DNA of 64,000 bases from Pseudoxanthomonas indica (lineage in GTDB: Bacteria; Pseudomonadota; Gammaproteobacteria; Xanthomonadales; Xanthomonadaceae): assembly GCF_900167565.1 (NCBI RefSeq), contig NZ_FUZV01000001.1:434001-498000 (forward strand), read 5' to 3'. Every line of letters starts with the position of its first letter. Within the stretch, counting starts at the first letter, position 1. The notes beneath the pieces are model-generated. The model saw only the letters and a program-made list of their open reading frames with translations. It was not told where the DNA came from and ran no database searches. Made by a program: the position numbers and the translations under genes. Shown here in pieces: positions 1 through 64,000 of this stretch.

Positions 1-1300
1 TGAGGCGGTCGAACTGCAGGTAGTAGCGACCGCAGTCGAGCAGGTCGAAGGAGTAGTCGTAGTTGGGCGATTCCAGGTTGAACAGCTGGCGGAAATTGTT
101 GAAGCAGCTGTCCATCGGATCCCGGCGCAGGCAGATCATCCGCGCGTTTGGAAACACACGCGCAATGAAGCCGGCGTAGAGGAAGTTGTGCGGCAGTTTG
201 TCGACGAAGTGCGGGGTGTGGCCGGTGCCGGGCCGGGTGCTGGCCAGGTAAGCCTGGCCGAGTGCGCGCCAGTCGATGCTGCGTCCGCGCAGTTGCAGCA
301 GCACCTCGTGCAGCGAACGCGCGCGCAGGCCGGCTTGCGCCTGCACGGCCACGGCGAAATGGTTCAACTCGCCGGCCGAGTGCACGCTGCCGTGCGAGGA
401 CAGGATGCGATCCACCAGCGTGGTGCCGGTGCGCGGCAGGCCGAAGACGAATATCGGCTCGGCCGAATCGCTGCCGTCGGTGTCGGGCGGCGGCTCGGGG
501 AATTGATCGATCACGGCCTGGAACATCGCCGCGTCCCGCGCACTGTCGTAATTGAGGCGGGTGCGCCACGCCGCCTTGCCCTGGCTCAGGTGTGCGAATG
601 CCTGGCGCGGGTCGCCGAGATCATCGAACTCCTTCTCCAGCGCCATGTTCACGCACAAGGCGCCTTCGACGTCATTGCCGATCTGCGCGAGTGCGTTCTG
701 CCAGCGCGCCACATGGTTGTCGGCCGGTGTCTGCCGGCGCAGTTGCGAGAGCGACAGGTAGGCCTTCCAGTAGCGCGGCTGCAGGCGCAGGCAGGCTTCG
801 TATTCGCGCTCGGCGCCTTCGACGTCGCCAACGAAGGTCAGGGTCGCGGCGAGGTTGAAGCGCAGGCGCGGTTCGTTGGGCAGGCTGGCGACGCCGCGTT
901 GGAAGGCTTGTGCGGCGCGTTCGGCTTCGTGTGCCTGGGTGTAGATGACGCCGAGGATGTCGAGCACCATCGGGTCATCAGGCTGGCCGTTGCTCAACGC
1001 CAGTGCGCGATCAGCTTCGGCCACGGCTTCGCGTTGGCGATGGATGGTGGCGAGCAGGCGGGCGAATTGGGCGGCGTAGTCGGCGCGTTCGGGATTGAGT
1101 CGGGTCGCCTGCGCCAGGTGTGCGTGCGCAGCGTCCATGCGCCGCAGTTGCAGCGCCGCCACGCCGGCGACGAAGTGCACGCCGGCATGTTGCGGAAAAG
1201 CGGCCGACAGCGGCTGCGCCAGCCGCAAGGCCCCCGCCCAGTCGCGCCGGTTGAGCGCGTCTACCGAAGCTCGGTAGATCCGGGCGGGGTCCTGGCTCAT
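1..1300 (-). CDS. TPR-repeat sulfotransferase family protein (C-terminus beyond window)
   Basis: About 433 residues are visible; the 3' end runs off the left edge. The N-terminal 250 residues are alpha-helical TPR-like repeats with the usual A..L..A spacing. They are followed by a sulfotransferase domain whose PAPS-binding loop is visible as FGLPRTGTTLVDRILSSHG, with a later RVFPNARMICLRRDPMDSC segment typical of the 3'-phosphate-binding strand. TPR-sulfotransferases of this build are common in proteobacteria; the acceptor is usually unknown. The ATG at 1300 lies four bases after the GumN-like stop, so the two are probably cotranscribed. The family assignment is firm; the substrate is not inferable. 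Confidence 0.85.
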   Translation of the reverse strand, partial: MSQDPARIYRASVDALNRRDWAGALRLAQPLSAAFPQHAGVHFVAGVAALQLRRMDAAHAHLAQATRLNPERADYAAQFARLLATIHRQREAVAEADRALALSNGQPDDPMVLDILGVIYTQAHEAERAAQAFQRGVASLPNEPRLRFNLAATLTFVGDVEGAEREYEACLRLQPRYWKAYLSLSQLRRQTPADNHVARWQNALAQIGNDVEGALCVNMALEKEFDDLGDPRQAFAHLSQGKAAWRTRLNYDSARDAAMFQAVIDQFPEPPPDTDGSDSAEPIFVFGLPRTGTTLVDRILSSHGSVHSAGELNHFAVAVQAQAGLRARSLHEVLLQLRGRSIDWRALGQAYLASTRPGTGHTPHFVDKLPHNFLYAGFIARVFPNARMICLRRDPMDSCFNNFRQLFNLESPNYDYSFDLLDCGRYYLQFDRL

Positions 1301-1303
1301 GAC

Positions 1304-2275
1304 TCAGGGCTTGCAGGTCGAGCAGAGGCGCTCGACCTTGTATCCCTTGGCGCGCAGCTTTTCCACCACGCCATCGCTGCCGAGCAGATGCAACGCGCCG
1401 ACCACCACCAGGGTGTTGTCGCGGCCCGGTTGTTTGAGCCGTTGCTCGATCTGCGGCAGCCAGTGGTTGTTGCGATCCACGTTGATGCGTTGATACAGGC
1501 GCGGGAATTCACGCTTGAGTTCCAACGCCGTTTCGCGCCAGATGAAATCGGCATCGCCGTTGCGCCAGGCGCGGTGCAGGCGTTCGGTGTATTCCGGGCC
1601 CTTGTCCGCTTCCTCCAGCGACTGCTTGACCAGCTGGCGCTGTTCCTGCGCATCCATGCCGTCGAGCAGGCCAATCTGCTCCGCCGCCTTTTCCAGGCCC
1701 ATCGCAGGCTTGCCGGCCTTGCGCGCCTTGTCCATGAAGTGCTGATCCAGGCCCAGTTTCGGGTCCAGGCCCTGCTTGCTCATTTCCACCAGGCTGATGG
1801 TCAGGCCGACGAACCAGGTTTCGAACATCGACAGTGCTTCGGGCGGCATGGCATTGCGTTGACCCCAGGCCTGCAACTGCGTCCAGGTGTCGGTGCCCAG
1901 TTCGTTGGCCAGGCTGCTGCCGTCACGGCGCAATGCCGCTTCCATTATCGCCTTGCGCAACTCGGGCGATTCGGCTTCCTCGGGCGAGATTTCCAGCATC
2001 AGCGAGCTGGCGTCGGCAAAGGCGGCTTCGGCTTCCTTGGACAACGGATAGTCGGTGGCGCGCAGCATGTGGAACGAGCCGAGCAGATAGACCGCGTTGT
2101 CGGCATCGGACACCTTCCACAGCAACGGCACCGGAGGCACGTATGCCGCCTGCTGCGCCTGCGCGGCCTTCGCCTGCGTGGCAGCCGCCTTGGCGGCAGG
2201 AACCTGTGCGAAGGCCGGCACGGCCAACGCGACCAGCAGCATGCCTGCGACTCGACACTTCCAGGTGTGGCTCAT
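1304..2275 (-). CDS. TraB/GumN family protein
   Basis: A 323-residue protein with an N-terminal signal peptide (hydrophobic stretch ending AVPAFA-Q). It matches the TraB/GumN family (PF01963 type): the start motif YLLGSFHMLR and the C-terminal GALHLLGSDGVVEKLRAKGY are the family's two conserved histidine-containing segments. Members resemble Tiki-type metalloproteases; gumN itself sits beside the Xanthomonas xanthan cluster but has no settled role. An in-frame TTG at 2281 is too close to the GAGGAG ribosome site, so ATG 2275 is preferred. Likely periplasmic or surface-associated. It lies between a DUF1684 lipoprotein and a TPR-sulfotransferase with minimal gaps. Confidence 0.85.
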   Translation of the reverse strand: MSHTWKCRVAGMLLVALAVPAFAQVPAAKAAATQAKAAQAQQAAYVPPVPLLWKVSDADNAVYLLGSFHMLRATDYPLSKEAEAAFADASSLMLEISPEEAESPELRKAIMEAALRRDGSSLANELGTDTWTQLQAWGQRNAMPPEALSMFETWFVGLTISLVEMSKQGLDPKLGLDQHFMDKARKAGKPAMGLEKAAEQIGLLDGMDAQEQRQLVKQSLEEADKGPEYTERLHRAWRNGDADFIWRETALELKREFPRLYQRINVDRNNHWLPQIEQRLKQPGRDNTLVVVGALHLLGSDGVVEKLRAKGYKVERLCSTCKP

Positions 2276-2288
2276 CGGCAACGGCTCC

Positions 2289-3257
2289 TCAGGATTTCTT
2301 CTGCTTGGGCGGGAGGTATTGTTTCTCGCCGGCGGTGATGGCCAGGTCCAGCCGGTTTTCCGGCGGCGGCAAAGGACAGGTGGCGAACGGCGTGAACGCG
2401 CACGGCGGGTTGTAGGCCTGGTTGAAATCCAGCGTCACCTTGCCATCGACCGGCGCCGGCGCATCCAGGAAGCGCCCGGCCGGATAGCTGCCGTGACCGC
2501 TGGTGCGATCGGCCAGCACGAAGAACAACTCGCCGCCGGGTTCGCCCAGCGCTTCGAGCCGGTAGGTCTTGCCGTCGCGCTCGAACTCCACCGCGCCCGG
2601 ATTGGGCGACGGCGTGACCACGCTGATGATATCCATGATCGGCAAGGTCTTGCCGGCCGGATGCGGAATGTAACGGGCCTGCACCTGCCAGCTCGGGTCA
2701 GCGTCCCAATAGCCGATGCCGGTGAACTGCAGGCGGCTGGGCGCATCGGCATGCTTGACCCGCAGATAGTGGCGATCGCCGCGCTCAATCACGCTGAGCA
2801 GGCCCTTGCCCTCGTCGAAGCCAATCACGCCGGGCGTCGGCTGGCGATCATCGGCCAGATCGATCGCCTTGGTCAGCGGCTCGCCATTGAAGGTCACTGG
2901 CACACCCTTTTCCGGAGTGAAGCGCACATGGCCCACGCCATCGGTGATCATGCCGAGCTTGTCCGGCCCCACCGCCAGGCGGATGCCGCTGCCGGGGCCG
3001 GTGCCGACGTAATGCGCCTTGAGCTGGATCTGGTGCAGCCCGACCAGGCTGGTCCAGCCATCCGGCCGCAGCAGATCATCGCGCCGTTGCGCGCGCCAGT
3101 CGTTCTGCGCGACCAGGAACGCCGGATCCAGTGCCGGCTTCTGCTCCGCGTGCTTGTTGTCGTCCTGCCCGCAGCCGGCCAGTACCGCGGCGATGCTTAC
3201 CAGCAGCACCGCCAGCGTGGTCTGTTTCCGCCTGCTCGATGTTGTCGCTCGACTCAT
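2289..3257 (-). CDS. DUF1684 domain lipoprotein
   Basis: A 322-residue protein with a clear lipobox (VLAGC, Cys29) after an N-terminal hydrophobic stretch, so it should be a lipid-anchored envelope protein. The body matches DUF1684 (PF07920 type): [20 protein letters not shown] near the start and the Cys-rich [20 protein letters not shown] near the end are its signature segments. The biochemical role of the family is unknown. The start at 3257 gives a 4-base ATGA overlap with the mutL stop; a start further upstream would run into mutL. Part of the leftward amiC-mutL run. Confidence 0.85.
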
Positions 3258-4966
3258 CCGCCTGCCCCATCCATTTCGTTCAAGGTCCATCGCCGCACCA
3301 GCGCGGCGTCCCCGGCCGCGTCGGCATCGCTGCGCTCGATATCGCGCAGCCAGGCGTTCATTTCGGCCACCGTCAGTGCGCGCTGCGGCAGCGGCAGGTG
3401 CGTGGCCAGGGTCTGCAATAGTGCCTGCTCGGGCGCGTCTTCGGGCAGTGCCAGCAGCGCATCGATCAGCGCAGGCAGATCGGCGTCAATCAGCAACGCC
3501 GGTACCTGTCGCAGCTGCACCTCCTGGTCGCCGGTGCGCTCCAGCACCACCGCGACGGCGGCCAGCCGGCTGACCATGGCTTGCGCGCGTGCGGCGCGTT
3601 CGCCATCCACCCGCAACGGCAAAGGCAACAGCAGCGGTTGTGGGCTCAGGCCGACGCCGGCATGCGCGGTGCGCAGGCGCAGCAGGCTGGCGCGACGATG
3701 CGCCTCGTGCAGATCGATGGCGAGCAGGCCGCGGGCATCCTGCGCCAGCAGGTAACGCGCATGCAGGATCGCCAAGGCGTGGCCGAGCGGGGGCAGCGAT
3801 TCGTCCGCACGCGGCGGATGCGGCGCCGGTAACCCCGCACTGACGCTGGCCTCGCCGTACAGGGCCACATAGAAGGCGCGGGTGTCCTCCACTCGGCCCG
3901 GCGACAATGCAGGCAACGCGTGGCCGCCGTGAGCGTGCAGATCGCGTGGCATCGCCATGGCCGCGGCGTGCTGCGCGCGGCTGTCGGCCAGGGCTTCGCG
4001 CAAGGCGCCCAGCACGAAGTCGTAAATCAGGCGCGCATCGCGAAACCGCACTTCGTGCTTGGCCGGATGCACGTTCACGTCCACCCGCAGCGGATCCAGT
4101 TCCAGGAACAGCACGTAAGCCGGCTGCCGGCCATGGAAGAGCACCTCCTTGTAGGCGCTCTTGGCGGCATGGCCGAGATGGCGATCGCGCACGGCGCGGC
4201 CATTGACGTAGAGATACTGCTGATCGCCCAGCGCGCGCGAATACGGCGGCGCGCCAATCCAGCCGTGCAGATGCAGGCCACTGGCGCTGTGTTCGATGCG
4301 CAACGACTGGCCGAAGAACTCCGGCCCCAGCGCCTCGGCCACGCGCGCGCCCGGGTTGTCGGCTTCGGCCCGATAGCGGCGTGCGGGCTTGCCATCCACC
4401 GCCAGCCGCAGATCGATACGCGGGCGCGCCAGCGCCAGCGAGCGCAACCACTCTTCGATATGACCCAGTTCGGTGCGCGGCGCGCGCAGGAACTTGCGCC
4501 GCGCCGGCACGTTGTAGAACAGGTCACGCACTTCCACCGTGGTGCCGATGGCATGCGCCGCCGGCGCCACGGCCGCCGCCTTGCCGCCATCCACGCGCAG
4601 CACCGCGCCATGCGCATCGGTGGCGCGGCGCGAGCTCAACGAGAAGCGACTGATCGAGGCGATCGAGGGCAAGGCTTCACCACGGAATCCCAAGGTGGCT
4701 ACCGCTTCCAGATCATCCAGCGAGGCGATTTTGCTGGTGGCATGCCGTGACAGCGCCAGCGGCAACTCTTCGGCGGCGATGCCGCAACCGTCATCGCGGA
4801 TCCGGATCAGGCGGATGCCGCCCTCTTCCAGATCGATGTCCACTCGCCGCGCGCCGGCATCGAGCGCATTCTCCACCAGTTCCTTGACCACCGACGCCGG
4901 CCGTTCCACTACCTCGCCCGCGGCAATCTGGTTGATCAAGGTGTCGGGCAGCGGGCGAATCGGCAC
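3254..4966 (-). CDS. mutL: DNA mismatch repair protein MutL
   Basis: A 570-residue MutL. The GHKL ATPase motifs are intact in order: [48 protein letters not shown] and [14 protein letters not shown]. The C-terminal dimerisation domain lacks the DQHAxxE metal-binding endonuclease motif (the equivalent stretch reads [15 protein letters not shown]). That matches the MutH-type, non-endonuclease MutL of gammaproteobacteria, although in this family MutH itself is usually absent. The start is taken as GTG at 4966, giving (M)[17 protein letters not shown], the normal N-terminus; the longer upstream reading crosses the hairpin-rich spacer and resembles no MutL. Downstream it overlaps the DUF1684 gene by four bases. 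Confidence 0.96.
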
Positions 4967-5047
4967 GGAAGATCGACAAGGGTCGCAAAGGAATGACTGT
5001 CGCGATAATAACGTCTCCCACGTTGGGGAGCCCACCGAGCAAGAACC

Positions 5048-5165
5048 AGCCCCCTTAGTTAGGGGGGGCGATTCGCGGCGCAGCCGCGAATGGGGGTATG
5101 GAGGCACATAGCCGGGGCCCGAAGTTTGCAAAGCAAACTTTGGGGTAACTTGCGCAGCAAGTTAC
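5048..5165. repeat. Three tandem short-loop hairpins in the amiC-mutL spacer
   Basis: Three perfect inverted repeats with 3-base centres follow each other: ATTCGCGGC/GCCGCGAAT (5071-5091, loop GCA), AAGTTTGC/GCAAACTT (5122-5140, loop AAA) and GTAACTTGC/GCAAGTTAC (5145-5165, loop GCA). A weaker CCCCCT..AGGGGG stem precedes them at 5050-5067. The last hairpin overlaps the amiC stop codon. They could end or attenuate transcription from amiC into mutL, or be a REP-like dispersed element. Confidence 0.85.
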
Positions 5166-6805
5166 GGCGCGGCTCCGCCATTGGCGGCAAGGTCGCGGGC
5201 TTCGGCTTCAGCGCGGGCACGCGCGGCGAACAGCGTGCCGGGCGGCGGCTGGCGGGTGAAGTAGGTGTTGACGCCATCCAGCACGGCCGCGGCCACCTTG
5301 CGCTGGTAGGCCGGGTCCTTGAGGCGGCGCTCTTCTTCCGGATTGGAGATGAAGGCCGTCTCCACCAGCATGGCCGGCATGTCCGAGGTGCGCAGCACCG
5401 CGAAGTTGGCGCGTTCGATGTTCGGCTTGTGGTTGTTGCCCACGCGCTTGAGTCCATCCAGCACGTGGTTGGCCGCATCTTCCGAGGCCCGCATATGGCC
5501 GCTCTGCGCCAGGTCCAGCAGCACCGAGGAGAGGGTGTTGTCGACCTTCTGCAGTGGCACGCCGCCGATCAGGTCGGAGGCGTTTTCCTTGTCGGCCAGC
5601 CAGCGGGCGCGCTGCGACGAGGCGCCTTTGAGTGACAGCACGTACACCGAGGACCCGCGCGCACCGCGGTTTTCCGCGGCGTCTGCGTGGATCGACACGA
5701 AGATGTCCGCATTGGCCGAACGCGCGCGGCGGGCGCGCTGCGGCAGCGGAATGAACACGTCACTGTCGCGGGTCAGATAGGCCTTCATGCCGGGCGTGGC
5801 GTTGATCTGTTTGGCCAGTTCGCGCGCAATCGCCAGCACCACATTTTTTTCGTAGGTGCCGTCCTGGCCAATCGCACCGGAATCCTGTCCACCATGGCCG
5901 GGATCGATGGCCACGATCAGCGGACGCATGCCGCTCTGCATGGCCACGCGCGGGGTGGTGGCCGGCGCGGGTTCGGTGGATTCGCTGGCCGCAGGTTTGC
6001 CGGTGGCCACGGTATAGGGCACGCCCGCAGGTGTGACTCCGGTGCTGCCGGGCGCCGTCGCGACAGCGGCCGGTGCGGCGGCGCTGGTCGCTTGTCCGTT
6101 GAGGATGGCCAGGGCCGTGGCGCCGCTAGCGTTTGCCGGCGCAGCCGTAGGGCTGGCAGCGGGTTGCGCGGTCGGTTGCGCCGCCTGGCTGACCACACGG
6201 TTGGTCAGTGCGGCGGTGGCGCGCGCGGCTTCGGCGGGATCGACGCTGGCGGTCGCCGGCGCATTGGTGGCGGCTGGGCTTGCCGTCGCCGTGTTGGCAG
6301 AGGCAGGCGCGCGCGCTTGAGTCGCGCTGGTGCTGGCTGATTCGGATGAGGGGCTCGCGGTCGCCGGGGTGCGACTGGCCGTGCTGCCTGCGGGCGCATC
6401 GCCCGGCCATTCAATGACCAGACGCGCGCCACTGGCCTGCGCTTCCACCCGCGGCTTCAACGCGGTGATCGGCGCGGCCAGATCAAACACGATGCGCAGC
6501 GTGCCCGGGCTGGGTTGGCCGGTACGCACTGCGGTGACGATACCGCTGGCCGCAGGCATCTTCAGGCCGCGTGCGGCCGAGGATGCGGGCAGGTCCACCA
6601 CCAGGCGCTCGGGGCCATGCAGGCTCAGGGTCTTGAACTCGCCCTTGCCCTGCAGCTGGATTTCCGCGCGAGTGCCGGTGGCGCCGGTGCTGACTTCGAC
6701 CTGGCTGACTTCGCCCGCCAGCGCGGAAAACGCGCACGCCGACGCCAGCGCGCCCGCCACGCAGGCGGCAAACAGCGGTCGGAGGGGGGCATTCCGCAGG
6801 CTCAT
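5162..6805 (-). CDS. amiC: N-acetylmuramoyl-L-alanine amidase (AmiC type)
   Basis: A 547-residue periplasmic cell-wall amidase that cleaves the amide between MurNAc and the peptide stem. After a signal peptide (to about residue 30, ending SALAG) comes an AMIN domain (about 33-135) for septal targeting. A long Ala/Thr/Pro-rich linker (about 140-290) and a C-terminal Amidase_3 domain follow. The zinc site is visible: His in IDPGHGGQDSGA, Glu in TYEKNVVLA, His in FVSIHADA, and the catalytic Glu in MLVETAFISN. The linker is longer and of lower complexity than in E. coli AmiC. It is followed by the hairpin spacer and mutL, an order common in gammaproteobacteria. Confidence 0.94.
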   Translation of the reverse strand: MSLRNAPLRPLFAACVAGALASACAFSALAGEVSQVEVSTGATGTRAEIQLQGKGEFKTLSLHGPERLVVDLPASSAARGLKMPAASGIVTAVRTGQPSPGTLRIVFDLAAPITALKPRVEAQASGARLVIEWPGDAPAGSTASRTPATASPSSESASTSATQARAPASANTATASPAATNAPATASVDPAEAARATAALTNRVVSQAAQPTAQPAASPTAAPANASGATALAILNGQATSAAAPAAVATAPGSTGVTPAGVPYTVATGKPAASESTEPAPATTPRVAMQSGMRPLIVAIDPGHGGQDSGAIGQDGTYEKNVVLAIARELAKQINATPGMKAYLTRDSDVFIPLPQRARRARSANADIFVSIHADAAENRGARGSSVYVLSLKGASSQRARWLADKENASDLIGGVPLQKVDNTLSSVLLDLAQSGHMRASEDAANHVLDGLKRVGNNHKPNIERANFAVLRTSDMPAMLVETAFISNPEEERRLKDPAYQRKVAAAVLDGVNTYFTRQPPPGTLFAARARAEAEARDLAANGGAAP

Positions 6806-6917
6806 GCGGCGGATTCAAGCACCAACCGGCCAGGATTGCAATAAGGATCCCCTTATTTATCCGTGACCTGGCGGATCTTCCTACACCGGGGAGACAGGTG
6901 ATCCCGGCAAATGGCGA

Positions 6918-7403
6918 TCAGGGGATCGCCGCTCCAGCCTCCACCGGCCGGGTAGCCAGCGCCCGCAACCAGGCTTGTCCAGCCTCGCTGAAGGCCTGCA
7001 GCGTGGCTTCCCGGCCAGCACCGACCACCTCCAGCCGCACCAGCAGGTCCCGCGCCGGCAGGTGCGCGCCGCCGCGCTCCGGCCATTCGACCAGCCACAA
7101 CGTGGCGCTGTCTTCGTCCAGGCCGAGGAAATCGAGTTCGCCGCTGTCGCCGATGCGATACAGATCCAGATGCCAGGCTTCGCCATCGCGAATCGGATAA
7201 CGCTCGACCAGGGTGTAGGTAGGACTGCGGATCGCGCCCTGCACATCCAGTGCGCGCAAGAGCGCGCGTGCCAGCGTGGATTTGCCTGCGCCAAGGTCGC
7301 CTTGCAGATGCACTACCGCACGCGCGGGACGCGTATGCGCCATCGCCGCGCCAAGGGCATCGGTGGCATCGCTGTCGGGCAGGGAAAAATTCAGCACGTC
7401 CAT
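6918..7403 (-). CDS. tsaE: tRNA threonylcarbamoyladenosine biosynthesis ATPase TsaE
   Basis: A 161-residue P-loop ATPase. The Walker A GDLGAGKSTLARALL, the switch segment SPTYTLVERY and the late LVEWPERGG stretch identify TsaE (YjeE). It works with TsaB and TsaD to form the t6A modification at position 37 of ANN-decoding tRNAs. The length is normal. It lies 24 bp after nnr and 112 bp before amiC, the conserved nnr-tsaE-amiC-mutL order. The ATG at 7403 is the only sensible start. Confidence 0.95.
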   Translation of the reverse strand: MDVLNFSLPDSDATDALGAAMAHTRPARAVVHLQGDLGAGKSTLARALLRALDVQGAIRSPTYTLVERYPIRDGEAWHLDLYRIGDSGELDFLGLDEDSATLWLVEWPERGGAHLPARDLLVRLEVVGAGREATLQAFSEAGQAWLRALATRPVEAGAAIP

Positions 7404-7427
7404 GGCGGCATTCTAGACGGATGAGCG

Positions 7428-8903
7428 TTACGGATTGGCCAGCCTGCGCAGCAGCGGCAACAGATCCGACGGCAGCAATCCTCGTTCGCCCTCGCGCGCG
7501 GCGGCGTCACCGGCCAGGGCGTGCAGCAAGGCGCCCGCGCAGGCGGCTTCATACGCCGGCAGACCTTGCGCCAACAACGAAGCGATCACGCCGGTGAGCA
7601 CGTCGCCCATTCCGCCAACCGCCATGCCGGGATTGCCTGCGTCGATCACGCTGGGCGTCTGACCGGGCGCGGCGATGATCGTGCCGGCGCCCTTGAGCAC
7701 CACCACCGCATCAAACTGTTTGGCCAGCGCCTGTGCGGCGGTGTAGCGATCCTGCTGCACATCCTGTGTGTCCACGCCCAGCAGGCGCGCGGCTTCACCG
7801 GGATGCGGCGTGAGGATGGCGCCACTGACGTCGACGGCGCTGGATTCGGCCAACAGGTTCAGGCCATCGGCGTCGATCACGAAGCGGTGCCTGCCACGCA
7901 GCGCCAGTGCGAACAGCGCACGCCCCCACTCGCCCTGACCCAGGCCGGGCCCCACTGCAATCACGTCGCTCTGGGTCAGCCAGGGTTCGAGATCCGCGCC
8001 GGATTCGACCGCGCGCACCATCGCTTCCGGACGCCGCGCCAGAATCGGCGCGACGTGATCGCTGCGCGTGGCCACGCGCAGCAAGCCACATCCGGCGCGC
8101 AATGCGGCTTCTGCGCAGAGCGCAATCGCGCCGCCGCTGCCATGGTCGCCACCGATGCACAGCACCCGCCCGGATTCGCCCTTGTGGGTGTTGCGTCGAC
8201 GCGGCAGCAACCAGCGCGCGAGGGCTTCGTGGCGCAAACCATGGGCGGAGGGCGCGATGAATTCGAAGGCTTCCAGCGGCACATCCAGATCATCGAGCAT
8301 GCACGCGCCGGTGTACTCCAGCGCCGCGCCGGTGCGCAGGCCCGGATGTTCGGCGATGAACTGCAAGGTGCGCGTGGCCAGCACGGCGGCGCCGGGCACC
8401 TGGCCGCGATCCGCGTCCACCCCGCTGGGCACGTCGAGCGCCAGCACCGGCACGGTCTGCTGATTGAGTGCGCCGATCAGGCGTGCGGTGGCCGCATCCG
8501 GCGCACGCGACAGGCCGATGCCGAACAAGGCATCCACCAGCAGATCCGCCGCCGGCAGGGTGTCTTCGAAAAGATCGACATGGCCTCCCGCCGACACGTA
8601 TTCGGTGCAGGCGCGCTGTGCCGATGGCGTGCGCGGCACGTGCTCGCGCAGATGCACCACGCTCACCCGTCGTCCGGAACGCAGGGCCGCACGCGCCAGC
8701 ACGTAGCCATCGCCGCCATTGTTGCCGGGCCCGCAGATCACGACGATGCGTTGCGCGTGAGGCCAGGATTCCAGCAGATGGCGCCAGGCCGCCTGGCCGG
8801 CGCGCTGCATCAGCTCGAAGGCGTCACCGCCCACCAGCGCGGTGGCGCGCTCATCCAGGCCGCGCGCGGCCAGGGTGTCGTACAAGGGAAAGCTGCCGGA
8901 CAT
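7428..8903 (-). CDS. nnr: Bifunctional NAD(P)H-hydrate repair enzyme (epimerase + dehydratase)
   Basis: A 491-residue fusion that repairs hydrated NAD(P)H. The N-terminal YjeF_N epimerase domain carries ICGPGNNGGDGYVLARAALR and the catalytic-site stretch LDVPSGVDADRG. The C-terminal ADP-dependent dehydratase (ribokinase-like fold) carries CIGGDHGSGGAIALCAEAAL and the phosphate-binding NPGMAVGGMGDVLTGVIASL. The start at 8903 (MSGSFPLYDTLAARGLDE) is chosen because a longer reading would cross the queG start. Divergent from queG with only 23 bp between the start codons, so their promoters must overlap the opposite coding regions or be very compact. Confidence 0.95.
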   Translation of the reverse strand: MSGSFPLYDTLAARGLDERATALVGGDAFELMQRAGQAAWRHLLESWPHAQRIVVICGPGNNGGDGYVLARAALRSGRRVSVVHLREHVPRTPSAQRACTEYVSAGGHVDLFEDTLPAADLLVDALFGIGLSRAPDAATARLIGALNQQTVPVLALDVPSGVDADRGQVPGAAVLATRTLQFIAEHPGLRTGAALEYTGACMLDDLDVPLEAFEFIAPSAHGLRHEALARWLLPRRRNTHKGESGRVLCIGGDHGSGGAIALCAEAALRAGCGLLRVATRSDHVAPILARRPEAMVRAVESGADLEPWLTQSDVIAVGPGLGQGEWGRALFALALRGRHRFVIDADGLNLLAESSAVDVSGAILTPHPGEAARLLGVDTQDVQQDRYTAAQALAKQFDAVVVLKGAGTIIAAPGQTPSVIDAGNPGMAVGGMGDVLTGVIASLLAQGLPAYEAACAGALLHALAGDAAAREGERGLLPSDLLPLLRRLANP

Positions 8904-8926
8904 GCGGCGGATTCTATACTTCCCGC

Positions 8927-10018
8927 ATGTCCCCCGCCCTCGCCACCACCATCGACTACACCGCGCTCGCCGCGCGGGTGCGCGCATTGGCGGCCGAATT
9001 CGGCTTCCAGCGCTGCGGCATCGCCGACATCGAGTTGGGCGCGGACGAAGATCACCTGCGCGACTGGCTGACCCAGGGGCTGTACGGATCGATGGACTGG
9101 ATGGCGCGGCATGGCGATCTGCGCAGCCGTCCGCATGAGTTGCTGCCTGGCACGCTGCGGGTCATTTCAGTGGGCCTGGATTACGGCCGCAACGACGGCG
9201 ACGAAGCCTGGCAGACCTTGGCCGATGGCAGCCGCGCCTACGTGGCGCGCTACGCGCTTGGGCGCGATTACCACAAGCTGATGCGCAACCGCCTGCAGAA
9301 GCTCGCCGATCGCCTGCAGCAGGAAGTGGGTGCGTTCGGCCACCGCGTTTTCGTCGATTCGGCGCCGGTGCTGGAACGCGCGCTTGCACGCAATGCCGGC
9401 CTGGGCTGGATTGGCAAGCACACCTGCCTGATCGACAAGGACGGCGGCTCGTGGTTTTTCCTCGGCGAGATCTACGTCGACCTGCCGCTGCCGGTGGATG
9501 CGCCTGCCAGTGCGCACTGCGGCACCTGCACGCGTTGCATCGACATCTGTCCCACCCAGGCGATCACCGCGCCGTATCGACTGGATGCGCGCCGCTGCAT
9601 CAGCTACCTGACCATCGAGCATGCCGGATCGATTCCGGAAGAGCTGCGCGTGCCCATCGGCAACCGCATCTTCGGCTGCGACGACTGCCAGCTGGTGTGC
9701 CCCTGGAACAAGTTCGCCCAGCGCACTGACGAGCCGGATTTCCGCGCACGCAATGACCTGGATACCGCGACCCTGCCGCAGCTGTTCGCCTGGGACGAAG
9801 CGGAGTTCCTGCGCCGCACCGAAGGCTCGGCGATCCGCCGCAGCGGCCACGAGCGTTGGTTGCGAAATATCGCGGTGGCGCTGGGGAATGCGCCGACGAC
9901 GCCAGAGGTGCAGGCAGCCTTGGCCTCGCGTCGCGATGACCCATCAGACATCGTTCGCGAACACGTCGCCTGGGCGATCGCCCAGCACGAGCAACGCGCG
10001 AGGCAGGAGAAATTGTAG
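8927..10018 (+). CDS. queG: Epoxyqueuosine reductase QueG
   Basis: A 363-residue cobalamin- and [4Fe-4S]-dependent reductase that makes the last step of queuosine in tRNA. Two ferredoxin-like clusters are visible: CGTCTRCIDICPTQAI and CDDCQLVCPWNKF. The substrate-pocket segment FVDSAPVLERALARNAGLGWIGKHT is intact, and C-terminal HEAT-like helices follow. The start is the ATG at 8927 (MSPALATTIDYTALAARVRAL). The protein is of usual length and is monocistronic, convergent with pgi across 11 bp without an obvious terminator. Confidence 0.96.
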   Translation: MSPALATTIDYTALAARVRALAAEFGFQRCGIADIELGADEDHLRDWLTQGLYGSMDWMARHGDLRSRPHELLPGTLRVISVGLDYGRNDGDEAWQTLADGSRAYVARYALGRDYHKLMRNRLQKLADRLQQEVGAFGHRVFVDSAPVLERALARNAGLGWIGKHTCLIDKDGGSWFFLGEIYVDLPLPVDAPASAHCGTCTRCIDICPTQAITAPYRLDARRCISYLTIEHAGSIPEELRVPIGNRIFGCDDCQLVCPWNKFAQRTDEPDFRARNDLDTATLPQLFAWDEAEFLRRTEGSAIRRSGHERWLRNIAVALGNAPTTPEVQAALASRRDDPSDIVREHVAWAIAQHEQRARQEKL

Positions 10019-10029
10019 GAGGGGTTGCG

Positions 10030-11547
10030 TCATTTACGCGCGCGGAGCTCTTCGAGCAACACCTGGGTCACCGGATCCGTCGCCGCCACTTCACCCTTGA
10101 GCGCAGGCAACAAGCCATTGGCCAGCTGCTTGCCCAGCTCCACGCCAAATTGATCAAAGGCGTTGATGCCCCACAGCACCGACTGCGCATACACGCTGTG
10201 TTCGTACATGGCGATCAATCCACCCAAAGAATGCGGCGTCAGCGCATCGAGCAGGATCATCGTGCTCGGACGGCCGCCGGCGTAGGCGCGATGCGGATCC
10301 GCGCTGCCTTGGCCGTTGGCCAGCGCTTCGGTCTGCGCCAGCAGGTTGGACATCAGCGCCAGATGGTTTTCCGCGTACGGATCGTCATTGCGCACGGTGC
10401 CGACGAAATCCAGCGGCACGATGCCGGTGCCCTGGTGCAGGGCCTGGAAGAAGCTGTGCTGCACATCGGTGCCTGCCCCGCCCCACCAGACCGGCACGGT
10501 GTCCACGCCGACGGCGCTGCCATCCAGGCGTACCGACTTGCCCAGGCTTTCCATCACCAGTTGCTGCAGGTACGCCGGCAGCAAGGCCAGGCGCTGGTCG
10601 TAGGTCATCACGCCATGCGCGGCATGGCCGAGCGCATTGCGGTTCCAGATGGCGGTCAGGGCATGACGCACGGCGATGTTGTCGGCCAGCGGCGCGTTCA
10701 AGGCATGCGCGTCAAAGGCGGCGGCACCGGCCAGCAGACCCAGGAAGCCGTCCATGCCGATGGCCAGCGCGATCGGCAATCCCACTGCCGACCACAGCGA
10801 ATAGCGTCCGCCCACCCAGTCCCACATCGGCAGCACGCGTGCGGCATCGATCGAGAACGCGGCCGCAGCGCGTTCCGGATTGGCGCTCACCGCGTACAGG
10901 CGATCGCTGCCGCCGAGCCAGTCGCGGAGGATGCCGCCGTTGAGCAGGGTTTCCTGGGTGCCGAAGGTCTTGGAGATCAGGATGGCCGCGGTACGCGAGG
11001 GATCCAGCGGCGCCAGCACGCGTTGCGCCGCCGCGCCGTCGACGTTGGACAGGAAGTGCACGCGGAAGCGACCGGGCAGCGGGCCGCGCAGGGCGTCGGC
11101 CACCAGCCGCGGGCCCAGATCGGAACCGCCGATGCCGACGCTGACGATATCGGTGACGTTGCTGGCTTCCAGTTGCGCGATCAGCGCGGCCATGCGCTGT
11201 TGCACTTCCAGTGCCTGCGCATGCGCGGCGCGAGCGGTGGCGGACGTCGACAGATCACCGCGCAAGGCGGTATGCAGCGCGGCGCGGCCTTCGGTGACGT
11301 TGACTTGCTCGCCGTCGAACAGGCGCTGGTAAGCGCCGGCCAGATCGCGTGCCTGCGCCAGGCCAATCAGGGATTCCAGCGCCGAGCGGTCGTATGCCTG
11401 GCGGGCGAAATTGAAGTACAGCGCGCCTTCGCGCAGGGCGAAGTCGCGCGCACGCGCCGGGTCCTGCGCAATCAAGGCCGGCAGGGACTGGCCGCGCAGG
11501 CGCGTGGCGTGGGACTGCAGTGCGTCAAAACCCGGGGCGTTGTTCAT
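10030..11547 (-). CDS. pgi: Glucose-6-phosphate isomerase
   Basis: A 505-residue phosphoglucose isomerase interconverting glucose-6-P and fructose-6-P. Recognisable blocks are [29 protein letters not shown], the catalytic-Glu segment [16 protein letters not shown], the His segment [15 protein letters not shown] and the catalytic-Lys segment [13 protein letters not shown]. It is slightly shorter than the E. coli enzyme, which is usual in Xanthomonadaceae. It overlaps the panD stop by four bases (ATGA), so translation is probably coupled. Besides glycolysis it feeds nucleotide-sugar synthesis for the polysaccharide genes further right. Confidence 0.97.
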
Positions 11548-11924
11548 GCGGCCTGCTTGGGGATGCTGGAGTTGGTGTGGGTGATGCGGTTGGCCGCATC
11601 GACGTAGATCAGCTTGGGCTGGAACGCGTCCGCCTCTGCTTCACTCATGCCGGCGAAGGCGGCGATGATGATCAGGTCGCCAATCTGCACGTGGCGGGCG
11701 GCGCCGCCGTTGAGCGAAATGATGCCGCTGCCTTCGTCGGCGCGGATGGCGTAGGTGGAGAAGCGTGCGCCATTGGTGACGTCCCAGATGTGCACCTGTT
11801 CGAATTCGCGGATGCCGCTGGCGTCGAGCAGGAGGCCGTCGATGGCGATCGAGCCTTCGTAGTTCAGTTCCGCGTGGGTGACGGTGGCGCGGTGGATCTT
11901 GGTCTTGAGCAGGCTGAGGTGCAT
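11544..11924 (-). CDS. panD: Aspartate 1-decarboxylase proenzyme
   Basis: A 126-residue pyruvoyl enzyme making beta-alanine for pantothenate. The self-cleavage site is visible as Gly24-Ser25 in [10 protein letters not shown], with Lys9 in the [19 protein letters not shown]-terminus. The start is taken at 11924 because this gives the canonical [16 protein letters not shown] start; an upstream in-frame extension is not PanD-like. It lies 139 bp after panC and overlaps pgi by four bases. Confidence 0.96.
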
Positions 11925-12063
11925 GGGGCTTACACGGGAAGCGTCGGGAATGCGCGAGTTTATCAGCGCGTGTTTGCTTGCGTGTGTTGGCCGGATTGGA
12001 TTGAAATTGGTCGCAACGGGCACACGCTTGGACACGCGTGCGCGTGGGGGCAGCCCCCCACCC

Positions 12064-12906
12064 TTACCACTCGATATTGTCGATCAGGCGCGTGCGGCCC
12101 AGCTTGGCGGCGATCAGCGCCACGCGTGCGCCGGCTTCGCCGTCTTGCGGTTCACTCAAATCCGGGCGGCGTACGACGGAATAGTCCACGTCAAAGCCGA
12201 CTTCGCCCAATTGCCGGCGGGCGTCGGCTTCGACCTCGCTGCGCGGTTTGCCGGCCACGCTGTCTTCGCGCATGGCGATCAGCACGCGGCGGATGACGGC
12301 GGCGCGCGGACGTTCGTCAGTGGTCAGGTATTGGTTGCGCGAGCTCATCGCCAGGCCATCGGCTTCGCGCACGATGCTGCCGGGCAGCAGTTCGATCGGG
12401 AATGCCAAGTCGGCCACCATCTGCCGAATGACCGCCAGTTGCTGGTAGTCCTTCTTGCCGAAGGCGGCGACGTCGGGTTGCACCTGGTTGAACAGGCGCG
12501 AGACCACCGTGCAGACGCCGTCGAAGTGGCCAGGGCGATGCGCGCCTTCGAGCAGGCTGCTGACGCCGGGCACGTGCACCTTGGCCGCGAGTTCGACGCC
12601 GTAGGGATACATCGATTCCACCGTCGGCAGCCACAGCACGTCGCAGCCGGCGCCGGCCAGGCCGGTCATGTCGGCTTCGGGTGTGCGCGGGTAGCGGGTG
12701 AAGTCCTCGTTGGGACCGAACTGGGTGGGATTGACGAACACGCTGGAGACCACGCGATCGGCGTATTGGCGCGCCAGCATCACCAGCGAGTAATGGCCAG
12801 CGTGCAGGTTGCCCATGGTCGGCACCAGCGCCACGCGCAAGCCTTCGCGCTTCCACTGGCGCACGCGCGCGCGCAGATCGTCCAGCTCGGTGATCGTTTC
12901 AAGCAT
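12064..12906 (-). CDS. panC: Pantothenate synthetase
   Basis: A 280-residue ATP-dependent ligase joining pantoate and beta-alanine. Motifs: the HxGH-type [32 protein letters not shown], the pantoate-binding segment [16 protein letters not shown] and the KMSKS-like AMSSRNQYL. The start at 12906 ([15 protein letters not shown]) is chosen, since the longer form would overlap panB. Sits in the order panB-panC-panD, with 26 bp after panB. Confidence 0.96.
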
Positions 12907-12932
12907 GTGGGTGTCCGGGTCGCGCAGCGCGT

Positions 12933-13745
12933 TCAATAGGAATGGGCCGCGTCGGGAAAGCTGCCATCGCGCACGGCGGCGGCGTAGGCCTGCACGGCGC
13001 CGGCGATGGAACCACCCTCGGCCAGGAAATCCTTGACGAACTTGGGCCGGCGATGGCCGGTGTCGATGCCGAGGAAGTCATGCTGGACCAGCACCTGGCC
13101 ATCGCAGCCGGGGCCGGCGCCGATGCCGATGGTGGGGATGCCGATGGCCTGGGTGATCTCGGCGGCCAGCGCCGAGGGTACGCATTCGAGTACCAGCAAC
13201 GAGGCGCCGGCCGCAGCGACGGCAGCGGCATCGGCCTTGAGCTGGCGTGCGGCGGCTTCGTCTCGACCCTGCACCTTGTAGCCGCCGAACTTCAACACCG
13301 ATTGCGGGGTCAGGCCCAGATGCGCGCAGACCGGAATGTCGCGCTCGCTGAGGAAGCGGATGACCTCCAGCTTGTGTCCGGCGCCTTCCAGCTTGACCAT
13401 CTCGGCGCCCGCCTGCAGCAGGGCGATGGAGGCATCCAGCGCGCGTTCGGGCGTGGCGTCGGACTGGAACGGCAGGTCGGCCACCAGCAAGGCGCGATTC
13501 AACGAACGCGCCACGGCGGCGGTGTGGTAGACGATGTGGTCGACCGTGACCGGCAAGGTCGAGTCATGGCCTTGAACGACCATGCCCAGCGAATCGCCGA
13601 TCAGGATCAGGTCGACGCCGTGGGCGTCGAAGACGCGCGCGAAGCTGGCGTCGTAGGCGGTCAACATCACCAGTTTGCGTCCCTGGCGCTTGGCCTCGGC
13701 CAGGGCGGGAACGGTCCAGGGCTTGCTATCGGCGTGGCTGCTCAT
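12933..13745 (-). CDS. panB: 3-methyl-2-oxobutanoate hydroxymethyltransferase
   Basis: A 270-residue (beta/alpha)8 enzyme forming ketopantoate from alpha-ketoisovalerate and methylene-THF. Signature stretches: [36 protein letters not shown] (metal-binding Asp), [13 protein letters not shown] and [20 protein letters not shown]. The length is typical. First of the pan genes and 17 bp downstream of folK in the leftward operon. Confidence 0.97.
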
Positions 13746-13762
13746 GGGGATGCATTATCCCC

Positions 13763-14254
13763 TCATAACGGCTGGATATTCGACTGTTCGAGTACGGACA
13801 CTGCATCCCGTGCGCGGCCCTGCCCGGGAATCAACACCTCGGCGTCCAGATCCAGCAGCGGCACCAGTGCGAAAGCGCGCTCGTGCAGGCGCGGATGCGG
13901 CAGCTGCAAGCCGGCCACGTCCAGTACGCAATCGCCGTAGAGCAGCAGGTCCAGGTCCAGGGTCCGCGGGCCCCAGCGCTGCTCGCGCGTGCGATCCCGG
14001 CCGTACTCGCGCTCGATGTCCAGCAGACGGGCCAGCAGATCCAGCGGCGCCAGCGAAGTACGCAGGCCGGCCACGGCATTGATGAAGTCCGGCTGCGCTT
14101 CCACGCCCCAGGCCGGCGTGCGGTACAGGCGCGAGAGCCCGAGCAGGTCGCTGTCGTCCAGCGTGGCCAGGCGTTGCGCGGCGGCGCGCACGGTCGCGGC
14201 CGGGTCGCCCAGGTTGGCGCCCAGGCCAACATAGGCGATGACGGCCTGGCTCAT
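13763..14254 (-). CDS. folK: 2-amino-4-hydroxy-6-hydroxymethyldihydropteridine pyrophosphokinase
   Basis: A 163-residue HPPK of folate synthesis. Motifs: YVGLGANLGDP at the N-terminus, RLYRTPAWGVEAQPDFINAV for pterin and ATP binding, and the metal-binding RWGPRTLDLDLLLYG. It overlaps the pcnB stop by four bases (ATGA) and precedes panB, the conserved pcnB-folK-panBC arrangement of gammaproteobacteria. Confidence 0.96.
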   Translation of the reverse strand: MSQAVIAYVGLGANLGDPAATVRAAAQRLATLDDSDLLGLSRLYRTPAWGVEAQPDFINAVAGLRTSLAPLDLLARLLDIEREYGRDRTREQRWGPRTLDLDLLLYGDCVLDVAGLQLPHPRLHERAFALVPLLDLDAEVLIPGQGRARDAVSVLEQSNIQPL

Positions 14255-15627
14255 TCGGCGGAGGTGGCGCCCGTGCGGCGACGGCGACGGCGACGACGGC
14301 GGGTGGCCCCTTCGCCCTCTTCACCCACGCCGCCCGTGCTGGTCAGCGAGGTGGCCAGCACCTCGGGTGACTGCAACTGCGCTTCGCGCCAGAAGCTGAC
14401 GTCATCGGCATGTTCGCCGGAAGCAGCCAGGCGCAGGACCAGGAAATCGAACGCCGCACGGAAGCGCGGGTGGGTCAGCAGGCGCAGCACGCGCTTGCGC
14501 TGGCGCTGTGCGAAGCGGGTCTGCAGCAGCCAGATCTCCTGCATCGGCAGCGAGAAGCGGCGCGGCAGCGCCACCGTGTTGAGCTGGTGCAGGGTGACCC
14601 GATCGGCGGCGCGACGCTGCGCTTCCTCGGCGTGCACGCCTTCGGCCTGCAGGCTCATCAGCGCGCGGCAGTAGGCCGGCCACAGCAGCAGCGCGAACAG
14701 GAACGCCGGCGAGACCGGCTCGTCATGCGCCACGCGCTTGTCGGTGCCGGCCAGGCCTTCCAGCAACATCCGCCGCAAGGCGCCGCTGCGGTTGGACTTC
14801 AGCGCGGCCGCGGTTTCGGGGAACAGCACGCGCAACAAATCAAAGCGCTCCAAGCCTTCGAAACTGGCCACGGCGTTGCCGGACAGGAACAATTTGAGGA
14901 TTTCCTCGAACAGCCGCGCCGGCGCGGCATCGCCCAGCAGCGGCGCCAACGGCTTGATCGGTTCGGCGGTGGCCGGATCAATCTGGAAGTTCAACTTGGC
15001 CGCCAGCCGCACCGCGCGCAGCATGCGCACCGGGTCTTCGCGATAGCGCTGTTCGGGATCGCCAATCAATTTGAGCGTGCGCGCCTGCACGTCTTCGAAA
15101 CCGCCGGTGTAGTCGCGCACCGAGAAATCCTCGATGGCGTAGTACAGCGCGTTGGCGGTGAAGTCGCGGCGCACGGCGTCGTCTTCAATCGTGCCGTAGA
15201 CGTTGTCACGCACCAGCCGGCCGTTGTCCAGTTCGCGATCGCCGCTGCCATCATCGGAGTTGGCGCGGAAGGTGGCGACTTCGATGATCTCGTTGCCAAA
15301 CACCACGTGGGCCAGGCGGAAGCGCCGGCCGATCAGGCGGCAATTGCGGAACAGCTGCTTGACCTGCTCGGGCGTGGCGTTGGTGGCCACGTCGAAGTCC
15401 TTGGGATGGCCGCCGACCAGCAGATCGCGAACCGCTCCGCCTACCAGATAGCCGGCGTAGCCCGAATCACGCAGGCGGTACAGCACCCGCAGTGCGTTTG
15501 GACTGATGTCCTTGCGCGAGATCGGGTGCTGGTCGCGCGGGATGATGCGCAGAGCGATGTTCGGGGTAATAGTGGCGGGTCCGTAGGGAAGTGTGGCTCG
15601 CCCGTGATCGGCATTGCTCGCCGCCAC
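14251..15627 (-). CDS. pcnB: Poly(A) polymerase I
   Basis: A 458-residue nucleotidyltransferase that adds 3' poly(A) tails. The catalytic region has GYLVGGAVRDLLVGG followed by the metal-binding DFD in HPKDFDVATNATPEQVKQLF, then RRDFTANALYY and the RNA-binding segment GDPEQRYREDPVRMLRAVR. A putative CCA-adding function is less likely, since the pcnB-folK context and the C-terminal extension fit PcnB. That extension ends in an uninterrupted run of arginines, plausibly for RNA binding. The start at 15627 lies within the suggested promoter of the divergent tRNA gene. Confidence 0.94.
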   Translation of the reverse strand: MAASNADHGRATLPYGPATITPNIALRIIPRDQHPISRKDISPNALRVLYRLRDSGYAGYLVGGAVRDLLVGGHPKDFDVATNATPEQVKQLFRNCRLIGRRFRLAHVVFGNEIIEVATFRANSDDGSGDRELDNGRLVRDNVYGTIEDDAVRRDFTANALYYAIEDFSVRDYTGGFEDVQARTLKLIGDPEQRYREDPVRMLRAVRLAAKLNFQIDPATAEPIKPLAPLLGDAAPARLFEEILKLFLSGNAVASFEGLERFDLLRVLFPETAAALKSNRSGALRRMLLEGLAGTDKRVAHDEPVSPAFLFALLLWPAYCRALMSLQAEGVHAEEAQRRAADRVTLHQLNTVALPRRFSLPMQEIWLLQTRFAQRQRKRVLRLLTHPRFRAAFDFLVLRLAASGEHADDVSFWREAQLQSPEVLATSLTSTGGVGEEGEGATRRRRRRRRRTGATSAE

Positions 15628-15643
15628 GGTGGACGCATATACT
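15614..15643 (+). promoter_or_regulatory. Possible sigma-70 promoter of tRNA-Glu
   Basis: A TATACT -10 box (15638-15643, 5 of 6 to consensus) is preceded at 18 bp by TTGCTC (15614-15619, 3 of 6). Initiation near 15650 would leave a roughly 20-nt leader before the tRNA. The site overlaps the first codons of pcnB on the other strand. Inferred from consensus only. Confidence 0.4.
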
Positions 15644-15670
15644 AATGTGCTTCGCCGACAACACCCAAAC

Positions 15671-15745
15671 GCTCCCTTCGTCTAGTGGTTAGGACGTGGC
15701 CCTCTCAAGGCTAAAACAGGGGTTCGAGCCCCCTAGGGAGCGCCA
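15671..15745 (+). tRNA. tRNA-Glu (anticodon CTC)
   Basis: A complete 75-nt cloverleaf with encoded CCA. Acceptor GCTCCCT pairs with AGGGAGC, followed by discriminator G and CCA at 15743-15745. The D-arm has the tRNA-Glu-like TCGTCTAGTGGTTAGGAC. The anticodon stem TGGCC/GGCTA (one G-U) closes the loop CTCTCAA, placing CTC at 15704-15706. The T arm is AGGGG/CCCCT around TTCGAGC. It reads GAG codons; bacteria often rely on the TTC isoacceptor alone, so a dedicated CTC copy fits a GC-rich genome. Confidence 0.95.
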
Positions 15746-15766
15746 TCGGTGGTCTGCAGGAACATG

Positions 15767-15797
15767 AAACGCCGGCCCTGGGCCGGCGTTTCTGTTT
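15767..15797 (+). terminator. Rho-independent terminator after tRNA-Glu
   Basis: An 11-bp perfect stem (15767-15777 with 15781-15791, core CGCCGGCC/GGCCGGCG) with a 3-nt loop is followed by CTGTTTT. It lies 22 bp after the tRNA. The A-run on the other side may let it work in both directions, also against pirin transcription. Confidence 0.85.
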
Positions 15798-15840
15798 TGG
15801 GGCCAGCGCATGCTGGCGGCCCGGTTGCACGGTCGGCGTG

Positions 15841-15864
15841 CGGGTCCGCGGGTCCGCGGGTCCG
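15841..15864. repeat. Three tandem copies of an 8-bp unit
   Basis: CGGGTCCG is repeated three times without change. It is a short tandem repeat in the tRNA-pirin spacer with no recognisable function; slippage-prone. Confidence 0.9.
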
Positions 15865-15904
15865 TCCAGGCTCACGCAGGCTCACCGGCGGCACGCAGCG
15901 GACG

Positions 15905-16609
15905 CTACTGCCGCGGCAAATCAAACACCAGCACTTCGGCGCTACGACCTGCGCGGACGGTGACCAGCGGTTCGCCGTCATAGAGCAGCGCGTCGCCGGC
16001 GGCCAGGGCGCGGCCGTTGACTTCCACCTCGCCGCGGGCCACGTGGACGTAGCCCAGCCGGCCCTCGGCCAGCGTCAGCTGCGCCTGCTCGTCGCCGTCG
16101 AACAAGCCGGCATACAGGCGTGCATCCTGGTGGATGCTCACCGAGCCGTCGGCACCATCGGGGCTGGCCACCAAACGCAGGCGACCCTGCTTTTCCTCGG
16201 CGGAGAACTTGCGTTCTTCATACGACGGCGCCACGCCCTGCTGATTGGGGATGATCCAGATCTGCAGGAAATGGGTGGTGCCGTCCTGGCTGTAGTTGAA
16301 CTCGGAGTGCTGCACGCCGGTGCCGGCGCTCATGCGCTGCACGTCGCCGGGCACGATGCTGGAACTGTTGCCCATCGAATCCTTGTGGCCCAGCGCGCCT
16401 TCCAGCACGTAGCTGATGATCTCCATGTCGCGGTGACCATGCTGGCCAAAGCCCTGCCCGGCAGCGACCTTGTCCTCGTTGATCACCCGCAGCGGTCCCC
16501 AGTGGACGTGCTGGTCGTCGAAGTAATTGGCGAAGGAAAAGCTGTGCCAGGAATCCAGCCAACCGTGGTTGGCGTGGCCGCGTTCGCGGGCGGGGCGCAG
16601 GGTGATCAT
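15905..16609 (-). CDS. Pirin family protein (YhhW type)
   Basis: A 234-residue bicupin. The start ITLRPARERGHANHGWLDSW and the metal-binding block GFGQHGHRDMEIISYVLEG, with the later GTGVQHSEFNYS, supply the three His and one Glu of the pirin iron site. Relatives such as E. coli YhhW act as quercetin 2,3-dioxygenases in vitro; the physiological role is unclear. The start at 16609 gives the family's usual length; an upstream extension of 26 residues is not conserved-looking. Monocistronic, facing the tRNA terminator. Confidence 0.9.
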   Translation of the reverse strand: MITLRPARERGHANHGWLDSWHSFSFANYFDDQHVHWGPLRVINEDKVAAGQGFGQHGHRDMEIISYVLEGALGHKDSMGNSSSIVPGDVQRMSAGTGVQHSEFNYSQDGTTHFLQIWIIPNQQGVAPSYEERKFSAEEKQGRLRLVASPDGADGSVSIHQDARLYAGLFDGDEQAQLTLAEGRLGYVHVARGEVEVNGRALAAGDALLYDGEPLVTVRAGRSAEVLVFDLPRQ

Positions 16610-16735
16610 GGGGCTGACTCCAGTGGTGGAAACGTGGGGAGGATCATCCATTGTTTCGTTTTCGGGATAAATATGGCGAACTGTCACAGGTTGTTCTACT
16701 GGCGAAACTAATGCTCCGCCACGCCAGGCTCGCCT

Positions 16736-16790
16736 TGTAGGAGGGGCTGACCAGACATGCGTCTGTTAAAGGCCAGCCCCGAAGCCAGGA
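16736..16790 (+). repeat. REP-like element with internal hairpin, copy 1
   Basis: A TGTAGGAGGGGCTG start and CAGCCCCGA end form the outer stem (GGGGCTG/CAGCCCC), as in simple xanthomonad REPs. Between the arms lies a second hairpin CAGAC-ATGC-GTCTG plus a TTAAAGGC spacer. The copy is followed by GAAGCCAGGA, which is also present in copy 2. Same sense as copy 3 (22527-22573) and inverted relative to copy 2. Confidence 0.85.
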
Positions 16791-16875
16791 ACCCAAGCCG
16801 CATTCCACATCCACACTCAGTCCCCAGGTCGACATAAGAACTTTGCAATGGCAGGTAATCGGGTCTCTCCGAGTT

Positions 16876-16932
16876 TCCTGGCTTCGGGGCTGGTTTTAAA
16901 CAGACGCATGTCTGGTTAAGCCCCCTCCTACA
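16876..16932 (-). repeat. REP-like element with internal hairpin, copy 2 (inverted)
   Basis: Read on the minus strand it starts TGTAGGAGGGGGCTTA, keeps the internal CAGAC-ATGC-GTCTG hairpin and closes with CCAGCCCCGAAGCCAGGA. With copy 1 it makes an inverted pair separated by 85 bp, able in principle to form one long cruciform or RNA stem upstream of fdxA. Confidence 0.85.
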
Positions 16933-17050
16933 GGATCCGGCCTTGCCTGCCTGCGCGCGATCCTGCGCGCGCGCTTGCGACGGCCCGTCGCAAGCGCGTG
17001 ATCGGCGCTTCCTTTAAACTTGTCACGTTTCCTGTCTCGTATCGCGTGCC

Positions 17051-17374
17051 ATGCCCTTTGTCGTCACCGAGAACTGCATCAAGTGCAAGTACACCGACTG
17101 CGTGGAAGTCTGTCCGGTGGACTGCTTCCACGAAGGTCCCAATTTCCTGGTGATCGACCCGGACGAATGCATCGACTGCACCTTGTGCGAGCCGGAGTGC
17201 CCGATCAACGCGATCTATCCGGAAGACGATGTACCGGCGGGCCAGGAGGCGTACGTGGCTTTGAATGCTGAGCTGTCCAAGGCCTGGCCGGTGATCACCA
17301 CCCGCAAGGAACCCCTGCCGGAAGCGGCCGAGTGGGACGGCAAGCCCGACAAGCTGCCCTTGCTGGAGCGCTGA
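17051..17374 (+). CDS. fdxA: Seven-iron ferredoxin FdxA
   Basis: A 107-residue ferredoxin of the [3Fe-4S][4Fe-4S] Azotobacter FdI type. The cysteine pattern is [21 protein letters not shown], then [22 protein letters not shown]-terminal extension follows, as usual for FdxA. A small electron carrier; partners are not indicated by its neighbours. It ends at a strong bidirectional terminator. Confidence 0.96.
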
Positions 17375-17426
17375 TCGGCCTGCTGCAACGACAGCGGCGA
17401 GCGCCACGCGCTCACTCTGCCGGAAC

Positions 17427-17455
17427 AAAAAAAGGCGCCTTGCGGCGCCTTTTTT
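17427..17455. terminator. Bidirectional rho-independent terminator (fdxA / bamC-like)
   Basis: AAAAAAA-GGCGCC-TTGC-GGCGCC-TTTTTT: a 6-bp GC stem extended by A/T pairs, with T-runs on both strands. It sits between the convergent fdxA and dapA-bamC-like units. Confidence 0.93.
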
Positions 17456-17482
17456 GTGGCCGGCCGAAGCCGGCGGCTGGAC

Positions 17483-18001
17483 TCAGTTGCCGCCCAGCTT
17501 GGACTTCAGTGCCGCAATCAGCTTGACCGGTGCTTCGCCAGTGGCCGGCAGGCCACGCGGGTCCACCGCCGAGACATAGGCGCCGGCTTCGACACCGACG
17601 ATGCGCACTAGGAACTTGGCGCCTTCAAAGTCGACATCGTAGGTGCCCAGCAACTGCGCACGGCTGGCCACGGTCACGCCTTCGATGCCACCCAGCGCGT
17701 CACCGACCTTGGTGAAGGCGTCATCGCGGCTGCCGGCCAGATTGAAGCCGGTGTTGGAGGCAGCCGTCGGCGCGCCCTGGCTCGGACGCACCTGCGAGGC
17801 GGTGTTGGGCAACTGCATGGCGCCAGCCGACGAGGGCAGGTTGAGATCCGGCGGCACTTCCAGTGGACGCATTTCCGGGCTCAGCGCGTAGTCGCCCTTG
17901 GCGTCCTTCTTGCTGAACCACTTGCAGCCCGAGAGGCCGGCGACAGAAACGGCCAGCAGCACGAGGGCAAGCGGACGCGAAAGCGAAGGGGACAAACGCA
18001 T
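17483..18001 (-). CDS. Short BamC-like outer-membrane lipoprotein
   Basis: A 172-residue lipoprotein with lipobox LSGC (Cys26). The next segment, YALSPEMRPLEVPPDLNLP, resembles the conserved N-terminal strip of BamC (NlpB), the BAM-complex lipoprotein that binds BamD. The position directly after dapA is the same as nlpB/bamC in E. coli. The protein is about half the E. coli length, so only one helix-grip domain seems present. ATG 18001 is preferred to 18007 because AGGAG then has 6-nt spacing. The BamC assignment is inference from motif, lipobox and synteny. Confidence 0.65.
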   Translation of the reverse strand: MRLSPSLSRPLALVLLAVSVAGLSGCKWFSKKDAKGDYALSPEMRPLEVPPDLNLPSSAGAMQLPNTASQVRPSQGAPTAASNTGFNLAGSRDDAFTKVGDALGGIEGVTVASRAQLLGTYDVDFEGAKFLVRIVGVEAGAYVSAVDPRGLPATGEAPVKLIAALKSKLGGN

Positions 18002-18016
18002 GGACATCTCCTGGGT

Positions 18017-18925
18017 TCAGGCCGCGGATTCTACGCGACTGGATTGCTCTTCGAGGTGTCCGGCCACGGTCGCCAGCGCATCGGCGCTGGCCTGGTGGGC
18101 GGACGAAAGTTCCTGCAGCGGCAGGCGCAGACCCTGGCCGATGCCCTGGCGCTGCAACAACGCCTTGACCGGGATGGGATTGGACTCCACTCCCAGGAAG
18201 ACGTAAAGGTCTTGCAACTGCCCATCCAGTTCGGCTACGCCGGCCGCGTCGCCGGCACGCGCCTGATCGCAGAGGCGACGGAACGTGCGCGGCAAGGCAT
18301 TGGAGCCGACCGACACCAGCCCGTCGGCGCCGGCGAGCATGGCCCGCCCGGCGGTCGGATCATCGCCGCTGAAAATTGCGAAACCCTCGCTACGCAAGGC
18401 CAGCAAGGCCTGCATGCGCTCGGGTTCGGCGCGTGCTTCCTTGATACCGACAATGTGCGGATGCGGCGCCAGCTGGGCCACCGTCTCCGGCAACAGGTCG
18501 CAGCCGGTACGACCCGGCACGTTGTACAGCACCACCGGCAAGCCACCCTGCTCGGCCACCGCGCGATAGTGCGCAATCAAACCCGCCTGGGTTGGACGCA
18601 CGTAGGCAGGCGTGACCACCAGCGCGAACTCGGCGCCGGCCGACTGCGCGCGCCGGGTCATGGCGATGGTCTTGGCGGTATTCATCTGGCCGGTGCCGGC
18701 CAGAATGCGCACCTTGCCGCCCAGCACTTCCACCGCGCTGCGGATCAGCCGCTCGTACTCGTCATCCGACAAGGCCGCCGCTTCTCCGGTGGAACCGGCC
18801 ACCACCACGCCCTGGGTGCCACCGTCCAACTGCCGTTTGAGCAGTCGGCGCCAGGCATCGAGGTCGAGTTCGCCAGCGTCGGTAAACGGCGTGGCCAGGG
18901 CGGTGATACTGCCGGAGAGAGACAA
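18017..18925 (-). CDS. dapA: 4-hydroxy-tetrahydrodipicolinate synthase
   Basis: A 302-residue TIM-barrel aldolase condensing pyruvate and aspartate semialdehyde in lysine/diaminopimelate synthesis. Visible: [18 protein letters not shown], the catalytic Tyr segment [17 protein letters not shown] and the Schiff-base Lys in [15 protein letters not shown]. The start codon is TTG at 18925, preceded by AAGG, giving the usual [14 protein letters not shown]. It is followed at 15 bp by the BamC-like gene and is divergent from gcvR-like, which also uses TTG. Confidence 0.96.
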
Positions 18926-19073
18926 GCGCTTGCCTTTATATGTGGAAATCGCGCGGAACGCCGCGCACCCCGTGATGTTACTTGCGGCTTGAAAGCGCGG
19001 GCAAGTATGCTAAATCCCACGCAGGCCATTCTCCGGCCCGCCATTCAGCCTCGCCGTCCTGCCGGAAGCCGCT

Positions 19074-19634
19074 TTGACCGATACCACGCCCCGGCCGTCG
19101 CCGAACGAAAACCACCTCCTGATCAACGCCTATACGACGCATCCGGAGTCGCCGCTCTTGTCGGTGACGCGCCGGATTGCGGACAGCGGCTGCAATCTGG
19201 TGGATGCGCGCCTGTCCACCGTGGGCCGCGATGTCTCGGTGACCGCGCTGGCCACCGGCTCCTGGGATTCGGTGGCCAAGCTGGAAGCCATGCTGACCCG
19301 GCTGGAGCGCGAGGAAGGCCTGAAGCTGATCTGGTACCGCACCGGCCCCAAGGTCGTGCAGTCCAACCTGCTGCCGTACATCGTGGAAGTGGTCGCCGCC
19401 GACAAGCCGGGCATCCTGTTCCAGCTGGCCGATTTCTTCGATCGCCAGGGCATCACCATCGAGAACCTGCAAAGCACGCGCTACCGCGCCATGCAGACCG
19501 GCGCGGAGATGTTCTCGGCGCAGGTGACCATCGGTGTGCCGGCCAACATGCACATCGCCGCCCTGCGCGACGATTTCCTCGAATTCTGCGACCATCTGAA
19601 CCTGGACGCGATCATGGATCCGATGAAGTTCTGA
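19074..19634 (+). CDS. gcvR: GcvR-like tandem ACT-domain protein
   Basis: A 186-residue protein with two ACT domains (about 14-95 and 100-180). It resembles GcvR, the glycine-binding protein that represses the glycine cleavage operon by binding GcvA in E. coli. Segments such as LLSVTRRIADSGCNLVDARLS and VVAADKPGILFQLADFFDRQGI are typical ACT strands. The start is TTG 19074, since no ATG lies nearby. No gcvA is visible here, and a dapA-gcvR-bcp neighbourhood is classic in gammaproteobacteria. The regulatory role is inferred. Confidence 0.85.
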   Translation: MTDTTPRPSPNENHLLINAYTTHPESPLLSVTRRIADSGCNLVDARLSTVGRDVSVTALATGSWDSVAKLEAMLTRLEREEGLKLIWYRTGPKVVQSNLLPYIVEVVAADKPGILFQLADFFDRQGITIENLQSTRYRAMQTGAEMFSAQVTIGVPANMHIAALRDDFLEFCDHLNLDAIMDPMKF

Positions 19635-19635
19635 C

Positions 19636-20121
19636 ATGACGGCAACCGCAGCCAAGGCCCTGCCCAAAGCGACCCTGAAACTGCCGCTGGCGCTGTCCGG
19701 CGGGGAAAGCGCCAAGCTGGCCGACTATGCCGGCCAATGGCTGGTGCTGTACTTCTATCCCAAGGACAGCACGCCCGGCTGCACCACCGAAGGCATCGAC
19801 TTCAACGCGCTGCTCGCCAAATTCAAGCAGCACAACGCCAGCGTGCTGGGCGTCTCGCGCGACTCGGTAAAATCGCACGACAACTTCTGCAGCAAGCAGG
19901 GTTTCAAGTTCCCGCTGGTCAGCGACGCCGATGAGGCGCTGTGCCAGGCCTTCGACGTGATCCACGAAAAGAACATGTACGGTCGCAAGGTGCTGGGCGT
20001 GGTCCGCAGCACCTTCCTGATCTCGCCTGACAGCCGCATCGCCCGTGAGTGGCGCGGCGTCAAAGTGCCTGGCCATGCCCAGGCGGTGCTGGATGCACTG
20101 AAGGAACTGCAAACGCAGTGA
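19636..20121 (+). CDS. bcp: Thioredoxin-dependent peroxiredoxin (Bcp/PrxQ)
   Basis: A 161-residue peroxiredoxin reducing H2O2 and organic peroxides. The peroxidatic Cys49 lies in YPKDSTPGCTTEGIDF. The E. coli-type resolving Cys five residues later is missing. Instead Cys85 in HDNFCSKQGF is 36 residues away, the spacing described for the Xanthomonas campestris Bcp (Cys48/Cys84). Starts one base after the gcvR-like stop, so probably cotranscribed. Confidence 0.95.
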   Translation: MTATAAKALPKATLKLPLALSGGESAKLADYAGQWLVLYFYPKDSTPGCTTEGIDFNALLAKFKQHNASVLGVSRDSVKSHDNFCSKQGFKFPLVSDADEALCQAFDVIHEKNMYGRKVLGVVRSTFLISPDSRIAREWRGVKVPGHAQAVLDALKELQTQ

Positions 20122-20260
20122 GCCCCCTGTTCGCCCTTTCCTCCACCATCCCGTATCGCGGCGGGCGTGGTGGTTCACGCTGCGCGTCTGCCCCGGCAGA
20201 CGTCATGCGGCACCCATTCCGCGGCAGTGTTCACACATCTTCCTCCATGAGGTTGCCTGA

Positions 20261-21661
20261 ATGACCCGTAGCAAGCGCATCTATGTGTTGGACACCAACG
20301 TGCTCATGCACGACCCCACCGCTCTGTTCAAGTTCGAGGAGCACGATGTTTTCCTGCCGATGCAGGTGATTGAGGAACTGGACAACGCCAAGAAGGGCAC
20401 CTCCGAAGTCAGCCGCAACGCCCGCCAGGTCAGCCGCTTCCTCAACGAACTGATCGTCGGCGCCGGCGCCGATCACATCCAGGCCGGCATCACCCTGACC
20501 CATCCGCAAGGTCTGCAGCTCAAGGCCCGCAGCGAAATCGGCAAGCTGTACTTCCAGGTCAAGCCGGTGGACCCGGGCCGCACCTTTGGCGCGGTGGCGC
20601 CGGACAACAAGATCCTGGCCGCGGTGTTGGCGCTGCGCGAGGATCATCCGGAAGTGCCGGTCATCCTGGTGTCCAAGGACATCAACCTGCGCATCAAGGC
20701 CTCGATCAGCGGACTGACCGCCGAGGACTACGAAAACGATCGCGCACTCGACGATTTCAGCCTGCTGTATACCGGCGCCACCGAGCTGGCCGAGGATTTC
20801 TGGCACAAGCACAACGCCGATCTGCGCAGCTGGAGCGACAAGGGCCGCACCAGCTACGAGATCACCCTGGCCGATGACGAGGACTGGTATCCCAACCAGT
20901 ACCTGTACCTGCCGGGCGATGACGAAGTGGAACTGCGGGTGGTCAAGGTCGGCGCCGAGCGCAAGGCCACGCTGACCATCGTCGATGATTTCCGCAGCGG
21001 CCAGCACGCGGTATGGGGCATCGCCGCGCGCAACCGCGAGCAGAACTTCGCGCTCAATGCGCTGATGGATCCGGAAATCGACTTCGTCACCCTGCTCGGC
21101 ACCGCCGGCACCGGCAAGACCCTGCTCGCCCTGGCCGCCGGCCTGGCGCAGACCATGGATCAGCAGCGTTACCGCGAGATCATCATGACCCGCGCCACCG
21201 TCAGCGTGGGCGAGGACATCGGCTTCCTGCCCGGCACCGAAGAAGAAAAGATGACCCCATGGATGGGCGCGCTCACCGACAACCTGGAAGTGCTGACCCA
21301 CAACCAGGAAGGCGGCGCCTGGGGCCGCGCGGCCACCAATGATCTGCTGGCCAGCCGGATCAAGATCCGCTCGATGAACTTCATGCGCGGCCGCACCTTC
21401 CTCAGCCGCTATCTGATCCTGGACGAGGCGCAGAACCTCACGCCCAAGCAGATGAAGACGCTGATCACCCGCGCCGGCCCCGGCACCAAGATCGTCTGTC
21501 TGGGCAACGTGGAGCAGATCGATACGCCGTACCTGACCGAGACCACCTCGGGCCTCACGTACGCGGTGGATCGCTTCAAGGGCTGGGCGCACAGCGCGCA
21601 CATCACCCTGCGCCGCGGCGAACGTTCGCGTCTGGCGGATTACGCGTCGGAAGTTTTGTAA
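20261..21661 (+). CDS. PIN-PhoH family ATPase/ribonuclease (PhoH2/YlaK type)
   Basis: A 466-residue two-domain protein. The N-terminal PIN domain (about 1-140) begins IYVLDTNVLMHDPTALFKFEEH, with acidic residues at D10 and in IEELDN. The C-terminal PhoH ATPase domain has Walker A LLGTAGTGKTLLALAAGL and Walker B YLILDEAQNLTPKQMKTL. PhoH2 proteins are reported as RNA helicase/RNases. Preceded by a 139-bp gap and followed by an inverted repeat. No antitoxin-like partner gene is visible immediately upstream. Confidence 0.9.
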   Translation: MTRSKRIYVLDTNVLMHDPTALFKFEEHDVFLPMQVIEELDNAKKGTSEVSRNARQVSRFLNELIVGAGADHIQAGITLTHPQGLQLKARSEIGKLYFQVKPVDPGRTFGAVAPDNKILAAVLALREDHPEVPVILVSKDINLRIKASISGLTAEDYENDRALDDFSLLYTGATELAEDFWHKHNADLRSWSDKGRTSYEITLADDEDWYPNQYLYLPGDDEVELRVVKVGAERKATLTIVDDFRSGQHAVWGIAARNREQNFALNALMDPEIDFVTLLGTAGTGKTLLALAAGLAQTMDQQRYREIIMTRATVSVGEDIGFLPGTEEEKMTPWMGALTDNLEVLTHNQEGGAWGRAATNDLLASRIKIRSMNFMRGRTFLSRYLILDEAQNLTPKQMKTLITRAGPGTKIVCLGNVEQIDTPYLTETTSGLTYAVDRFKGWAHSAHITLRRGERSRLADYASEVL

Positions 21662-21670
21662 CGCTGTCTG

Positions 21671-21702
21671 GATTCCGTCCCGGCGCGCGCCGGGGCGGAA
21701 TC
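21671..21702. terminator. Loop-less 16-bp inverted repeat after phoH-like gene
   Basis: GATTCCGTCCCGGCGC is followed directly by GCGCCGGGGCGGAATC: 15 of 16 positions pair (the other is G-T). No T-run follows, so termination is uncertain. The element lies 10 bp after the stop codon. Confidence 0.55.
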
Positions 21703-21761
21703 GAATGGGGTTGGGGAACCGCCATGCAAGATCCTTATTCATCGATGCGGCTCAGATCGGC

Positions 21762-22439
21762 ATGAGCATCCAACTCCCCCGCTGGGTATGGATCGGCGCG
21801 GTCGCGTTGGCCTGCATCGCGGGCATGGTCAATGTGGTGGGATTCCTGGGCTTTGAGCATCAGGCCATTACCCATCTGACCGGCACCACCAGCTTGCTGG
21901 CCGCGGCGCTGGCGCACGGCGACGCACGCGCCATCGCGCATCTGTGGGGCATGCTGATTGCCTTTTGTTTCGGCGCGATGGTGAGTGGCCTGATCATCCA
22001 GGATCAGACCGCGCAACCGGGACGACGCTATGGCGTGGTGCTGGCGTTGGAGGCGCTGCTGTTGCTGGCGGCCATTCCGCTGTTCGATCAGGAGCAGATT
22101 GCCGGCGCGCTGCTGGCCGCAACTGCCTGCGGCTTGCAGAACGCCATGGTCACCACCTACAGCGGTGCGGTGGTGCGCACCACGCATTTGAGCGGCATGT
22201 TCACCGACCTGGGCATCGGCCTGGGTCATCTGCTGCGCGGCAAGCCGTTGCCGATGAAGCGATTGACCTTGAGCGGGCTGATCATCAGCGGGTTTCTGGG
22301 AGGTGGCGTGATTGGAGCGTTGGCCTTTCAGCAGTTCCATTACCGGGCCTTGCTGCTGCCGGCGGCGCTGACCGGCGTGACGGGGGTAGCGCACCTGCTG
22401 TATCGGCAATGGTGGCGCTCGGAAAGTCGTCGCGACTGA
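21762..22439 (+). CDS. DUF1275 (YoaK) family membrane protein
   Basis: A 225-residue protein with about six membrane segments. Family hallmarks are [37 protein letters not shown] and the central [21 protein letters not shown] with [13 protein letters not shown]. Function of the family is unknown; transport has been suggested. The start at 21762 ([16 protein letters not shown]) places the first membrane helix at the N-terminus. The stop codon is embedded in a REP arm. Confidence 0.88.
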
Positions 22440-22530
22440 AGTCGCTCCCACAAGAAGCGTGCGGTGCCGAAGTCGATTCCACAGGAGGCGCGCGGCGCCA
22501 AAGTTGCTCCCACAGGAGGCGTGCAGTGTG
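22429..22530. repeat. REP hairpin followed by three 31-bp tandem units
   Basis: GTCGCGACTGAAGTCGCTCC with following CACA (22429-22452) is a REP of the TGTGGGAGCGACTTCAGTCGC class. Its 3' half starts a tandem of three related 31-bp units (22438-22468, 22469-22499, 22500-22530) around a GAAGTCG.TCCCACAGGAGGC core with scattered substitutions. The array runs straight into composite element copy 3. Confidence 0.85.
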
Positions 22531-22573
22531 GGAGGGGCTGACCAGACATGCGTCTGTTAAAGGCCAGCCCCGA
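22527..22573 (+). repeat. REP-like element with internal hairpin, copy 3
   Basis: Same build as the copies at 16736 and 16876: GGAGGGGCTG, internal CAGAC-ATGC-GTCTG, TTAAAGG, then CCAGCCCCGA. It lies 40 bp upstream of the thiD start. The flanking GAAGCCAGGA seen in copies 1 and 2 is absent here, so it is probably not part of the element. Confidence 0.85.
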
Positions 22574-22612
22574 CAGTACGGAACTCGACGAGTGCGATGG
22601 CACAATGCCGGC

Positions 22613-23437
22613 ATGACTGAACCTTCCGTGGTTTCCGCCCTCACCATTGCCGGCTCCGACTCCGGTGGTGGCGCCGGCATCCAGGCCGATCTGAAGACCT
22701 TTGCCGCCCATCGCGTGCATGGGCTGTCGGCGATTGCCGCGCTGACCGCGCAGCACACCCGTGGCGTCACCGCGGTCAACGTGCCGCCGATGGATTTCCT
22801 GATCGCGCAGTTGGATGCGTGCTTCGACGACTTCGACATACGCGCCGCCAAGCTGGGCATGCTGGCCACCGCCGAGGTGATTAACGTGGTGGCGCAGGCG
22901 CTGGGTCGCCACGCGCGGCCACACATCGTGCTGGACCCGGTGATGGTGGCCACCAGCGGCGCCAAGCTGCTGGAAGACAGCGCGCTCACCGCGCTGCGCA
23001 CGCAGTTGCTGCCGCTGGCCAGCGTGGTCACGCCCAACTTGCCGGAAGCCGAATTGTTGCTGGGCCAGTCCATCGCCACGCGCGATGACATGCATGCAGC
23101 AGCGCAAGCGTTGCTGGCGCTCGGTGCGCGCGCGGTGTTCCTCAAGGGCGGCCATCTGCCTGGCGAAGGCGAGGTGGTGGACCTGTTCGCCAATGCCGAC
23201 GGCATCCGCCCGATAGCGCATCCGCGCCTGCCGGTGGACGCGCACGGCACCGGCTGCACGCTGGCCTCGGCCATTGCCGCGCGGCTGTGCCGTGGTGCTG
23301 ATCTGGCGGACGCCTGTTTCGGCGCATCGGACTACGTCCATCGCGCCCTGCTCGGCGGCTACCGCCCGGGCCGCAGCGAGGTGCTGGTGCTGGATCACTT
23401 CGGCGCCGCCGACTGCGGTGGGGGCAAGCCGCAATGA
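22613..23437 (+). CDS. thiD: Hydroxymethylpyrimidine/phosphomethylpyrimidine kinase
   Basis: A 274-residue ribokinase-fold kinase of thiamine synthesis and salvage. Motifs: the HMP-binding [55 protein letters not shown] and the anion-hole stretch [17 protein letters not shown]. The start is ATG 22613. It overlaps the following hydrolase gene by four bases (ATGA). The promoter region is occupied by repeats, so regulation may be unusual; no TPP riboswitch is apparent. Confidence 0.95.
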
Positions 23438-24270
23438 CGATCACGTCCCGCGAGCTGCCCCTCTCCACCCACGACGATCACCGCTACACCCTGCTCGCCC
23501 GCCTGCCCGCCACGCCGAGTGCACGCCTGTTGTGGCTGCCGGCGCTGGGCGTGGCCGCCAAGCACTACCTGCCCCTGGCCGAAGCGCTGGCTGCGCGCGG
23601 CGTCGCGGTGTACCTGCACGAATGGCGCGGCAACGGCAGCAGCACCCTGCGTCCGGACAAGCACCACGACTGGGGCTACCGGCAGTTGCTGGTGGAAGAC
23701 ATTGCCGCCAGCCATGCGGCCATGGCGGCCGACTCCCCCCAGGTTCCGGCCATCATCGGTGGCCACAGCCTGGGCGGACAGCTGGCCAGCTGCTACCTGG
23801 GCCTGCATGCGCAGGACTTCCAGAAACTCTGGCTGGTCGCCAGCGGCACCCCGCACTGGCGCACCTTCGCGCCGCCGCGTGGCTGGTTGCTGCCGTTCTT
23901 CTATCAGTTCGCGATCTGGCTGGCGCATCACCGCGGCGCGTTCCCGGGACGCCAGCTGGGCTTTGGTGGTGTGGAAGCGCGCAGCTTGATCTGCGACTGG
24001 GCCAGCGTGGGATTGAGCGGGCGCTATGCCGCTGCCGGACTGGAAGTCGATCTGCAGGCCGTGATGGCCGCTGCCGCGCCGGAGATTCGCGGCGTGTTGT
24101 TCAAGCAGGACTGGCTGGCGCCGCAGGCTTCGTTGGCTGGCTTGCTGGCGAAGATGCCGAAGGCGAGCAAGCAGGTGGTGATGTTGGATGCGGCGCGGTT
24201 GGGTGTGCGTGCTGATCACTTTGCGTGGATGAAGCAGCCGGCTGCGGTGGTGGATACGCTCTTGGGTTGA
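23434..24270 (+). CDS. Alpha/beta-fold hydrolase
   Basis: A 278-residue alpha/beta hydrolase with the nucleophile elbow IGGHSLGGQLASC and an HEWRGNGSS segment near the oxyanion site; a late ADHFAWM carries the probable catalytic His. Related proteins are annotated as serine aminopeptidase S33-like hydrolases. Translationally coupled to thiD. The substrate cannot be told from the sequence. Its stop abuts that of the diguanylate cyclase gene (24271), with no terminator between. Confidence 0.85.
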   Translation: MTITSRELPLSTHDDHRYTLLARLPATPSARLLWLPALGVAAKHYLPLAEALAARGVAVYLHEWRGNGSSTLRPDKHHDWGYRQLLVEDIAASHAAMAADSPQVPAIIGGHSLGGQLASCYLGLHAQDFQKLWLVASGTPHWRTFAPPRGWLLPFFYQFAIWLAHHRGAFPGRQLGFGGVEARSLICDWASVGLSGRYAAAGLEVDLQAVMAAAAPEIRGVLFKQDWLAPQASLAGLLAKMPKASKQVVMLDAARLGVRADHFAWMKQPAAVVDTLLG

Positions 24271-25398
24271 TCAGGCGGCGGCGGATCGTGGTGACGGCGC
24301 GACGACAATGCAATCGCGGCCGCGACGTTTGGCGGCGTACAGGCCCTGGTCGGCGGCGTCGATCCACTCGCTGACGCTGTCGATGGAGGGATTGAGTTCC
24401 GCCAGGCCGATGCTGACCGTGCAGCGCAGGCCGTCGCGGGTGAAGGCGTACGCGGCCACCTGGCGGCGCAGGCGTTCGGCCGCCACGATCGCTTCTTCCC
24501 AGCGGCAATCCGGCATGACGATGCCGAACTCGTCACCGCCGTAGCGGCCACCGGTGTCGGTGTCGCGCAGGCAGGCCTTCATCAGGCGGGCGAATTCTTC
24601 CACCACGCTGTCGCCCACGGTGTGGCCGCGGGTGTCGTTGATCTGCTTGAAGCGGTCGATGTCGATCAGCACCAGCACCGACGGCCGCTGGTAGCGCTGG
24701 TAGCGGCGCATCTCGATCGACACCGCGTACAGCCACTGCTGGCGGTTCATCAGGCCGGTGGCGGCGTCGAAGCGCGCCATCTTCTCCAGCGTCTGCTTCT
24801 GCTCGTGCGCCTTGCGCGAGAGCGAATGGGTGGCGAAGCCGATGGCCATCGGGTAGATCGCCAGGAACGGCAGGCAGGCCACCACCACCGGGTAGCTGGT
24901 CATCGGTTGGAACGCGAAGCCCCACGCCGCGCTGGACGCCAGGCAGGTCAGGATCATCGCGCCGAGCGTACGCGCGCCGAAGCGCGGCCCGCCGATGATC
25001 ACCTTGTCCATGGTCAGCATGACCATCAGCAGTGCGCTGGGCAGCGCATCGAACTGCATGGCCGCAATCCAGAAGCCGCCCATGGCGGCGTCAAAGGTCA
25101 GGTTGCGGTATTCGTCCTGCACTGGCTCTTGGCTTCGCTGCACCCGCCAGTAGGCCAAATGTGGCCAGATAAAGCCGTTGAAGATCAGCAGCGCCCACAG
25201 GCCCAGGCTGTCGTGGTGTTCCAGCAGCACCGCGCCGACGCAGATGGCGCCAAGCGCCAGGCCCAGCATGCGCATCCGATAGGTTCGCCAGCCGAAGCGC
25301 GTCCGGTTCTGCTCGTCGATGCGGTTTGCGCGTTCCAGTGGCAAGTCGTTTTGGCTGCGGTCACCGTTCGGCGGATTCTCATGCAAGAGCCGGGCCAT
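24271..25398 (-). CDS. MASE2-GGDEF diguanylate cyclase
   Basis: A 375-residue membrane enzyme making cyclic di-GMP. The N-terminal MASE2 sensor (about residues 35-190, several membrane helices) is recognisable by ALLIFNGFIWPHLAYWRV and NLTFDAAMGGFWIAAMQFDA, much like AdrA/DgcC of enterobacteria. The GGDEF domain (about 205-365) has an intact active site in RYGGDEFGIVMP. It also has an RxxD inhibitory site, RDTD, five residues before it, so product feedback is expected. AdrA-type cyclases control cellulose. Its place next to a polysaccharide locus makes c-di-GMP control of that locus plausible, but this is inference. Confidence 0.92.
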   Translation of the reverse strand: MARLLHENPPNGDRSQNDLPLERANRIDEQNRTRFGWRTYRMRMLGLALGAICVGAVLLEHHDSLGLWALLIFNGFIWPHLAYWRVQRSQEPVQDEYRNLTFDAAMGGFWIAAMQFDALPSALLMVMLTMDKVIIGGPRFGARTLGAMILTCLASSAAWGFAFQPMTSYPVVVACLPFLAIYPMAIGFATHSLSRKAHEQKQTLEKMARFDAATGLMNRQQWLYAVSIEMRRYQRYQRPSVLVLIDIDRFKQINDTRGHTVGDSVVEEFARLMKACLRDTDTGGRYGGDEFGIVMPDCRWEEAIVAAERLRRQVAAYAFTRDGLRCTVSIGLAELNPSIDSVSEWIDAADQGLYAAKRRGRDCIVVAPSPRSAAA

Positions 25399-25522
25399 CG
25401 TAAAGATGGGGGCGCGGCGGGATGCCGGCGCCGGCCCTGGCGGGGGTCTGACCCGCTGGCCACGCCCGCCAAGCCCACCCGGCCACCGGCCACTGCGCAG
25501 ACCGGAGCGGTCGTGATGCGGC

Positions 25523-26539
25523 TCAGGCGGCCTGATACCCGTGCGGATTCATCGACTGCCAGCGCCAGGCGTCTTCGCACATCGCGTCCACCCCCAACCT
25601 GGCCTGCCACCCCAACAACGATCTGGCCAGGCCGGCATCGGCATACACCTCGGCCACGTCCCCCATCCGCCGCGGCACGATGTCGTAGGGAATCTCCCGC
25701 CCGCTGGCGCGCGCAAACGCCTGCACCAGCTCCAGCACCGACACGCCCTGCCCCGTCCCCAGGTTCACGGTCATGCCGGCGCGGCTGTTGACCAGGCGAT
25801 CCAGCGCATCGGCATGCGCCCGCGCCAGATCCACCACATGGATGTAGTCGCGCACCCCGGTGCCGTCGCGGGTTGGCCAGTCGCCGCCGAAGATCCGCAG
25901 GCGCTCGCGCCGCCCCACCGCCACCTGGCAGATGAAGGGCATCAGGTTGCTGGGAATGCCATTGGGGTCCTCGCCAATCAGGCCCGACTCATGCGCGCCC
26001 ACCGGATTGAAGTAGCGCAGGTTGGCGGCGTGGAAATCCGGGTGCGCCGCGCAGACGTCGGCAATCAGGTCCTCCATCACCAGCTTGGTGCGGCCATACG
26101 GATTGGTCACGCTCAGCGCCGCGTCCTCGCGCACCGGCACCGCGCTGGGGTCGCCGTAAACCGTGGCCGAGGAACTGAACACCAGGTTGCGCACGCCATG
26201 CGTACGCATCGCCTGCAGCAGGTGGATGGTGCCGCTGATGTTGTTCTCGAAGTAATCGAGCGGCCGCTCGCAGGAATCGCCCACCGACTTCAACGCGGCA
26301 AAGTGGATCACCGCGTCGTAGCTGTGGCTGGCGAACAGCGCATCGACCGCGCGCTTGTCGCGCAGGTCAATGGTATGGCTGCGCAGAGCGCGTTCGGTGA
26401 TCTGCTGCAGCCGCGGCAGTACCTGCGGCGAGCTGTTGCAGAAATTGTCGAGGATCTCCACCTGGTGGCCGCGCGCCGCCAGCTCGACATAGGTGTGGGC
26501 GCCGATGTAGCCGGCGCCGCCGCAGAGCAGTATTCGCAT
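25523..26539 (-). CDS. galE: UDP-glucose 4-epimerase
   Basis: A 338-residue short-chain dehydrogenase interconverting UDP-Glc and UDP-Gal. The NAD-binding GGAGYIGAHT starts at residue 8. Catalytic SSSATVYG and YGRTK (Tyr-x3-Lys) are present, as are the UDP-binding NLMPFICQVAVGRRERL and FGGDWPTRDGTGVRDYIHV. The start is ATG 26539, preceded by AGGGG. Divergent from the dehydrogenase operon; together they supply activated sugars to the polysaccharide pathway. Confidence 0.95.
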   Translation of the reverse strand: MRILLCGGAGYIGAHTYVELAARGHQVEILDNFCNSSPQVLPRLQQITERALRSHTIDLRDKRAVDALFASHSYDAVIHFAALKSVGDSCERPLDYFENNISGTIHLLQAMRTHGVRNLVFSSSATVYGDPSAVPVREDAALSVTNPYGRTKLVMEDLIADVCAAHPDFHAANLRYFNPVGAHESGLIGEDPNGIPSNLMPFICQVAVGRRERLRIFGGDWPTRDGTGVRDYIHVVDLARAHADALDRLVNSRAGMTVNLGTGQGVSVLELVQAFARASGREIPYDIVPRRMGDVAEVYADAGLARSLLGWQARLGVDAMCEDAWRWQSMNPHGYQAA

Positions 26540-26746
26540 TCCCCTGACCTCACTCGCCATATGCTTGGGAACAGCGGCCGTCGTGCCGCCGTCCTTGTCT
26601 GTGAGTACGGAAAAACCCGCTCCGGCAGGCCATCGGTGCCTCCGGTCACGGCGGCGTTGTCCTGTACGCCATGCTTTGCGCGTTTCCCGGCGTAACACCC
26701 GCTAGACTTTGCAGCGGCGTGGTCCACCACAGGGGAAAACTGCTTG

Positions 26747-28036
26747 ATGAATGCCCAGCTGCCTTCGCTTGACCAGGTCAAGATCGCCGTCATTGGTCTT
26801 GGCTACGTCGGTCTGCCACTCGCCGCCACCTTCGGCCGCCGCTTCCCCACCCTGGGCTTCGACATCAACGCCAAGCGCGTGGAAGAACTGCGCCGCCACC
26901 ACGATCACACGCTGGAAGTGTCCGAGGACGAGCTCAAGGCCTCCAACCTGCTCGAATTCGCCAGCGATGCCGAGGCGCTCAAGGGCTGCAACGTCTTCAT
27001 CGTCACGGTGCCCACGCCGATTGACGAATACAAGCGCCCGGACCTGCGTCCGCTGGAATCGGCCAGCCGCACCGTCGGCCGCGCCATCGGCGCCGGCGGC
27101 GTGGCGATCTACGAATCCACCGTCTATCCCGGCGCCACCGAAGAAGCCTGCGTGCCGATCATCGAGCGCGAGTCGGGCCTGACCTTCAACACCGACTTCT
27201 ACGCCGGCTACAGCCCCGAGCGGATCAACCCGGGTGACAAGCAGCACCGCCTGGAAACCATCACCAAGGTCACCTCCGGCTCGACCCCGGAAGTGGCGGA
27301 CTTCGTCGATGCGCTGTACCGCTCGATCATCCACGCCGGCACCCACAAGGCCAGCAGCATCCGCGTGGCCGAAGCGGCCAAGGTCATCGAGAACACCCAA
27401 CGCGACGTCAACATCGCGCTGATCAACGAGCTGGCGCTGATCTTCCACCGCCTGGGTATCGACACCCACGAGGTGCTGGAAGCCGCCGGCACCAAGTGGA
27501 ACTTCCTGCCCTTCCGCCCCGGTCTGGTCGGCGGCCACTGCATCGGCGTGGACCCGTACTACCTGACCCACAAGGCCCAGCAGATCGGCTACCACCCGGA
27601 CGTGATCCTGGCCGGCCGCCGCATCAACGATGGTATGGGCGGGCATGTGGCCCAACGCGTGGCCAAGCTGATGGGCCAGCGCGGCCTGCAGACCACCCGG
27701 TCCAACATCTTGATCCTGGGCCTGGCCTTCAAGGAAAACTGCCCGGACCTGCGCAACACCCGCGTGGTCGACATCGTGGCCGAGCTGAAAAGCTACAACG
27801 CCAACGTGCATATCCACGATCCCTGGGTCAGCGCCAAGGAAGCCCACGAGGAATACGGCCTGGATCTGGTCGAAACGCCCGACCCCGGCCAGTACGACGC
27901 GGTGATTCTGGCGGTCTCGCATCGCGAGTTCATCGCCCTGGGCGCCGAAGGCGTGCGCAAGTTCGGTAAACCCGGTGCGGTACTATTCGACGTCAAGCGC
28001 GCCCTGCCGCGTGCCGAGGTCGATGACAGCCTGTAG
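26747..28036 (+). CDS. Nucleotide-sugar 6-dehydrogenase (TviB/WbpO type)
   Basis: A 429-residue UDP-sugar dehydrogenase. The Rossmann motif [19 protein letters not shown], the spacer [20 protein letters not shown] and the catalytic cysteine in [20 protein letters not shown] are intact. The sequence is closest to the VipA/TviB/WbpO group, which oxidises UDP-HexNAc to the uronate, but UDP-glucose cannot be excluded. First gene of the rightward polysaccharide operon. ATG 26747 is preferred to the adjoining TTG; a CACAGGGGAAAA ribosome site precedes it. Confidence 0.93.
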
Positions 28037-28086
28037 ACGGCGATCGATCTAGCGTAGTTGTCCACGTCGAATCGAACAGGAACTCC

Positions 28087-29094
28087 ATGCGCGTATTGGT
28101 TACCGGCGCCGCCGGCTTCATCGGCTCCCACCTGAGCGAGCGCCTGCTGGCGCGCGGCGACGAGGTGCTGGGCTACGACAACCTCAATCCGTATTACGAC
28201 CCGCGCCTGAAACAGGCGCGCCTGGACAAGCTGCTGCCGCGCGAGGGCTTCCGCTTCGTCAATGCGGCGCTGGAAGATCGCACCGCGCTGGATCAGGCCT
28301 TCGACAGCTTCCGCCCGCAGCGGGTGGTCAACCTGGCCGCGCAGGCCGGCGTGCGCTACTCGCTGGAAAACCCGCACGCCTACATCGACAGCAACATCGT
28401 TGGCTTCCTCAACATCCTGGAAGCCTGCCGCCACCGCCATATCGAGCATCTGGTGTATGCCAGTTCCAGCTCCGTGTACGGCGCCAACCGCAAGCTGCCG
28501 TTCGCGGTGGAAGACAGCGTCGACCATCCGGTCAGCCTGTACGCGGCCAGCAAGAAGGCCAACGAGCTGATGGCCCACACCTACAGCCATCTGTTCAACC
28601 TGCCCACCACCGGCCTGCGCTTCTTCACGGTCTATGGCCCCTGGGGCCGGCCGGACATGGCGCTGTTCCTGTTCACCCGCAAGATCCTGGCCGGTGAGCC
28701 GATCGACGTGTTCAACCACGGCAAGCACACCCGCGATTTCACCTATGTCGACGACATCGTCGAAGGCGTGATCCGCACCCTGGACCGGGTCCCCGGCCCG
28801 GACCCGGGCTACGATCCGCTCGACCCGTCGCCGGCCACCTCCACCGCGCCCTATCGCGTCTACAACATCGGCAACAACCAGCCGGTGCAGCTGCTGCGCT
28901 ATATCGAGGTGCTGGAGGAATGCCTGGGCCGCAAGGCCGAGCGCAACCTGCTGCCGCTGCAGCCCGGCGACGTGCCCGACACCTACGCCGACGTCAGCGC
29001 CCTGAGCCGCGACACCGGCTACGCCCCGTCCACCCCCATCGAAGTGGGCGTGCGCCGGTTCGTGGACTGGTATCGGGAGTTTTACGGGGTCTGA
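28087..29094 (+). CDS. UDP-glucuronate 4-epimerase (LpsL/GAE family)
   Basis: A 335-residue extended [24 protein letters not shown] binds NAD; SSSVYG and YAASKKANE hold the catalytic triad. [20 protein letters not shown] and [20 protein letters not shown] are typical of the LpsL/Cap1J/GAE epimerases that turn UDP-GlcA into UDP-GalA. A role on the matching N-acetylated uronate is possible given the TviB-type dehydrogenase upstream. It lies 50 bp after the dehydrogenase stop and ends before a hairpin spacer. Confidence 0.9.
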
Positions 29095-29112
29095 CGGCTG
29101 CCCCCATCCCAA

Positions 29113-29136
29113 CCTTCCCCCGCAAGCAGGGGAAGG
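29113..29136. terminator. Hairpin after the epimerase gene
   Basis: CCTTCCCC (29113-29120) pairs with GGGGAAGG (29129-29136) around CGCAAGCA. No T-run follows, so it is more likely a dispersed GC hairpin than a strong terminator. It may reduce readthrough from the sugar genes into the export genes. Confidence 0.45.
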
Positions 29137-29264
29137 GGCCAAAAGCCCGTTGGCACCGCTTACGGGGGCTTCCGGAGATGTAGGTCGAAAATCGTTCTGT
29201 AATGGCCGGTTCGCGACATCTCTCGCGTTACTTGTGGCAGATACACACCACAGGGGAAACACCG

Positions 29265-29888
29265 ATGAGTCGCTTCATCGCCGCTTTTGCCATTGCGGCA
29301 CTTTCTCTCGTGCTGGCCGGCTGCGCCAGCAACAAATCCGCCAGTGAAGCGCCGCCGCCGGCGACCTCCACGCTCGCCACCGATTCGTACCACATCGGCG
29401 TGGACGACATCGTCCAGGTGTCGGTGTGGCGCAATCCGGAGCTGGGCATCACCGTGCCGGTGCGCCCGGACGGCAAGATCTCGGTGCCGCTGGTCGGCGA
29501 CGTCAACGCCGGTGGCCTGACCCCGGCCGAAGTGGCCAAGGACATCCAGGAAAAGCTCGGCGCGTTCGTGCGTGATCCGCAGGTGGCGGTGATCCTGACC
29601 GACCTGCGCAGCCACGAGTACCTCTCGCGCGTGCGCGTGACCGGCGCCGTGCGCCAGCCGGTGTCGCTGCCCTACCGTCCCGGCATGACCGTGCTGGATG
29701 CCGTGCTGGCCGCCGGCGGCGTGACCGAATTCGCCGCGCCGGATCGTTCCGACCTGCATCGCAAGACCGCCGAGGAAACCCGCACCTATGCAGTGCGCCT
29801 GGACAAGATCCTCAATCGTGGCGACTTGAGCACCAACTACCAGGTCTCGCCTGGCGACGTAATCACCGTACCCGAACGGACGTTCTGA
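29265..29888 (+). CDS. Polysaccharide export lipoprotein (Wza/OPX family)
   Basis: A 207-residue outer-membrane export lipoprotein. Lipobox LAGC (Cys20) is followed by the Poly_export domain (YHIGVDDIVQVSVWRNPELG, VPVRPDGKISVPLVGDVNAG). A SLBB-like half (VRVTGAVRQPVSLPYRPGMT) and the terminal YQVSPGDVITVPERTF follow. It is shorter than Wza (about 380 residues) and lacks the C-terminal membrane-spanning helix domain, as in the EpsA/XrtA-associated OPX subgroup. The separate beta-barrel at 32313 may supply the outer-membrane channel. A strong CAGGGG ribosome site precedes the ATG. Its stop overlaps the next start by one base. Confidence 0.92.
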   Translation: MSRFIAAFAIAALSLVLAGCASNKSASEAPPPATSTLATDSYHIGVDDIVQVSVWRNPELGITVPVRPDGKISVPLVGDVNAGGLTPAEVAKDIQEKLGAFVRDPQVAVILTDLRSHEYLSRVRVTGAVRQPVSLPYRPGMTVLDAVLAAGGVTEFAAPDRSDLHRKTAEETRTYAVRLDKILNRGDLSTNYQVSPGDVITVPERTF

Positions 29889-31483
29889 TGAACCAGCCCG
29901 CCCTTCCCGCGCGCCGTTCCACCGCCGCGCCGCAGAACGCCGCTGTCACCCTGACGCCCAACGAGTTGGTGCCGGTCCTGTTGGAGGAAGCCAAGCGCAA
30001 TCGCACCGCGATTGCCGCGATCTTCACCGGCGTGGCCCTGCTCACCCTCGTCATCGGCCTGCTGGTGCTGCCGAAGAACTACACCGCCTCCACCACCATC
30101 CTGGCGCAGGAAAGCGACATCATCCAGCCGCTGCTGGAAGGCCGCGCCGTGGCCACCGAAGTGGTGGATCGCGCCGGCATCGCGCGCCAGGTGATCTACA
30201 GCCAGAAGGTGCTGCAGGAAGCCCTGAAGACCGGCGGCTGGCTGGACAACAAGCCCAGCGCGATCGAACAGGATCGGCTGATGGAATCGATCAAGGGTCG
30301 CATCGCCATCACCAGCCCGCGTCCGAACCTGGTGCAGATCAGCTACCGCGACAACGATGCCAAGCGCACCTATGACGTCACCGAACGCCTGGGCGCCTTG
30401 TTCATCAGCGAGAGCCTGGCCGCCAAGGAACGCGAGAGCCGCGAGGCCTACGAGTTCATCGACAGCCGCGTCACCGACTACCACGCCAAGCTCACCGACG
30501 CCGAGAACAACCTGCGCCTGTACCGCTCGGCCAATGTCGACGCGCAGCCCGGCAGCGCCACCGATTCCAACACCCGCATCAGCGCCCTGCGCACGCAGCT
30601 GGAAAACACCGACATGAGCCTGCTCGAGCAGCGCTCGCGTGCCGGTGCGATCAACGCGCAGCTGTCGGGCGAATCGGCGGTGACCGCCGTGGCCACCCGC
30701 GAAACGTATTACCGCGGGCAGATGATGGAACTGCAGGGCCAGCTGGATCGACTGCTGCTCAACTACACCGAGCAGCATCCGGACGTGGTGCGGGTGCGCC
30801 ACCAGATGGAAGATCTGCAGACCGCCATGCAGGCCGAACAGCAGCGTCGCGCGCAGGGCAATGCCAACGGCAACAGCCCGTTCGACGACACCCAGATCAA
30901 CCCGCTCTACCAGGAACTGCGCAGCCAGCAGGCGACCACCCAGCGCGAAGTGGCGGCGACCGAATCGCGTCGTGCGATCACCGAGTCGATGCTGGGCCAG
31001 GAAATGAACCGCAGCCGGCGCATCGCCGAATCGGAAAGCGAACTGGCCGAGCTGACCCGCGACTACGAAGTCAATCGCGACATCTACCAGGATCTGCTGC
31101 GCCGGCGCGAGAACGCCCGTGTGTCGATGGAACTGGATCGCGAAGAGCGCGGCCTGACCCTGCGCGTGCAGGATCCGGCGACCATGCCGCTGCGTCCGAC
31201 CGGCCTGCGCTTCCTGCACTTCGCCATCGCCGGCCTGTTCGTGGCCATTGCGTTGCCGCTGGGCCTGTTGTTCCTGCGCGCGCGCTTCGATCCGCGCATC
31301 CGCTCGGCCGCGCAGCTGCAGAAAACCCCGGGCCTGGTGCTGCTCAGCTCCGTGCCGGCTTACCCCTCGCCCCAGGACCGTCGTGCGGAACTCAAGCGCA
31401 ATGCGCTGAGCATCGCCATGCTGGTGCTGGTCGTCCTCGCCTACGCCTTGGCCTTCGGGCTGAAGCAGCTGGCCGCCGCCTGA
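29888..31483 (+). CDS. Polysaccharide chain-length determinant (Wzz/GumC type)
   Basis: A 531-residue polysaccharide co-polymerase. A membrane helix at about 42-62 is followed by a long periplasmic coiled-coil rich in E/Q/R (about 150-420). The PCP-type tail EVNRDIYQDLLRRRENARVS and the Pro-rich PATMPLRPTGLRF come before the second helix (about 437-458); a third helix ends the protein (about 505-526). It resembles the XrtA/PEP-CTERM-associated EpsF group in length and in the ENAR version of the GNVR motif. It carries no kinase domain; the partner ATPase is the next gene. Confidence 0.92.
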   Translation: MNQPALPARRSTAAPQNAAVTLTPNELVPVLLEEAKRNRTAIAAIFTGVALLTLVIGLLVLPKNYTASTTILAQESDIIQPLLEGRAVATEVVDRAGIARQVIYSQKVLQEALKTGGWLDNKPSAIEQDRLMESIKGRIAITSPRPNLVQISYRDNDAKRTYDVTERLGALFISESLAAKERESREAYEFIDSRVTDYHAKLTDAENNLRLYRSANVDAQPGSATDSNTRISALRTQLENTDMSLLEQRSRAGAINAQLSGESAVTAVATRETYYRGQMMELQGQLDRLLLNYTEQHPDVVRVRHQMEDLQTAMQAEQQRRAQGNANGNSPFDDTQINPLYQELRSQQATTQREVAATESRRAITESMLGQEMNRSRRIAESESELAELTRDYEVNRDIYQDLLRRRENARVSMELDREERGLTLRVQDPATMPLRPTGLRFLHFAIAGLFVAIALPLGLLFLRARFDPRIRSAAQLQKTPGLVLLSSVPAYPSPQDRRAELKRNALSIAMLVLVVLAYALAFGLKQLAAA

Positions 31484-31493
31484 GGACGATGTC

Positions 31494-32273
31494 ATGCAAC
31501 CGAACGCCACTTTGGAACCACAGGCTGCAACTTTGGACAAGCTCGTGACCCCGGACAACGATCGCATTCCCAACCGAACCGATGGCTCGCGTTCGCTTGC
31601 CTTGCTGGATGAGCCGAAGGCGCTGACCGCGCGCGAACTGGAAGACCGCCGCGTCATCCATCGCAACGACACGGTACGCAAGCACGCCGACGCCTTCCGC
31701 GAACTGCGCACGCGGCTGCTGCAACTGGGCGGCGATCGCAACTTCGTCACCCTGGTCGCGCCGATCAGCCACGGCAGCGGCGGCAGTTTCGTCGCCCGCA
31801 ACCTGGCCGCCGCGTTCGCCTTCGACGACAGCAAGACCTCGCTGCTGGTCGACTGCGACGCCCTGCACCCTTCGCAGCACACCGCGCTGCGGGTGGATGC
31901 GGGCCAGGGCGGCCTGATGGATTACCTGGATGACAACCAGGCCGACATCGGCCGGATCATCTACCGCACCGGCGTGCCGCGCCTGCGTTTGATCCCCAGC
32001 GGCCGCCAGCGCGAAATGACCGGCGAAGCCTTCAGTTCGTTCCGCATGCGCGCGATGGTCGACTCGATGCGCAGCCGCTATCCGGATCGCTATCTGATCC
32101 TGGACAGCCCCTCGGTGCTGGGCTCCCCGGATGCGCGCATCCTGTCGGAGCTGGCGGATCTGGTGGTGCTGGTGGCCGGCTACGGCAAGGTCACGCCGGA
32201 GAACGTCGACAAGGCCGTGGCCAGTTTCCCGCCGGACAAGGTGGCGGGCGTGGTGTTCAACCACATTCCTTAA
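31494..32273 (+). CDS. BY-kinase-like ATPase with degenerate Walker A
   Basis: A 259-residue cytoplasmic protein matching the CpsD/Wzc C-terminal kinase fold: AFRELRTRLL, the Walker A position LVAPISHGSGGSFVARNLA, Walker A' SLLVDCDAL, and Walker B YLILDSPSVLGSPDARIL. The invariant Walker A lysine is replaced by Gly97 (GSGGS instead of GxGKS/T). There is no C-terminal tyrosine cluster. It may still bind the chain-length protein and act as a non-kinase regulator; activity is doubtful. It starts 10 bp after the chain-length gene. Confidence 0.85.
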   Translation: MQPNATLEPQAATLDKLVTPDNDRIPNRTDGSRSLALLDEPKALTARELEDRRVIHRNDTVRKHADAFRELRTRLLQLGGDRNFVTLVAPISHGSGGSFVARNLAAAFAFDDSKTSLLVDCDALHPSQHTALRVDAGQGGLMDYLDDNQADIGRIIYRTGVPRLRLIPSGRQREMTGEAFSSFRMRAMVDSMRSRYPDRYLILDSPSVLGSPDARILSELADLVVLVAGYGKVTPENVDKAVASFPPDKVAGVVFNHIP

Positions 32274-32312
32274 GGGAGAGAGCGTGCAGCGCACGCTCCA
32301 GGGGAGAAGGAC

Positions 32313-33629
32313 ATGCCGATGAAGTATGTGCGGGCTTCGGTGTTCACCGCCGCCGCCCTGGCCGGAGCCTCCGGCCAGGCGCTGGCCGCGCGGGTCGACT
32401 ACACGGTCGATCTGGGCGTGGAAGACAATGACAACGTGACCTTGGCGCCGTTTGATCCGATCCAGCAGCGCTACCTGCGTGCCGGCCTGGGTTTTAGCGT
32501 CGAGGAAAACGTCTCCGCATTGCAGCTCAACCTGGATGGCCGCGTGGAATACCGCGACTACCAGGACAACGTGTTCACCGATACCGTCGACGGCACGATG
32601 TCCGGGCGGGTCAACTGGATCGCCATTCCCGAGCGCCTGTTCTTCACCGCCGAAGACAGCCTGTCGGTGCAGCCGGTGGATGCGCTGGCGCCCGACGCGC
32701 CGGGCAACCGCCAGCAGGTCAACGTGTTCTCGGTCGGCCCCACCCTGCTCTTCAGCATGGGCCAGGCGCTGCATGGCCAGGCCGAGTTGCGCTACATCGA
32801 CAGCACCGCCGAGGAGACCGACGAGTTCAACTCGCAGCGCCTGGCCGGTGCGTTGCGCGCCATCAAGGATCTGTCGGCCACCAGCCGGCTGTCGGGCAAC
32901 CTGCAGGTCCAGCGGGTCGACTTCGACGATGACGTGTTCGGCCGTGACTACAACCGCTACGACATCTACGGCCGCTACGAGCGCACGCTGGCGCATTTCC
33001 AGCTGGGCGCCGATCTGGGCTACTCGCGCCTGGATTACCGCAGCGGTGGCGAAAACCGCTCCGAGCCGCTGATCCGCCTGGACGCCGAGTGGACGCCCAC
33101 CACCCAGAGTTCGGTCAACGTCCTGATCGCGAGCCAGTTCTCCGACACCGCCACCGACGCCCTGCGCGATGTCAGCGGCGAGCGCCCGCCCAATACGGTG
33201 CCCGACAACATCCTCACCGGCGATGCGGTGGTCAATGCCTCGCCCTATGAAGTGCGCAGCCTGGATCTGGGCTACACCTTCACCGGCACGCGGCTGACGT
33301 TCTCCGCCACGCCCTACCTGCAGGATCGCAACTACGTCGACTCCGACGAATTCGATCAGGACAGCCAGGGCGCGCGCATGGATCTGCACTGGATCGTGCG
33401 CCAGTTCCTGACCGTGTCGGCCTATGGCACCTACGAAAAACTGGACTACACCTCGCTGGATCGGCAGGACACCACGACCCGCCTGGGCGCCACCCTGAGC
33501 TACCAGTGGGCGCCGCGCTGGAGCGCGCACCTGATGGCCGAACGCTATGAGCGCGACAGCACCGACCTGGGCCAGGATGTTTCGCAGACCCTGATCTACC
33601 TGAGCGTGTCCTACTCCAACCGCCCCTGA
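32313..33629 (+). CDS. Outer-membrane beta-barrel protein of polysaccharide locus
   Basis: A 438-residue protein with a signal peptide (ending GQALAA). The rest is a regular alternation of polar/aromatic strands, for example VEYRDYQDNVF, YDIYGRYERTLAHFQLGADL and TLIYLSVSYSNRP, ending near an aromatic/polar terminus. That is the signature of a beta-barrel of the BBP2/TIGR03016-like class found in exopolysaccharide loci. A plausible role is outer-membrane passage or anchoring of the polymer, together with the short OPX lipoprotein. There is no enzyme motif. It starts after an AGGGGAGAAGGAC ribosome site. Confidence 0.8.
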   Translation: MPMKYVRASVFTAAALAGASGQALAARVDYTVDLGVEDNDNVTLAPFDPIQQRYLRAGLGFSVEENVSALQLNLDGRVEYRDYQDNVFTDTVDGTMSGRVNWIAIPERLFFTAEDSLSVQPVDALAPDAPGNRQQVNVFSVGPTLLFSMGQALHGQAELRYIDSTAEETDEFNSQRLAGALRAIKDLSATSRLSGNLQVQRVDFDDDVFGRDYNRYDIYGRYERTLAHFQLGADLGYSRLDYRSGGENRSEPLIRLDAEWTPTTQSSVNVLIASQFSDTATDALRDVSGERPPNTVPDNILTGDAVVNASPYEVRSLDLGYTFTGTRLTFSATPYLQDRNYVDSDEFDQDSQGARMDLHWIVRQFLTVSAYGTYEKLDYTSLDRQDTTTRLGATLSYQWAPRWSAHLMAERYERDSTDLGQDVSQTLIYLSVSYSNRP

Positions 33630-33645
33630 CGCTGAGGGATCGGCC

Positions 33646-35538
33646 ATGTCAAAGAGCTCTGAAAGCAAGCCCCGTCCCGGCAACCGCATGCGCACCCACG
33701 GCTGGCCCAGCCTGGGTCTGCTGGTGCTGGCCATGCTCGCCGCGGCGGTGGGCCAGTGCAGCGAAACGGGCGCAGGCCTGCCCGAGCAGACCGCTTCAAA
33801 ACCGCCGCCGACCGAGCCAACGCAGGAAGCCGACGCCGCACCGGCTGCTCCGGCTTCCTCGCGCGTGGCGCAAACCGGCCCTGCCAAACTGGTGATCGAC
33901 ACCTCCTTCGTCGACAAGAAGTCGCAGGCGTTCTCGCGCTTCCGCGGCTACGTCGACAGCGCGGTTGGCGGCGGCCAGCCCTATGCCTTCGCCGCGGGCG
34001 ACGCCGCGCTGATGTTCCTGCTCAGCGACGGCAAGAAGTACTGCGACCTGGCCGTGCGCATGGTCGAACAGCAGGTCAGTGAAGCGGAGTCGGCGATTTC
34101 CGGCGGTGGGCGTCCGGCGATTTCCGGCGACTCCTACCTGGAAGTGGGCCCGCACATCGCCGATCTGGCGATGACACTGCACAGCTGCCCGGGCGGCGTC
34201 AGCGAGGAACAACGCAAGCGCTGGTCGGCCTACGCCGAGCAGGCGGTGTGGAATGTCTGGCACCACGGTTCCGCGCAATGGGGGGGCCAGTCGCATCCGT
34301 GGACCGGCTGGTCGGTGGACAACCCCGGCAACAACTACTACTACAGCTTCCTGGAAGCGACGATGTTCTGGGCGCTGGTCAGCGGCAGTCCGGAGTGGAT
34401 GGAAGACCTGCGCACGCGGCGGCTGCCGCCGCTGCAAGCCTATTACGCCAAATTGCCCGGCGGCGGCAGCCGCGAAGGCACCGGCTATGGCGCCGCGCAG
34501 ATGCGCCTTTTCGGCCTGTACCGCCTGTGGCGTGACAGCACCGGCGAGGACCTGGCCAATGCCAGCCCGCATGCGCACGACACCATTGCCTACTGGGTGC
34601 ATGCCACGGTGCCCACGCTGGATCGGTTCGCGCCGATAGGCGATCAATCACGCAACTCGGTGCCGGAGCTGTTCGACTACCACCGCCGCGTGGTGCTGGA
34701 AGCGCGGCAGTTGACGACCGACCCGGCCGCGCAGTCGATCGCGTCGTGGTGGCTCAACAACATCTCCGTGCGCAACATGAGCCAGGGCTTCATGAGCCGC
34801 TACGACCTGCTGCCTGCCGGTGACGGCGGCAAGCCGCCGGCGGAGCTGCACTATCTGGCCGAAGGCGCGGGCCATCTGTTCGCCCGCAGCGGCTGGGACA
34901 AGGACGCGATGTGGCTGTCGTTCGTGGCCGGCCCCTACAACGAAAGCCATGCCCACCAGGAGCAAGGCGGCTTCACCCTGTTTGCCGGCGACTGGCTGGC
35001 GGTGACCGAGAACATCTGGAGCCACAGCGGCATCCAGCAAGGCACCGAGACCAACAACGTGGTGCGCTTCGAGCGCAACAACACCGATGTGCGCCAGTGC
35101 GCGGCGCCGTTGGGTGACAAGGTGGTGCATCAGTGCGAAGTGTCGGATTCGCGGGCGACGCTGAAGGTCACGCCGAAACCCGATGGCGGCCTGATCGCCG
35201 ATGCCGACATGACCGGCGTGTATCGCGACAATCCGGCCTTGGACAGCTGGCAACGGCAGATCGATTTCAGCCAGCGCAAGTTGCTGGTGAAGGATCGCTT
35301 CAAGCTGGGCGCGGGCACCAAGGCGATTTTCCAGGTCAACGTGCCGGAGAAACCGCGGGTGCAGGGCAACGAAGCCATCGCCGGCAACCTGCGCGTGCGG
35401 GTGCTGGAGCCGGCCACCGCGACCATCAGCTTGCATGAGTGGTCGAGCGTGGATGCGCAGGAGTTCCGGCGTGGCTGGCGGATTGATGTGGCCGGCGGGC
35501 AGGATGGCTACGTGGTGGAGTTGAGCGAGGCGCGCTGA
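33646..35538 (+). CDS. Heparinase II/III-like polysaccharide lyase, paralogue 1
   Basis: A 630-residue exported protein: N-terminal hydrophobic segment (about 20-38), a Pro/Ala linker to about residue 75, an alpha-toroid domain (about 80-400) and a beta-sandwich C-terminus. The conserved NPGNNYYYSFLEAT, SREGTGYGAAQMRLF and the heparinase II/III segment ESHAHQEQGGFTLFAGDWLA are visible. Such enzymes cleave uronate-containing polymers by beta-elimination. It lies in one run with the export genes and beside a close paralogue, so it probably trims, releases or recycles the polymer in the periplasm. Substrate unknown. Confidence 0.8.
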   Translation: MSKSSESKPRPGNRMRTHGWPSLGLLVLAMLAAAVGQCSETGAGLPEQTASKPPPTEPTQEADAAPAAPASSRVAQTGPAKLVIDTSFVDKKSQAFSRFRGYVDSAVGGGQPYAFAAGDAALMFLLSDGKKYCDLAVRMVEQQVSEAESAISGGGRPAISGDSYLEVGPHIADLAMTLHSCPGGVSEEQRKRWSAYAEQAVWNVWHHGSAQWGGQSHPWTGWSVDNPGNNYYYSFLEATMFWALVSGSPEWMEDLRTRRLPPLQAYYAKLPGGGSREGTGYGAAQMRLFGLYRLWRDSTGEDLANASPHAHDTIAYWVHATVPTLDRFAPIGDQSRNSVPELFDYHRRVVLEARQLTTDPAAQSIASWWLNNISVRNMSQGFMSRYDLLPAGDGGKPPAELHYLAEGAGHLFARSGWDKDAMWLSFVAGPYNESHAHQEQGGFTLFAGDWLAVTENIWSHSGIQQGTETNNVVRFERNNTDVRQCAAPLGDKVVHQCEVSDSRATLKVTPKPDGGLIADADMTGVYRDNPALDSWQRQIDFSQRKLLVKDRFKLGAGTKAIFQVNVPEKPRVQGNEAIAGNLRVRVLEPATATISLHEWSSVDAQEFRRGWRIDVAGGQDGYVVELSEAR

Positions 35539-35642
35539 GGTCGCTGTCACGCTCTCTTCACGCGATCCTGATCTGCCCGACTAAAAGCTGAACAAAGCGG
35601 GCTCGAGTAGTCCGACGGTTAGATGAATTAACGTTGCACAGC

Positions 35643-35648
35643 TATGAT
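35643..35648 (+). promoter_or_regulatory. Possible -10 box ahead of lyase paralogue 2
   Basis: TATGAT (5 of 6 to consensus) lies in the 216-bp AT-richer gap between the two lyase genes, 107 bp before the proposed start. No good -35 box is seen at 16-18 bp, so this is weak evidence for separate expression. Confidence 0.25.
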
Positions 35649-35754
35649 GCGACCGCCGTTGCGCGGGTCGTATGTGGCTAGGGGGAGCCGCAGCGGGCGA
35701 CTGATGTTGTCGTATGTCGTTGTTTGCGCACGGTTTCCTGTCAGGAGATCCCCT

Positions 35755-37749
35755 TTGTCGCGCACGTCTTTCCTCGCTGCCCTGCGTTCGCCGCGGTCCA
35801 ACCGCTGGCGTCGTCGTCTTATTGTTCTCACAGTCCTGCTGGGCGTCATCGCCGGCCTGGGCCTGGCCAGCGCCTCCGGCCTGGTCGGTTCGCGCGCCAA
35901 ATTCCTCGTCGACCGCAGTTGGTCCGACCTGCGCGGCGCCGTCGGCGACTTCAACGGCTTCGCCCGCCAACGTTTCGCCAGCCTGAGTGGTCGCCAGCCG
36001 GCCCATGGCGGCAACCCGGCCGCAGTGCCCGCTACGCCTTCCAGCGGCGGCGCCGTTACCGGCGGCAATCAATCCACGGGCGGCGGCGCGACCGCGCAGA
36101 ACTCATCCCTGCCCCGGCGCATGGGCATTCCTTCGGTCCTGCGCTACGCCAACAAGAGCAGCGCGGCCTATACGCGCTTCAAGTCGTGGGTGGATGCCGC
36201 CGTTGCCGGCAGCGTGGGCTACGGCTTTGAAGCCAGCGAAGCGGTCGAGATGTACCAGCTCTCGCCGGAAGCCAAGTATTGCGATCTCGCCATCCGCCTG
36301 GTCGAAGCGCAGGTGACGGCGGCCGAATCGGCCATCGCCGGCGCGCGTGCACCCGACGTGGCGGGCGACTCGTATCTGGAAGTTGGCACCATGATCAAGG
36401 ATGTGGCCACCACCTTGAACACCTGTGGCAGCCGCATCACCGCCTCGCAGCGCACCCGCTGGTCGGCCTATGCCGAGCAGGCCGTGTGGAATGTCTGGAA
36501 CTACCAGAACGCCACCTGGGGCGGGCGTTCGTTCCCGTGGACCGGCTGGTCGGTCAACAACCCGGGCAACAACTACTACTACAGCTTTGTCGAAGCCACG
36601 ATGTACTGGGCGCTGGCCACCAACAACCAGACCTGGTTGAACTTCCTGCGCACCAACAAGCTGCCGGCGTTGCAGGCGTACTTCGCCAAGCTGCCGGGTG
36701 GCGGTAGCAGCGAGGGCACCGGTTACGGCACCGCGCACATGCGCCTGTTCTCGATCTACCGCACCTGGCGTGACGGCACCGGCGAGGATCTGGCCACGGC
36801 CAATCCGCATGCCGGCGACAGCATCTACTACTGGGTGCATGCCACCGTGCCGACGCTGGATCGGTTTGCACCGATTGGCGATCAGTCGCGCAATTCCATG
36901 CCGGAACTGTATGACTACCATCGCCGGCTGATGCTGGAAGCGCGTTCGCTCACCAGCGATCCCGCGCGACAGAATGCCGCCACGTGGTGGCTGCAGAACA
37001 TTTCCGTGCCGCGCATGACCTCCGGCTTCAACTACCGCTACGACCTGCTGCCGGCCGGCACCACCGCCGCCACGCCCACCGCCCTGCTCTACCACGCCAC
37101 CGGCCCGGGCCATCTGTTTGCCCGTACCGGCTGGGATCGCAATGCGATGTGGGTGGCAATCGTTGCCGGCAAGTACGACGAGAGCCACGCGCACCAGGAC
37201 CAGGGTTCGTTCACCCTGTTCGCGGGTGACTGGCTGGCGGTCACCGCCAACGTGTGGAGCCACAGCGGCATCAACCAGGGCACGGATGTGCATAACCTGG
37301 TGCGTTTCGTCCGCAATGGCACCGTGGCCCGTCAGTGCGAATCCACCACGCGTCGCTCGACCATGACGGTGACGCCCGGTGCAGCCGGCGCCTTCGTGGC
37401 CAACGCCAACCTGACCCCGGCGTTCTGCGACAACAGCGCGGTGACCTCATGGACGCGCCAGTTCACCTTTGGCGCGCGCAAGCTGACGCTGCGCGATCAG
37501 TTCGCCATCACCAGCGGTACCACGGCCACCTTCCAGATCAACGTGCCCACGCAGCCGGCGTCGCCGACCACCGCCTGCAATGGCACCCGCGAAGTCGTGG
37601 CAGGACGCCTGCGGGTGCGCGTACTGGAACCGGCCGCGGCGCGAATCACCAGCTGCGGCGCCGGTCCGTACACCGAAGACGGCGGACGCTATCGCATCGA
37701 TATCACCGGCGGTACGACCGGCTACACGGTGGAATTGACCGAGGCCTGA
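35755..37749 (+). CDS. Heparinase II/III-like polysaccharide lyase, paralogue 2
   Basis: A 664-residue paralogue of the preceding protein, collinear from about residue 115. Shared stretches include NPGNNYYYSF, YWVHATVPTLDRFAPIGDQS and ESHAHQDQGSFTLFAGDWLA. Differences are a longer Gly/Ser/Thr-rich linker after an N-terminal membrane helix (RRRLIVLTVLLGVIAGLGLA), and extra cysteines near the C-terminus. TTG 35755 is chosen as start because AGGAG stands 7 nt upstream; an in-frame ATG at 35704 lacks such a site. Expected in the periplasm, anchored to the inner membrane. Probably acts on the same uronate polymer, possibly at a different linkage. Confidence 0.8.
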   Translation: MSRTSFLAALRSPRSNRWRRRLIVLTVLLGVIAGLGLASASGLVGSRAKFLVDRSWSDLRGAVGDFNGFARQRFASLSGRQPAHGGNPAAVPATPSSGGAVTGGNQSTGGGATAQNSSLPRRMGIPSVLRYANKSSAAYTRFKSWVDAAVAGSVGYGFEASEAVEMYQLSPEAKYCDLAIRLVEAQVTAAESAIAGARAPDVAGDSYLEVGTMIKDVATTLNTCGSRITASQRTRWSAYAEQAVWNVWNYQNATWGGRSFPWTGWSVNNPGNNYYYSFVEATMYWALATNNQTWLNFLRTNKLPALQAYFAKLPGGGSSEGTGYGTAHMRLFSIYRTWRDGTGEDLATANPHAGDSIYYWVHATVPTLDRFAPIGDQSRNSMPELYDYHRRLMLEARSLTSDPARQNAATWWLQNISVPRMTSGFNYRYDLLPAGTTAATPTALLYHATGPGHLFARTGWDRNAMWVAIVAGKYDESHAHQDQGSFTLFAGDWLAVTANVWSHSGINQGTDVHNLVRFVRNGTVARQCESTTRRSTMTVTPGAAGAFVANANLTPAFCDNSAVTSWTRQFTFGARKLTLRDQFAITSGTTATFQINVPTQPASPTTACNGTREVVAGRLRVRVLEPAAARITSCGAGPYTEDGGRYRIDITGGTTGYTVELTEA

Positions 37750-37780
37750 TCCGCACACGCCAACCTGATGCAAAAAGTAC

Positions 37781-37810
37781 AAAGCCGGGGCAAGCCCCGG
37801 CTTTTCTTTT
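37781..37810. terminator. Rho-independent terminator ending the export/lyase operon
   Basis: AAAGCCGGGGC (37781-37791) pairs with GCCCCGGCTTT (37794-37804) around AA, followed by TCTTTT. It lies 31 bp after the lyase stop. It also faces the convergent glycosyltransferase operon, for which the A-rich 5' side could serve as T-run. Confidence 0.9.
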
Positions 37811-37833
37811 GCGTGACGTTGCAGACCGACGTC

Positions 37834-38742
37834 CTAGCGACTGCCCGCCCGCAACCGCCGCCGCAGATCCAGCAGGCTTCGCGGCACCCACGTCGCCGAC
37901 CACAGGCCCAGCCGGCGCAGCGAGAAGCGGCACAGCATCGCGTCCTGCAGCATGCGCCGCGCAATCACCGGTTGGCGCGCATGCAACAGGTGCTGGCCGA
38001 AGTCGGTGCGGATATGCCGGACCTTGCGCTTGACCTGATCCTGCGGCAATCCCAGCGACTGACCCAGCACGCGCGCGTTGTGCACCTCGGCATGCGCACA
38101 GCGCTCGATGCGGCTGGTAATGCTGCCTTCGGCCGGTGTGTAGTGACCAATCAGCTCCTGCACCGCCAGCACCCGCCAGCCGGCGTGGGCGATGCGCAGC
38201 CACAGGTGGTAATCCTCCGCGCCGACCAGCGCCGGCGAGGCATCGAAGCCACCGAGTTGTTCGAACGCACTGCGGCGCACCACCGTCATCGAGGTGCAGA
38301 TGCGATTGCGCCGCCACAGCGTGGCGAAGTCCAGTTCCTTCGGCAGCCGCGGCAGGTTCGCGCGCGCGCAGCCATGCAGCAGGCCGGCGCGCGAATCGCG
38401 CACGGCCATCGCCAGCTGGCGCTGCATCTTGTCCGGCAGCCAATGATCGTCCGCGTCCAGGAACGCCACCCATTGGGTCGTGCAGGCACGCACGCCGGTG
38501 TTGCGCGCCGCCGCCGGGCCGGCATTGGCCTGGCGCAGCAGGATGACGCGATCGCCATAGTCGGCCAGCGCAACACGCAGCGCCTCGCCATCGGGCGATC
38601 CGTCATCCACCACCACCACCTGCGCAGGCGCACGGGTCTGCGCGAACACGCTGTCCAGTGCGGTGCGGATATGGCCGGCGGCGTTCCAAGCGGGAATCAC
38701 GACCGCGTAATCCATCGCGGTCGACGGTCGTTCTGCCGTCAT
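37834..38742 (-). CDS. Family 2 glycosyltransferase
   Basis: A 302-residue GT-A enzyme. AVVIPAWNAAGHIRTALDSV and VVVDDGSPDG bind the nucleotide sugar, WVAFLDADDHWLPDKM carries the DxD motif, and GAEDYHLWLRIAHAGW has the ED catalytic-base segment. It adds one sugar to the lipid-linked repeat unit on the cytoplasmic face; donor and acceptor are unknown. The ATG overlaps the upstream stop (ATGA), so translation is coupled. Last gene of the leftward operon. Confidence 0.92.
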   Translation of the reverse strand: MTAERPSTAMDYAVVIPAWNAAGHIRTALDSVFAQTRAPAQVVVVDDGSPDGEALRVALADYGDRVILLRQANAGPAAARNTGVRACTTQWVAFLDADDHWLPDKMQRQLAMAVRDSRAGLLHGCARANLPRLPKELDFATLWRRNRICTSMTVVRRSAFEQLGGFDASPALVGAEDYHLWLRIAHAGWRVLAVQELIGHYTPAEGSITSRIERCAHAEVHNARVLGQSLGLPQDQVKRKVRHIRTDFGQHLLHARQPVIARRMLQDAMLCRFSLRRLGLWSATWVPRSLLDLRRRLRAGSR

Positions 38743-39518
38743 CCCACCACCGGTTTGCGTTTCACCAGCGCATGGCGCACGTACTGCAGCATGTACCAGC
38801 AGGCGCGCGACAGGCCCAGGCCTTCGTTCTGCCGGTAGATGCGCCATTGCCAGCCGGCGGCGCGCAACTTGTTGGCCGACACCGAGCCGCCACGCACCAG
38901 GTACCAGGCCAGCGGTTCGTCGCCGGGTACGCGCACGGCGGCGCCGGCGCGGCGCACGCGATCCAGCCAGAACACATAATCTTCGTGACCCACGCGCTGG
39001 AACTCGATGTCGCCGAGGCGGCGGTCGTACAGGCCGGTGAGGTTGCCGATATGGTTGCTGCCCAGCATGTCGCGGTATTCCACCCGCAACGGCGGCAACA
39101 CGCGCGAGAGCGGGCGACCGTCTTCGGACACGCGCTGGTAGGCGGTGTAGCAGACCAGTGCATCGCTGGCGCGCATCTGCTCCAGCTGCAATTCCAGCTT
39201 GTGCGGCGCCCACCAATCATCGCTGTCGCAGAACGCCACGTGCGTGCCGGTAGCGGCGCGCAGGCCGGCGTTGCGTGCGGCGGCGACGCCGCCATTGGCC
39301 TGGTGGATCGCGGTGACGCGCGCATCGCGCGCAGCGTACTCGCCGATGATCGCGGCCGAGCCATCGCGCGATCCGTCGTCCACCAGCAGCAGTTGCAGGT
39401 CGGCGTGGGTCTGCCCCAGCACCGACTCGATCGAACGGCGCATGGTCGCTTCGGCGTTGTACACCGGCATGATCACGCTGACCTGCGTGCGCCCGTCGAT
39501 GCCGGCCGAGCCGTCCAT
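38739..39518 (-). CDS. Family 2 glycosyltransferase
   Basis: A 259-residue GT-A glycosyltransferase. VSVIMPVYNAEATMRRSIES, LLLVDDGSRDGS, HVAFCDSDDWWAPHKLE (DxD as DSDD) and GHEDYVFWLDRVRRAG are the family signatures. The C-terminus is short, without membrane helices. The start overlaps the stop of the deacetylase-like gene by one base (TGATG). Probably one of at least five cytoplasmic transferases that assemble the repeat unit. Confidence 0.92.
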   Translation of the reverse strand: MDGSAGIDGRTQVSVIMPVYNAEATMRRSIESVLGQTHADLQLLLVDDGSRDGSAAIIGEYAARDARVTAIHQANGGVAAARNAGLRAATGTHVAFCDSDDWWAPHKLELQLEQMRASDALVCYTAYQRVSEDGRPLSRVLPPLRVEYRDMLGSNHIGNLTGLYDRRLGDIEFQRVGHEDYVFWLDRVRRAGAAVRVPGDEPLAWYLVRGGSVSANKLRAAGWQWRIYRQNEGLGLSRACWYMLQYVRHALVKRKPVVG

Positions 39519-40732
39519 CAGGCGGCGTCCCGATCCGCCACCGTCCCACCCTGGCGACCGGATCCGGCCCAGGACGAACGCGGCGCCGGCAGCACGTAGT
39601 CGCGATAGTCATGCGGGTTGCCTTCCAGGCCAGCCTCGGCGGCCTTGGCGATGTTGTAGGCCTCGCGTGCGCTGACGTAATGCAACACGTGGCGCTTGCC
39701 GTCGTTGTAGGCCTTTTCCAGATAGCTGTGCATGGCGTCGGTGGGTGCGCCCAGCAAGGTGTCCATGTCGGCTTCCTGGGTGCCGTGGGTGTGGATCTTC
39801 ACGAACACCCACTCCGGCCGGCCTTCCACATGCACGCCGGTACGCACCCAGTCATCCACGCGACCGGGCGACGGCGGTTGGCCGCCACGCACGTCGGCGT
39901 TCTCGATGCTGGGGATGACGCCAAACTTGCGCTTGCGCCAGTTCAGGCCCAGCGGACCCTGGATCAACATCAGATCGCCGCTGGCATGGCCACCCACGCG
40001 CACCGGCGTGCCGTCATCGTGCGACTTGGGCGCACGCGGATCGTCGCTGGCGTAGTAGATCGAATTGATGGTCTTGGTCTGGGTATCGCTGGGCGCCGAG
40101 GGCATGGTGAAGTCGGCGTAGCAGCCCAGCTCGCGCAGCAGGATCAACTCGTTGTTGATGCCGCACCAGCGACCGTCCGGGCGCGAGTTGTCCAGGCACC
40201 AGTTGCCGTGGATGAAACCGAAGCGCAGTTCGCCGCTGACCGGGTCGCGCGGAATCGCGCCATGGCGTTCGTGCAGGATGCGGCAGAAACGGGTGATGCT
40301 CTCGCGGAAATTCTCTTCGGTGTCGTTGTCGTGGTGCAGGTGCACCTCGATCTCGCCGTAGCCGTCGGCGCAGAGCTCGGCCAGCTTGTCCAGGTATTCG
40401 GGGGCGTACTCTTCTTCCGGGTAGAAGAAGCTGTGCTGCGGCGGGCGACCGTCGGCATCGCGATGCTTGCCGGCCAGTTCGCGATATTCCTTGCACCAGC
40501 GGTCCACGCGCGCACGCTGGGTGTCCACGTCGGCGCCGTGCCACATCGGTTCGAAGTGGTCGACGAAGCAGAACATCACATGCACCGGCCGATCGGTGAC
40601 CAGCGGCGGCGTGCGGCGCAGGTAGCTGCCGATCCACAGTTCCATGTTGCGCGAACGCAACAGGCGCCACACGACAAAGCTGCCGACAGCGGCAAGGGCG
40701 AGTACCACGGCCAATGCAATCAAAGCGTTCAA
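39518..40732 (-). CDS. Unrecognised membrane-anchored protein with deacetylase-like motifs
   Basis: A 404-residue protein with one N-terminal membrane helix (about 4-22), the rest probably periplasmic or cytoplasmic-facing. I do not recognise a named family. Possible metal-site motifs are HVMFCFVDHFEPMW (Asp58, His59), EVHLHHDNDTE (His131, His133, His134), FGFIHGNWCLDNS (His175) and VFVKIHTHGTQEADM. The Asp plus HxHH order recalls the CE4 (NodB) deacetylase Asp-His-His triad on a (beta/alpha) barrel, which would fit the locus. The TTG at 40732 is chosen because CCAGGGGG stands 5 nt upstream; no ATG lies near the start. Coupled to the GT2 pair. Confidence 0.7.
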   Translation of the reverse strand: MNALIALAVVLALAAVGSFVVWRLLRSRNMELWIGSYLRRTPPLVTDRPVHVMFCFVDHFEPMWHGADVDTQRARVDRWCKEYRELAGKHRDADGRPPQHSFFYPEEEYAPEYLDKLAELCADGYGEIEVHLHHDNDTEENFRESITRFCRILHERHGAIPRDPVSGELRFGFIHGNWCLDNSRPDGRWCGINNELILLRELGCYADFTMPSAPSDTQTKTINSIYYASDDPRAPKSHDDGTPVRVGGHASGDLMLIQGPLGLNWRKRKFGVIPSIENADVRGGQPPSPGRVDDWVRTGVHVEGRPEWVFVKIHTHGTQEADMDTLLGAPTDAMHSYLEKAYNDGKRHVLHYVSAREAYNIAKAAEAGLEGNPHDYRDYVLPAPRSSWAGSGRQGGTVADRDAA

Positions 40733-40800
40733 GTCGTCCCCCTGGAGACAGTTACCCGCGGAGTTCGCCGGCACCTGATCCAACGTGATGAGGGGGGCAA

Positions 40801-40819
40801 TCCGGCCAGAGCGGCCGGA
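40801..40819 (-). terminator. Short hairpin behind deacetylase gene
   Basis: TCCGGCC/GGCCGGA around AGAGC, starting 4 bp after the stop of the deacetylase gene on the minus strand. No real T-run follows. It may be a weak internal attenuator or an mRNA 3' stabiliser within the leftward operon. Confidence 0.4.
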
Positions 40820-40822
40820 CTA

Positions 40823-41557
40823 TTACAGCGCCTTCAACGCAAACCCTTCGGCCTTCCACTGGGGAATCAGATGGGCCAGCAGCTTCAGCGAGTGATCGCT
40901 GTCGTCATGCATCAGGATGATCTCACCTGCTCTCACCGGGCTGCCTTCAATCGCCTCGAGCAGTTCCGCCACGGGGCGGCGGCTGTAGTCCAGGCTGTCG
41001 TAGGACCAATACAGGATCTTGCGGCCCTGGCGGATGCAGCGCGCCAGCATCGGCACGGTCAGCACGCCGCGCGGCGGACGGAAGCCGTGCCGCGCCTGCC
41101 CGTCGATGCTGGCCAACAGGGCATCGGTGCGATCGATCTCGGCAAACTGCTCGTCCAGCGAGAGGGTTTCAAAGCGCGGGTGCGAGTACGAGTGGTTGCC
41201 CAGGGTGTGGCCTTCCTCGGCAATGCGCCGGGCCAGCTCGGGATGACGCTCGATCTGCTGGCCAATCAGGAAGAAGCTGGCCTTGGCATTGTGTTCGGCC
41301 AACAGGTCCAGCAACGGACCGGTGTGCTCCGGATGCGGACCATCATCGAAGGTCAGGTACAAGGCGCGATCCACGGTCGGGCCGACCGTGGTCAACCAGC
41401 CATTGGGTATCCAGCGCAGCACTTTCAAACGTCGCGGACGGGGACTCATGCGGGGGGAAGCATCACTTTCATCATGGGGGAAGGCGTCGGGCAGCACGGT
41501 TTCCGGCGCGCTCGCCGGCGTGGTTTCAAGCTCGACGGTGCGGGTGGAGCGGCTCAT
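40823..41557 (-). CDS. Polysaccharide deacetylase (NodB/CE4)
   Basis: A 244-residue CE4 enzyme. All NodB motifs are present in order: TFDDGPHPEHT (catalytic base and metal Asp), GNHSYSHPRF (metal His pair), FRPPRGVLT, LYWSYDSLDY and the final ILMHDDSD. There is no clear signal peptide: about 65 charged residues precede the domain, so it may act in the cytoplasm on a lipid-linked intermediate or be exported another way. The start overlaps the upstream GT4 stop by four bases. Likely removes acetyl groups from N-acetyl sugars of the polymer. Confidence 0.92.
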   Translation of the reverse strand: MSRSTRTVELETTPASAPETVLPDAFPHDESDASPRMSPRPRRLKVLRWIPNGWLTTVGPTVDRALYLTFDDGPHPEHTGPLLDLLAEHNAKASFFLIGQQIERHPELARRIAEEGHTLGNHSYSHPRFETLSLDEQFAEIDRTDALLASIDGQARHGFRPPRGVLTVPMLARCIRQGRKILYWSYDSLDYSRRPVAELLEAIEGSPVRAGEIILMHDDSDHSLKLLAHLIPQWKAEGFALKAL

Positions 41558-42708
41558 ACAGCCTCCACCATACCCGCAACGGCGCGCTCTGGCAGCGGCT
41601 TGCCTGCATACAAGGCGTCATAACGCTGCGCCATCTGCAGGAATGAGCCTTCGCGCAACACCCAATCGCGGCCGGCCTGGCCCTGTTGCCGCGCGAGTTC
41701 GGGATCGCTCACCAGGCGCTGCAATGCCTGTGCCAGCGCTTGCTTGTCACCGGCGCCAATCAACGCGCCATTGATTCCCTCACGGACGATCTCGCGATTG
41801 CCGCCGACCTCCGTGGCCACGATCGGCAAGCCGGCCGCGCAGGCTTCCAGCAGGGCGATCGAATAGCCTTCGCTGCGCGAGGGCAAGGCGAAGATCTGCA
41901 TGCCGGCCAGCCAGCGCGGCACGTCGTCGCGATCGCCCACCAGCCGCGCCACGTCCTGCAGTCCGGCGATGTCGATGCGCGCCTGCAGGTCGGCGCGCAG
42001 CGCGCCGTCACCCACGATCACCAGCCGCGCCTGCGGCTGCGTGGCATGCACGCGATGGAAGGCACTGATCAACGCGGCCTGATCCTTGACCGGATTGAGC
42101 CGGCCCACCGTGCCGATGAGGATGCTGTCATCCGGCCAGCCCAGCTCGCGCGCCAGCGCCACGCGGTCACTGGCCTGGGCGGGCGCGAAGCGATCCAGGC
42201 GAATGCCGTTGGGAATGGCCAGCAGGCCCGCACGCGGACGCACCCGTTGCTGCGCAAAGCGATCGCGCGCCGCATCGCAGACGCCCACGACATAGTCGGT
42301 GAAGCGCGCACTCAAGCGGTACAGCGCTTCCTTGCGGCTGTGCGGTTCCGCCGCGCCCATGCCGTGGCGGGTGTTGACCGTGCGTGCCAGCGGCAGGCCC
42401 GCCGCCGCCAACAAGGCGTAGTAATGCGCGGTGGCATTGTGGGTGTGCAGCACGGCGCCCGGGGTTTCGCGCAACCAGCCACGCAGGCGGCGCAGTGCGC
42501 GCAGATCCAGGCCGCCGCGCTTGTGACAGGCATCCACGCGCACGCCCTGCGCCAGCAGTTCGTCTGCCAGCTGGCCCGGCTCGAACACGCAGATCACCCG
42601 GCAGCGATGGCCAGCGGCGCGCTGCGCGGCAATCAGGTCGATCACCGTCCGCTCCAGCCCACCACGCGCCAGGTTCTCGACCACATGGAGGATGTCGCGG
42701 CCGTTCAT
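41554..42708 (-). CDS. Family 4 glycosyltransferase
   Basis: A 384-residue GT-B retaining glycosyltransferase. N-terminal GGLERTVIDLIAAQRAAGH and NTRHGMG form the acceptor side. The donor domain has GTVGRLNPVKDQAALISAFH and the E-x7-E motif in ALPSRSEGYSIALLEACAAG, followed by PIVATEVGGNREIV. Four-base overlaps on both sides (deacetylase and CapK-like) show tight coupling. Donor sugar unknown. Confidence 0.94.
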   Translation of the reverse strand: MNGRDILHVVENLARGGLERTVIDLIAAQRAAGHRCRVICVFEPGQLADELLAQGVRVDACHKRGGLDLRALRRLRGWLRETPGAVLHTHNATAHYYALLAAAGLPLARTVNTRHGMGAAEPHSRKEALYRLSARFTDYVVGVCDAARDRFAQQRVRPRAGLLAIPNGIRLDRFAPAQASDRVALARELGWPDDSILIGTVGRLNPVKDQAALISAFHRVHATQPQARLVIVGDGALRADLQARIDIAGLQDVARLVGDRDDVPRWLAGMQIFALPSRSEGYSIALLEACAAGLPIVATEVGGNREIVREGINGALIGAGDKQALAQALQRLVSDPELARQQGQAGRDWVLREGSFLQMAQRYDALYAGKPLPERAVAGMVEAV

Positions 42709-44045
42709 GCCAGCTCCGACACCGTGACCCGCTGCTTGCCGGTGGCGGTCAGCGGAATCTCGTCGGCAAAGTGGAAGCTCAACGACACCTGCTCGCCGAT
42801 CACTTTCTTCAACTCGCCGCGAATCAAATCAAGCACGCTTTCGTCGAAGTCATGGTCGCGCACCAGGGTGATGTCGAAGCGGTCCAACTGCTTCTGCACC
42901 ACCTGGTAGCGGCGGATGCCGGTGGCATACAGGAAGGCGTAGACGATGTATTCGCCCGGCACGAAGCGGCCATCCGGCGTGCGCAGCGCATCCAGCTTGC
43001 GCCCGTCCACACTGGCCAGCAGTGGCAGCGGACGGCCGCAGCTGCAGCGTTGGTGGCTGGGCGTGGCCAGATCGCCATTGATGTAGCGCAGCAGCGGCAT
43101 GCCGTAGTTGTGCAGATCGGTGACGATGATCTCGCGCGGACCGGCGTCCGCGGCAATCGCACCGCCCAGTTCCACCCGCAGGTGATCGTTGTTGATATGC
43201 AGGCCCTGGCGATGCTCGCACTCGGCGGCAATCAGCATGAACTCGCGGCAGCCGTAGGTGTTGTAGGCCGGGCAGCCGAACGCCTCTTCGATAAGCGTGC
43301 GCTGGCTCTCGTGCAGCGCTTCGGCCGCGCCCAGGATGCGCTGCGGCCGGTGGATGCGACGACCGTTGGCAATCAGCCACTCAGCCATGCGCACGATCGG
43401 CGCCACGTAGGAGACGATGGTCTCGGGCTGGTAGCGATCGATGACGTCGGCGTACTCGGCCATGCGCGCATCGCTCATCTCGAAGGCATTGAGCATGCAG
43501 CGGTTGAAGGCCGCGTGGTACAGCCGGTCCTTGCGCTTCTGCGCGCCGATCGGCGTGCCCCACAGGTACAGCGTGCGCTGGCCCAGCCGCGCGCCGGCCC
43601 AGCCGTAGCCGCGCCACATGATCGCCAGCCGGCGCTCGTAGCTCTCGCGGGTATAGCCGAATTTGAGCGGCTCGCCGGTGGAACCGCCGGTGGTCTTGAA
43701 CAGCATGCCCTGGCGGTGCGAAGGCGCGATCAGATCGTCGAAGTTGGCGCGGATGGTCGGCTTGTCCAGCACCGGCAGGCGCGCAAAGTCCTCGACGCTG
43801 GCGATGTCTTCCGGTGCGCGGATGCCCTGCCCGCTCCAGGTGCGGCGGTAGTACGGCACCTGATCCCAGCAATGCCGGATCAGCGCCTGCAGCTTGCGCC
43901 ATTGCAGCGCCTGGATCTGCTCGGCATCCAGGGTGGTCTGGTTGCGCTCGTACTCACCCAGGTAGCGCAGCGTCTTGCGCCCGCGCAGGCCCGACTCGTA
44001 CAGCGGGAACAGCACCCGCCGGAACAGCGGCTCATAGAGACTCAT
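42705..44045 (-). CDS. CapK/PaaK-like adenylate-forming enzyme
   Basis: A 446-residue protein of the phenylacetate-CoA ligase-like CapK group found in capsule and EPS loci. The phosphate-binding FKTTGGSTGEPLKFGYT, the A5-like NTYGCREFMLIAAECE, YGMPLLRYINGDLA and the final LTATGKQRVTVSEL (family Lys) are present. Such proteins probably activate an acid for attachment to the polysaccharide; in this operon the product might be used by one of the acyltransferases further right. Overlaps neighbours by four bases on both sides. Confidence 0.88.
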   Translation of the reverse strand: MSLYEPLFRRVLFPLYESGLRGRKTLRYLGEYERNQTTLDAEQIQALQWRKLQALIRHCWDQVPYYRRTWSGQGIRAPEDIASVEDFARLPVLDKPTIRANFDDLIAPSHRQGMLFKTTGGSTGEPLKFGYTRESYERRLAIMWRGYGWAGARLGQRTLYLWGTPIGAQKRKDRLYHAAFNRCMLNAFEMSDARMAEYADVIDRYQPETIVSYVAPIVRMAEWLIANGRRIHRPQRILGAAEALHESQRTLIEEAFGCPAYNTYGCREFMLIAAECEHRQGLHINNDHLRVELGGAIAADAGPREIIVTDLHNYGMPLLRYINGDLATPSHQRCSCGRPLPLLASVDGRKLDALRTPDGRFVPGEYIVYAFLYATGIRRYQVVQKQLDRFDITLVRDHDFDESVLDLIRGELKKVIGEQVSLSFHFADEIPLTATGKQRVTVSELA

Positions 44046-45595
44046 AAGCCCCCTTCACCCGGTGCGCGCGCATGCGCCCAGGCCAGCAGGCGCGCGCCCA
44101 GACGCGGACGCCCTTGGGCGAAGCGCTGGTGCAGATGCTGCAGGTGTTCGATGTCTTCGCGGTCCCAGCAACCGAGCAACAGTGACAGCGGCGCGTAGGC
44201 CGCCACCAGCACGATGCCGCCGCCGAGCACCGAGGCCAGCGGCAGGAAGCCGCGCAACGGCCAGGCCAGCAAGGCGGCCAGGCCCGCCGCGCTGAAGATG
44301 CGCAGCAACTTGCCCCAGTCCGGCTGCGCATGGCTGACCCGCACCGCCAGCGTCACGTAGCAGCTGGCGTTGATCGTGGCCGTGGTCAGGAACGCCACCA
44401 CCGCGCCGGTCAGGCCGAAGTGGTGGATCAGCAAGGCATCCAGGCCCAGCTTGATCAGGCCGATCACGATCACCAGCATCAGGATGCTGCGCTGCCGATC
44501 CGCGCTGACCAGCAGGCTCGAGGCGCCCTGAGTCATGGTGGTCAAACAGGTGGCGATCAAACAGGCCGAGAAGATCGGCCCGGCCAGCGCGTATTCATGC
44601 CCGTACAGCAGGCGGATGACATCGCTGCCGAAGGCCACGCCAAAGGCCATCAACGGCGCGGCCAGCAGGGCCAGGTAACCGGTGGTGGCGACAAACCGGC
44701 GCGCGGCGATCTCGCGGCCCTGGCTCAGCGCATTGGCCATCATCGGCAGCAGCAGTGCGCCGAATACGCCCGGCACCAGCGCGGCCGCGCCGATGGCCAA
44801 CTGGTAGGCGACCTTGAACTGGCCGGCGGCATGGCTGTCGGCGTAGAGGTTGAGGAACATCACCTCCACTTCGCTGGCAATCAGAAAGCTCACCGACACC
44901 GTCAGCGCGGTCCACATCATGTGGCGCTTGACTCGCTTCATGATGTGCGGCGGCAGGGTCACGCCCGGCTTGCGCTCCGGCACCAGCGGCGCGATCTGGC
45001 GGAACGACACGCCGAAAAACACGAAGCTGGACACCACGAACACCGCCAGCAGCCATTCCACCGGCGCGTTCATCTGCCAGGCCAGGATCACCAGCGCCAG
45101 ATTGATCGGCGTGGACACCAACGCGACGATCGCGGTGGCGCGGAAGTTCTCGAAGCCCTTGGCCACGCCGATGTTGAACATGTACGAGGAGCGCAGCGCC
45201 ACCGCCACCACCAAAAAGCCCAGCAGCAGCTTGTGGTTCATGCCCGGCGCCACGTGATCGCCGGCAAACAGGAACAGCGCCGCGCCGGCCAGCAGCACGA
45301 ACAGCAGGAAGATCCGCTGCGCCCGACGCAGGTAGTCCAGCAGCACCGGGATCATTTCCGGATGGTTACCGCCGCGCAGTTCGGCGATGAACTTGATGGC
45401 CGCGCTGGCCGTGCCCGAGTTGGTGGTGGCCACGCCCATCGCCACCAGCCAGATCACCAGGCTGTACGCGCCGAACCCGTCCGGCCCCAGGTGGCGGGCG
45501 ATGATGATCGACGTGAGCATGCCGAGCACGTACTCGGTGTACATACCCACCGAGGAAAACAGCGTGTTGCTGAGCGTGCGCGCGCGGCTGTTCAT
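44042..45595 (-). CDS. Oligosaccharide flippase (Wzx-like)
   Basis: A 517-residue MATE/MOP-superfamily membrane protein with about 12-14 helices. The N-terminus LFSSVGMYTEYVLGMLTSIIIARHLGPDGFGAYSL matches Polysacc_synt flippases (quoted in part: ARHLGPDGFGAYSL). It should move the lipid-linked repeat unit across the inner membrane. It lies between CapK-like and Wzy-like genes, with ATGA overlaps. A second, unlike flippase lies at 59745. Confidence 0.92.
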   Translation of the reverse strand: MNSRARTLSNTLFSSVGMYTEYVLGMLTSIIIARHLGPDGFGAYSLVIWLVAMGVATTNSGTASAAIKFIAELRGGNHPEMIPVLLDYLRRAQRIFLLFVLLAGAALFLFAGDHVAPGMNHKLLLGFLVVAVALRSSYMFNIGVAKGFENFRATAIVALVSTPINLALVILAWQMNAPVEWLLAVFVVSSFVFFGVSFRQIAPLVPERKPGVTLPPHIMKRVKRHMMWTALTVSVSFLIASEVEVMFLNLYADSHAAGQFKVAYQLAIGAAALVPGVFGALLLPMMANALSQGREIAARRFVATTGYLALLAAPLMAFGVAFGSDVIRLLYGHEYALAGPIFSACLIATCLTTMTQGASSLLVSADRQRSILMLVIVIGLIKLGLDALLIHHFGLTGAVVAFLTTATINASCYVTLAVRVSHAQPDWGKLLRIFSAAGLAALLAWPLRGFLPLASVLGGGIVLVAAYAPLSLLLGCWDREDIEHLQHLHQRFAQGRPRLGARLLAWAHARAPGEGGL

Positions 45596-46887
45596 GCCAT
45601 TGCCAACAGGACTTTCACGGTGAGATACAAGCCGATAACGCCTATTACGGCGTAAATCGGCCAGCGGATGACGTCCTTGGTCAGGGTGAACTGCGGCAGG
45701 CTGGGATACGTTTCGCGCAGGCGCGTGTAATGCGCCACCACCAGCGCCACCAGCAGGTACAGAATCACCACGTAGCTGCGACTCAGGAAGAACGCGGCGG
45801 TGAAAAAGCCGGTCAAGGACATGAAGAAGGTCAGGGTCAGCGCCTTGTCGCGCTGCCAGTCGGCCAGCGCCACCTCATCCGGTACGTCCAGCGGCACGTC
45901 ATCGATGATGTCATCGCCGCGCTTGAGTACGGCCAGCATCATGCGGAAGCAGTAGCCCACGATCGCCAGCCAGATGGTGAAGCCGACGATGCCGGTCTCG
46001 GCCAGCACCAGCACGAAGGAATTGTGCGCGGTCAGCTCGTGCAGGTCGGAGTAGCCGCCGGCACCGATGCCGAACACCGGGTTGTGCACGAACATCCAGA
46101 TGCCTTCGTACCAGGATTCCACCCGGCCCATGGCGGACTCTTCCGAGACCTCCATCTCCTGCAGGCGCGAAGGCAGCATCATCAGCCCGCCCAGCGCCAC
46201 TGCACCGAGCATGCCGGCGGTGAACGGCCCACGCTTGCGCCACACGTACACGCCCAGCATGGCCACCAGCGCCAGCAAGGTGCCGCGCGAGTTGGTCAGG
46301 TACGCGCCCCACACCAGCAGCACGATGATGACCCACCAGAACAGCCGGCGCAGGCCCATCAAACCGCCGCGTGCGCTCAGGTAGAAGGCGAACGGCAGGC
46401 ACATCACGAACAACATGCCCAGGTCATTGGGATCGTTGAAGATGCCCACGTACTGGATGCGCGTGCCCTGCGAGAGCTCGATGCCGGTCCAGCCCACGCC
46501 CAGCTGCACCTGCTCGATGCCGTGCAGGGCCAGCACGCTGGCGCAGATGGCGAACACCGCCAGCACCCCCTGCATGCGCTCACGGGTGTTGACCGTGTTG
46601 GCCAGCAACACATACGCCAGCACCACCGGGGCGAAGATGAAGAACACGAACAGCGCGCCGCCGGCCCAGCCATTGGCGACCTTGGAGATCATCGCCACCA
46701 GCAGGAAGATCGGGATCAGCAGGTACTGCGGCGCCTCGAACGACTTGCGCTGCGAGAACAGGAAGAAGCCCGCCGCCATGATCAAGGCGATCGGTTGCAA
46801 TGGCGGACCGGGATTTTCGATCACAGCCGGATAGTCCTGGGGCCGGATCAATACCAGCACCAGGTACATCAACATGAAAAAGTACAT
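45592..46887 (-). CDS. O-antigen ligase/polymerase-like protein (Wzy)
   Basis: A 431-residue membrane protein with about 10-12 helices and the Wzy_C/WaaL-type periplasmic loop. FNDPNDLGMLFVMCLPFAFY, TNSRGTLLALVAML and the loop GIGAGGYSDLHELTAHNSF with VLAETGIVGF are characteristic. Given its place next to the flippase it is more likely the repeat-unit polymerase than an O-antigen ligase. The stop overlaps the flippase start by four bases. Confidence 0.88.
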   Translation of the reverse strand: MYFFMLMYLVLVLIRPQDYPAVIENPGPPLQPIALIMAAGFFLFSQRKSFEAPQYLLIPIFLLVAMISKVANGWAGGALFVFFIFAPVVLAYVLLANTVNTRERMQGVLAVFAICASVLALHGIEQVQLGVGWTGIELSQGTRIQYVGIFNDPNDLGMLFVMCLPFAFYLSARGGLMGLRRLFWWVIIVLLVWGAYLTNSRGTLLALVAMLGVYVWRKRGPFTAGMLGAVALGGLMMLPSRLQEMEVSEESAMGRVESWYEGIWMFVHNPVFGIGAGGYSDLHELTAHNSFVLVLAETGIVGFTIWLAIVGYCFRMMLAVLKRGDDIIDDVPLDVPDEVALADWQRDKALTLTFFMSLTGFFTAAFFLSRSYVVILYLLVALVVAHYTRLRETYPSLPQFTLTKDVIRWPIYAVIGVIGLYLTVKVLLAMA

Positions 46888-46909
46888 CAGCCCCTGTCGC
46901 TCCGCTTAT

Positions 46910-47995
46910 TCAACCTGTGCGCAACCTTGATGCATAGCTGAACATCTCCGGCACCGCCACCATCGCCTCGAACCATTCGCGGTCCATCTGCCGTTCCACT
47001 GGCAGGCGTGGCAGCGAGTACAGGGTCTTGGCTTCCACCGCCCGTGTACCGGCCATGTAACTGCAGGCCATGCGGTAACCGGCCGCCTGCACCGCATCGA
47101 TGGTCTGGCCGTCAAAGGCGTCCGGGCCGCCGACGGGGTAAGACAACACGGCCACTGGCGCGCCCAGCTCGCGCTCCAGGGTTTGCTTGGAGCCCTGTAC
47201 TTCGGCCCGCATGTGATCGTTGGAGAGCTTGGCCAGCATGCGGTGATCCACGCCGTGCGAGCCAATCTCCATGCCGTCGCGATGCATCTCGCGCAGCTGG
47301 TCCCAGGTCATCGGCTTGCAATCGGGGTGGCCCTTCTCGCGCGGCAGATTCCACTCCTGCTCCAGTCGCGCAATCAGCGCGCTCTGGCCGTCATCGTCCA
47401 GCGACTTCAGACGGTCCAGCAATTCGGAGGCCTGCGCGCGGCGCGCAATCAAATTGTCGCCCAGCTTCCAGTCCACGCCCAGCTCCGGCGCCTGCAGGCG
47501 GCTGGCGGCGGTCGAACAGACCATGTGCACCAGCCAGTCGTAGGCATAGGGCCGGCCGGAATCGATATGCCCGGTGGAGACGAAGAACATCGCCGACATG
47601 CCCAGATCGCGCAGGATCGGGAACGCCACGCGGTAGTTGTCGTCGTAGCCGTCATCGAAGGTCACCAGCACCGCGCCCTTGGGCACGCGCTTGCCGCGAT
47701 CCAGATAGTCCAGCACCTGGGCAAATGTCATCGGCACGAAATGCCGCTTCAGATAGCTCATCTGCTCGCGGAAGGCCTCGCCCGAGGCGCTGATTAGTTC
47801 GGTGTCGAAGCTGAAACCGCTCGGGTCGGCCGATTCCAGCACCCGGTGATAGGCCAGCACCCGCACGTCGTCGCGTGAGCCCAGGCGCATGTGACGCAGC
47901 AATGGCAACACGCCGGCACGGTGACACCATCGGGCCAGGACTTGCCTGCGGCCCGCGCGTTCCATTGCCTGTGTCGATGATCCCCTGTTCTTCAT
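46910..47995 (-). CDS. Polysaccharide deacetylase family protein
   Basis: A 361-residue CE4-type protein. VRVLAYHRVLES, VLVTFDDGYDDNYRVAFPIL and EIGSHGVDHRMLAKLS give the metal Asp and the HxxxH pair. A helical insert of about 95 residues between the first motifs is longer than usual. PVAVLSYPVGGPDAFDGQ follows. The start is taken at 47995 (MKNRGSSTQAMERAG); ATG 47965 is a credible alternative, and a longer reading is unlikely. First gene of the leftward assembly operon. No signal peptide is evident. Confidence 0.88.
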   Translation of the reverse strand: MKNRGSSTQAMERAGRRQVLARWCHRAGVLPLLRHMRLGSRDDVRVLAYHRVLESADPSGFSFDTELISASGEAFREQMSYLKRHFVPMTFAQVLDYLDRGKRVPKGAVLVTFDDGYDDNYRVAFPILRDLGMSAMFFVSTGHIDSGRPYAYDWLVHMVCSTAASRLQAPELGVDWKLGDNLIARRAQASELLDRLKSLDDDGQSALIARLEQEWNLPREKGHPDCKPMTWDQLREMHRDGMEIGSHGVDHRMLAKLSNDHMRAEVQGSKQTLERELGAPVAVLSYPVGGPDAFDGQTIDAVQAAGYRMACSYMAGTRAVEAKTLYSLPRLPVERQMDREWFEAMVAVPEMFSYASRLRTG

Positions 47996-48249
47996 CTTCG
48001 CATCCGGCAATCGTTGCCTGATGCCTCCTATACGCAAGACAGGGGGCGAACCGGTCATAGGCGCCCCGGCTGGCCGGGTCTGCGTCGGATCGTTCGCATC
48101 ACGGCAGGTCTGGCTACCGCTCTTCCGGGCGCAGCGGGCAGACCGACTGGCGGAGTGGCGCGGTCGCGGTAAACCTCTAACCTCCACGCGCCGTCGCCAT
48201 GAGTCCGCCCGCAGCACACGGGTTGGGCCCCGATACCGCGGAAAACGCC

Positions 48250-48696
48250 ATGAATCCTGCACTGCAAGCCCTTTCGCTGCCGGCCCTTGCCCTGGCCCTG
48301 ATCGCACCGGCCTCAGCCTCGCGCGCCTGCACTATCAGCGTGGTGGATGTGGGCCTGGTCACCACCGTGACAGTGACCGCCGCTACCGACGAAGACTGCC
48401 GCTGGGACGACAACAATCCCAACAACGCCCGCCTGCTGAGCGTGGTCGGCGCGGTCGTGCCCAATTTGCTGGCGGGCTATTCGGCGGACTTTCAGGCCGC
48501 TTCCACTCACAAGGTGGGTGAAAAATGGCAGCTTCGCCTGGCGAGATGCAGTGTGTTCAACATCCCGGGCTGCGCCGGCGAGGCTTCCCTGGTGGCAGAG
48601 GATTCATACGGCCCAAACTATCGCGACTGCTGGTCCGAAAACGAACAAGCCCTGTCCTCGACCAATGTCTGCGTTTTTGAGCGGGTGGTGCCCTGA
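48250..48696 (+). CDS. Small secreted cysteine-containing protein, unrecognised
   Basis: A 148-residue protein with a signal peptide (MNPALQALSLPALALALIAP, then ASASRA). The mature part contains about six cysteines, probably forming disulfides: ACTISV, DEDCRWDDN, RCSVFNIPGC, RDCWSEN and NVCVFERVVP. No family recognised. It lies alone between the divergent deacetylase gene and the J-domain gene. Codon use fits the neighbours, so a real gene is likely. A link to the polysaccharide locus is only by position. Confidence 0.65.
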   Translation: MNPALQALSLPALALALIAPASASRACTISVVDVGLVTTVTVTAATDEDCRWDDNNPNNARLLSVVGAVVPNLLAGYSADFQAASTHKVGEKWQLRLARCSVFNIPGCAGEASLVAEDSYGPNYRDCWSENEQALSSTNVCVFERVVP

Positions 48697-48815
48697 CCCG
48701 GTTGAACGAGGGTGATTGACTCGCTCGACCCGCTGGCCGCTTCCAGCCGCTGTTCACGTCTCTGAAGGTATCGACCGCCGCGCACGCGTGCGGAGGCGGC
48801 CAGGGGCGGGTTTGC

Positions 48816-49580
48816 ATGTCGGACGACACCGACTTCATTGCTTTGTACAAGGAGCTGGGCCTGAGCGCGCAATGCGATCTGGCCGAGTTCAAGCGCGCGT
48901 ATCGCAAACGCGTGACCCAGCTGCATCCGGACCACCAGGGCCAGGATGGCGACATGCCGCGGCTGCAACGGCTCAACCGGATGTATGACGCCGCGCTGGA
49001 TTTCCACCGCGAACATGCTCGCCTGCCCGGCGCCGCACCGGCGCGGCCGGCCCCGCGCCCGCCGGGCACCCCGGCCCACCCCGGTGCTGACCTCGACGAC
49101 GAGGGCAACTTCGATCCCGGCAATGACACGCTCGCCGAAAGCGGGCTCGCCGAAAGCGGGCTGGCCTTCGCCAGCGACGAGCGCGGCTCGGCGATCATCG
49201 ACGAAGCCCCACCGGTGACCGGAAAACCGCGTTCTCGCCGTTACATCATGCTGATGGTGCTGGCAGTGCTGCTGCTGTACTGGTGGGGCGCGCAGAAGAC
49301 GGCCAACCCCTCGCTGGATCCGGAAGGGCCCGGCGATGCGGTCAATCCGGGCCTGGGCGCGCCCACGCTGGCCAGGGAAGTGGTGGTGGGCATGGACGAG
49401 GCGCAGGTACGCCGCATCCTGGGCGCACCGATCGGCGTCCACGATGGTCGCTGGGACTACGGCCCTTCGTGGGTGCAGTTCCAGTGTGGCCAAGTGGTGG
49501 GCTGGTACAGCTCGCCCCTGCACAAGTTGCAGGTGGACGAGGCCAGCCTGCGTACCGGCGCCGCCGCACCGCATTGCTAG
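48816..49580 (+). CDS. J-domain protein with membrane helix and SmpA/OmlA-like tail
   Basis: A 254-residue protein. The N-terminal J domain (about 5-66) has the HPD motif at 37-39 in RVTQLHPDHQGQD, so it should stimulate a DnaK partner. An Ala/Pro-rich linker with a tandem duplication (LAESGLAESGLA) leads to one membrane helix (about 143-158). The exported-side tail contains VVVGMDEAQVRRILGAPIG and a W-rich end resembling the SmpA/OmlA (BamE-like) fold. This domain mix is unusual. Starts after a CAGGGGCGGG ribosome site. Confidence 0.8.
   Translation: MSDDTDFIALYKELGLSAQCDLAEFKRAYRKRVTQLHPDHQGQDGDMPRLQRLNRMYDAALDFHREHARLPGAAPARPAPRPPGTPAHPGADLDDEGNFDPGNDTLAESGLAESGLAFASDERGSAIIDEAPPVTGKPRSRRYIMLMVLAVLLLYWWGAQKTANPSLDPEGPGDAVNPGLGAPTLAREVVVGMDEAQVRRILGAPIGVHDGRWDYGPSWVQFQCGQVVGWYSSPLHKLQVDEASLRTGAAAPHC
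49131..49160 (+). repeat. Perfect 15-bp tandem duplication inside the J-domain gene
   Basis: CTCGCCGAAAGCGGG occurs twice head to tail, in frame, producing the LAESGLAESG linker. In-frame length variation between strains is to be expected. Confidence 0.9.
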
Positions 49581-49627
49581 ACCGCTGCATGCATCACGAC
49601 GGTACGTTTCAATACAGGGGAAACACC

Positions 49628-50239
49628 ATGTTTGCTGGCACCGCCGGACTGCTCCGCAAAGCGCAGCGCCGACTCTGGATGAAGTACGCCCTGCGTGGCG
49701 TAGGCGGCAGCGACAACCATGCGCGGCTGGATCTTGCGTATACGGTGGAAGACCCCTGGAACATGGCCTCGGCCATGGAGCGCGCGCGCTTCGAAGCCAC
49801 CAACGCGGTCATCGAAAAAGCCTTTGGCCGGGTCGGCTCGGTGCTGGAAATCGGCTGTGGCGAAGGCCACCAGACCGAGTGGCTGGCCAAACTCAGCGAC
49901 GAACAATACGGACTGGATGTCAGCGCGCAGGCGGTGGAGCGCGCGCGCCAGCGCCTGCCCGATGCGCACTTTGCCGCCGCCGATCTGTTTCACCAGCCCT
50001 GGGGCGACCAGCAGCACCGCTTCGATCTGGTCACCGCCTGCGAAGTGCTCTATTACCTCAGCGATCCCGCCGCCACCCTCGCGCGCATGCGCCACCTGGG
50101 CCGCAACGGGCTGGTGACCTTCTTCGCGCCGGCCTGCGGCCGCGTCGGCCCGCACCTGGATGCGGTGCCCGGCCTGCACAAGGAATGGATCTACCACGGC
50201 GGCACCGCCTGGTTGATCGGATGGTGGCGCGATGCCTGA
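49628..50239 (+). CDS. SAM-dependent methyltransferase (NodS-like class I)
   Basis: A 203-residue class I methyltransferase. VLEIGCGEGHQTEWLAKL binds SAM, DVSAQAVERARQRLPDAHF is motif II/III, and FDLVTACEVLYYLSDPAATL resembles the NodS family of sugar N-methyltransferases. The start is ATG 49628 behind CAGGGGAAACACC. It overlaps the following glycosyltransferase by 8 bases, which suggests a role in methylating a sugar of the polymer or its precursor; this is inference. Confidence 0.87.
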   Translation: MFAGTAGLLRKAQRRLWMKYALRGVGGSDNHARLDLAYTVEDPWNMASAMERARFEATNAVIEKAFGRVGSVLEIGCGEGHQTEWLAKLSDEQYGLDVSAQAVERARQRLPDAHFAAADLFHQPWGDQQHRFDLVTACEVLYYLSDPAATLARMRHLGRNGLVTFFAPACGRVGPHLDAVPGLHKEWIYHGGTAWLIGWWRDA

Positions 50240-51428
50240 GTCCCACGCGCTCGACGGTTTGGGCGTGGTGTATTTCGGCAATGACTGGAATGCGGAAAAC
50301 CGCACCAGCAGCCACCATATCGCCACCCGCCTGGCCGGCCACCTGCCGCTGCTCTACGTGGACTCGCCCGGCATGCGCGCGCCCACCGCCTCCGGCCGCG
50401 ACTTCAAGAAAGCCTTCCGCAAGCTGGCCGCCGCGGTGCGCAAGCCCGAACCGATCCGCCCCGGCTTCTGGCGCTGCACCGTGCCGCAACTGCCATTCCG
50501 CCGCCTGCCCGGCGTGGACGCGTTCAACCGCGCGTTCGGCCGCTGGGCCGTGCGCCGGGCCATGCGCGCCATCGGCATGCGCAAGCGCATCTCCTGGTTC
50601 GTGGTGCCGCATCCGGGTTTCCTGGCCCAGCGCCTGGGCGAAGATCTGTGCGTGTACTACTGCATCGACGACTACGCCGCCCACCCGGGCGTGGATGCCG
50701 AATTGATTGGCCGGCGCGATGACGATCTCAGCCGCGCCGCCGATCTGCAGTTCGTCGCCCCGCCCGCTTTGCTGGAAGGCAAGCAGGCGATCAATCCGAA
50801 CACCCACTACTCGCCGCATGGCGTGGACGTGTCGCTGTTCCGCCAGGCCAATGACCCTGCCACGCCCGTGCCGGCGGCCGCGCAGGATCTGCCCGGCCCG
50901 GTGATCGGCTTCATCGGCTCGGTGCACGAATGGATTGATCTGGAACTGATCGCCTGGCTGGCGCGCGAACGCCCGCAGTGGACCTTCCTGCTGGTCGGCC
51001 ATGCCGCCGCCGATGTCGCGGATCTGCGCAGCCTGGCCAACGTGCGCCTGGTCGGCGCCCAGCCCTACCCCACGCTGCCGCAATGGGCCAAGGCCTTCGA
51101 CGCGGCGATCATTCCGTACAAGCTCAATCGCCAGGTGGCCAACGCCAACCCGCTCAAGCTGCGCGAATACCTGGCCACCGGCAAGCCGGTGGTGAGCGTG
51201 TACAACCCGGAAATCGCCAAGTTCGCGCAATGGGTGCGCATTGCCGAAGGCCGCGAGCAATTCCTGGCCGAACTGGAACAGGCACTGGCGCAAGACAGCC
51301 CGCAAGCCGCCGCCGATCGCATCGCCGCGGTGGCTGATCAAACCTGGGACAGCCGCGTCGACAGCGTGCTGGCCACCGTGACGCAGGCGCTGGACCAGCG
51401 CCGCTCCGCCTCTCCGAAAAATTCCTGA
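50232..51428 (+). CDS. GT-B glycosyltransferase (TuaH-like)
   Basis: A 398-residue glycosyltransferase of GT-B fold. GLGVVYFGNDWNAENRTSSH and VYYCIDDYAAHPGVDAE belong to the N-terminal domain, typical of the TuaH/GT1-like group. GPVIGFIGSVHEWIDLELIA and NPLKLREYLATGKPVVSVYN form the donor domain. Overlaps the methyltransferase by 8 bases and precedes the fusion gene by 3 bp. Donor and acceptor unknown. Confidence 0.88.
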   Translation: MPESHALDGLGVVYFGNDWNAENRTSSHHIATRLAGHLPLLYVDSPGMRAPTASGRDFKKAFRKLAAAVRKPEPIRPGFWRCTVPQLPFRRLPGVDAFNRAFGRWAVRRAMRAIGMRKRISWFVVPHPGFLAQRLGEDLCVYYCIDDYAAHPGVDAELIGRRDDDLSRAADLQFVAPPALLEGKQAINPNTHYSPHGVDVSLFRQANDPATPVPAAAQDLPGPVIGFIGSVHEWIDLELIAWLARERPQWTFLLVGHAAADVADLRSLANVRLVGAQPYPTLPQWAKAFDAAIIPYKLNRQVANANPLKLREYLATGKPVVSVYNPEIAKFAQWVRIAEGREQFLAELEQALAQDSPQAAADRIAAVADQTWDSRVDSVLATVTQALDQRRSASPKNS

Positions 51429-51431
51429 CCT

Positions 51432-53510
51432 ATGTTGAACGCCTCCATGAGTTCCGAATCCTCCCTGCGCCTGCGCGTCGCCCTGGTGGGCGCCGGCTAC
51501 GTCGCCACCCATCACCTGGCCGCGCTCAAACGGCTGGACTTCGTCGACGTGGTCGGCATCTGCGACAACAACCTGGCCGCTGCGCAGGCACTGGCCGATC
51601 GCTTCGGCGTGCCGCGCGTCACCGCCACTCTGGCCGAACTGGCCGAGACCAGGCCGCAGGCGGTGTATGTGCTGACCCCGCCGTCCTCGCATCCGGCCAT
51701 CACCCTGGCCGCGCTCGACATGGGCGCGCATGTGCTGGTGGAAAAGCCGATGGCCGACAGCGTGGAAGACTGCGAGGCGATGATCGCCCGCGCCCGCGCC
51801 ACCGGCCGCCTGCTCGGCGTCAATCACTCGGATCTGTTCGACCCGGTGTTGATGCAGGCGCTCGACGCCGTGCGCGAAGGCCGCATCGGCGAGGTGCTGT
51901 CGGTCGACATCATCCGCAATTCCGAATATCCGCCCTACGCCGGTGGTCCGCTGCCGGGTTCGGTCACCCAGGGTTCGTATCCGTTCCGCGATCTGGGCGT
52001 GCATGGCCTGTACACCATCGAAGCCTTCCTGGGCCCGGTGCGCCAGCTGGACGTGGATTTCCAGAACCACGGCGGCGATCCCAACCTGCACTTCGACGAG
52101 TGGCAGGCGCGCGCGCAGAGCGAGCGCGGCGTCGGCCGCCTGCTGCTGTCGTGGAATGCGCGGCCGATGGAGAACCGCGTGTTCGTGCGCGGCACCCGTG
52201 GCACGATTGAAGTGGATCGCTTCCTGCAGACCTGCCGCATCCACGGCGTGCTGCCCGGTCCCAAGTTCATCGGCATCATGCTCAACAGCTGGTTCAGCGC
52301 GATCAAGGACGTGGTGCGCATTCCCTGGAACGTGGTGCGCTTTGCCACCGGCATGCTCAAGCCTTCGCCGGGCATCCAGCACGGCGCGCAGGCCTTTGCC
52401 CGCGCCGCGCGCGATGGCGCCGCACCGCCGTTCAGCGGTGATGACGCCCTGCGCATCGCCCGCCTGCTCGACCCGGTGTGCCGCGAGCCGGATCGCCAGC
52501 GCCTGGCGCTGCTGGAAAGCCGCTATGAATCGCTGCCGCCGGCCGATGTGCTGGTGACCGGCGCGGCCGGCTTCCTCGGTCGCAAGCTGGTCGCGCGTCT
52601 GCGCGAACAGGGCCGCAGCGTGCGCGTGCTGGTGCGTCGCCCGGTCTCGGCTTACAGCCAGGACAGCGGCATCGTGCAGGTGATTGGCGATCTGGGCGAC
52701 CCGCGCATCGTCGCGCATGCCGTGCAAGGCGCGGGCGTGGTGTATCACGTCGGCGCGGCGATGAAGGGCGGCCCGCGCGATTTCGAGGCCGGCACGGTGT
52801 GGGGCACCCGCAACGTGGTCGAGGCCTGCCTCAAGCACAAGAGCACGCGCCTGATCTACGTCAGCTCGATGAGCGTGTTCGACCACGCCGGCCGCGACGA
52901 GCACGCCGTGCTCACCGAGAACTACACCTACGAACCGCACCCGGAATGGCGTGGCGCGTACACCCAGACCAAGCTGACCGCCGAAAAGACCGTGCTCGAC
53001 GCCATCCGCGAACACGACCTGCCGGCCGTGCTGCTGCGCCCGGGCCAGATTTTCGGCCCCGGTGCGGAAAAGGTGACGCCCAATGGCGTGATTGGCCTGG
53101 CCGGCCGCTGGGTCGCGGTCGGCAGTGGCGCACAGCGCCTGCCGCTGGTCTATATCGATGACGTGGTGGATGCGTTGCTACTCGCGGAAACCGCGGAAGG
53201 TGCACGCGGCCGCGTCTTCAACATCGTCGACACCTCGGCGGTGACCCAGGACGACTACCTGCTGCGCGCACAGGCCAAGCTGGGCAGCGAACTCAAGCGC
53301 CTGCGCGTGCCGACCTGGATGTTCATGGGCCTGGGCTGGGGCGTGGAGCTGCTGGGCAAGGTGCTCAAGCGCGACGTTCCCCTCACCCGCTACCGCGTGC
53401 GCTCGCTGCGCCCGCTGGCCAATTTCGACACCAGCGCCGCCCGCGAGCAGCTGGGCTGGAACCCGCGCGTCGGCGTGGAGCAAGGTTTGAAGACAACGTT
53501 TGGAAGGTAA
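51432..53510 (+). CDS. Gfo/Idh/MocA oxidoreductase fused to an SDR epimerase/dehydratase
   Basis: A 692-residue bifunctional protein. Residues 1 to about 365 are a Gfo/Idh/MocA oxidoreductase with the NAD-binding VALVGAGYVATHHLAALKRL and the conserved HVLVEKPMADSVEDCEAM (Lys-Pro of the family). From about residue 371 an extended SDR begins with [20 protein letters not shown]. It has VSSMSVFDHAG and the Tyr-x3-Lys site YTQTKLTAEKT, then VYIDDVVDALLLAETAEGAR-like substrate-loop sequence. The join is seamless, without stop or frameshift. Probably makes a modified nucleotide sugar by oxidation/reduction plus epimerisation or reduction. Start may also be ATG 51447. Confidence 0.9.
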   Translation: MLNASMSSESSLRLRVALVGAGYVATHHLAALKRLDFVDVVGICDNNLAAAQALADRFGVPRVTATLAELAETRPQAVYVLTPPSSHPAITLAALDMGAHVLVEKPMADSVEDCEAMIARARATGRLLGVNHSDLFDPVLMQALDAVREGRIGEVLSVDIIRNSEYPPYAGGPLPGSVTQGSYPFRDLGVHGLYTIEAFLGPVRQLDVDFQNHGGDPNLHFDEWQARAQSERGVGRLLLSWNARPMENRVFVRGTRGTIEVDRFLQTCRIHGVLPGPKFIGIMLNSWFSAIKDVVRIPWNVVRFATGMLKPSPGIQHGAQAFARAARDGAAPPFSGDDALRIARLLDPVCREPDRQRLALLESRYESLPPADVLVTGAAGFLGRKLVARLREQGRSVRVLVRRPVSAYSQDSGIVQVIGDLGDPRIVAHAVQGAGVVYHVGAAMKGGPRDFEAGTVWGTRNVVEACLKHKSTRLIYVSSMSVFDHAGRDEHAVLTENYTYEPHPEWRGAYTQTKLTAEKTVLDAIREHDLPAVLLRPGQIFGPGAEKVTPNGVIGLAGRWVAVGSGAQRLPLVYIDDVVDALLLAETAEGARGRVFNIVDTSAVTQDDYLLRAQAKLGSELKRLRVPTWMFMGLGWGVELLGKVLKRDVPLTRYRVRSLRPLANFDTSAAREQLGWNPRVGVEQGLKTTFGR

Positions 53511-53617
53511 GTCGTAGTGAAATCAACGGGGGGAAGGCCGTCGCCCAAGGCACCGGCCAACGACAACGCACGTCCGCGACGCGCACCATCACGCCTCGCA
53601 CGGTCGAAGTTCCTGCC

Positions 53618-53641
53618 CCCTCTCCCGCTTGCGGGAGAGGG
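53618..53641. repeat. Dispersed GC hairpin of CCCTCTCCC type
   Basis: A perfect 11-bp stem CCCTCTCCCGC/GCGGGAGAGGG with a TT centre, followed by CTGGGGTGAGGG. This is a very common intergenic repeat in xanthomonads and other proteobacteria. It fills the middle of the 227-bp gap between the fusion gene and the first acyltransferase; no gene is seen there. Confidence 0.85.
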
Positions 53642-53737
53642 CTGGGGTGAGGGCGCTCTTCGCGCAATACTCGCCCCCCGACAACTTGGCATCGGACTTG
53701 CTACTAAACCAGCATCCCCCAGCATGAGTCCGGGTTG

Positions 53738-54862
53738 ATGCTCGCGCCCGTTTCCCCCAACGCCTACCAGGTGCGCCTGGATCCCTTGCCGGATCTGGAT
53801 GTGCTGCGCCTGCGCTGGCTGGAACTGCAGTCGCGCTCGCACGGCAGTTACTTCCAGAGCTGGGGCTGGATTGGACCCTGGTTGTCACTTATCTGCCCGC
53901 CGCCGATCGCCCGGCTGCTGTCGGTCTACCACGGCAAGCGGGTGGTCGGCCTGGGTATCGTCACCATCCGTCGCGGCTTCCTCGGCCTGGGCCCGCGCCA
54001 CCTGCGCCTGCACGAGATTGGCGACCCGGCGCTGGACAACCTGACCATCGAATACAACGGCCTGCTCACCGAGCAGGGCCGCGAGCGCGAAGTACTGGCC
54101 GCTGCCGTGGATCACCTGGCCAAGCACGACAAGCGCTGGCTGACCTTCTACGTGCCCGGCATCGACATCGACCAGGTGCCGATGGACCGCCTGCGCGAGC
54201 TGGGCGTGGGCATCCGCATGCGCCGCCGCGCCACCCACTATGTGGATCTGGCGGCGGTGCGCGAGACCGGCAGCGATTATGTGTCCAGCGTGCTCAGTCC
54301 GAAGGCGCGCGCCAGCGTGCGCCGCACCGCGCGCAAGCTGGTGGCCACCTATGGCGAACTGCAGCTGACGGTCGCCGCCGACACCCGCGAGCGCCAGGCC
54401 TTCTTCACACAGATGGCCGGCCTGCACGAGGCCTACTGGACCGGCGACGACGATGAACATGGCGCGTTCAATGATCCGCGCATCCTGCGTTTCCACGATC
54501 GCCTGATCGAGGAATCCAGCCACGAAGAAGGCGCGCAATTGATTCGCCTCACGGCCGGCGAGCGCGTGGTCGGCTACGTGTATGCGCTGGTCTGGCAGGG
54601 CGTGGTGTATTTCTACCAGGCCGGCATCGACTATCCGCGCTTCGGCCATTGCGGCAGCCCCGGGCTGCTGTTGTTGAGCGAAGTGATCCAGCGGGCCATG
54701 GACGATGGCCATGCACGCTTCGAACTGATGGCTGGCGAATCGGAGTACAAGCGCACCCTGGGCATGGCCGAGGGCAAGATGGCGTGGATGTCGCTGGACC
54801 GCCTGGGCTGGCGTTCGAGTCTGCGCGACACCCTGCGCCGGTTGCAGGGCAAGGGCGAGTGA
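53738..54862 (+). CDS. FemAB-like GNAT acyltransferase (Acetyltransf_6 type)
   Basis: A 374-residue protein of the BioF2/FemAB-like GNAT class with two tandem half-GNAT folds. SYFQSWGWIGPWLS near the N-terminus and VVGYVYALVWQGVVYFYQAG with FELMAGESEYKRTLGMAE near the C-terminus are characteristic. These proteins are common in EPS loci and probably transfer an acyl or aminoacyl group to the sugar. ATG 53738 is preferred to the adjoining TTG. The next gene, 4 bp on, encodes a protein of the same fold. Confidence 0.83.
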   Translation: MLAPVSPNAYQVRLDPLPDLDVLRLRWLELQSRSHGSYFQSWGWIGPWLSLICPPPIARLLSVYHGKRVVGLGIVTIRRGFLGLGPRHLRLHEIGDPALDNLTIEYNGLLTEQGREREVLAAAVDHLAKHDKRWLTFYVPGIDIDQVPMDRLRELGVGIRMRRRATHYVDLAAVRETGSDYVSSVLSPKARASVRRTARKLVATYGELQLTVAADTRERQAFFTQMAGLHEAYWTGDDDEHGAFNDPRILRFHDRLIEESSHEEGAQLIRLTAGERVVGYVYALVWQGVVYFYQAGIDYPRFGHCGSPGLLLLSEVIQRAMDDGHARFELMAGESEYKRTLGMAEGKMAWMSLDRLGWRSSLRDTLRRLQGKGE

Positions 54863-54866
54863 GCCG

Positions 54867-56036
54867 ATGAGCCTGCGCTTGCGCTGGCGATCGCTGGATG
54901 ATCTGTCCGCCGGCGAGATCGAGGCGTGGAGCCGGCTGGGGCGCGAAGGTTGCGGTTCGCCCAATCCGTTTGCGATGCCGGAATTCGTGCTGCCGGCGCG
55001 GCGGCACCTGCTCGGCGACCTGGAACTGCGCATCGCCTGGTTTGAGGATGCGTCGTCGAACGTCGTCGGCGTGGGCGTGTTCACCGAGCGCAAGGCCTCG
55101 TGGTTCGTGCCGATGCGGCATCTGCGCGATCTGCGCACGCCGTTTTCGTTCCGCTCCGGATTGCTGGCGGCGCGCGGGGCGGCGAATGCCGTGGCGCAGG
55201 CGCTGGTTGGGCAGTCGGACGTGGCGGCGATTGATTTGCGCAACCTGCCAGCCGGTGACGTGCTGGGTTCGGCGCTGCGCACCGCGGCAGCCGAACATGG
55301 TGGCGGCTGGCACCTGCGGCATTCGTTCGAGCGCCCGGTGTGGCGTATCGGCGACGACCGCCACGCCCTGCCCTGGCCCAAGGATCTGCAGCGGCGGCAG
55401 CGCAAGGCCGATGCCGAAGGTGGGTTGCAATCCGAGCTGTGCATTCCGGGCGCGGGTGACGCCAGCTATCTGCACGATGTCGAATGCGTGGACCATCTGT
55501 ACGGCCGGCCCGCTGCGGCCGAACCGGCCACGTCCACCGACGCCGGCCTGGACACCCTGCTCCACACCCACCTGCGCCTGGAACATGCCGGCTGGAAAGG
55601 CGATGCGGGCAGCTCGCTGCAATCCACGCCCGCGCATGCCGATTTCTTCCGCGAGATGATGCATGGCTTCGCCGACATCGGCGCCGCCGCGTTCATGCAG
55701 ACACGCTTGGGCGATGAAGTCATCGCCTCGTCCAGCAACCTGCTGCTCGGCGATACCGTCAACGCCTTCAAGATTGGCTGGAACCCCGACTACGCGCAGT
55801 ACAGCCCCGGGCGCATCAATGAAGTGGCGCTATGCGAAGCCGCATGCCGACAGTGGCCGGCGGTCAAGTGCTTCGACAGCCAGACCCAGGAAGGTGGCTA
55901 CCTCGCCAAACTGCTTCCGGACAAGCGCACGATGCTGAGTGGCACGCTGGCGTTGAATGCCACCGCACATCGGCGGATGCAGATCGCGCGCGCATGGCGC
56001 CCGGTGGCGTATCGGGTCAGCGACCCCGACCTGTAA
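54867..56036 (+). CDS. FemAB-like GNAT acyltransferase (second)
   Basis: A 389-residue protein resembling the preceding one in fold, though sequence similarity by eye is low. LGDEVIASSSNLLLGDTVNA and the late FKIGWNPDYAQYSPGRINEV and KCFDSQTQEGGYLAKLLPDK match the Acetyltransf_6 C-terminal half, including the substrate-binding Y-S-P-G. The pair is tightly linked (4 bp), suggesting successive or heteromeric action. End of the rightward unit; a REP hairpin follows at 56062. Confidence 0.8.
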   Translation: MSLRLRWRSLDDLSAGEIEAWSRLGREGCGSPNPFAMPEFVLPARRHLLGDLELRIAWFEDASSNVVGVGVFTERKASWFVPMRHLRDLRTPFSFRSGLLAARGAANAVAQALVGQSDVAAIDLRNLPAGDVLGSALRTAAAEHGGGWHLRHSFERPVWRIGDDRHALPWPKDLQRRQRKADAEGGLQSELCIPGAGDASYLHDVECVDHLYGRPAAAEPATSTDAGLDTLLHTHLRLEHAGWKGDAGSSLQSTPAHADFFREMMHGFADIGAAAFMQTRLGDEVIASSSNLLLGDTVNAFKIGWNPDYAQYSPGRINEVALCEAACRQWPAVKCFDSQTQEGGYLAKLLPDKRTMLSGTLALNATAHRRMQIARAWRPVAYRVSDPDL

Positions 56037-56061
56037 CCAACCGATTTCCTGTCCGCCTCAC

Positions 56062-56085
56062 TGTAGGAGGGGCTTCAGCCCCGAC
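56062..56085 (+). repeat. Simple REP hairpin
   Basis: TGTAGGAGGGGCTTCAGCCC followed by CGAC: the classic xanthomonad/pseudomonad REP with stem GGGGCT/AGCCCC around TC. It is the short form of the composite elements at 16736, 16876 and 22527. It could also end transcription of the acyltransferase pair. Confidence 0.9.
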
Positions 56086-56118
56086 CCGCAAATAGTCGGA
56101 TAACCAATCATCACCCCA

Positions 56119-56418
56119 TCAATTCAAGCGCCCCGCTATCCCCACGACCAACGCGACGACAAGCCACGCGTAGGTAAATGCGACGAGTTTGAAGACGGAT
56201 CTGGAATACACCGACAAGCTCTCGCCAGCAGCGGTGAAACCCAACCTGCCCATGCCAGCCAGGCACTTCCACCACCAATCAATCTTGACGATGCCTGCGC
56301 GATCCAGGACATCAGGCCTGTCGCGCTGCAAGTGACCGAGTTCCCGTTGCGCAAGTAGAACGCTGACGATCCCGGCGATCAGCAAGACGGCCAGTAGTGC
56401 CTGCTTTAGAAACAGCAT
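56119..56418 (-). CDS. Small two-helix membrane protein, unrecognised
   Basis: A 99-residue hypothetical protein. There is a membrane helix at about 5-23 (KQALLAVLLIAGIVSVLLA) and one at about 75-95 (LVAFTYAWLVVALVVGIAG), with a Trp-rich middle segment. No family recognised. It is 12 bp downstream of another small membrane-protein gene and of noticeably lower GC than the flanking polysaccharide genes. Could be a partner subunit of its neighbour. Confidence 0.55.
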   Translation of the reverse strand: MLFLKQALLAVLLIAGIVSVLLAQRELGHLQRDRPDVLDRAGIVKIDWWWKCLAGMGRLGFTAAGESLSVYSRSVFKLVAFTYAWLVVALVVGIAGRLN

Positions 56419-56430
56419 CTTCTCCCCTTC

Positions 56431-56808
56431 CTAATCGATGTCGGGTGAGGCCAGGAACACCGCCACAATCACATACGCCATGATTGAGCCGCTCAAGTAC
56501 ACCATCGCAACAAAGTCAGACCGACGTTGAACACGCACGGCGTCTAACGCGGCCATGCGTCGACGCACACTCGGTCGCATGGCGTTGACCATGTTGAGCG
56601 AAACGATGGCGAGGAAGAGCGCCACATATCCAACCTTGGTGAAGGGCATCTGGACCACCGACCAGTGCTCCAGGGCGAGGCGCACCAGAAGAACGTTGAG
56701 CGTCTGACCTGTCGAGACCAACAGGAGCGCCGTCATAAGACACGGTGCACTGCCAAACCCTGTCCGACGAGTCCATGCATATATGTGCGCCAGAAATTGC
56801 GTGTACAT
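56431..56808 (-). CDS. Small membrane protein, unrecognised
   Basis: A 125-residue hypothetical protein with three likely membrane helices (about 22-45, 55-75 and 100-120). ATG 56808 is chosen because GAGGGG stands 4 nt upstream. No conserved motif that I can name. It forms a two-gene unit with the following 99-residue protein. Codon use is less GC-biased than in the flanking loci. Confidence 0.55.
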   Translation of the reverse strand: MYTQFLAHIYAWTRRTGFGSAPCLMTALLLVSTGQTLNVLLVRLALEHWSVVQMPFTKVGYVALFLAIVSLNMVNAMRPSVRRRMAALDAVRVQRRSDFVAMVYLSGSIMAYVIVAVFLASPDID

Positions 56809-57090
56809 CTTTCCCCTCGAACCAAGCTCTTCTCTTGACCACCACACGCGTCCGGATTCCAGAAGTGGAGTCGGCAACGCGGACGTCATTCAATCGAGGA
56901 CTTTCCCTACAAATTTTTCAGACTTTTCCACCGCCCCAGATCTTGCGTTTCCGGATAATTCCCCCCGAGGCCAATCCATCCGCAGCCTCGCAACCGCAAC
57001 ACGCAACACCTGCAACACCGCAAGCGCGGACCGCCTGAGCCGTGAACTCAGACGGCCCGCTAACCACAACCAGTAACCAAGGTACCAATC

Positions 57091-57370
57091 ATGGCTAGCA
57101 TCAATCCTACCGTCACCACGCCCCAGGCTTCCAGCGGCGGCAACTTCCACTTCCTGCCGCCCTTCCCTCCCGCGGCGGGCCCCAGCAAGGAGTCTCCGCA
57201 CGACAAGATCTGGACCGTGCAGGAAACCCTGCACCTGCTCTACCTGCTGACCCTGGCCCGCGACGATGATCCCATCATCGCGCCCGAGCAATGGCAGCTG
57301 CCTGCATCTGCTCAGCACGCAGCTCGCCGAGGCGCTCAAGGAGGTGGGCGAAGAACCGCTTGCCGCCTGA
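57091..57370 (+). pseudogene. Small hypothetical gene with probable 1-nt frameshift
   Basis: The start MASINPTVTTPQASSGGNFH leads to a plausible helical segment KIWTVQETLHLLYLLTLARD and then EQWQL. After about 57300 the reading frame turns into low-quality Arg/Ala-rich sequence, while the +1 shifted frame reads LHLLSTQLAEALKEVGEEP and stops at 57368-57370, just before a strong hairpin terminator. One extra base near 57301 would explain this. The intact product would be about 92 residues, cytoplasmic. Whether the shift is biological or a sequencing error cannot be decided here. No family recognised. Confidence 0.6.
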
Positions 57371-57380
57371 TGCCGCAAAG

Positions 57381-57410
57381 GATGCCCGGCACGGTGTGCC
57401 GGGCATCCTT
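57381..57410 (+). terminator. Hairpin terminator after the small hypothetical gene
   Basis: GATGCCCGGCAC (57381-57392) pairs perfectly with GTGCCGGGCATC (57396-57407) around GGT, followed by CTT. It lies 11 bp after the stop of the shifted frame, supporting that frame as the real 3' end. Confidence 0.75.
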
Positions 57411-57579
57411 GCAAGCTCACTCGCGGTAGCAGGGATTGAAACGGAGGCTTGACTTGAGTTCCATCTCAGAACAAATTTCATGGCCCTGGCCAGTCACCAT
57501 GGCGCTTGATCGAAGCTGCGAAACCACTTCTCCAGCGGCTGTTGGCCCGACCAAATCGAAGCCGAACCAAGAGCAAACC

Positions 57580-57807
57580 ATGACGTTCGAAACCACGCTC
57601 CAAAGGTTGGACATCTTCAAGAACTCGGTCGCGGTCATCGCGTGGGTATGCCTCTTCTTCTATTCGATGTATCTAACGGTCGACGCGTACGCCAATACAA
57701 GGCCGTTCACACCCTTGCACGTCATCATTCCCTTCGTGCTTCTACTGCTTTGCATTCGCTCATCCATCCGCCTTGCACATCGCCTCAAGGCCAGAGCACA
57801 GGCGTAG
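57580..57807 (+). CDS. Small two-helix membrane protein, unrecognised
   Basis: A 75-residue hypothetical protein starting MTFETTLQRLDIFKNSVAVI, with helices at about 18-35 and 48-63 and a basic tail (RLAHRLKARAQA). The longer reading from 57436 is less likely, since the extra 48 residues are low in hydrophobicity and the internal start follows an AAGAG stretch. No family recognised. Confidence 0.5.
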   Translation: MTFETTLQRLDIFKNSVAVIAWVCLFFYSMYLTVDAYANTRPFTPLHVIIPFVLLLLCIRSSIRLAHRLKARAQA

Positions 57808-57835
57808 GCGCTGTTCTCCTGCCCCACCTTTGCCG

Positions 57836-58561
57836 TTACGGCACGACACCGACCGACAACGCACAAAGCGCGCCCGGCCATACACCGCCATGGCCCCTTT
57901 CGCTACGCGTAAAGACTCCAACGATCCCTACATGGCGATCGCTGAAATGGTTGAAGACCGGGATACCCGTGACCCACACCGCAGGTTCGCTCGACGCATA
58001 GGGGTCAACCCGCGAAGAATAGAGAGCGCTCAGTTCGAACCTGTTGTAGTAGTACCCCTCCACGCGCACCGTCCTGCCTTCGAACCGCTTGGGGTTGGCG
58101 AGCAGCGCTTCCACCGTCACCTCCTGCGGCACCTTGTCGACCGGCACGCAATGCGGCGTGGCGAAGTCGTCCTGCGACGCCTCTGCCGTCGTCGGAACCG
58201 GCTTCATTTCCCAGGCCATGGCCTGGACAGCAACGAAGTACATCACCACGCAGGCCACCAGATAGGCGGCGGCGAACTTCACCGCTCCCCATGTGCGCCA
58301 GACGTAAGCCATCGCCACGCAGGCGGGCAATGCGAAGGCCATGAAAACCGACCACATCTGGACATCGCCAAGCACGCGGAATTGGACCAGGAAGTTCGCG
58401 AATATCTCCACTTGCAGCGGAAATACGTACCACGACGAACTCGTCAACACATGGCACGCCGCGCCCGTGACGTCACAACGCGGCACAAGAAACCAACCCG
58501 CGACAGCCACCGGCAGCGACAGCATCAACGAGGCCAGCAGAACTCCCTTCCACTTACGCAT
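57836..58561 (-). CDS. Membrane protein with soluble C-terminal domain, unrecognised
   Basis: A 241-residue hypothetical protein. About four membrane helices in the first 125 residues are followed by a soluble domain. Its VTVEALLANPKRFEGRTVRV and VEGYYYNRFELSALY look like an OB-fold-like strand pattern seen in small bacterial envelope proteins. The start at 58561 (MRKWKGVLLASLMLSLPVAV) is preferred; a longer reading lacks a ribosome site. Followed upstream by a second small secreted-protein gene 34 bp away. Confidence 0.6.
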   Translation of the reverse strand: MRKWKGVLLASLMLSLPVAVAGWFLVPRCDVTGAACHVLTSSSWYVFPLQVEIFANFLVQFRVLGDVQMWSVFMAFALPACVAMAYVWRTWGAVKFAAAYLVACVVMYFVAVQAMAWEMKPVPTTAEASQDDFATPHCVPVDKVPQEVTVEALLANPKRFEGRTVRVEGYYYNRFELSALYSSRVDPYASSEPAVWVTGIPVFNHFSDRHVGIVGVFTRSERGHGGVWPGALCALSVGVVP

Positions 58562-58595
58562 GCTCAGACTCCGTATTTCCAAGACCTGCAGGAAA

Positions 58596-59099
58596 TTACT
58601 GACAGGGAACTTCAAGCCGCTCACAAGCACTTTGTTCGCGGGCCTCGGAGTAAACCGTCCACCAACGAACCAACTCCTGCTTCTCGTCATCCGTGTAAGC
58701 ACGCGAGTACAGCGACATCGGAAAATACCGGGTCCGATAGCTGTCAATCAGGTACGCCGCCATATCGCCCACCGTGACGCGCGTTGGGAGGAACGAACTG
58801 ACCGACATGTTCACCGACAAGCAAGGCGCCTTGGAATCAAGCTGCGTCAGCAGATAGGGGATATCACTCTCGGCGATCCAGCCCCGGTAATGATGCTCCA
58901 CCTGCACGCGCGAGACCGGCTTGGTCAACTCACCGGGATCCGACAGGAACGCAAGCAACTCACGTGGACCCTGCTTTGCAAAGTCGAACTGCAATGAGCT
59001 GGTGCCGACCGGCACCTTGTGACGGCTGGGCACTTGGGCGAACGCCGGCAAGCTGGCGACCAGCAGTGCGCACAGCAATATCCAAGACTTCCTGTTCAC
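58596..59099 (-). CDS. Secreted small protein, unrecognised
   Basis: A 167-residue hypothetical protein with a clear signal peptide (NRKSWILLCALLVASLPAFA-Q). Start GTG 59099 has GGGGAG 6 nt upstream, a better site than any upstream alternative. The mature part contains two or three cysteines (KAPCLSVN, SACERLEVPCQ). No family recognised. Lies between the GNAT gene (23 bp away) and the small membrane-protein gene. Confidence 0.6.
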   Translation of the reverse strand: MNRKSWILLCALLVASLPAFAQVPSRHKVPVGTSSLQFDFAKQGPRELLAFLSDPGELTKPVSRVQVEHHYRGWIAESDIPYLLTQLDSKAPCLSVNMSVSSFLPTRVTVGDMAAYLIDSYRTRYFPMSLYSRAYTDDEKQELVRWWTVYSEAREQSACERLEVPCQ

Positions 59100-59122
59100 G
59101 GCGACTCCCCTTTGGCCTGCCC

Positions 59123-59752
59123 CTAGGCTATCTGCGCCTTGTGCCACTCCCGCTCTTCCTTCGTCATCCACAACACCCGCTCCTGCGGACGTATCCCGGT
59201 AGGCGCCGGCAGGAACTCCGGCGGCAGGCTGCGGAACAACAGTCGCGATCCAATCGCCAGCGAGGTGACCGTACCCAGCTCACTGAACCCCAGCGCCTTG
59301 TGCGCCCGCCGCGACGGCACGTTGATGGAACTGACATCGGACAGGAACTGCATCGGCGTGTCTTCCGCCGCCGAGGCGTGGTCCATGATCGCGGCCAGAA
59401 TCCGGTGCCCGCGCCGATCCGGCGCCACGTAGGCATCGCGACCCCACACATGCCGTTTGTCCAGCGGCAGGCGCCAGGCCATCTCGTCGAAGTAGCGCGG
59501 CACGCCATGCGCCACCCAGAACCAGGCAATCAGGCCGCGATCTTCCTCCACCGCGAAATAGCGCAGGCCATGCTCGAACCGGCGCAGGATGCGCTTGTGA
59601 TCACCCCGCCGCCCATGCGCCTTGTCGGCGGCGGAAATACGCTCCACGTCCGCCGCGAACAACTCCAGGAAGCGCTGCCCCGGCTGCAACTGGGTGAGCT
59701 TGAGCGTGCCGGCGTCGCGGCCGAACAGGATGATGCGATTCCACTCAATCAT
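59123..59752 (-). CDS. GNAT family acetyltransferase
   Basis: A 209-residue GNAT-fold protein. The acetyl-CoA pyrophosphate-binding segment DAYVAPDRRGHRILAAIMDH and the later INVPSRRAHKALGFSELG are typical of the fold's motifs A and B. It overlaps the downstream end of the flippase gene by 8 bases (59745-59752), so they are cotranscribed. A role in N-acetylating an amino sugar is plausible given the locus, but the substrate is not visible. Confidence 0.82.
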   Translation of the reverse strand: MIEWNRIILFGRDAGTLKLTQLQPGQRFLELFAADVERISAADKAHGRRGDHKRILRRFEHGLRYFAVEEDRGLIAWFWVAHGVPRYFDEMAWRLPLDKRHVWGRDAYVAPDRRGHRILAAIMDHASAAEDTPMQFLSDVSSINVPSRRAHKALGFSELGTVTSLAIGSRLLFRSLPPEFLPAPTGIRPQERVLWMTKEEREWHKAQIA

Positions 59753-61247
59753 GCGCGGTACCGGATTTGTCGAAGGCAGGAAGCGACAAGCCCAACTCGG
59801 ACTTGCCGGTGGCGCTGAGCAGGCGCAGCACGTCGCGCGCCAGGCCGCGGCCGAACAGCCACAGCGCCGAACAATAGACCACCACGCCAGCCAGCACTTC
59901 CACCGCCAGCAGCACGATGTCGTGCAACACGTACCAGACCAGCGCCAAGCGCAGCGACAGCACCGCCGCCACCATCAGCGCGCAAGCCAGCAACACCCGC
60001 AGCAGCGGCGACCACAACGCGCCCAGGCTCAGGCCGAACGGACGGCAGGCGCGGCTGGCCAGCAAAAACTGCACCACCAGCGCGATGCCCACCGCGAAGC
60101 TGGCGGCAAACGCGCCCCAGCGCGAGAGCAACCACAGGCTGGCCACCAGCACGATCACACTGGTCAGTTCGATGCGCAGCACCCGCGCGTTCTCGCCCAG
60201 CGCGCCCAGAAACGAGGCGAACAGGAAACTCGCCGGCGCCATCACCGTCACGCTGGCCAGCACGCTGAGCAACGGCGCCACCATGTGCCACTCCGGCGGC
60301 AACACGGTCGCCACCAGCGTGGGCGCCACCGCCGCCAGACCGAAGCCCATCGGAAACAGCACCACCGCCGTCAACGCCAGCGCGCGCACAATCATCTGCG
60401 CACGTTGCGCCGGCTCGGCGCGGACAATGGCCGGCATCATCACCGTGCCGATATGGCCGCCCACATACAGCGCCGGCAACTGCGCCAGATTGAAGGCCAA
60501 CCCGTAGGCGCCCGCCTCATGCGCGCCGACCAGGCGCAGCATCAATGGCTTGTCCCAGTAACGTGCGCCTTCGCTGAGCGTGATCTCGCCGGTAATCGGC
60601 GCACCGAAGCGCGCGATATCGCGCAGGCGCGACCACGGCACCTTCACCGGCGCCAGCCAACTACGCCAGCCAGTGCCGGCGATGGTGACCGCCGCAATCA
60701 CCGTGGACTGCGCGATGAAAGCCAGGATCATCGACTGACCGCCCAGCTGCGTGGTGGCCACCAGCGAAATGGCGACCACCGCATAAGTCAGGTCACCGGC
60801 AAAGCTGGCCATGGCGATGCGCGCAAAGCGCAGTTCGCGCGCCAGCAACTTGTCGGGCATGCCGCCCAGGCGCCTGATGAAAATCGCTAGCAGCGCGCCG
60901 GGCAGGTATTCGAGCAGGCGCGGCACTTCGAACCACGCCGCAAACCAGGGCGTGGCGGCGAACAGCAGCAACGCCATCAGCAGGCCGGCGATCAGATAGA
61001 ACAGGCTGGCGGCATGGATGGCCTCGCGGCCTTCGCTGCCGCGCACGATCACGTACTGGCCGCAGCCCCAGGCCGAGATCCAGTTGCCGGTCCAGGCAAT
61101 CACCGTGGCCACGGTCACTTCGGCCACGATGTCCGGACTCAGGTGCCGGGCGATCAGCAAGGTGCCAATCAATCCCACGGCCCGGCCGAGCAAGCCGGCC
61201 CCGATACCCCAGGCCGCGCCCGACACAATCTTCAGTTTGTCGCTCAA
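59745..61247 (-). CDS. Oligosaccharide flippase family protein (second Wzx-like)
   Basis: A 500-residue membrane protein with about 12-14 helices. GIGAGLLGRAVGLIGTLLIARH and the first periplasmic loop are typical of Polysacc_synt_3-type flippases. It is not a close relative of the protein at 44042: the two share only the fold-level pattern. It implies a second export step, a second polymer, or a branch intermediate. Transcribed towards the GNAT gene. Confidence 0.88.
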   Translation of the reverse strand: MSDKLKIVSGAAWGIGAGLLGRAVGLIGTLLIARHLSPDIVAEVTVATVIAWTGNWISAWGCGQYVIVRGSEGREAIHAASLFYLIAGLLMALLLFAATPWFAAWFEVPRLLEYLPGALLAIFIRRLGGMPDKLLARELRFARIAMASFAGDLTYAVVAISLVATTQLGGQSMILAFIAQSTVIAAVTIAGTGWRSWLAPVKVPWSRLRDIARFGAPITGEITLSEGARYWDKPLMLRLVGAHEAGAYGLAFNLAQLPALYVGGHIGTVMMPAIVRAEPAQRAQMIVRALALTAVVLFPMGFGLAAVAPTLVATVLPPEWHMVAPLLSVLASVTVMAPASFLFASFLGALGENARVLRIELTSVIVLVASLWLLSRWGAFAASFAVGIALVVQFLLASRACRPFGLSLGALWSPLLRVLLACALMVAAVLSLRLALVWYVLHDIVLLAVEVLAGVVVYCSALWLFGRGLARDVLRLLSATGKSELGLSLPAFDKSGTAHD

Positions 61248-61297
61248 TTCCGCAACCGCCCCTGTGGACTACTCCCCTGGCGGCATCCTACGCGAAG

Positions 61298-62092
61298 TCA
61301 GTGCGCTGTCAGTCGTTTGCGCGTCAACAGCTGCTGCCACGGGAACGCCCACTGCGCCAACGGCGCCGCGGCGGCGACCATACGCAGGCGTGGGTGATGC
61401 AGCATGCGATAGCGCGCCAGCGGAATCCGCTCCTGCCCGGCCAGCATGCGCCGCAGCCGCCACGGGGGGCTGGACCAGGGATAGCCGGGATTGCGTCGCC
61501 AGTCGCCGAACAGGCGGTGCGAGTGGTATTCGTGCAGCACGAACGGATTGGGCGTGGCCAGGAACAGATGCCCGCCCGGGCGCAGCACGCGCAACAACTC
61601 GGCAATGAAATGATCGCGGTGGCGTTGGGTGCTGATGAACTCCAGCACGGAGACGCAGGTGACCAGATCGAAGCTGTGGTCTTCGAACGGCAAGGCATGG
61701 CCGGAGGGCACATGCTGGAAGCTCAGACGCGCCGGATCCAGCTGGTACGACTGTGCCCGAACGCGCGCGGCCTGCAGGGTGGAGGCATCGGCATCGATGC
61801 CAATCACCTGGCGGGCGCCGAGCGAGGACAGGGCCAGGGCGACCGAGGTGCCGCCGGTGCCGCAGCCGACGTCGAGGATGCGTTCGGCCCGGTCGACGTG
61901 GTCGACCAGGGTGCGGCAGAGGCCGCTGGCGTGCATGTCGACTCGGCCGATTTCGCGCTCGAGGAATCTGTCGGAGACGTGCGAATCCTGGTCGGAGTCG
62001 TACTCGCCGTTGGTATGGGAATCGTGGATGTCGCGGCGGGCTGCACCGCCTTGAATGAGGGCGATGAACTGCGAACGATAGGGTTCGTCCAT
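61298..62092 (-). CDS. SAM-dependent methyltransferase (Methyltransf_11 type)
   Basis: A 264-residue class I methyltransferase. ILDVGCGTGGTSVALALSSL binds SAM, QVIGIDADASTLQAARVRAQ is motif II, FDLVTCVSVLEFISTQRHRD is motif IV, and LLRVLRPGGHLFLATPN motif V. A start at 62137 (15 residues longer) is possible. It lies 50 bp upstream of the flippase and may methylate a sugar or lipid intermediate. Its promoter must lie in or next to the palindromic repeat region. Confidence 0.85.
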   Translation of the reverse strand: MDEPYRSQFIALIQGGAARRDIHDSHTNGEYDSDQDSHVSDRFLEREIGRVDMHASGLCRTLVDHVDRAERILDVGCGTGGTSVALALSSLGARQVIGIDADASTLQAARVRAQSYQLDPARLSFQHVPSGHALPFEDHSFDLVTCVSVLEFISTQRHRDHFIAELLRVLRPGGHLFLATPNPFVLHEYHSHRLFGDWRRNPGYPWSSPPWRLRRMLAGQERIPLARYRMLHHPRLRMVAAAAPLAQWAFPWQQLLTRKRLTAH

Positions 62093-62236
62093 GGCTCGGG
62101 GGATCCATGTGGTCGGGGGATGACCTTGAGACGGCATGGCTCGCGATAAGCGGACACGACTTTGTGTGACAGGCGACGAACGGCGATCCCATGCAGCCGG
62201 TTTGGCGCTGGACGAAAGTCATGTTCTGCTTTTGTG

Positions 62237-62297
62237 TCGCGTGAGGCGGGCGGTGGTTGCTCGCGTGAGGCGGGCGGTGGTGCTCGCGTGAGGCGGG
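62237..62297 (+). repeat. Direct repeats of about 23-24 bp, 2.6 copies
   Basis: TCGCGTGAGGCGGGCGGTGG plus TTGC (62237-62260), the same core plus TGC (62261-62283), and a partial TCGCGTGAGGCGGGG (62284-62297) that runs into the left arm of palindrome A. No spacers, so not CRISPR. Confidence 0.85.
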
Positions 62298-62395
62298 GCC
62301 AGGCCCCTGCTGATCGGGCCTGGAATCCACATGGCCTCGATCGGGAACTCTACGTGCAAGGGCTCCAGTCCCGATCAGCAGGGGCCTGACCCCGC
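62293..62395 (-). repeat. Palindromic element A (26-bp arms, 51-nt conserved loop)
   Basis: Left arm 62293-62318 (GCGGGGCCAGGCCCCTGCTG, then ATCGGG) pairs with right arm 62370-62395; 25 of 26 positions match. The 51-nt centre (62319-62369), read on the minus strand, begins ACTGGAGCCCTT and ends in GGATTCCAGG. It matches the centre of element B in 46 of 51 positions. Oriented opposite to B. Confidence 0.93.
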
Positions 62396-62495
62396 CCGGA
62401 CAGAGCACCTTTGTTCTGTTGAAAGCAGGTGGTCTGCTGGCCGGCTTTGGCTTGCTCGGCTCGTGCTGTTCGATCAGCCACCACGATGTGTCGAG

Positions 62496-62600
62496 AGCGG
62501 GGGCAGACCCTGCGCAACCGGGACTGGAGCCCTTACTCGTAGAGTTCCAGGTCGAGGCCATGTGGATTGCAGGCCCGGTTGCGCAGGGTCTGCCCCCGCT
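62496..62600 (+). repeat. Palindromic element B (27-bp perfect arms, 51-nt conserved loop)
   Basis: Left arm 62496-62522 (AGCGGGGGCAGACCCTGCGC, then AACCGGG) pairs perfectly with right arm 62574-62600. The 51-nt centre (62523-62573) begins ACTGGAGCCCTT and contains GTCGAGGCCATGTGGATT. Compared with element A the arms agree at only 17 of 26 positions but remain fully paired, whereas the centre is conserved. Confidence 0.93.
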
Positions 62601-62652
62601 CACAAGCCATGACACCCGCTCTTGCCAGCAGGCCTGCAACCCAGCCAAAACC

Positions 62653-63723
62653 TCAAGGACTGTCCTTGACCGCCTGCTCGCATTCGCGCGGCGCCGCCTG
62701 CGGCAGCGGCTGTACCCTGCGCTTCCACGCACCGCGTATCGCGCGCATGGCCGGTTTTTCCACCAGGCGGTTCATGGCAAAGGCCAGCAACAATGCAAAG
62801 CCCATCGCCAGCGCCACGGCAACCAGCGCAGGCACACCCAGCTTTTCCAGGTAGAAGATCACCACGAAGCCAATGGCCTGATGCACCAGGTACAACGAGT
62901 AGGAAATATCGCCCAGGAACGCAAACACCCGCCGATTGAGGAAGCGCAGCCAGCCCGCCGTGAACGCGGTGAACACCGCGCAGCAGAACACCGCCACGGC
63001 CAGGAAGATCGGCCGCTCGCCCACCGCGATAGCCAGCAGGCACAGGGCGATCATCAGCACGTTCAAGCGCCACTCTTGCGGACGCTGGCGCAGGCGGTAG
63101 AACAGGATGCCCATCGCGAAGAACGGGATGAAGCGCAGGATCATCAACTCGCGAAGCGCATACGAAAAATGCACCTGGTGCTTCTCGCACAGGCCCTCGA
63201 TGGCCGCCAGCACCAGCCAGGTGGCGATGATCCAATGGATGCGCTTGAGCTGCCCCAGCAAGAACCACATCAGCATCTGCACATAGAAGAACAGCTCGAT
63301 CTGCAGCGTCCAGTACGAACCATCCAGATGCTCGAAGCCCAGGAACTCCTGCACCATCGTGTAGTTGGACAGCAGGTCGCGCAGCGGCAGCTGCTGGATC
63401 GGCAGGCCGATCGTGTACACCACCAGCGCGGTCAGGCTCAGGCCCGTCCAGTAGGCCGGGAACAGCCGCGAGAAGCGCGAGACCACGAAATCCATCGCGG
63501 TGCGGGTGCGCTCCAGGGTCATGAAGATGACAAAACCGCTGATCAGGAAAAACAGCTGCACGCCGTACTTGCCGGCCAGCAGGTCCAGCGGCATCCCGCC
63601 GACATGGCCTATCTGCTCCGAATATCGCGTTGTGTAGTGGTAGGCCATGACGGCCACCGCGGCCAGTCCGCGTAAGGCATCCAACTCCACTACACGCGCA
63701 GATGGCGAGTTTTCCTGAACCAC
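62653..63723 (-). CDS. OafA-type membrane O-acyltransferase
   Basis: A 356-residue acyltransferase-3 family protein (PF01757 type) with about ten membrane helices. VVELDALRGLAAVAVMAYHY carries the RGxA and His motif at the N-terminus. GVQLFFLISGFVIFMTLERT (with FFxxSGF), ISYSLYLVH and the C-terminal VEKPAMR are also present. Such proteins O-acetylate O-antigens and exopolysaccharides. GTG 63723 is chosen because the conserved N-terminus starts there; longer forms cross the palindrome at 63790. Monocistronic, preceded by repeats on both sides. Confidence 0.9.
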   Translation of the reverse strand: MVQENSPSARVVELDALRGLAAVAVMAYHYTTRYSEQIGHVGGMPLDLLAGKYGVQLFFLISGFVIFMTLERTRTAMDFVVSRFSRLFPAYWTGLSLTALVVYTIGLPIQQLPLRDLLSNYTMVQEFLGFEHLDGSYWTLQIELFFYVQMLMWFLLGQLKRIHWIIATWLVLAAIEGLCEKHQVHFSYALRELMILRFIPFFAMGILFYRLRQRPQEWRLNVLMIALCLLAIAVGERPIFLAVAVFCCAVFTAFTAGWLRFLNRRVFAFLGDISYSLYLVHQAIGFVVIFYLEKLGVPALVAVALAMGFALLLAFAMNRLVEKPAMRAIRGAWKRRVQPLPQAAPRECEQAVKDSP

Positions 63724-63789
63724 TTCCGCCCCCCGTGACTGTCGCCTGTTCGCTCGGTATAACGCCGGCCGGCAGCCCGACAGGCCAAG

Positions 63790-63844
63790 AAAAACGGGGT
63801 CAGATCGCCATTTGCGAAGTAAATGGTGCTCTGACCCCGTTTTT
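63790..63844. repeat. GGGGTCAG-type palindrome between acyltransferase and GT4
   Basis: Arms 63790-63813 and 63821-63844, starting AAAAACGGGGTCAGA and ending TCTGACCCCGTTTTT, pair in 22 of 24 positions around GCGAAGT. The GGGGTCAG/CTGACCCC termini recur as a dispersed element in xanthomonads, and the T-runs allow termination on either strand. It fills the gap between the divergent acyltransferase and glycosyltransferase genes. Confidence 0.88.
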
Positions 63845-63871
63845 TGCTTTTGCCCTGGGCGGGGAATCCTG

Positions 63872-64000
63872 ATGCGCCTGCTGATCGTCACCTCGCAGTT
63901 CCCCATCGCCGGGGAGCCCAACCGCGGCCGGCCGATCCTGCAGACGGTGCGCGAGTTGTCGCGGCTGGCGCAGGTCAAGGTCATCAGCCCCATCGCCAGC
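63872..64000 (+). CDS. Family 4 glycosyltransferase (N-terminus only)
   Basis: 43 codons before the window ends. MRLLIVTSQFPIAGEPNRGR, followed by PILQTVRELSRLAQVKVISP, is the typical first beta-alpha unit of a GT4 donor/acceptor domain. GGGGAATCCTG provides the ribosome site before ATG 63872. It continues to the right, suggesting the polysaccharide locus goes on outside the window. Confidence 0.75.
   Translation, partial: MRLLIVTSQFPIAGEPNRGRPILQTVRELSRLAQVKVISPIAS

Follow-up and report, generated by a model that had tools for sequence, protein, structure and literature searches.

Two oppositely oriented DNA hairpins in a 64,000-nt stretch of the Pseudoxanthomonas indica genome (the window) belong to a real, ordered and lineage-specific family of repeats, which has the build of REPIN and BIME elements and lies outside the strict REP definition. 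The family is probably a lineage-specific, non-autonomous REPIN/BIME-like repeat, recognised as folded single-stranded DNA and putatively mobile.

Two inverted hairpins form a composite unit

The L and R hairpins are opposite in orientation, separated by 97 nt, and together make up one composite unit (496k). Its features, in window coordinates (contig coordinates minus 434000), are as follows.

61298..62137, − strand: methyltransferase gene (PF08241), 5′ end facing L
62291..62397, − strand: L hairpin (element A), 28-bp arms, 51-nt centre, 26/28 paired
62369 (A) and 62319 (G), − strand: kept A.G mismatch of L, one base at each side of the stem
62398..62494: spacer of the composite unit, read by eye
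62485..62492, + strand: GATGTGTC, inner foot of R
62495..62601, + strand: R hairpin (element B), 28-bp arms, 51-nt centre, 28/28 paired
62523 (A) and 62573 (G), + strand: kept A.G mismatch of R, one base at each side of the stem
62602..62607, + strand: ACAAGC, outer flank of R, found in 5/6 intact units and absent from 1163k
62653..63720, − strand: acyltransferase gene (PF01757 in the stretch scanned), 3′ end 52 bp from R

These coordinates bear out the preliminary description of two inverted palindromic elements with arms that still pair and centres alike at 46 of 51 positions, the loops of L and R agreeing at 90% of 51. The unit contains a 103-nt inverted repeat (62293-62395 against 62497-62599, 78% complementary, 101 nt between), each half of which is itself a hairpin. 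A DNA fold of 62280-62612 gave z = -13.7, with none of 100 shuffles as good. L and R are the only two hairpins in the window with an arm score of at least 20 and a loop of 35-65, and the same class was found once in 57 congener loci (204,380 bases).

The spacer ends recur, in varied form, in other units. GGACA adjoins L in five of the six intact units and recurs with variants, and R is adjoined by a TTCGATCAG-like stretch and a GATNTGTCGAG-like foot (by eye). Units 1355k and 380k carry the eight bases of GATGTGTC as well, in inverted form and at L's inner foot. A 24-bp tandem repeat of 2.6 copies (window 62237-62297) runs on into L at its outer foot.

Sixteen hairpins at ten loci

A DNA search of the P. 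indica genome gave 13 matches. A covariance model built from 13 hairpins returned 32 matches, namely 16 places each found on both strands, and a second model built from these 16 hairpins recovered the same 16, which lie at 10 loci. Both models have the outer stem right (27 or 28 pairs) and the inner pairs one or two columns off, an offset that can only have weakened the searches. A chance local inverted duplication, which had been held in reserve as the explanation of the window unit, is refuted by these other copies.

Six of the loci carry intact inverted pairs: 496k (the window unit), 357k, 364k and 1163k on contig C1, and 1292k and 1355k on contig C2. Locus 380k holds one R and a truncated L (by eye), and single hairpins lie at 204k and, on C2, at 953k and 1197k. 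The loops fall into classes drawn by eye, type I (n = 12), type II (n = 3) and one other, while the arms can be sorted only loosely as L or R type; those of 357k_L, for example, are nearest to those of 364k(R) (79%). A genome search with an R-type arm pattern, allowing up to three mismatches, found 24 sites, of which 19 fall within hairpins and 5 elsewhere; the reversed control gave 6. In folds of whole units, 496k and 364k prefer one long L:R stem and the other five of the seven mostly form two hairpins.

Conserved loops with changing arms, as originally proposed, hold for a core of six hairpins: the six closest have a mean identity of 89% in the loop and 69% in the arms. Across the 12 type-I hairpins the loops are 75% identical against 64-69% for the arms, and between types I and II the proposed pattern is reversed, with loops agreeing at 33-47% and arms at 49-88%. 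In the alignments used for these identities and for the counts at the hairpin foot and at the top of the stem, the row for 1292k_L is shifted by a gap; a direct count of its stem pairs 27/28.

Stem pairing, covariation and a kept mismatch

From the foot upwards, each hairpin of ~107 nt has a stem of 28 bp, a single 1x1 mismatch that is kept, an inner stem of 5 bp and an apex of ~39 nt. In the right register, 95.1% of the 446 arm cells in the 16 hairpins are standard pairs, falling to 35-52% in slid registers. Changes on both sides of a pair occur at 20 of the 28 pairs (76 cells), and none of 500 shuffles reached any of five pairing measures. The idea of stems that change and still pair is hence confirmed by covariation within this one genome.

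The position at the top of the stem is non-Watson-Crick in all 16 hairpins (A.G in 14, A.A in 1, T.T in 1). Past this one unpaired position the alignment fold shows the 5-bp inner stem, two pairs of which are compensated. Stem positions 3-28 include 18 non-Watson-Crick cells out of 416 (G.G 7, T.G 5, G.T 1, G.A 2, A.G 1, T.C 1, T.T 1), and 13 of these 18 are G.G or G.T, with C.C and A.C absent, although the mismatches are partly common by descent and not independent events. The outermost two positions add eight (G.T 3, A.C 2, T.C 1, G.A 1, A.A 1), and because of the two A.C the one-sidedness is not strict. The kept mismatch, like the bias of the other mismatches towards one side, favours the view that a single folded strand is recognised, and it may mark the structure concerned.

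Relatives and insertion sites

The preliminary description had named other xanthomonad genomes as the place to look for further copies. Sixty relatives searched with stricter filters gave weak matches at E 0.001 in three genomes only (G004, G026 and G033), over 62-74 nt. Among 37 congeners, with 103 of 1183-3480 candidates per genome scored, eleven match at E 1 and none comparably, the best reaching 46.6 bits where the type-I core of P. indica scores 103.5-116.6. The 15 matched congener loci inspected, at least one for each of the eleven, comprised shorter GTAG/GTGG hairpins, hairpins that carry a tag but differ in the loop, and unrelated sequences. A weak search by DNA of 150 relatives, with 4 candidates per genome scored, gave one outside match of 33 nt (G069, locus L015). 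Phages and plasmids gave no match by blastn, nor did IMG/VR with the exact type-I loop pattern. The same pattern had a single match among GTDB genomes, in a Fibrobacter MAG, which we judged to be chance; the P. indica genome itself was possibly left out of that set, and in both pattern searches loop types II and III lie outside the pattern.

One similar pair did appear in another genus. Of 197 other genomes of the bacterial family, with 19 candidates per genome scored, only G237 matched below E 1e-6 (53.6 bits). It carries an inverted pair of long hairpins (L186 1287-1604), with arms of 25 and 27 bp and loops of 52 and 53 nt, 109 nt apart. One of these hairpins is also present in a second species of that genus, G312 (L190 1501-1593), at a contig end, with 52/53 loop bases identical and the same gene end beside it (by eye), and seven of 40 genomes of the genus match at E 0.01. 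The score of the G237 loop against the six type-I core loops was reached in 1, 5, 19, 22, 34 and 149 of 1000 shuffles, and against the other ten loops in at least 96 of 1000. The hairpin-pair build therefore occurs beyond one species, while kinship in sequence between the G237 pair and the P. indica family is suggestive only.

Flank searches matched 38/38 and 31/38 genomes (P. indica included), and in congeners the flanking gene pieces have at most 83% identity over the whole of two pieces, with 85% in a single partial match. Half of the congener loci examined at the 364k site (14 of 28) were resolved, and these have a gene-to-gene gap of 98-109 nt and no hairpin of at least 14 bp, compared with the 344 nt spanned by the P. 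indica unit; five further matches of 554-1003 nt were judged to be in the wrong frame or strand. Of nine congener loci viewed at the 1163k site, three of them on the wrong side, two have an ordinary hairpin of the GTAG or GTGG kind in the same gap. Neither an excision junction nor a target duplication was found, and the congeners are too distant for exact junctions to be read.

Transposase genes

The preliminary description had suggested looking for Y1-type transposase genes near the copies. The P. indica genome has one Y1 gene above the Pfam cut-off, and the hairpin next to it (L023 1169-1331; arms of 25 bp, loop of 113 nt) is an unrelated one; the arm end of that hairpin resembles an arm at L060 (by eye). 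No cognate RAYT gene flanked by the family's repeat was found in the genome, and the family may for this reason now be immobile. Nor was a transposase gene recognised between the hairpins when the spacers of the seven units were compared with 29 loosely picked ORFs, the best match (E 3.5e-4 in a tiny database, 34 residues at 38%) being judged chance.

Y1 genes are present in 35 of the 38 genomes of the genus, P. indica included, and one lies between hairpins in 6 of 30 congener loci examined (L163, L166, L174, L176, L177 and L179). Like the P. indica units, these hairpins have long arms and a loop; they lie on both sides of the gene, and those of L179 (47-nt loops, 23-26-bp arms) are nearest in loop length. 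They differ in that their arms begin with GTAG, GTGG or similar, and blastn found no sequence in common with the P. indica units.

Likeness to known repeats

REPINs are doublets of REPs that form a hairpin in single-stranded DNA or RNA, with invariant ends and a more variable spacer, commonly with compensatory changes, and in dispersed copies (PMC3116915). The P. indica family shares the inverted arms around a spacer, the hairpin, the compensatory changes and the dispersed copies. It differs in that its core has conserved loops and changing arms, and each unit is a pair of such hairpins. REPs are 20-40 nt long, occur as inverted or head-to-head dimers with conserved spacers and adjoin gene 3′ ends, and that of E. 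coli has a conserved stem mismatch (PMC3733652, PMC8266576), E. coli TnpA-REP requiring a stem bulge (PMC8266576). With GTAG REP dimers and BIMEs (PMC3733652) the family has in common the inverted, head-to-head dimers with conserved spacers, the proximity to gene 3′ ends and the stem mismatch, whereas its hairpins are ~107 nt long and mostly without the tag. Ten loci are also few by REP standards.

As in REPs and REPINs, two inverted arms form one hairpin. GT[AG]G stands at the 5′ foot of 5/16 hairpins and is absent from 11/16, and since, in addition, no cognate transposase was found, we regard the family as a variant, not a member, of REP/REPIN. The preliminary description had recognised no named family, which agrees with the rarity of the tag; the build, on the other hand, is that of REPINs and BIMEs (PMC3116915, PMC3733652). 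TIR repeats of TIRYT transposases carry a GGGGWSAS motif (PMC3733652), and this occurs at the 5′ foot of 5/16 hairpins and at the 3′ foot alone in one more. Compared with those repeats by motif only, the P. indica units differ in having no transposase gene between the hairpins. Our literature search for a description of this hairpin family found none, which is not proof of absence.

Repeats of other kinds were seen in passing. A 24-bp hairpin with GGGGTCAG ends, which fit GGGGWSAS, lies beside the acyltransferase gene (window 63790-63844). At window 16735-16932 a GTAG-tagged repeat of another kind forms a long hairpin that ends in TTGTAGGAG...CTCCTACA and has small hairpins nested in it, and in a congener outer repeats AGGGCCTGTTAACGCT...AGCGTTAACAGGCCCT enclose two hairpins (L110 487-761).

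Alternative explanations

The preliminary description had offered a mobile DNA hairpin, a structured RNA or a recombination site, and of the three the first fits best, with mobility as its conjectural part. An RNA or transcription element is unlikely; on that view the hairpins would stabilise or terminate transcripts from within 3′ untranslated RNA, and the pairs would be kept by selection for the RNA fold. R lies 16-52 bp from the 3′ end of a neighbouring gene in 7/8 loci with an R (380k being the exception), as such an element might, and the both-side changes in the stems, the two compensated inner pairs and the G.T mismatches on one strand, which folds better as RNA in 11/16 hairpins, would suit it too. 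However, the G.T strand of R runs towards the neighbouring gene and is thus antisense to its read-through, and L and R favour opposite strands. On the L side a gene 5′ end is found in five of six intact units and a 3′ end in 1163k; these borders were set by ORF length and codon-position G+C, overlapping opposite-strand ORFs being chosen by G+C and eye. The two terminator-like sites in 62100-62800 (shuffle mean 0.5) both lie outside the hairpins, one of them at the acyltransferase 3′ end ahead of R. Six of seven units have no run of five T, 380k having one, and the only Rfam match in the window above the gathering score is a tRNA. A site for site-specific recombination is very improbable. Sites of the attC type also use a folded single strand with unpaired bases, and GTTRRRY is the attC box; here this motif occurs once in 3/7 units with no fixed place, and the inverted pairs lie at ten scattered loci with no cassette array seen.

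Arms kept alike by template switching or gene conversion alone, in palindromes neutral as to fold, seem quite unlikely to be the whole explanation, although arm-to-arm conversion, raised at the outset as an alternative, may contribute. In the 10 closest comparisons there are 27 both-side changes to 9 on one side (other, 1), and in the next 36 there are 166 to 56, an excess between close hairpins that such copying easily explains; the 120 hairpin comparisons are not independent, and they run from the foot inwards without gaps, so that the inner part of short hairpins (1197k, type II) may be misaligned. In unit 1292k, moreover, the L and R loops agree at 92% and at no more than 76% with any other loop (L053 2111-2426), which points to possible conversion within the pair. 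Against copying as the sole cause, the in-stem A.G mismatch position is paired in 0/16 hairpins, the ratio of both-side to one-side changes climbs with distance (3.0, 3.0, 5.0, 8.6), the course expected if compensation builds up with time, and the closest pair, 1163k(R) and 380k(R), shows no both-side change, one one-side change and one other difference. The results point both ways, and selection on the fold and arm-to-arm copying probably both act.

A model for the family

In the reading that we prefer, that of a REPIN/BIME-like repeat, a Y1 tyrosine transposase of the RAYT/TnpA-REP type, working in trans, would recognise the L and R hairpins in their folded, single-stranded DNA form; such an enzyme probably once moved the unit. 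Pairing of the arms would then be kept, probably, by this recognition together with arm-to-arm copying during replication.

A bolder and rather doubtful version is that the hairpins represent a class of large, composite, REP-like elements in which shape, rather than any tag, sets the ends. The shape would consist of a long stem free to vary in sequence, a mismatch at constant height and a short inner stem that is conserved, and one strand would be the one mainly read. This version is made less likely by the two A.C mismatches found at outer stem positions. If it were true, L and R would be a giant REP and inverted REP whose arms may drift while remaining paired, and such elements would be missed by tag-based searches and might be spread over the bacterial family, as the hairpin pair in a second genus suggests.

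The 16 hairpins in one genome are a natural data set on how sequence changes while a fold is kept. The family offers a direct test of whether recognition of a folded single strand or palindrome correction keeps arms complementary. It also suggests that there are families of REPIN build that lack GT[AG]G and would go unseen in surveys relying on that tag.
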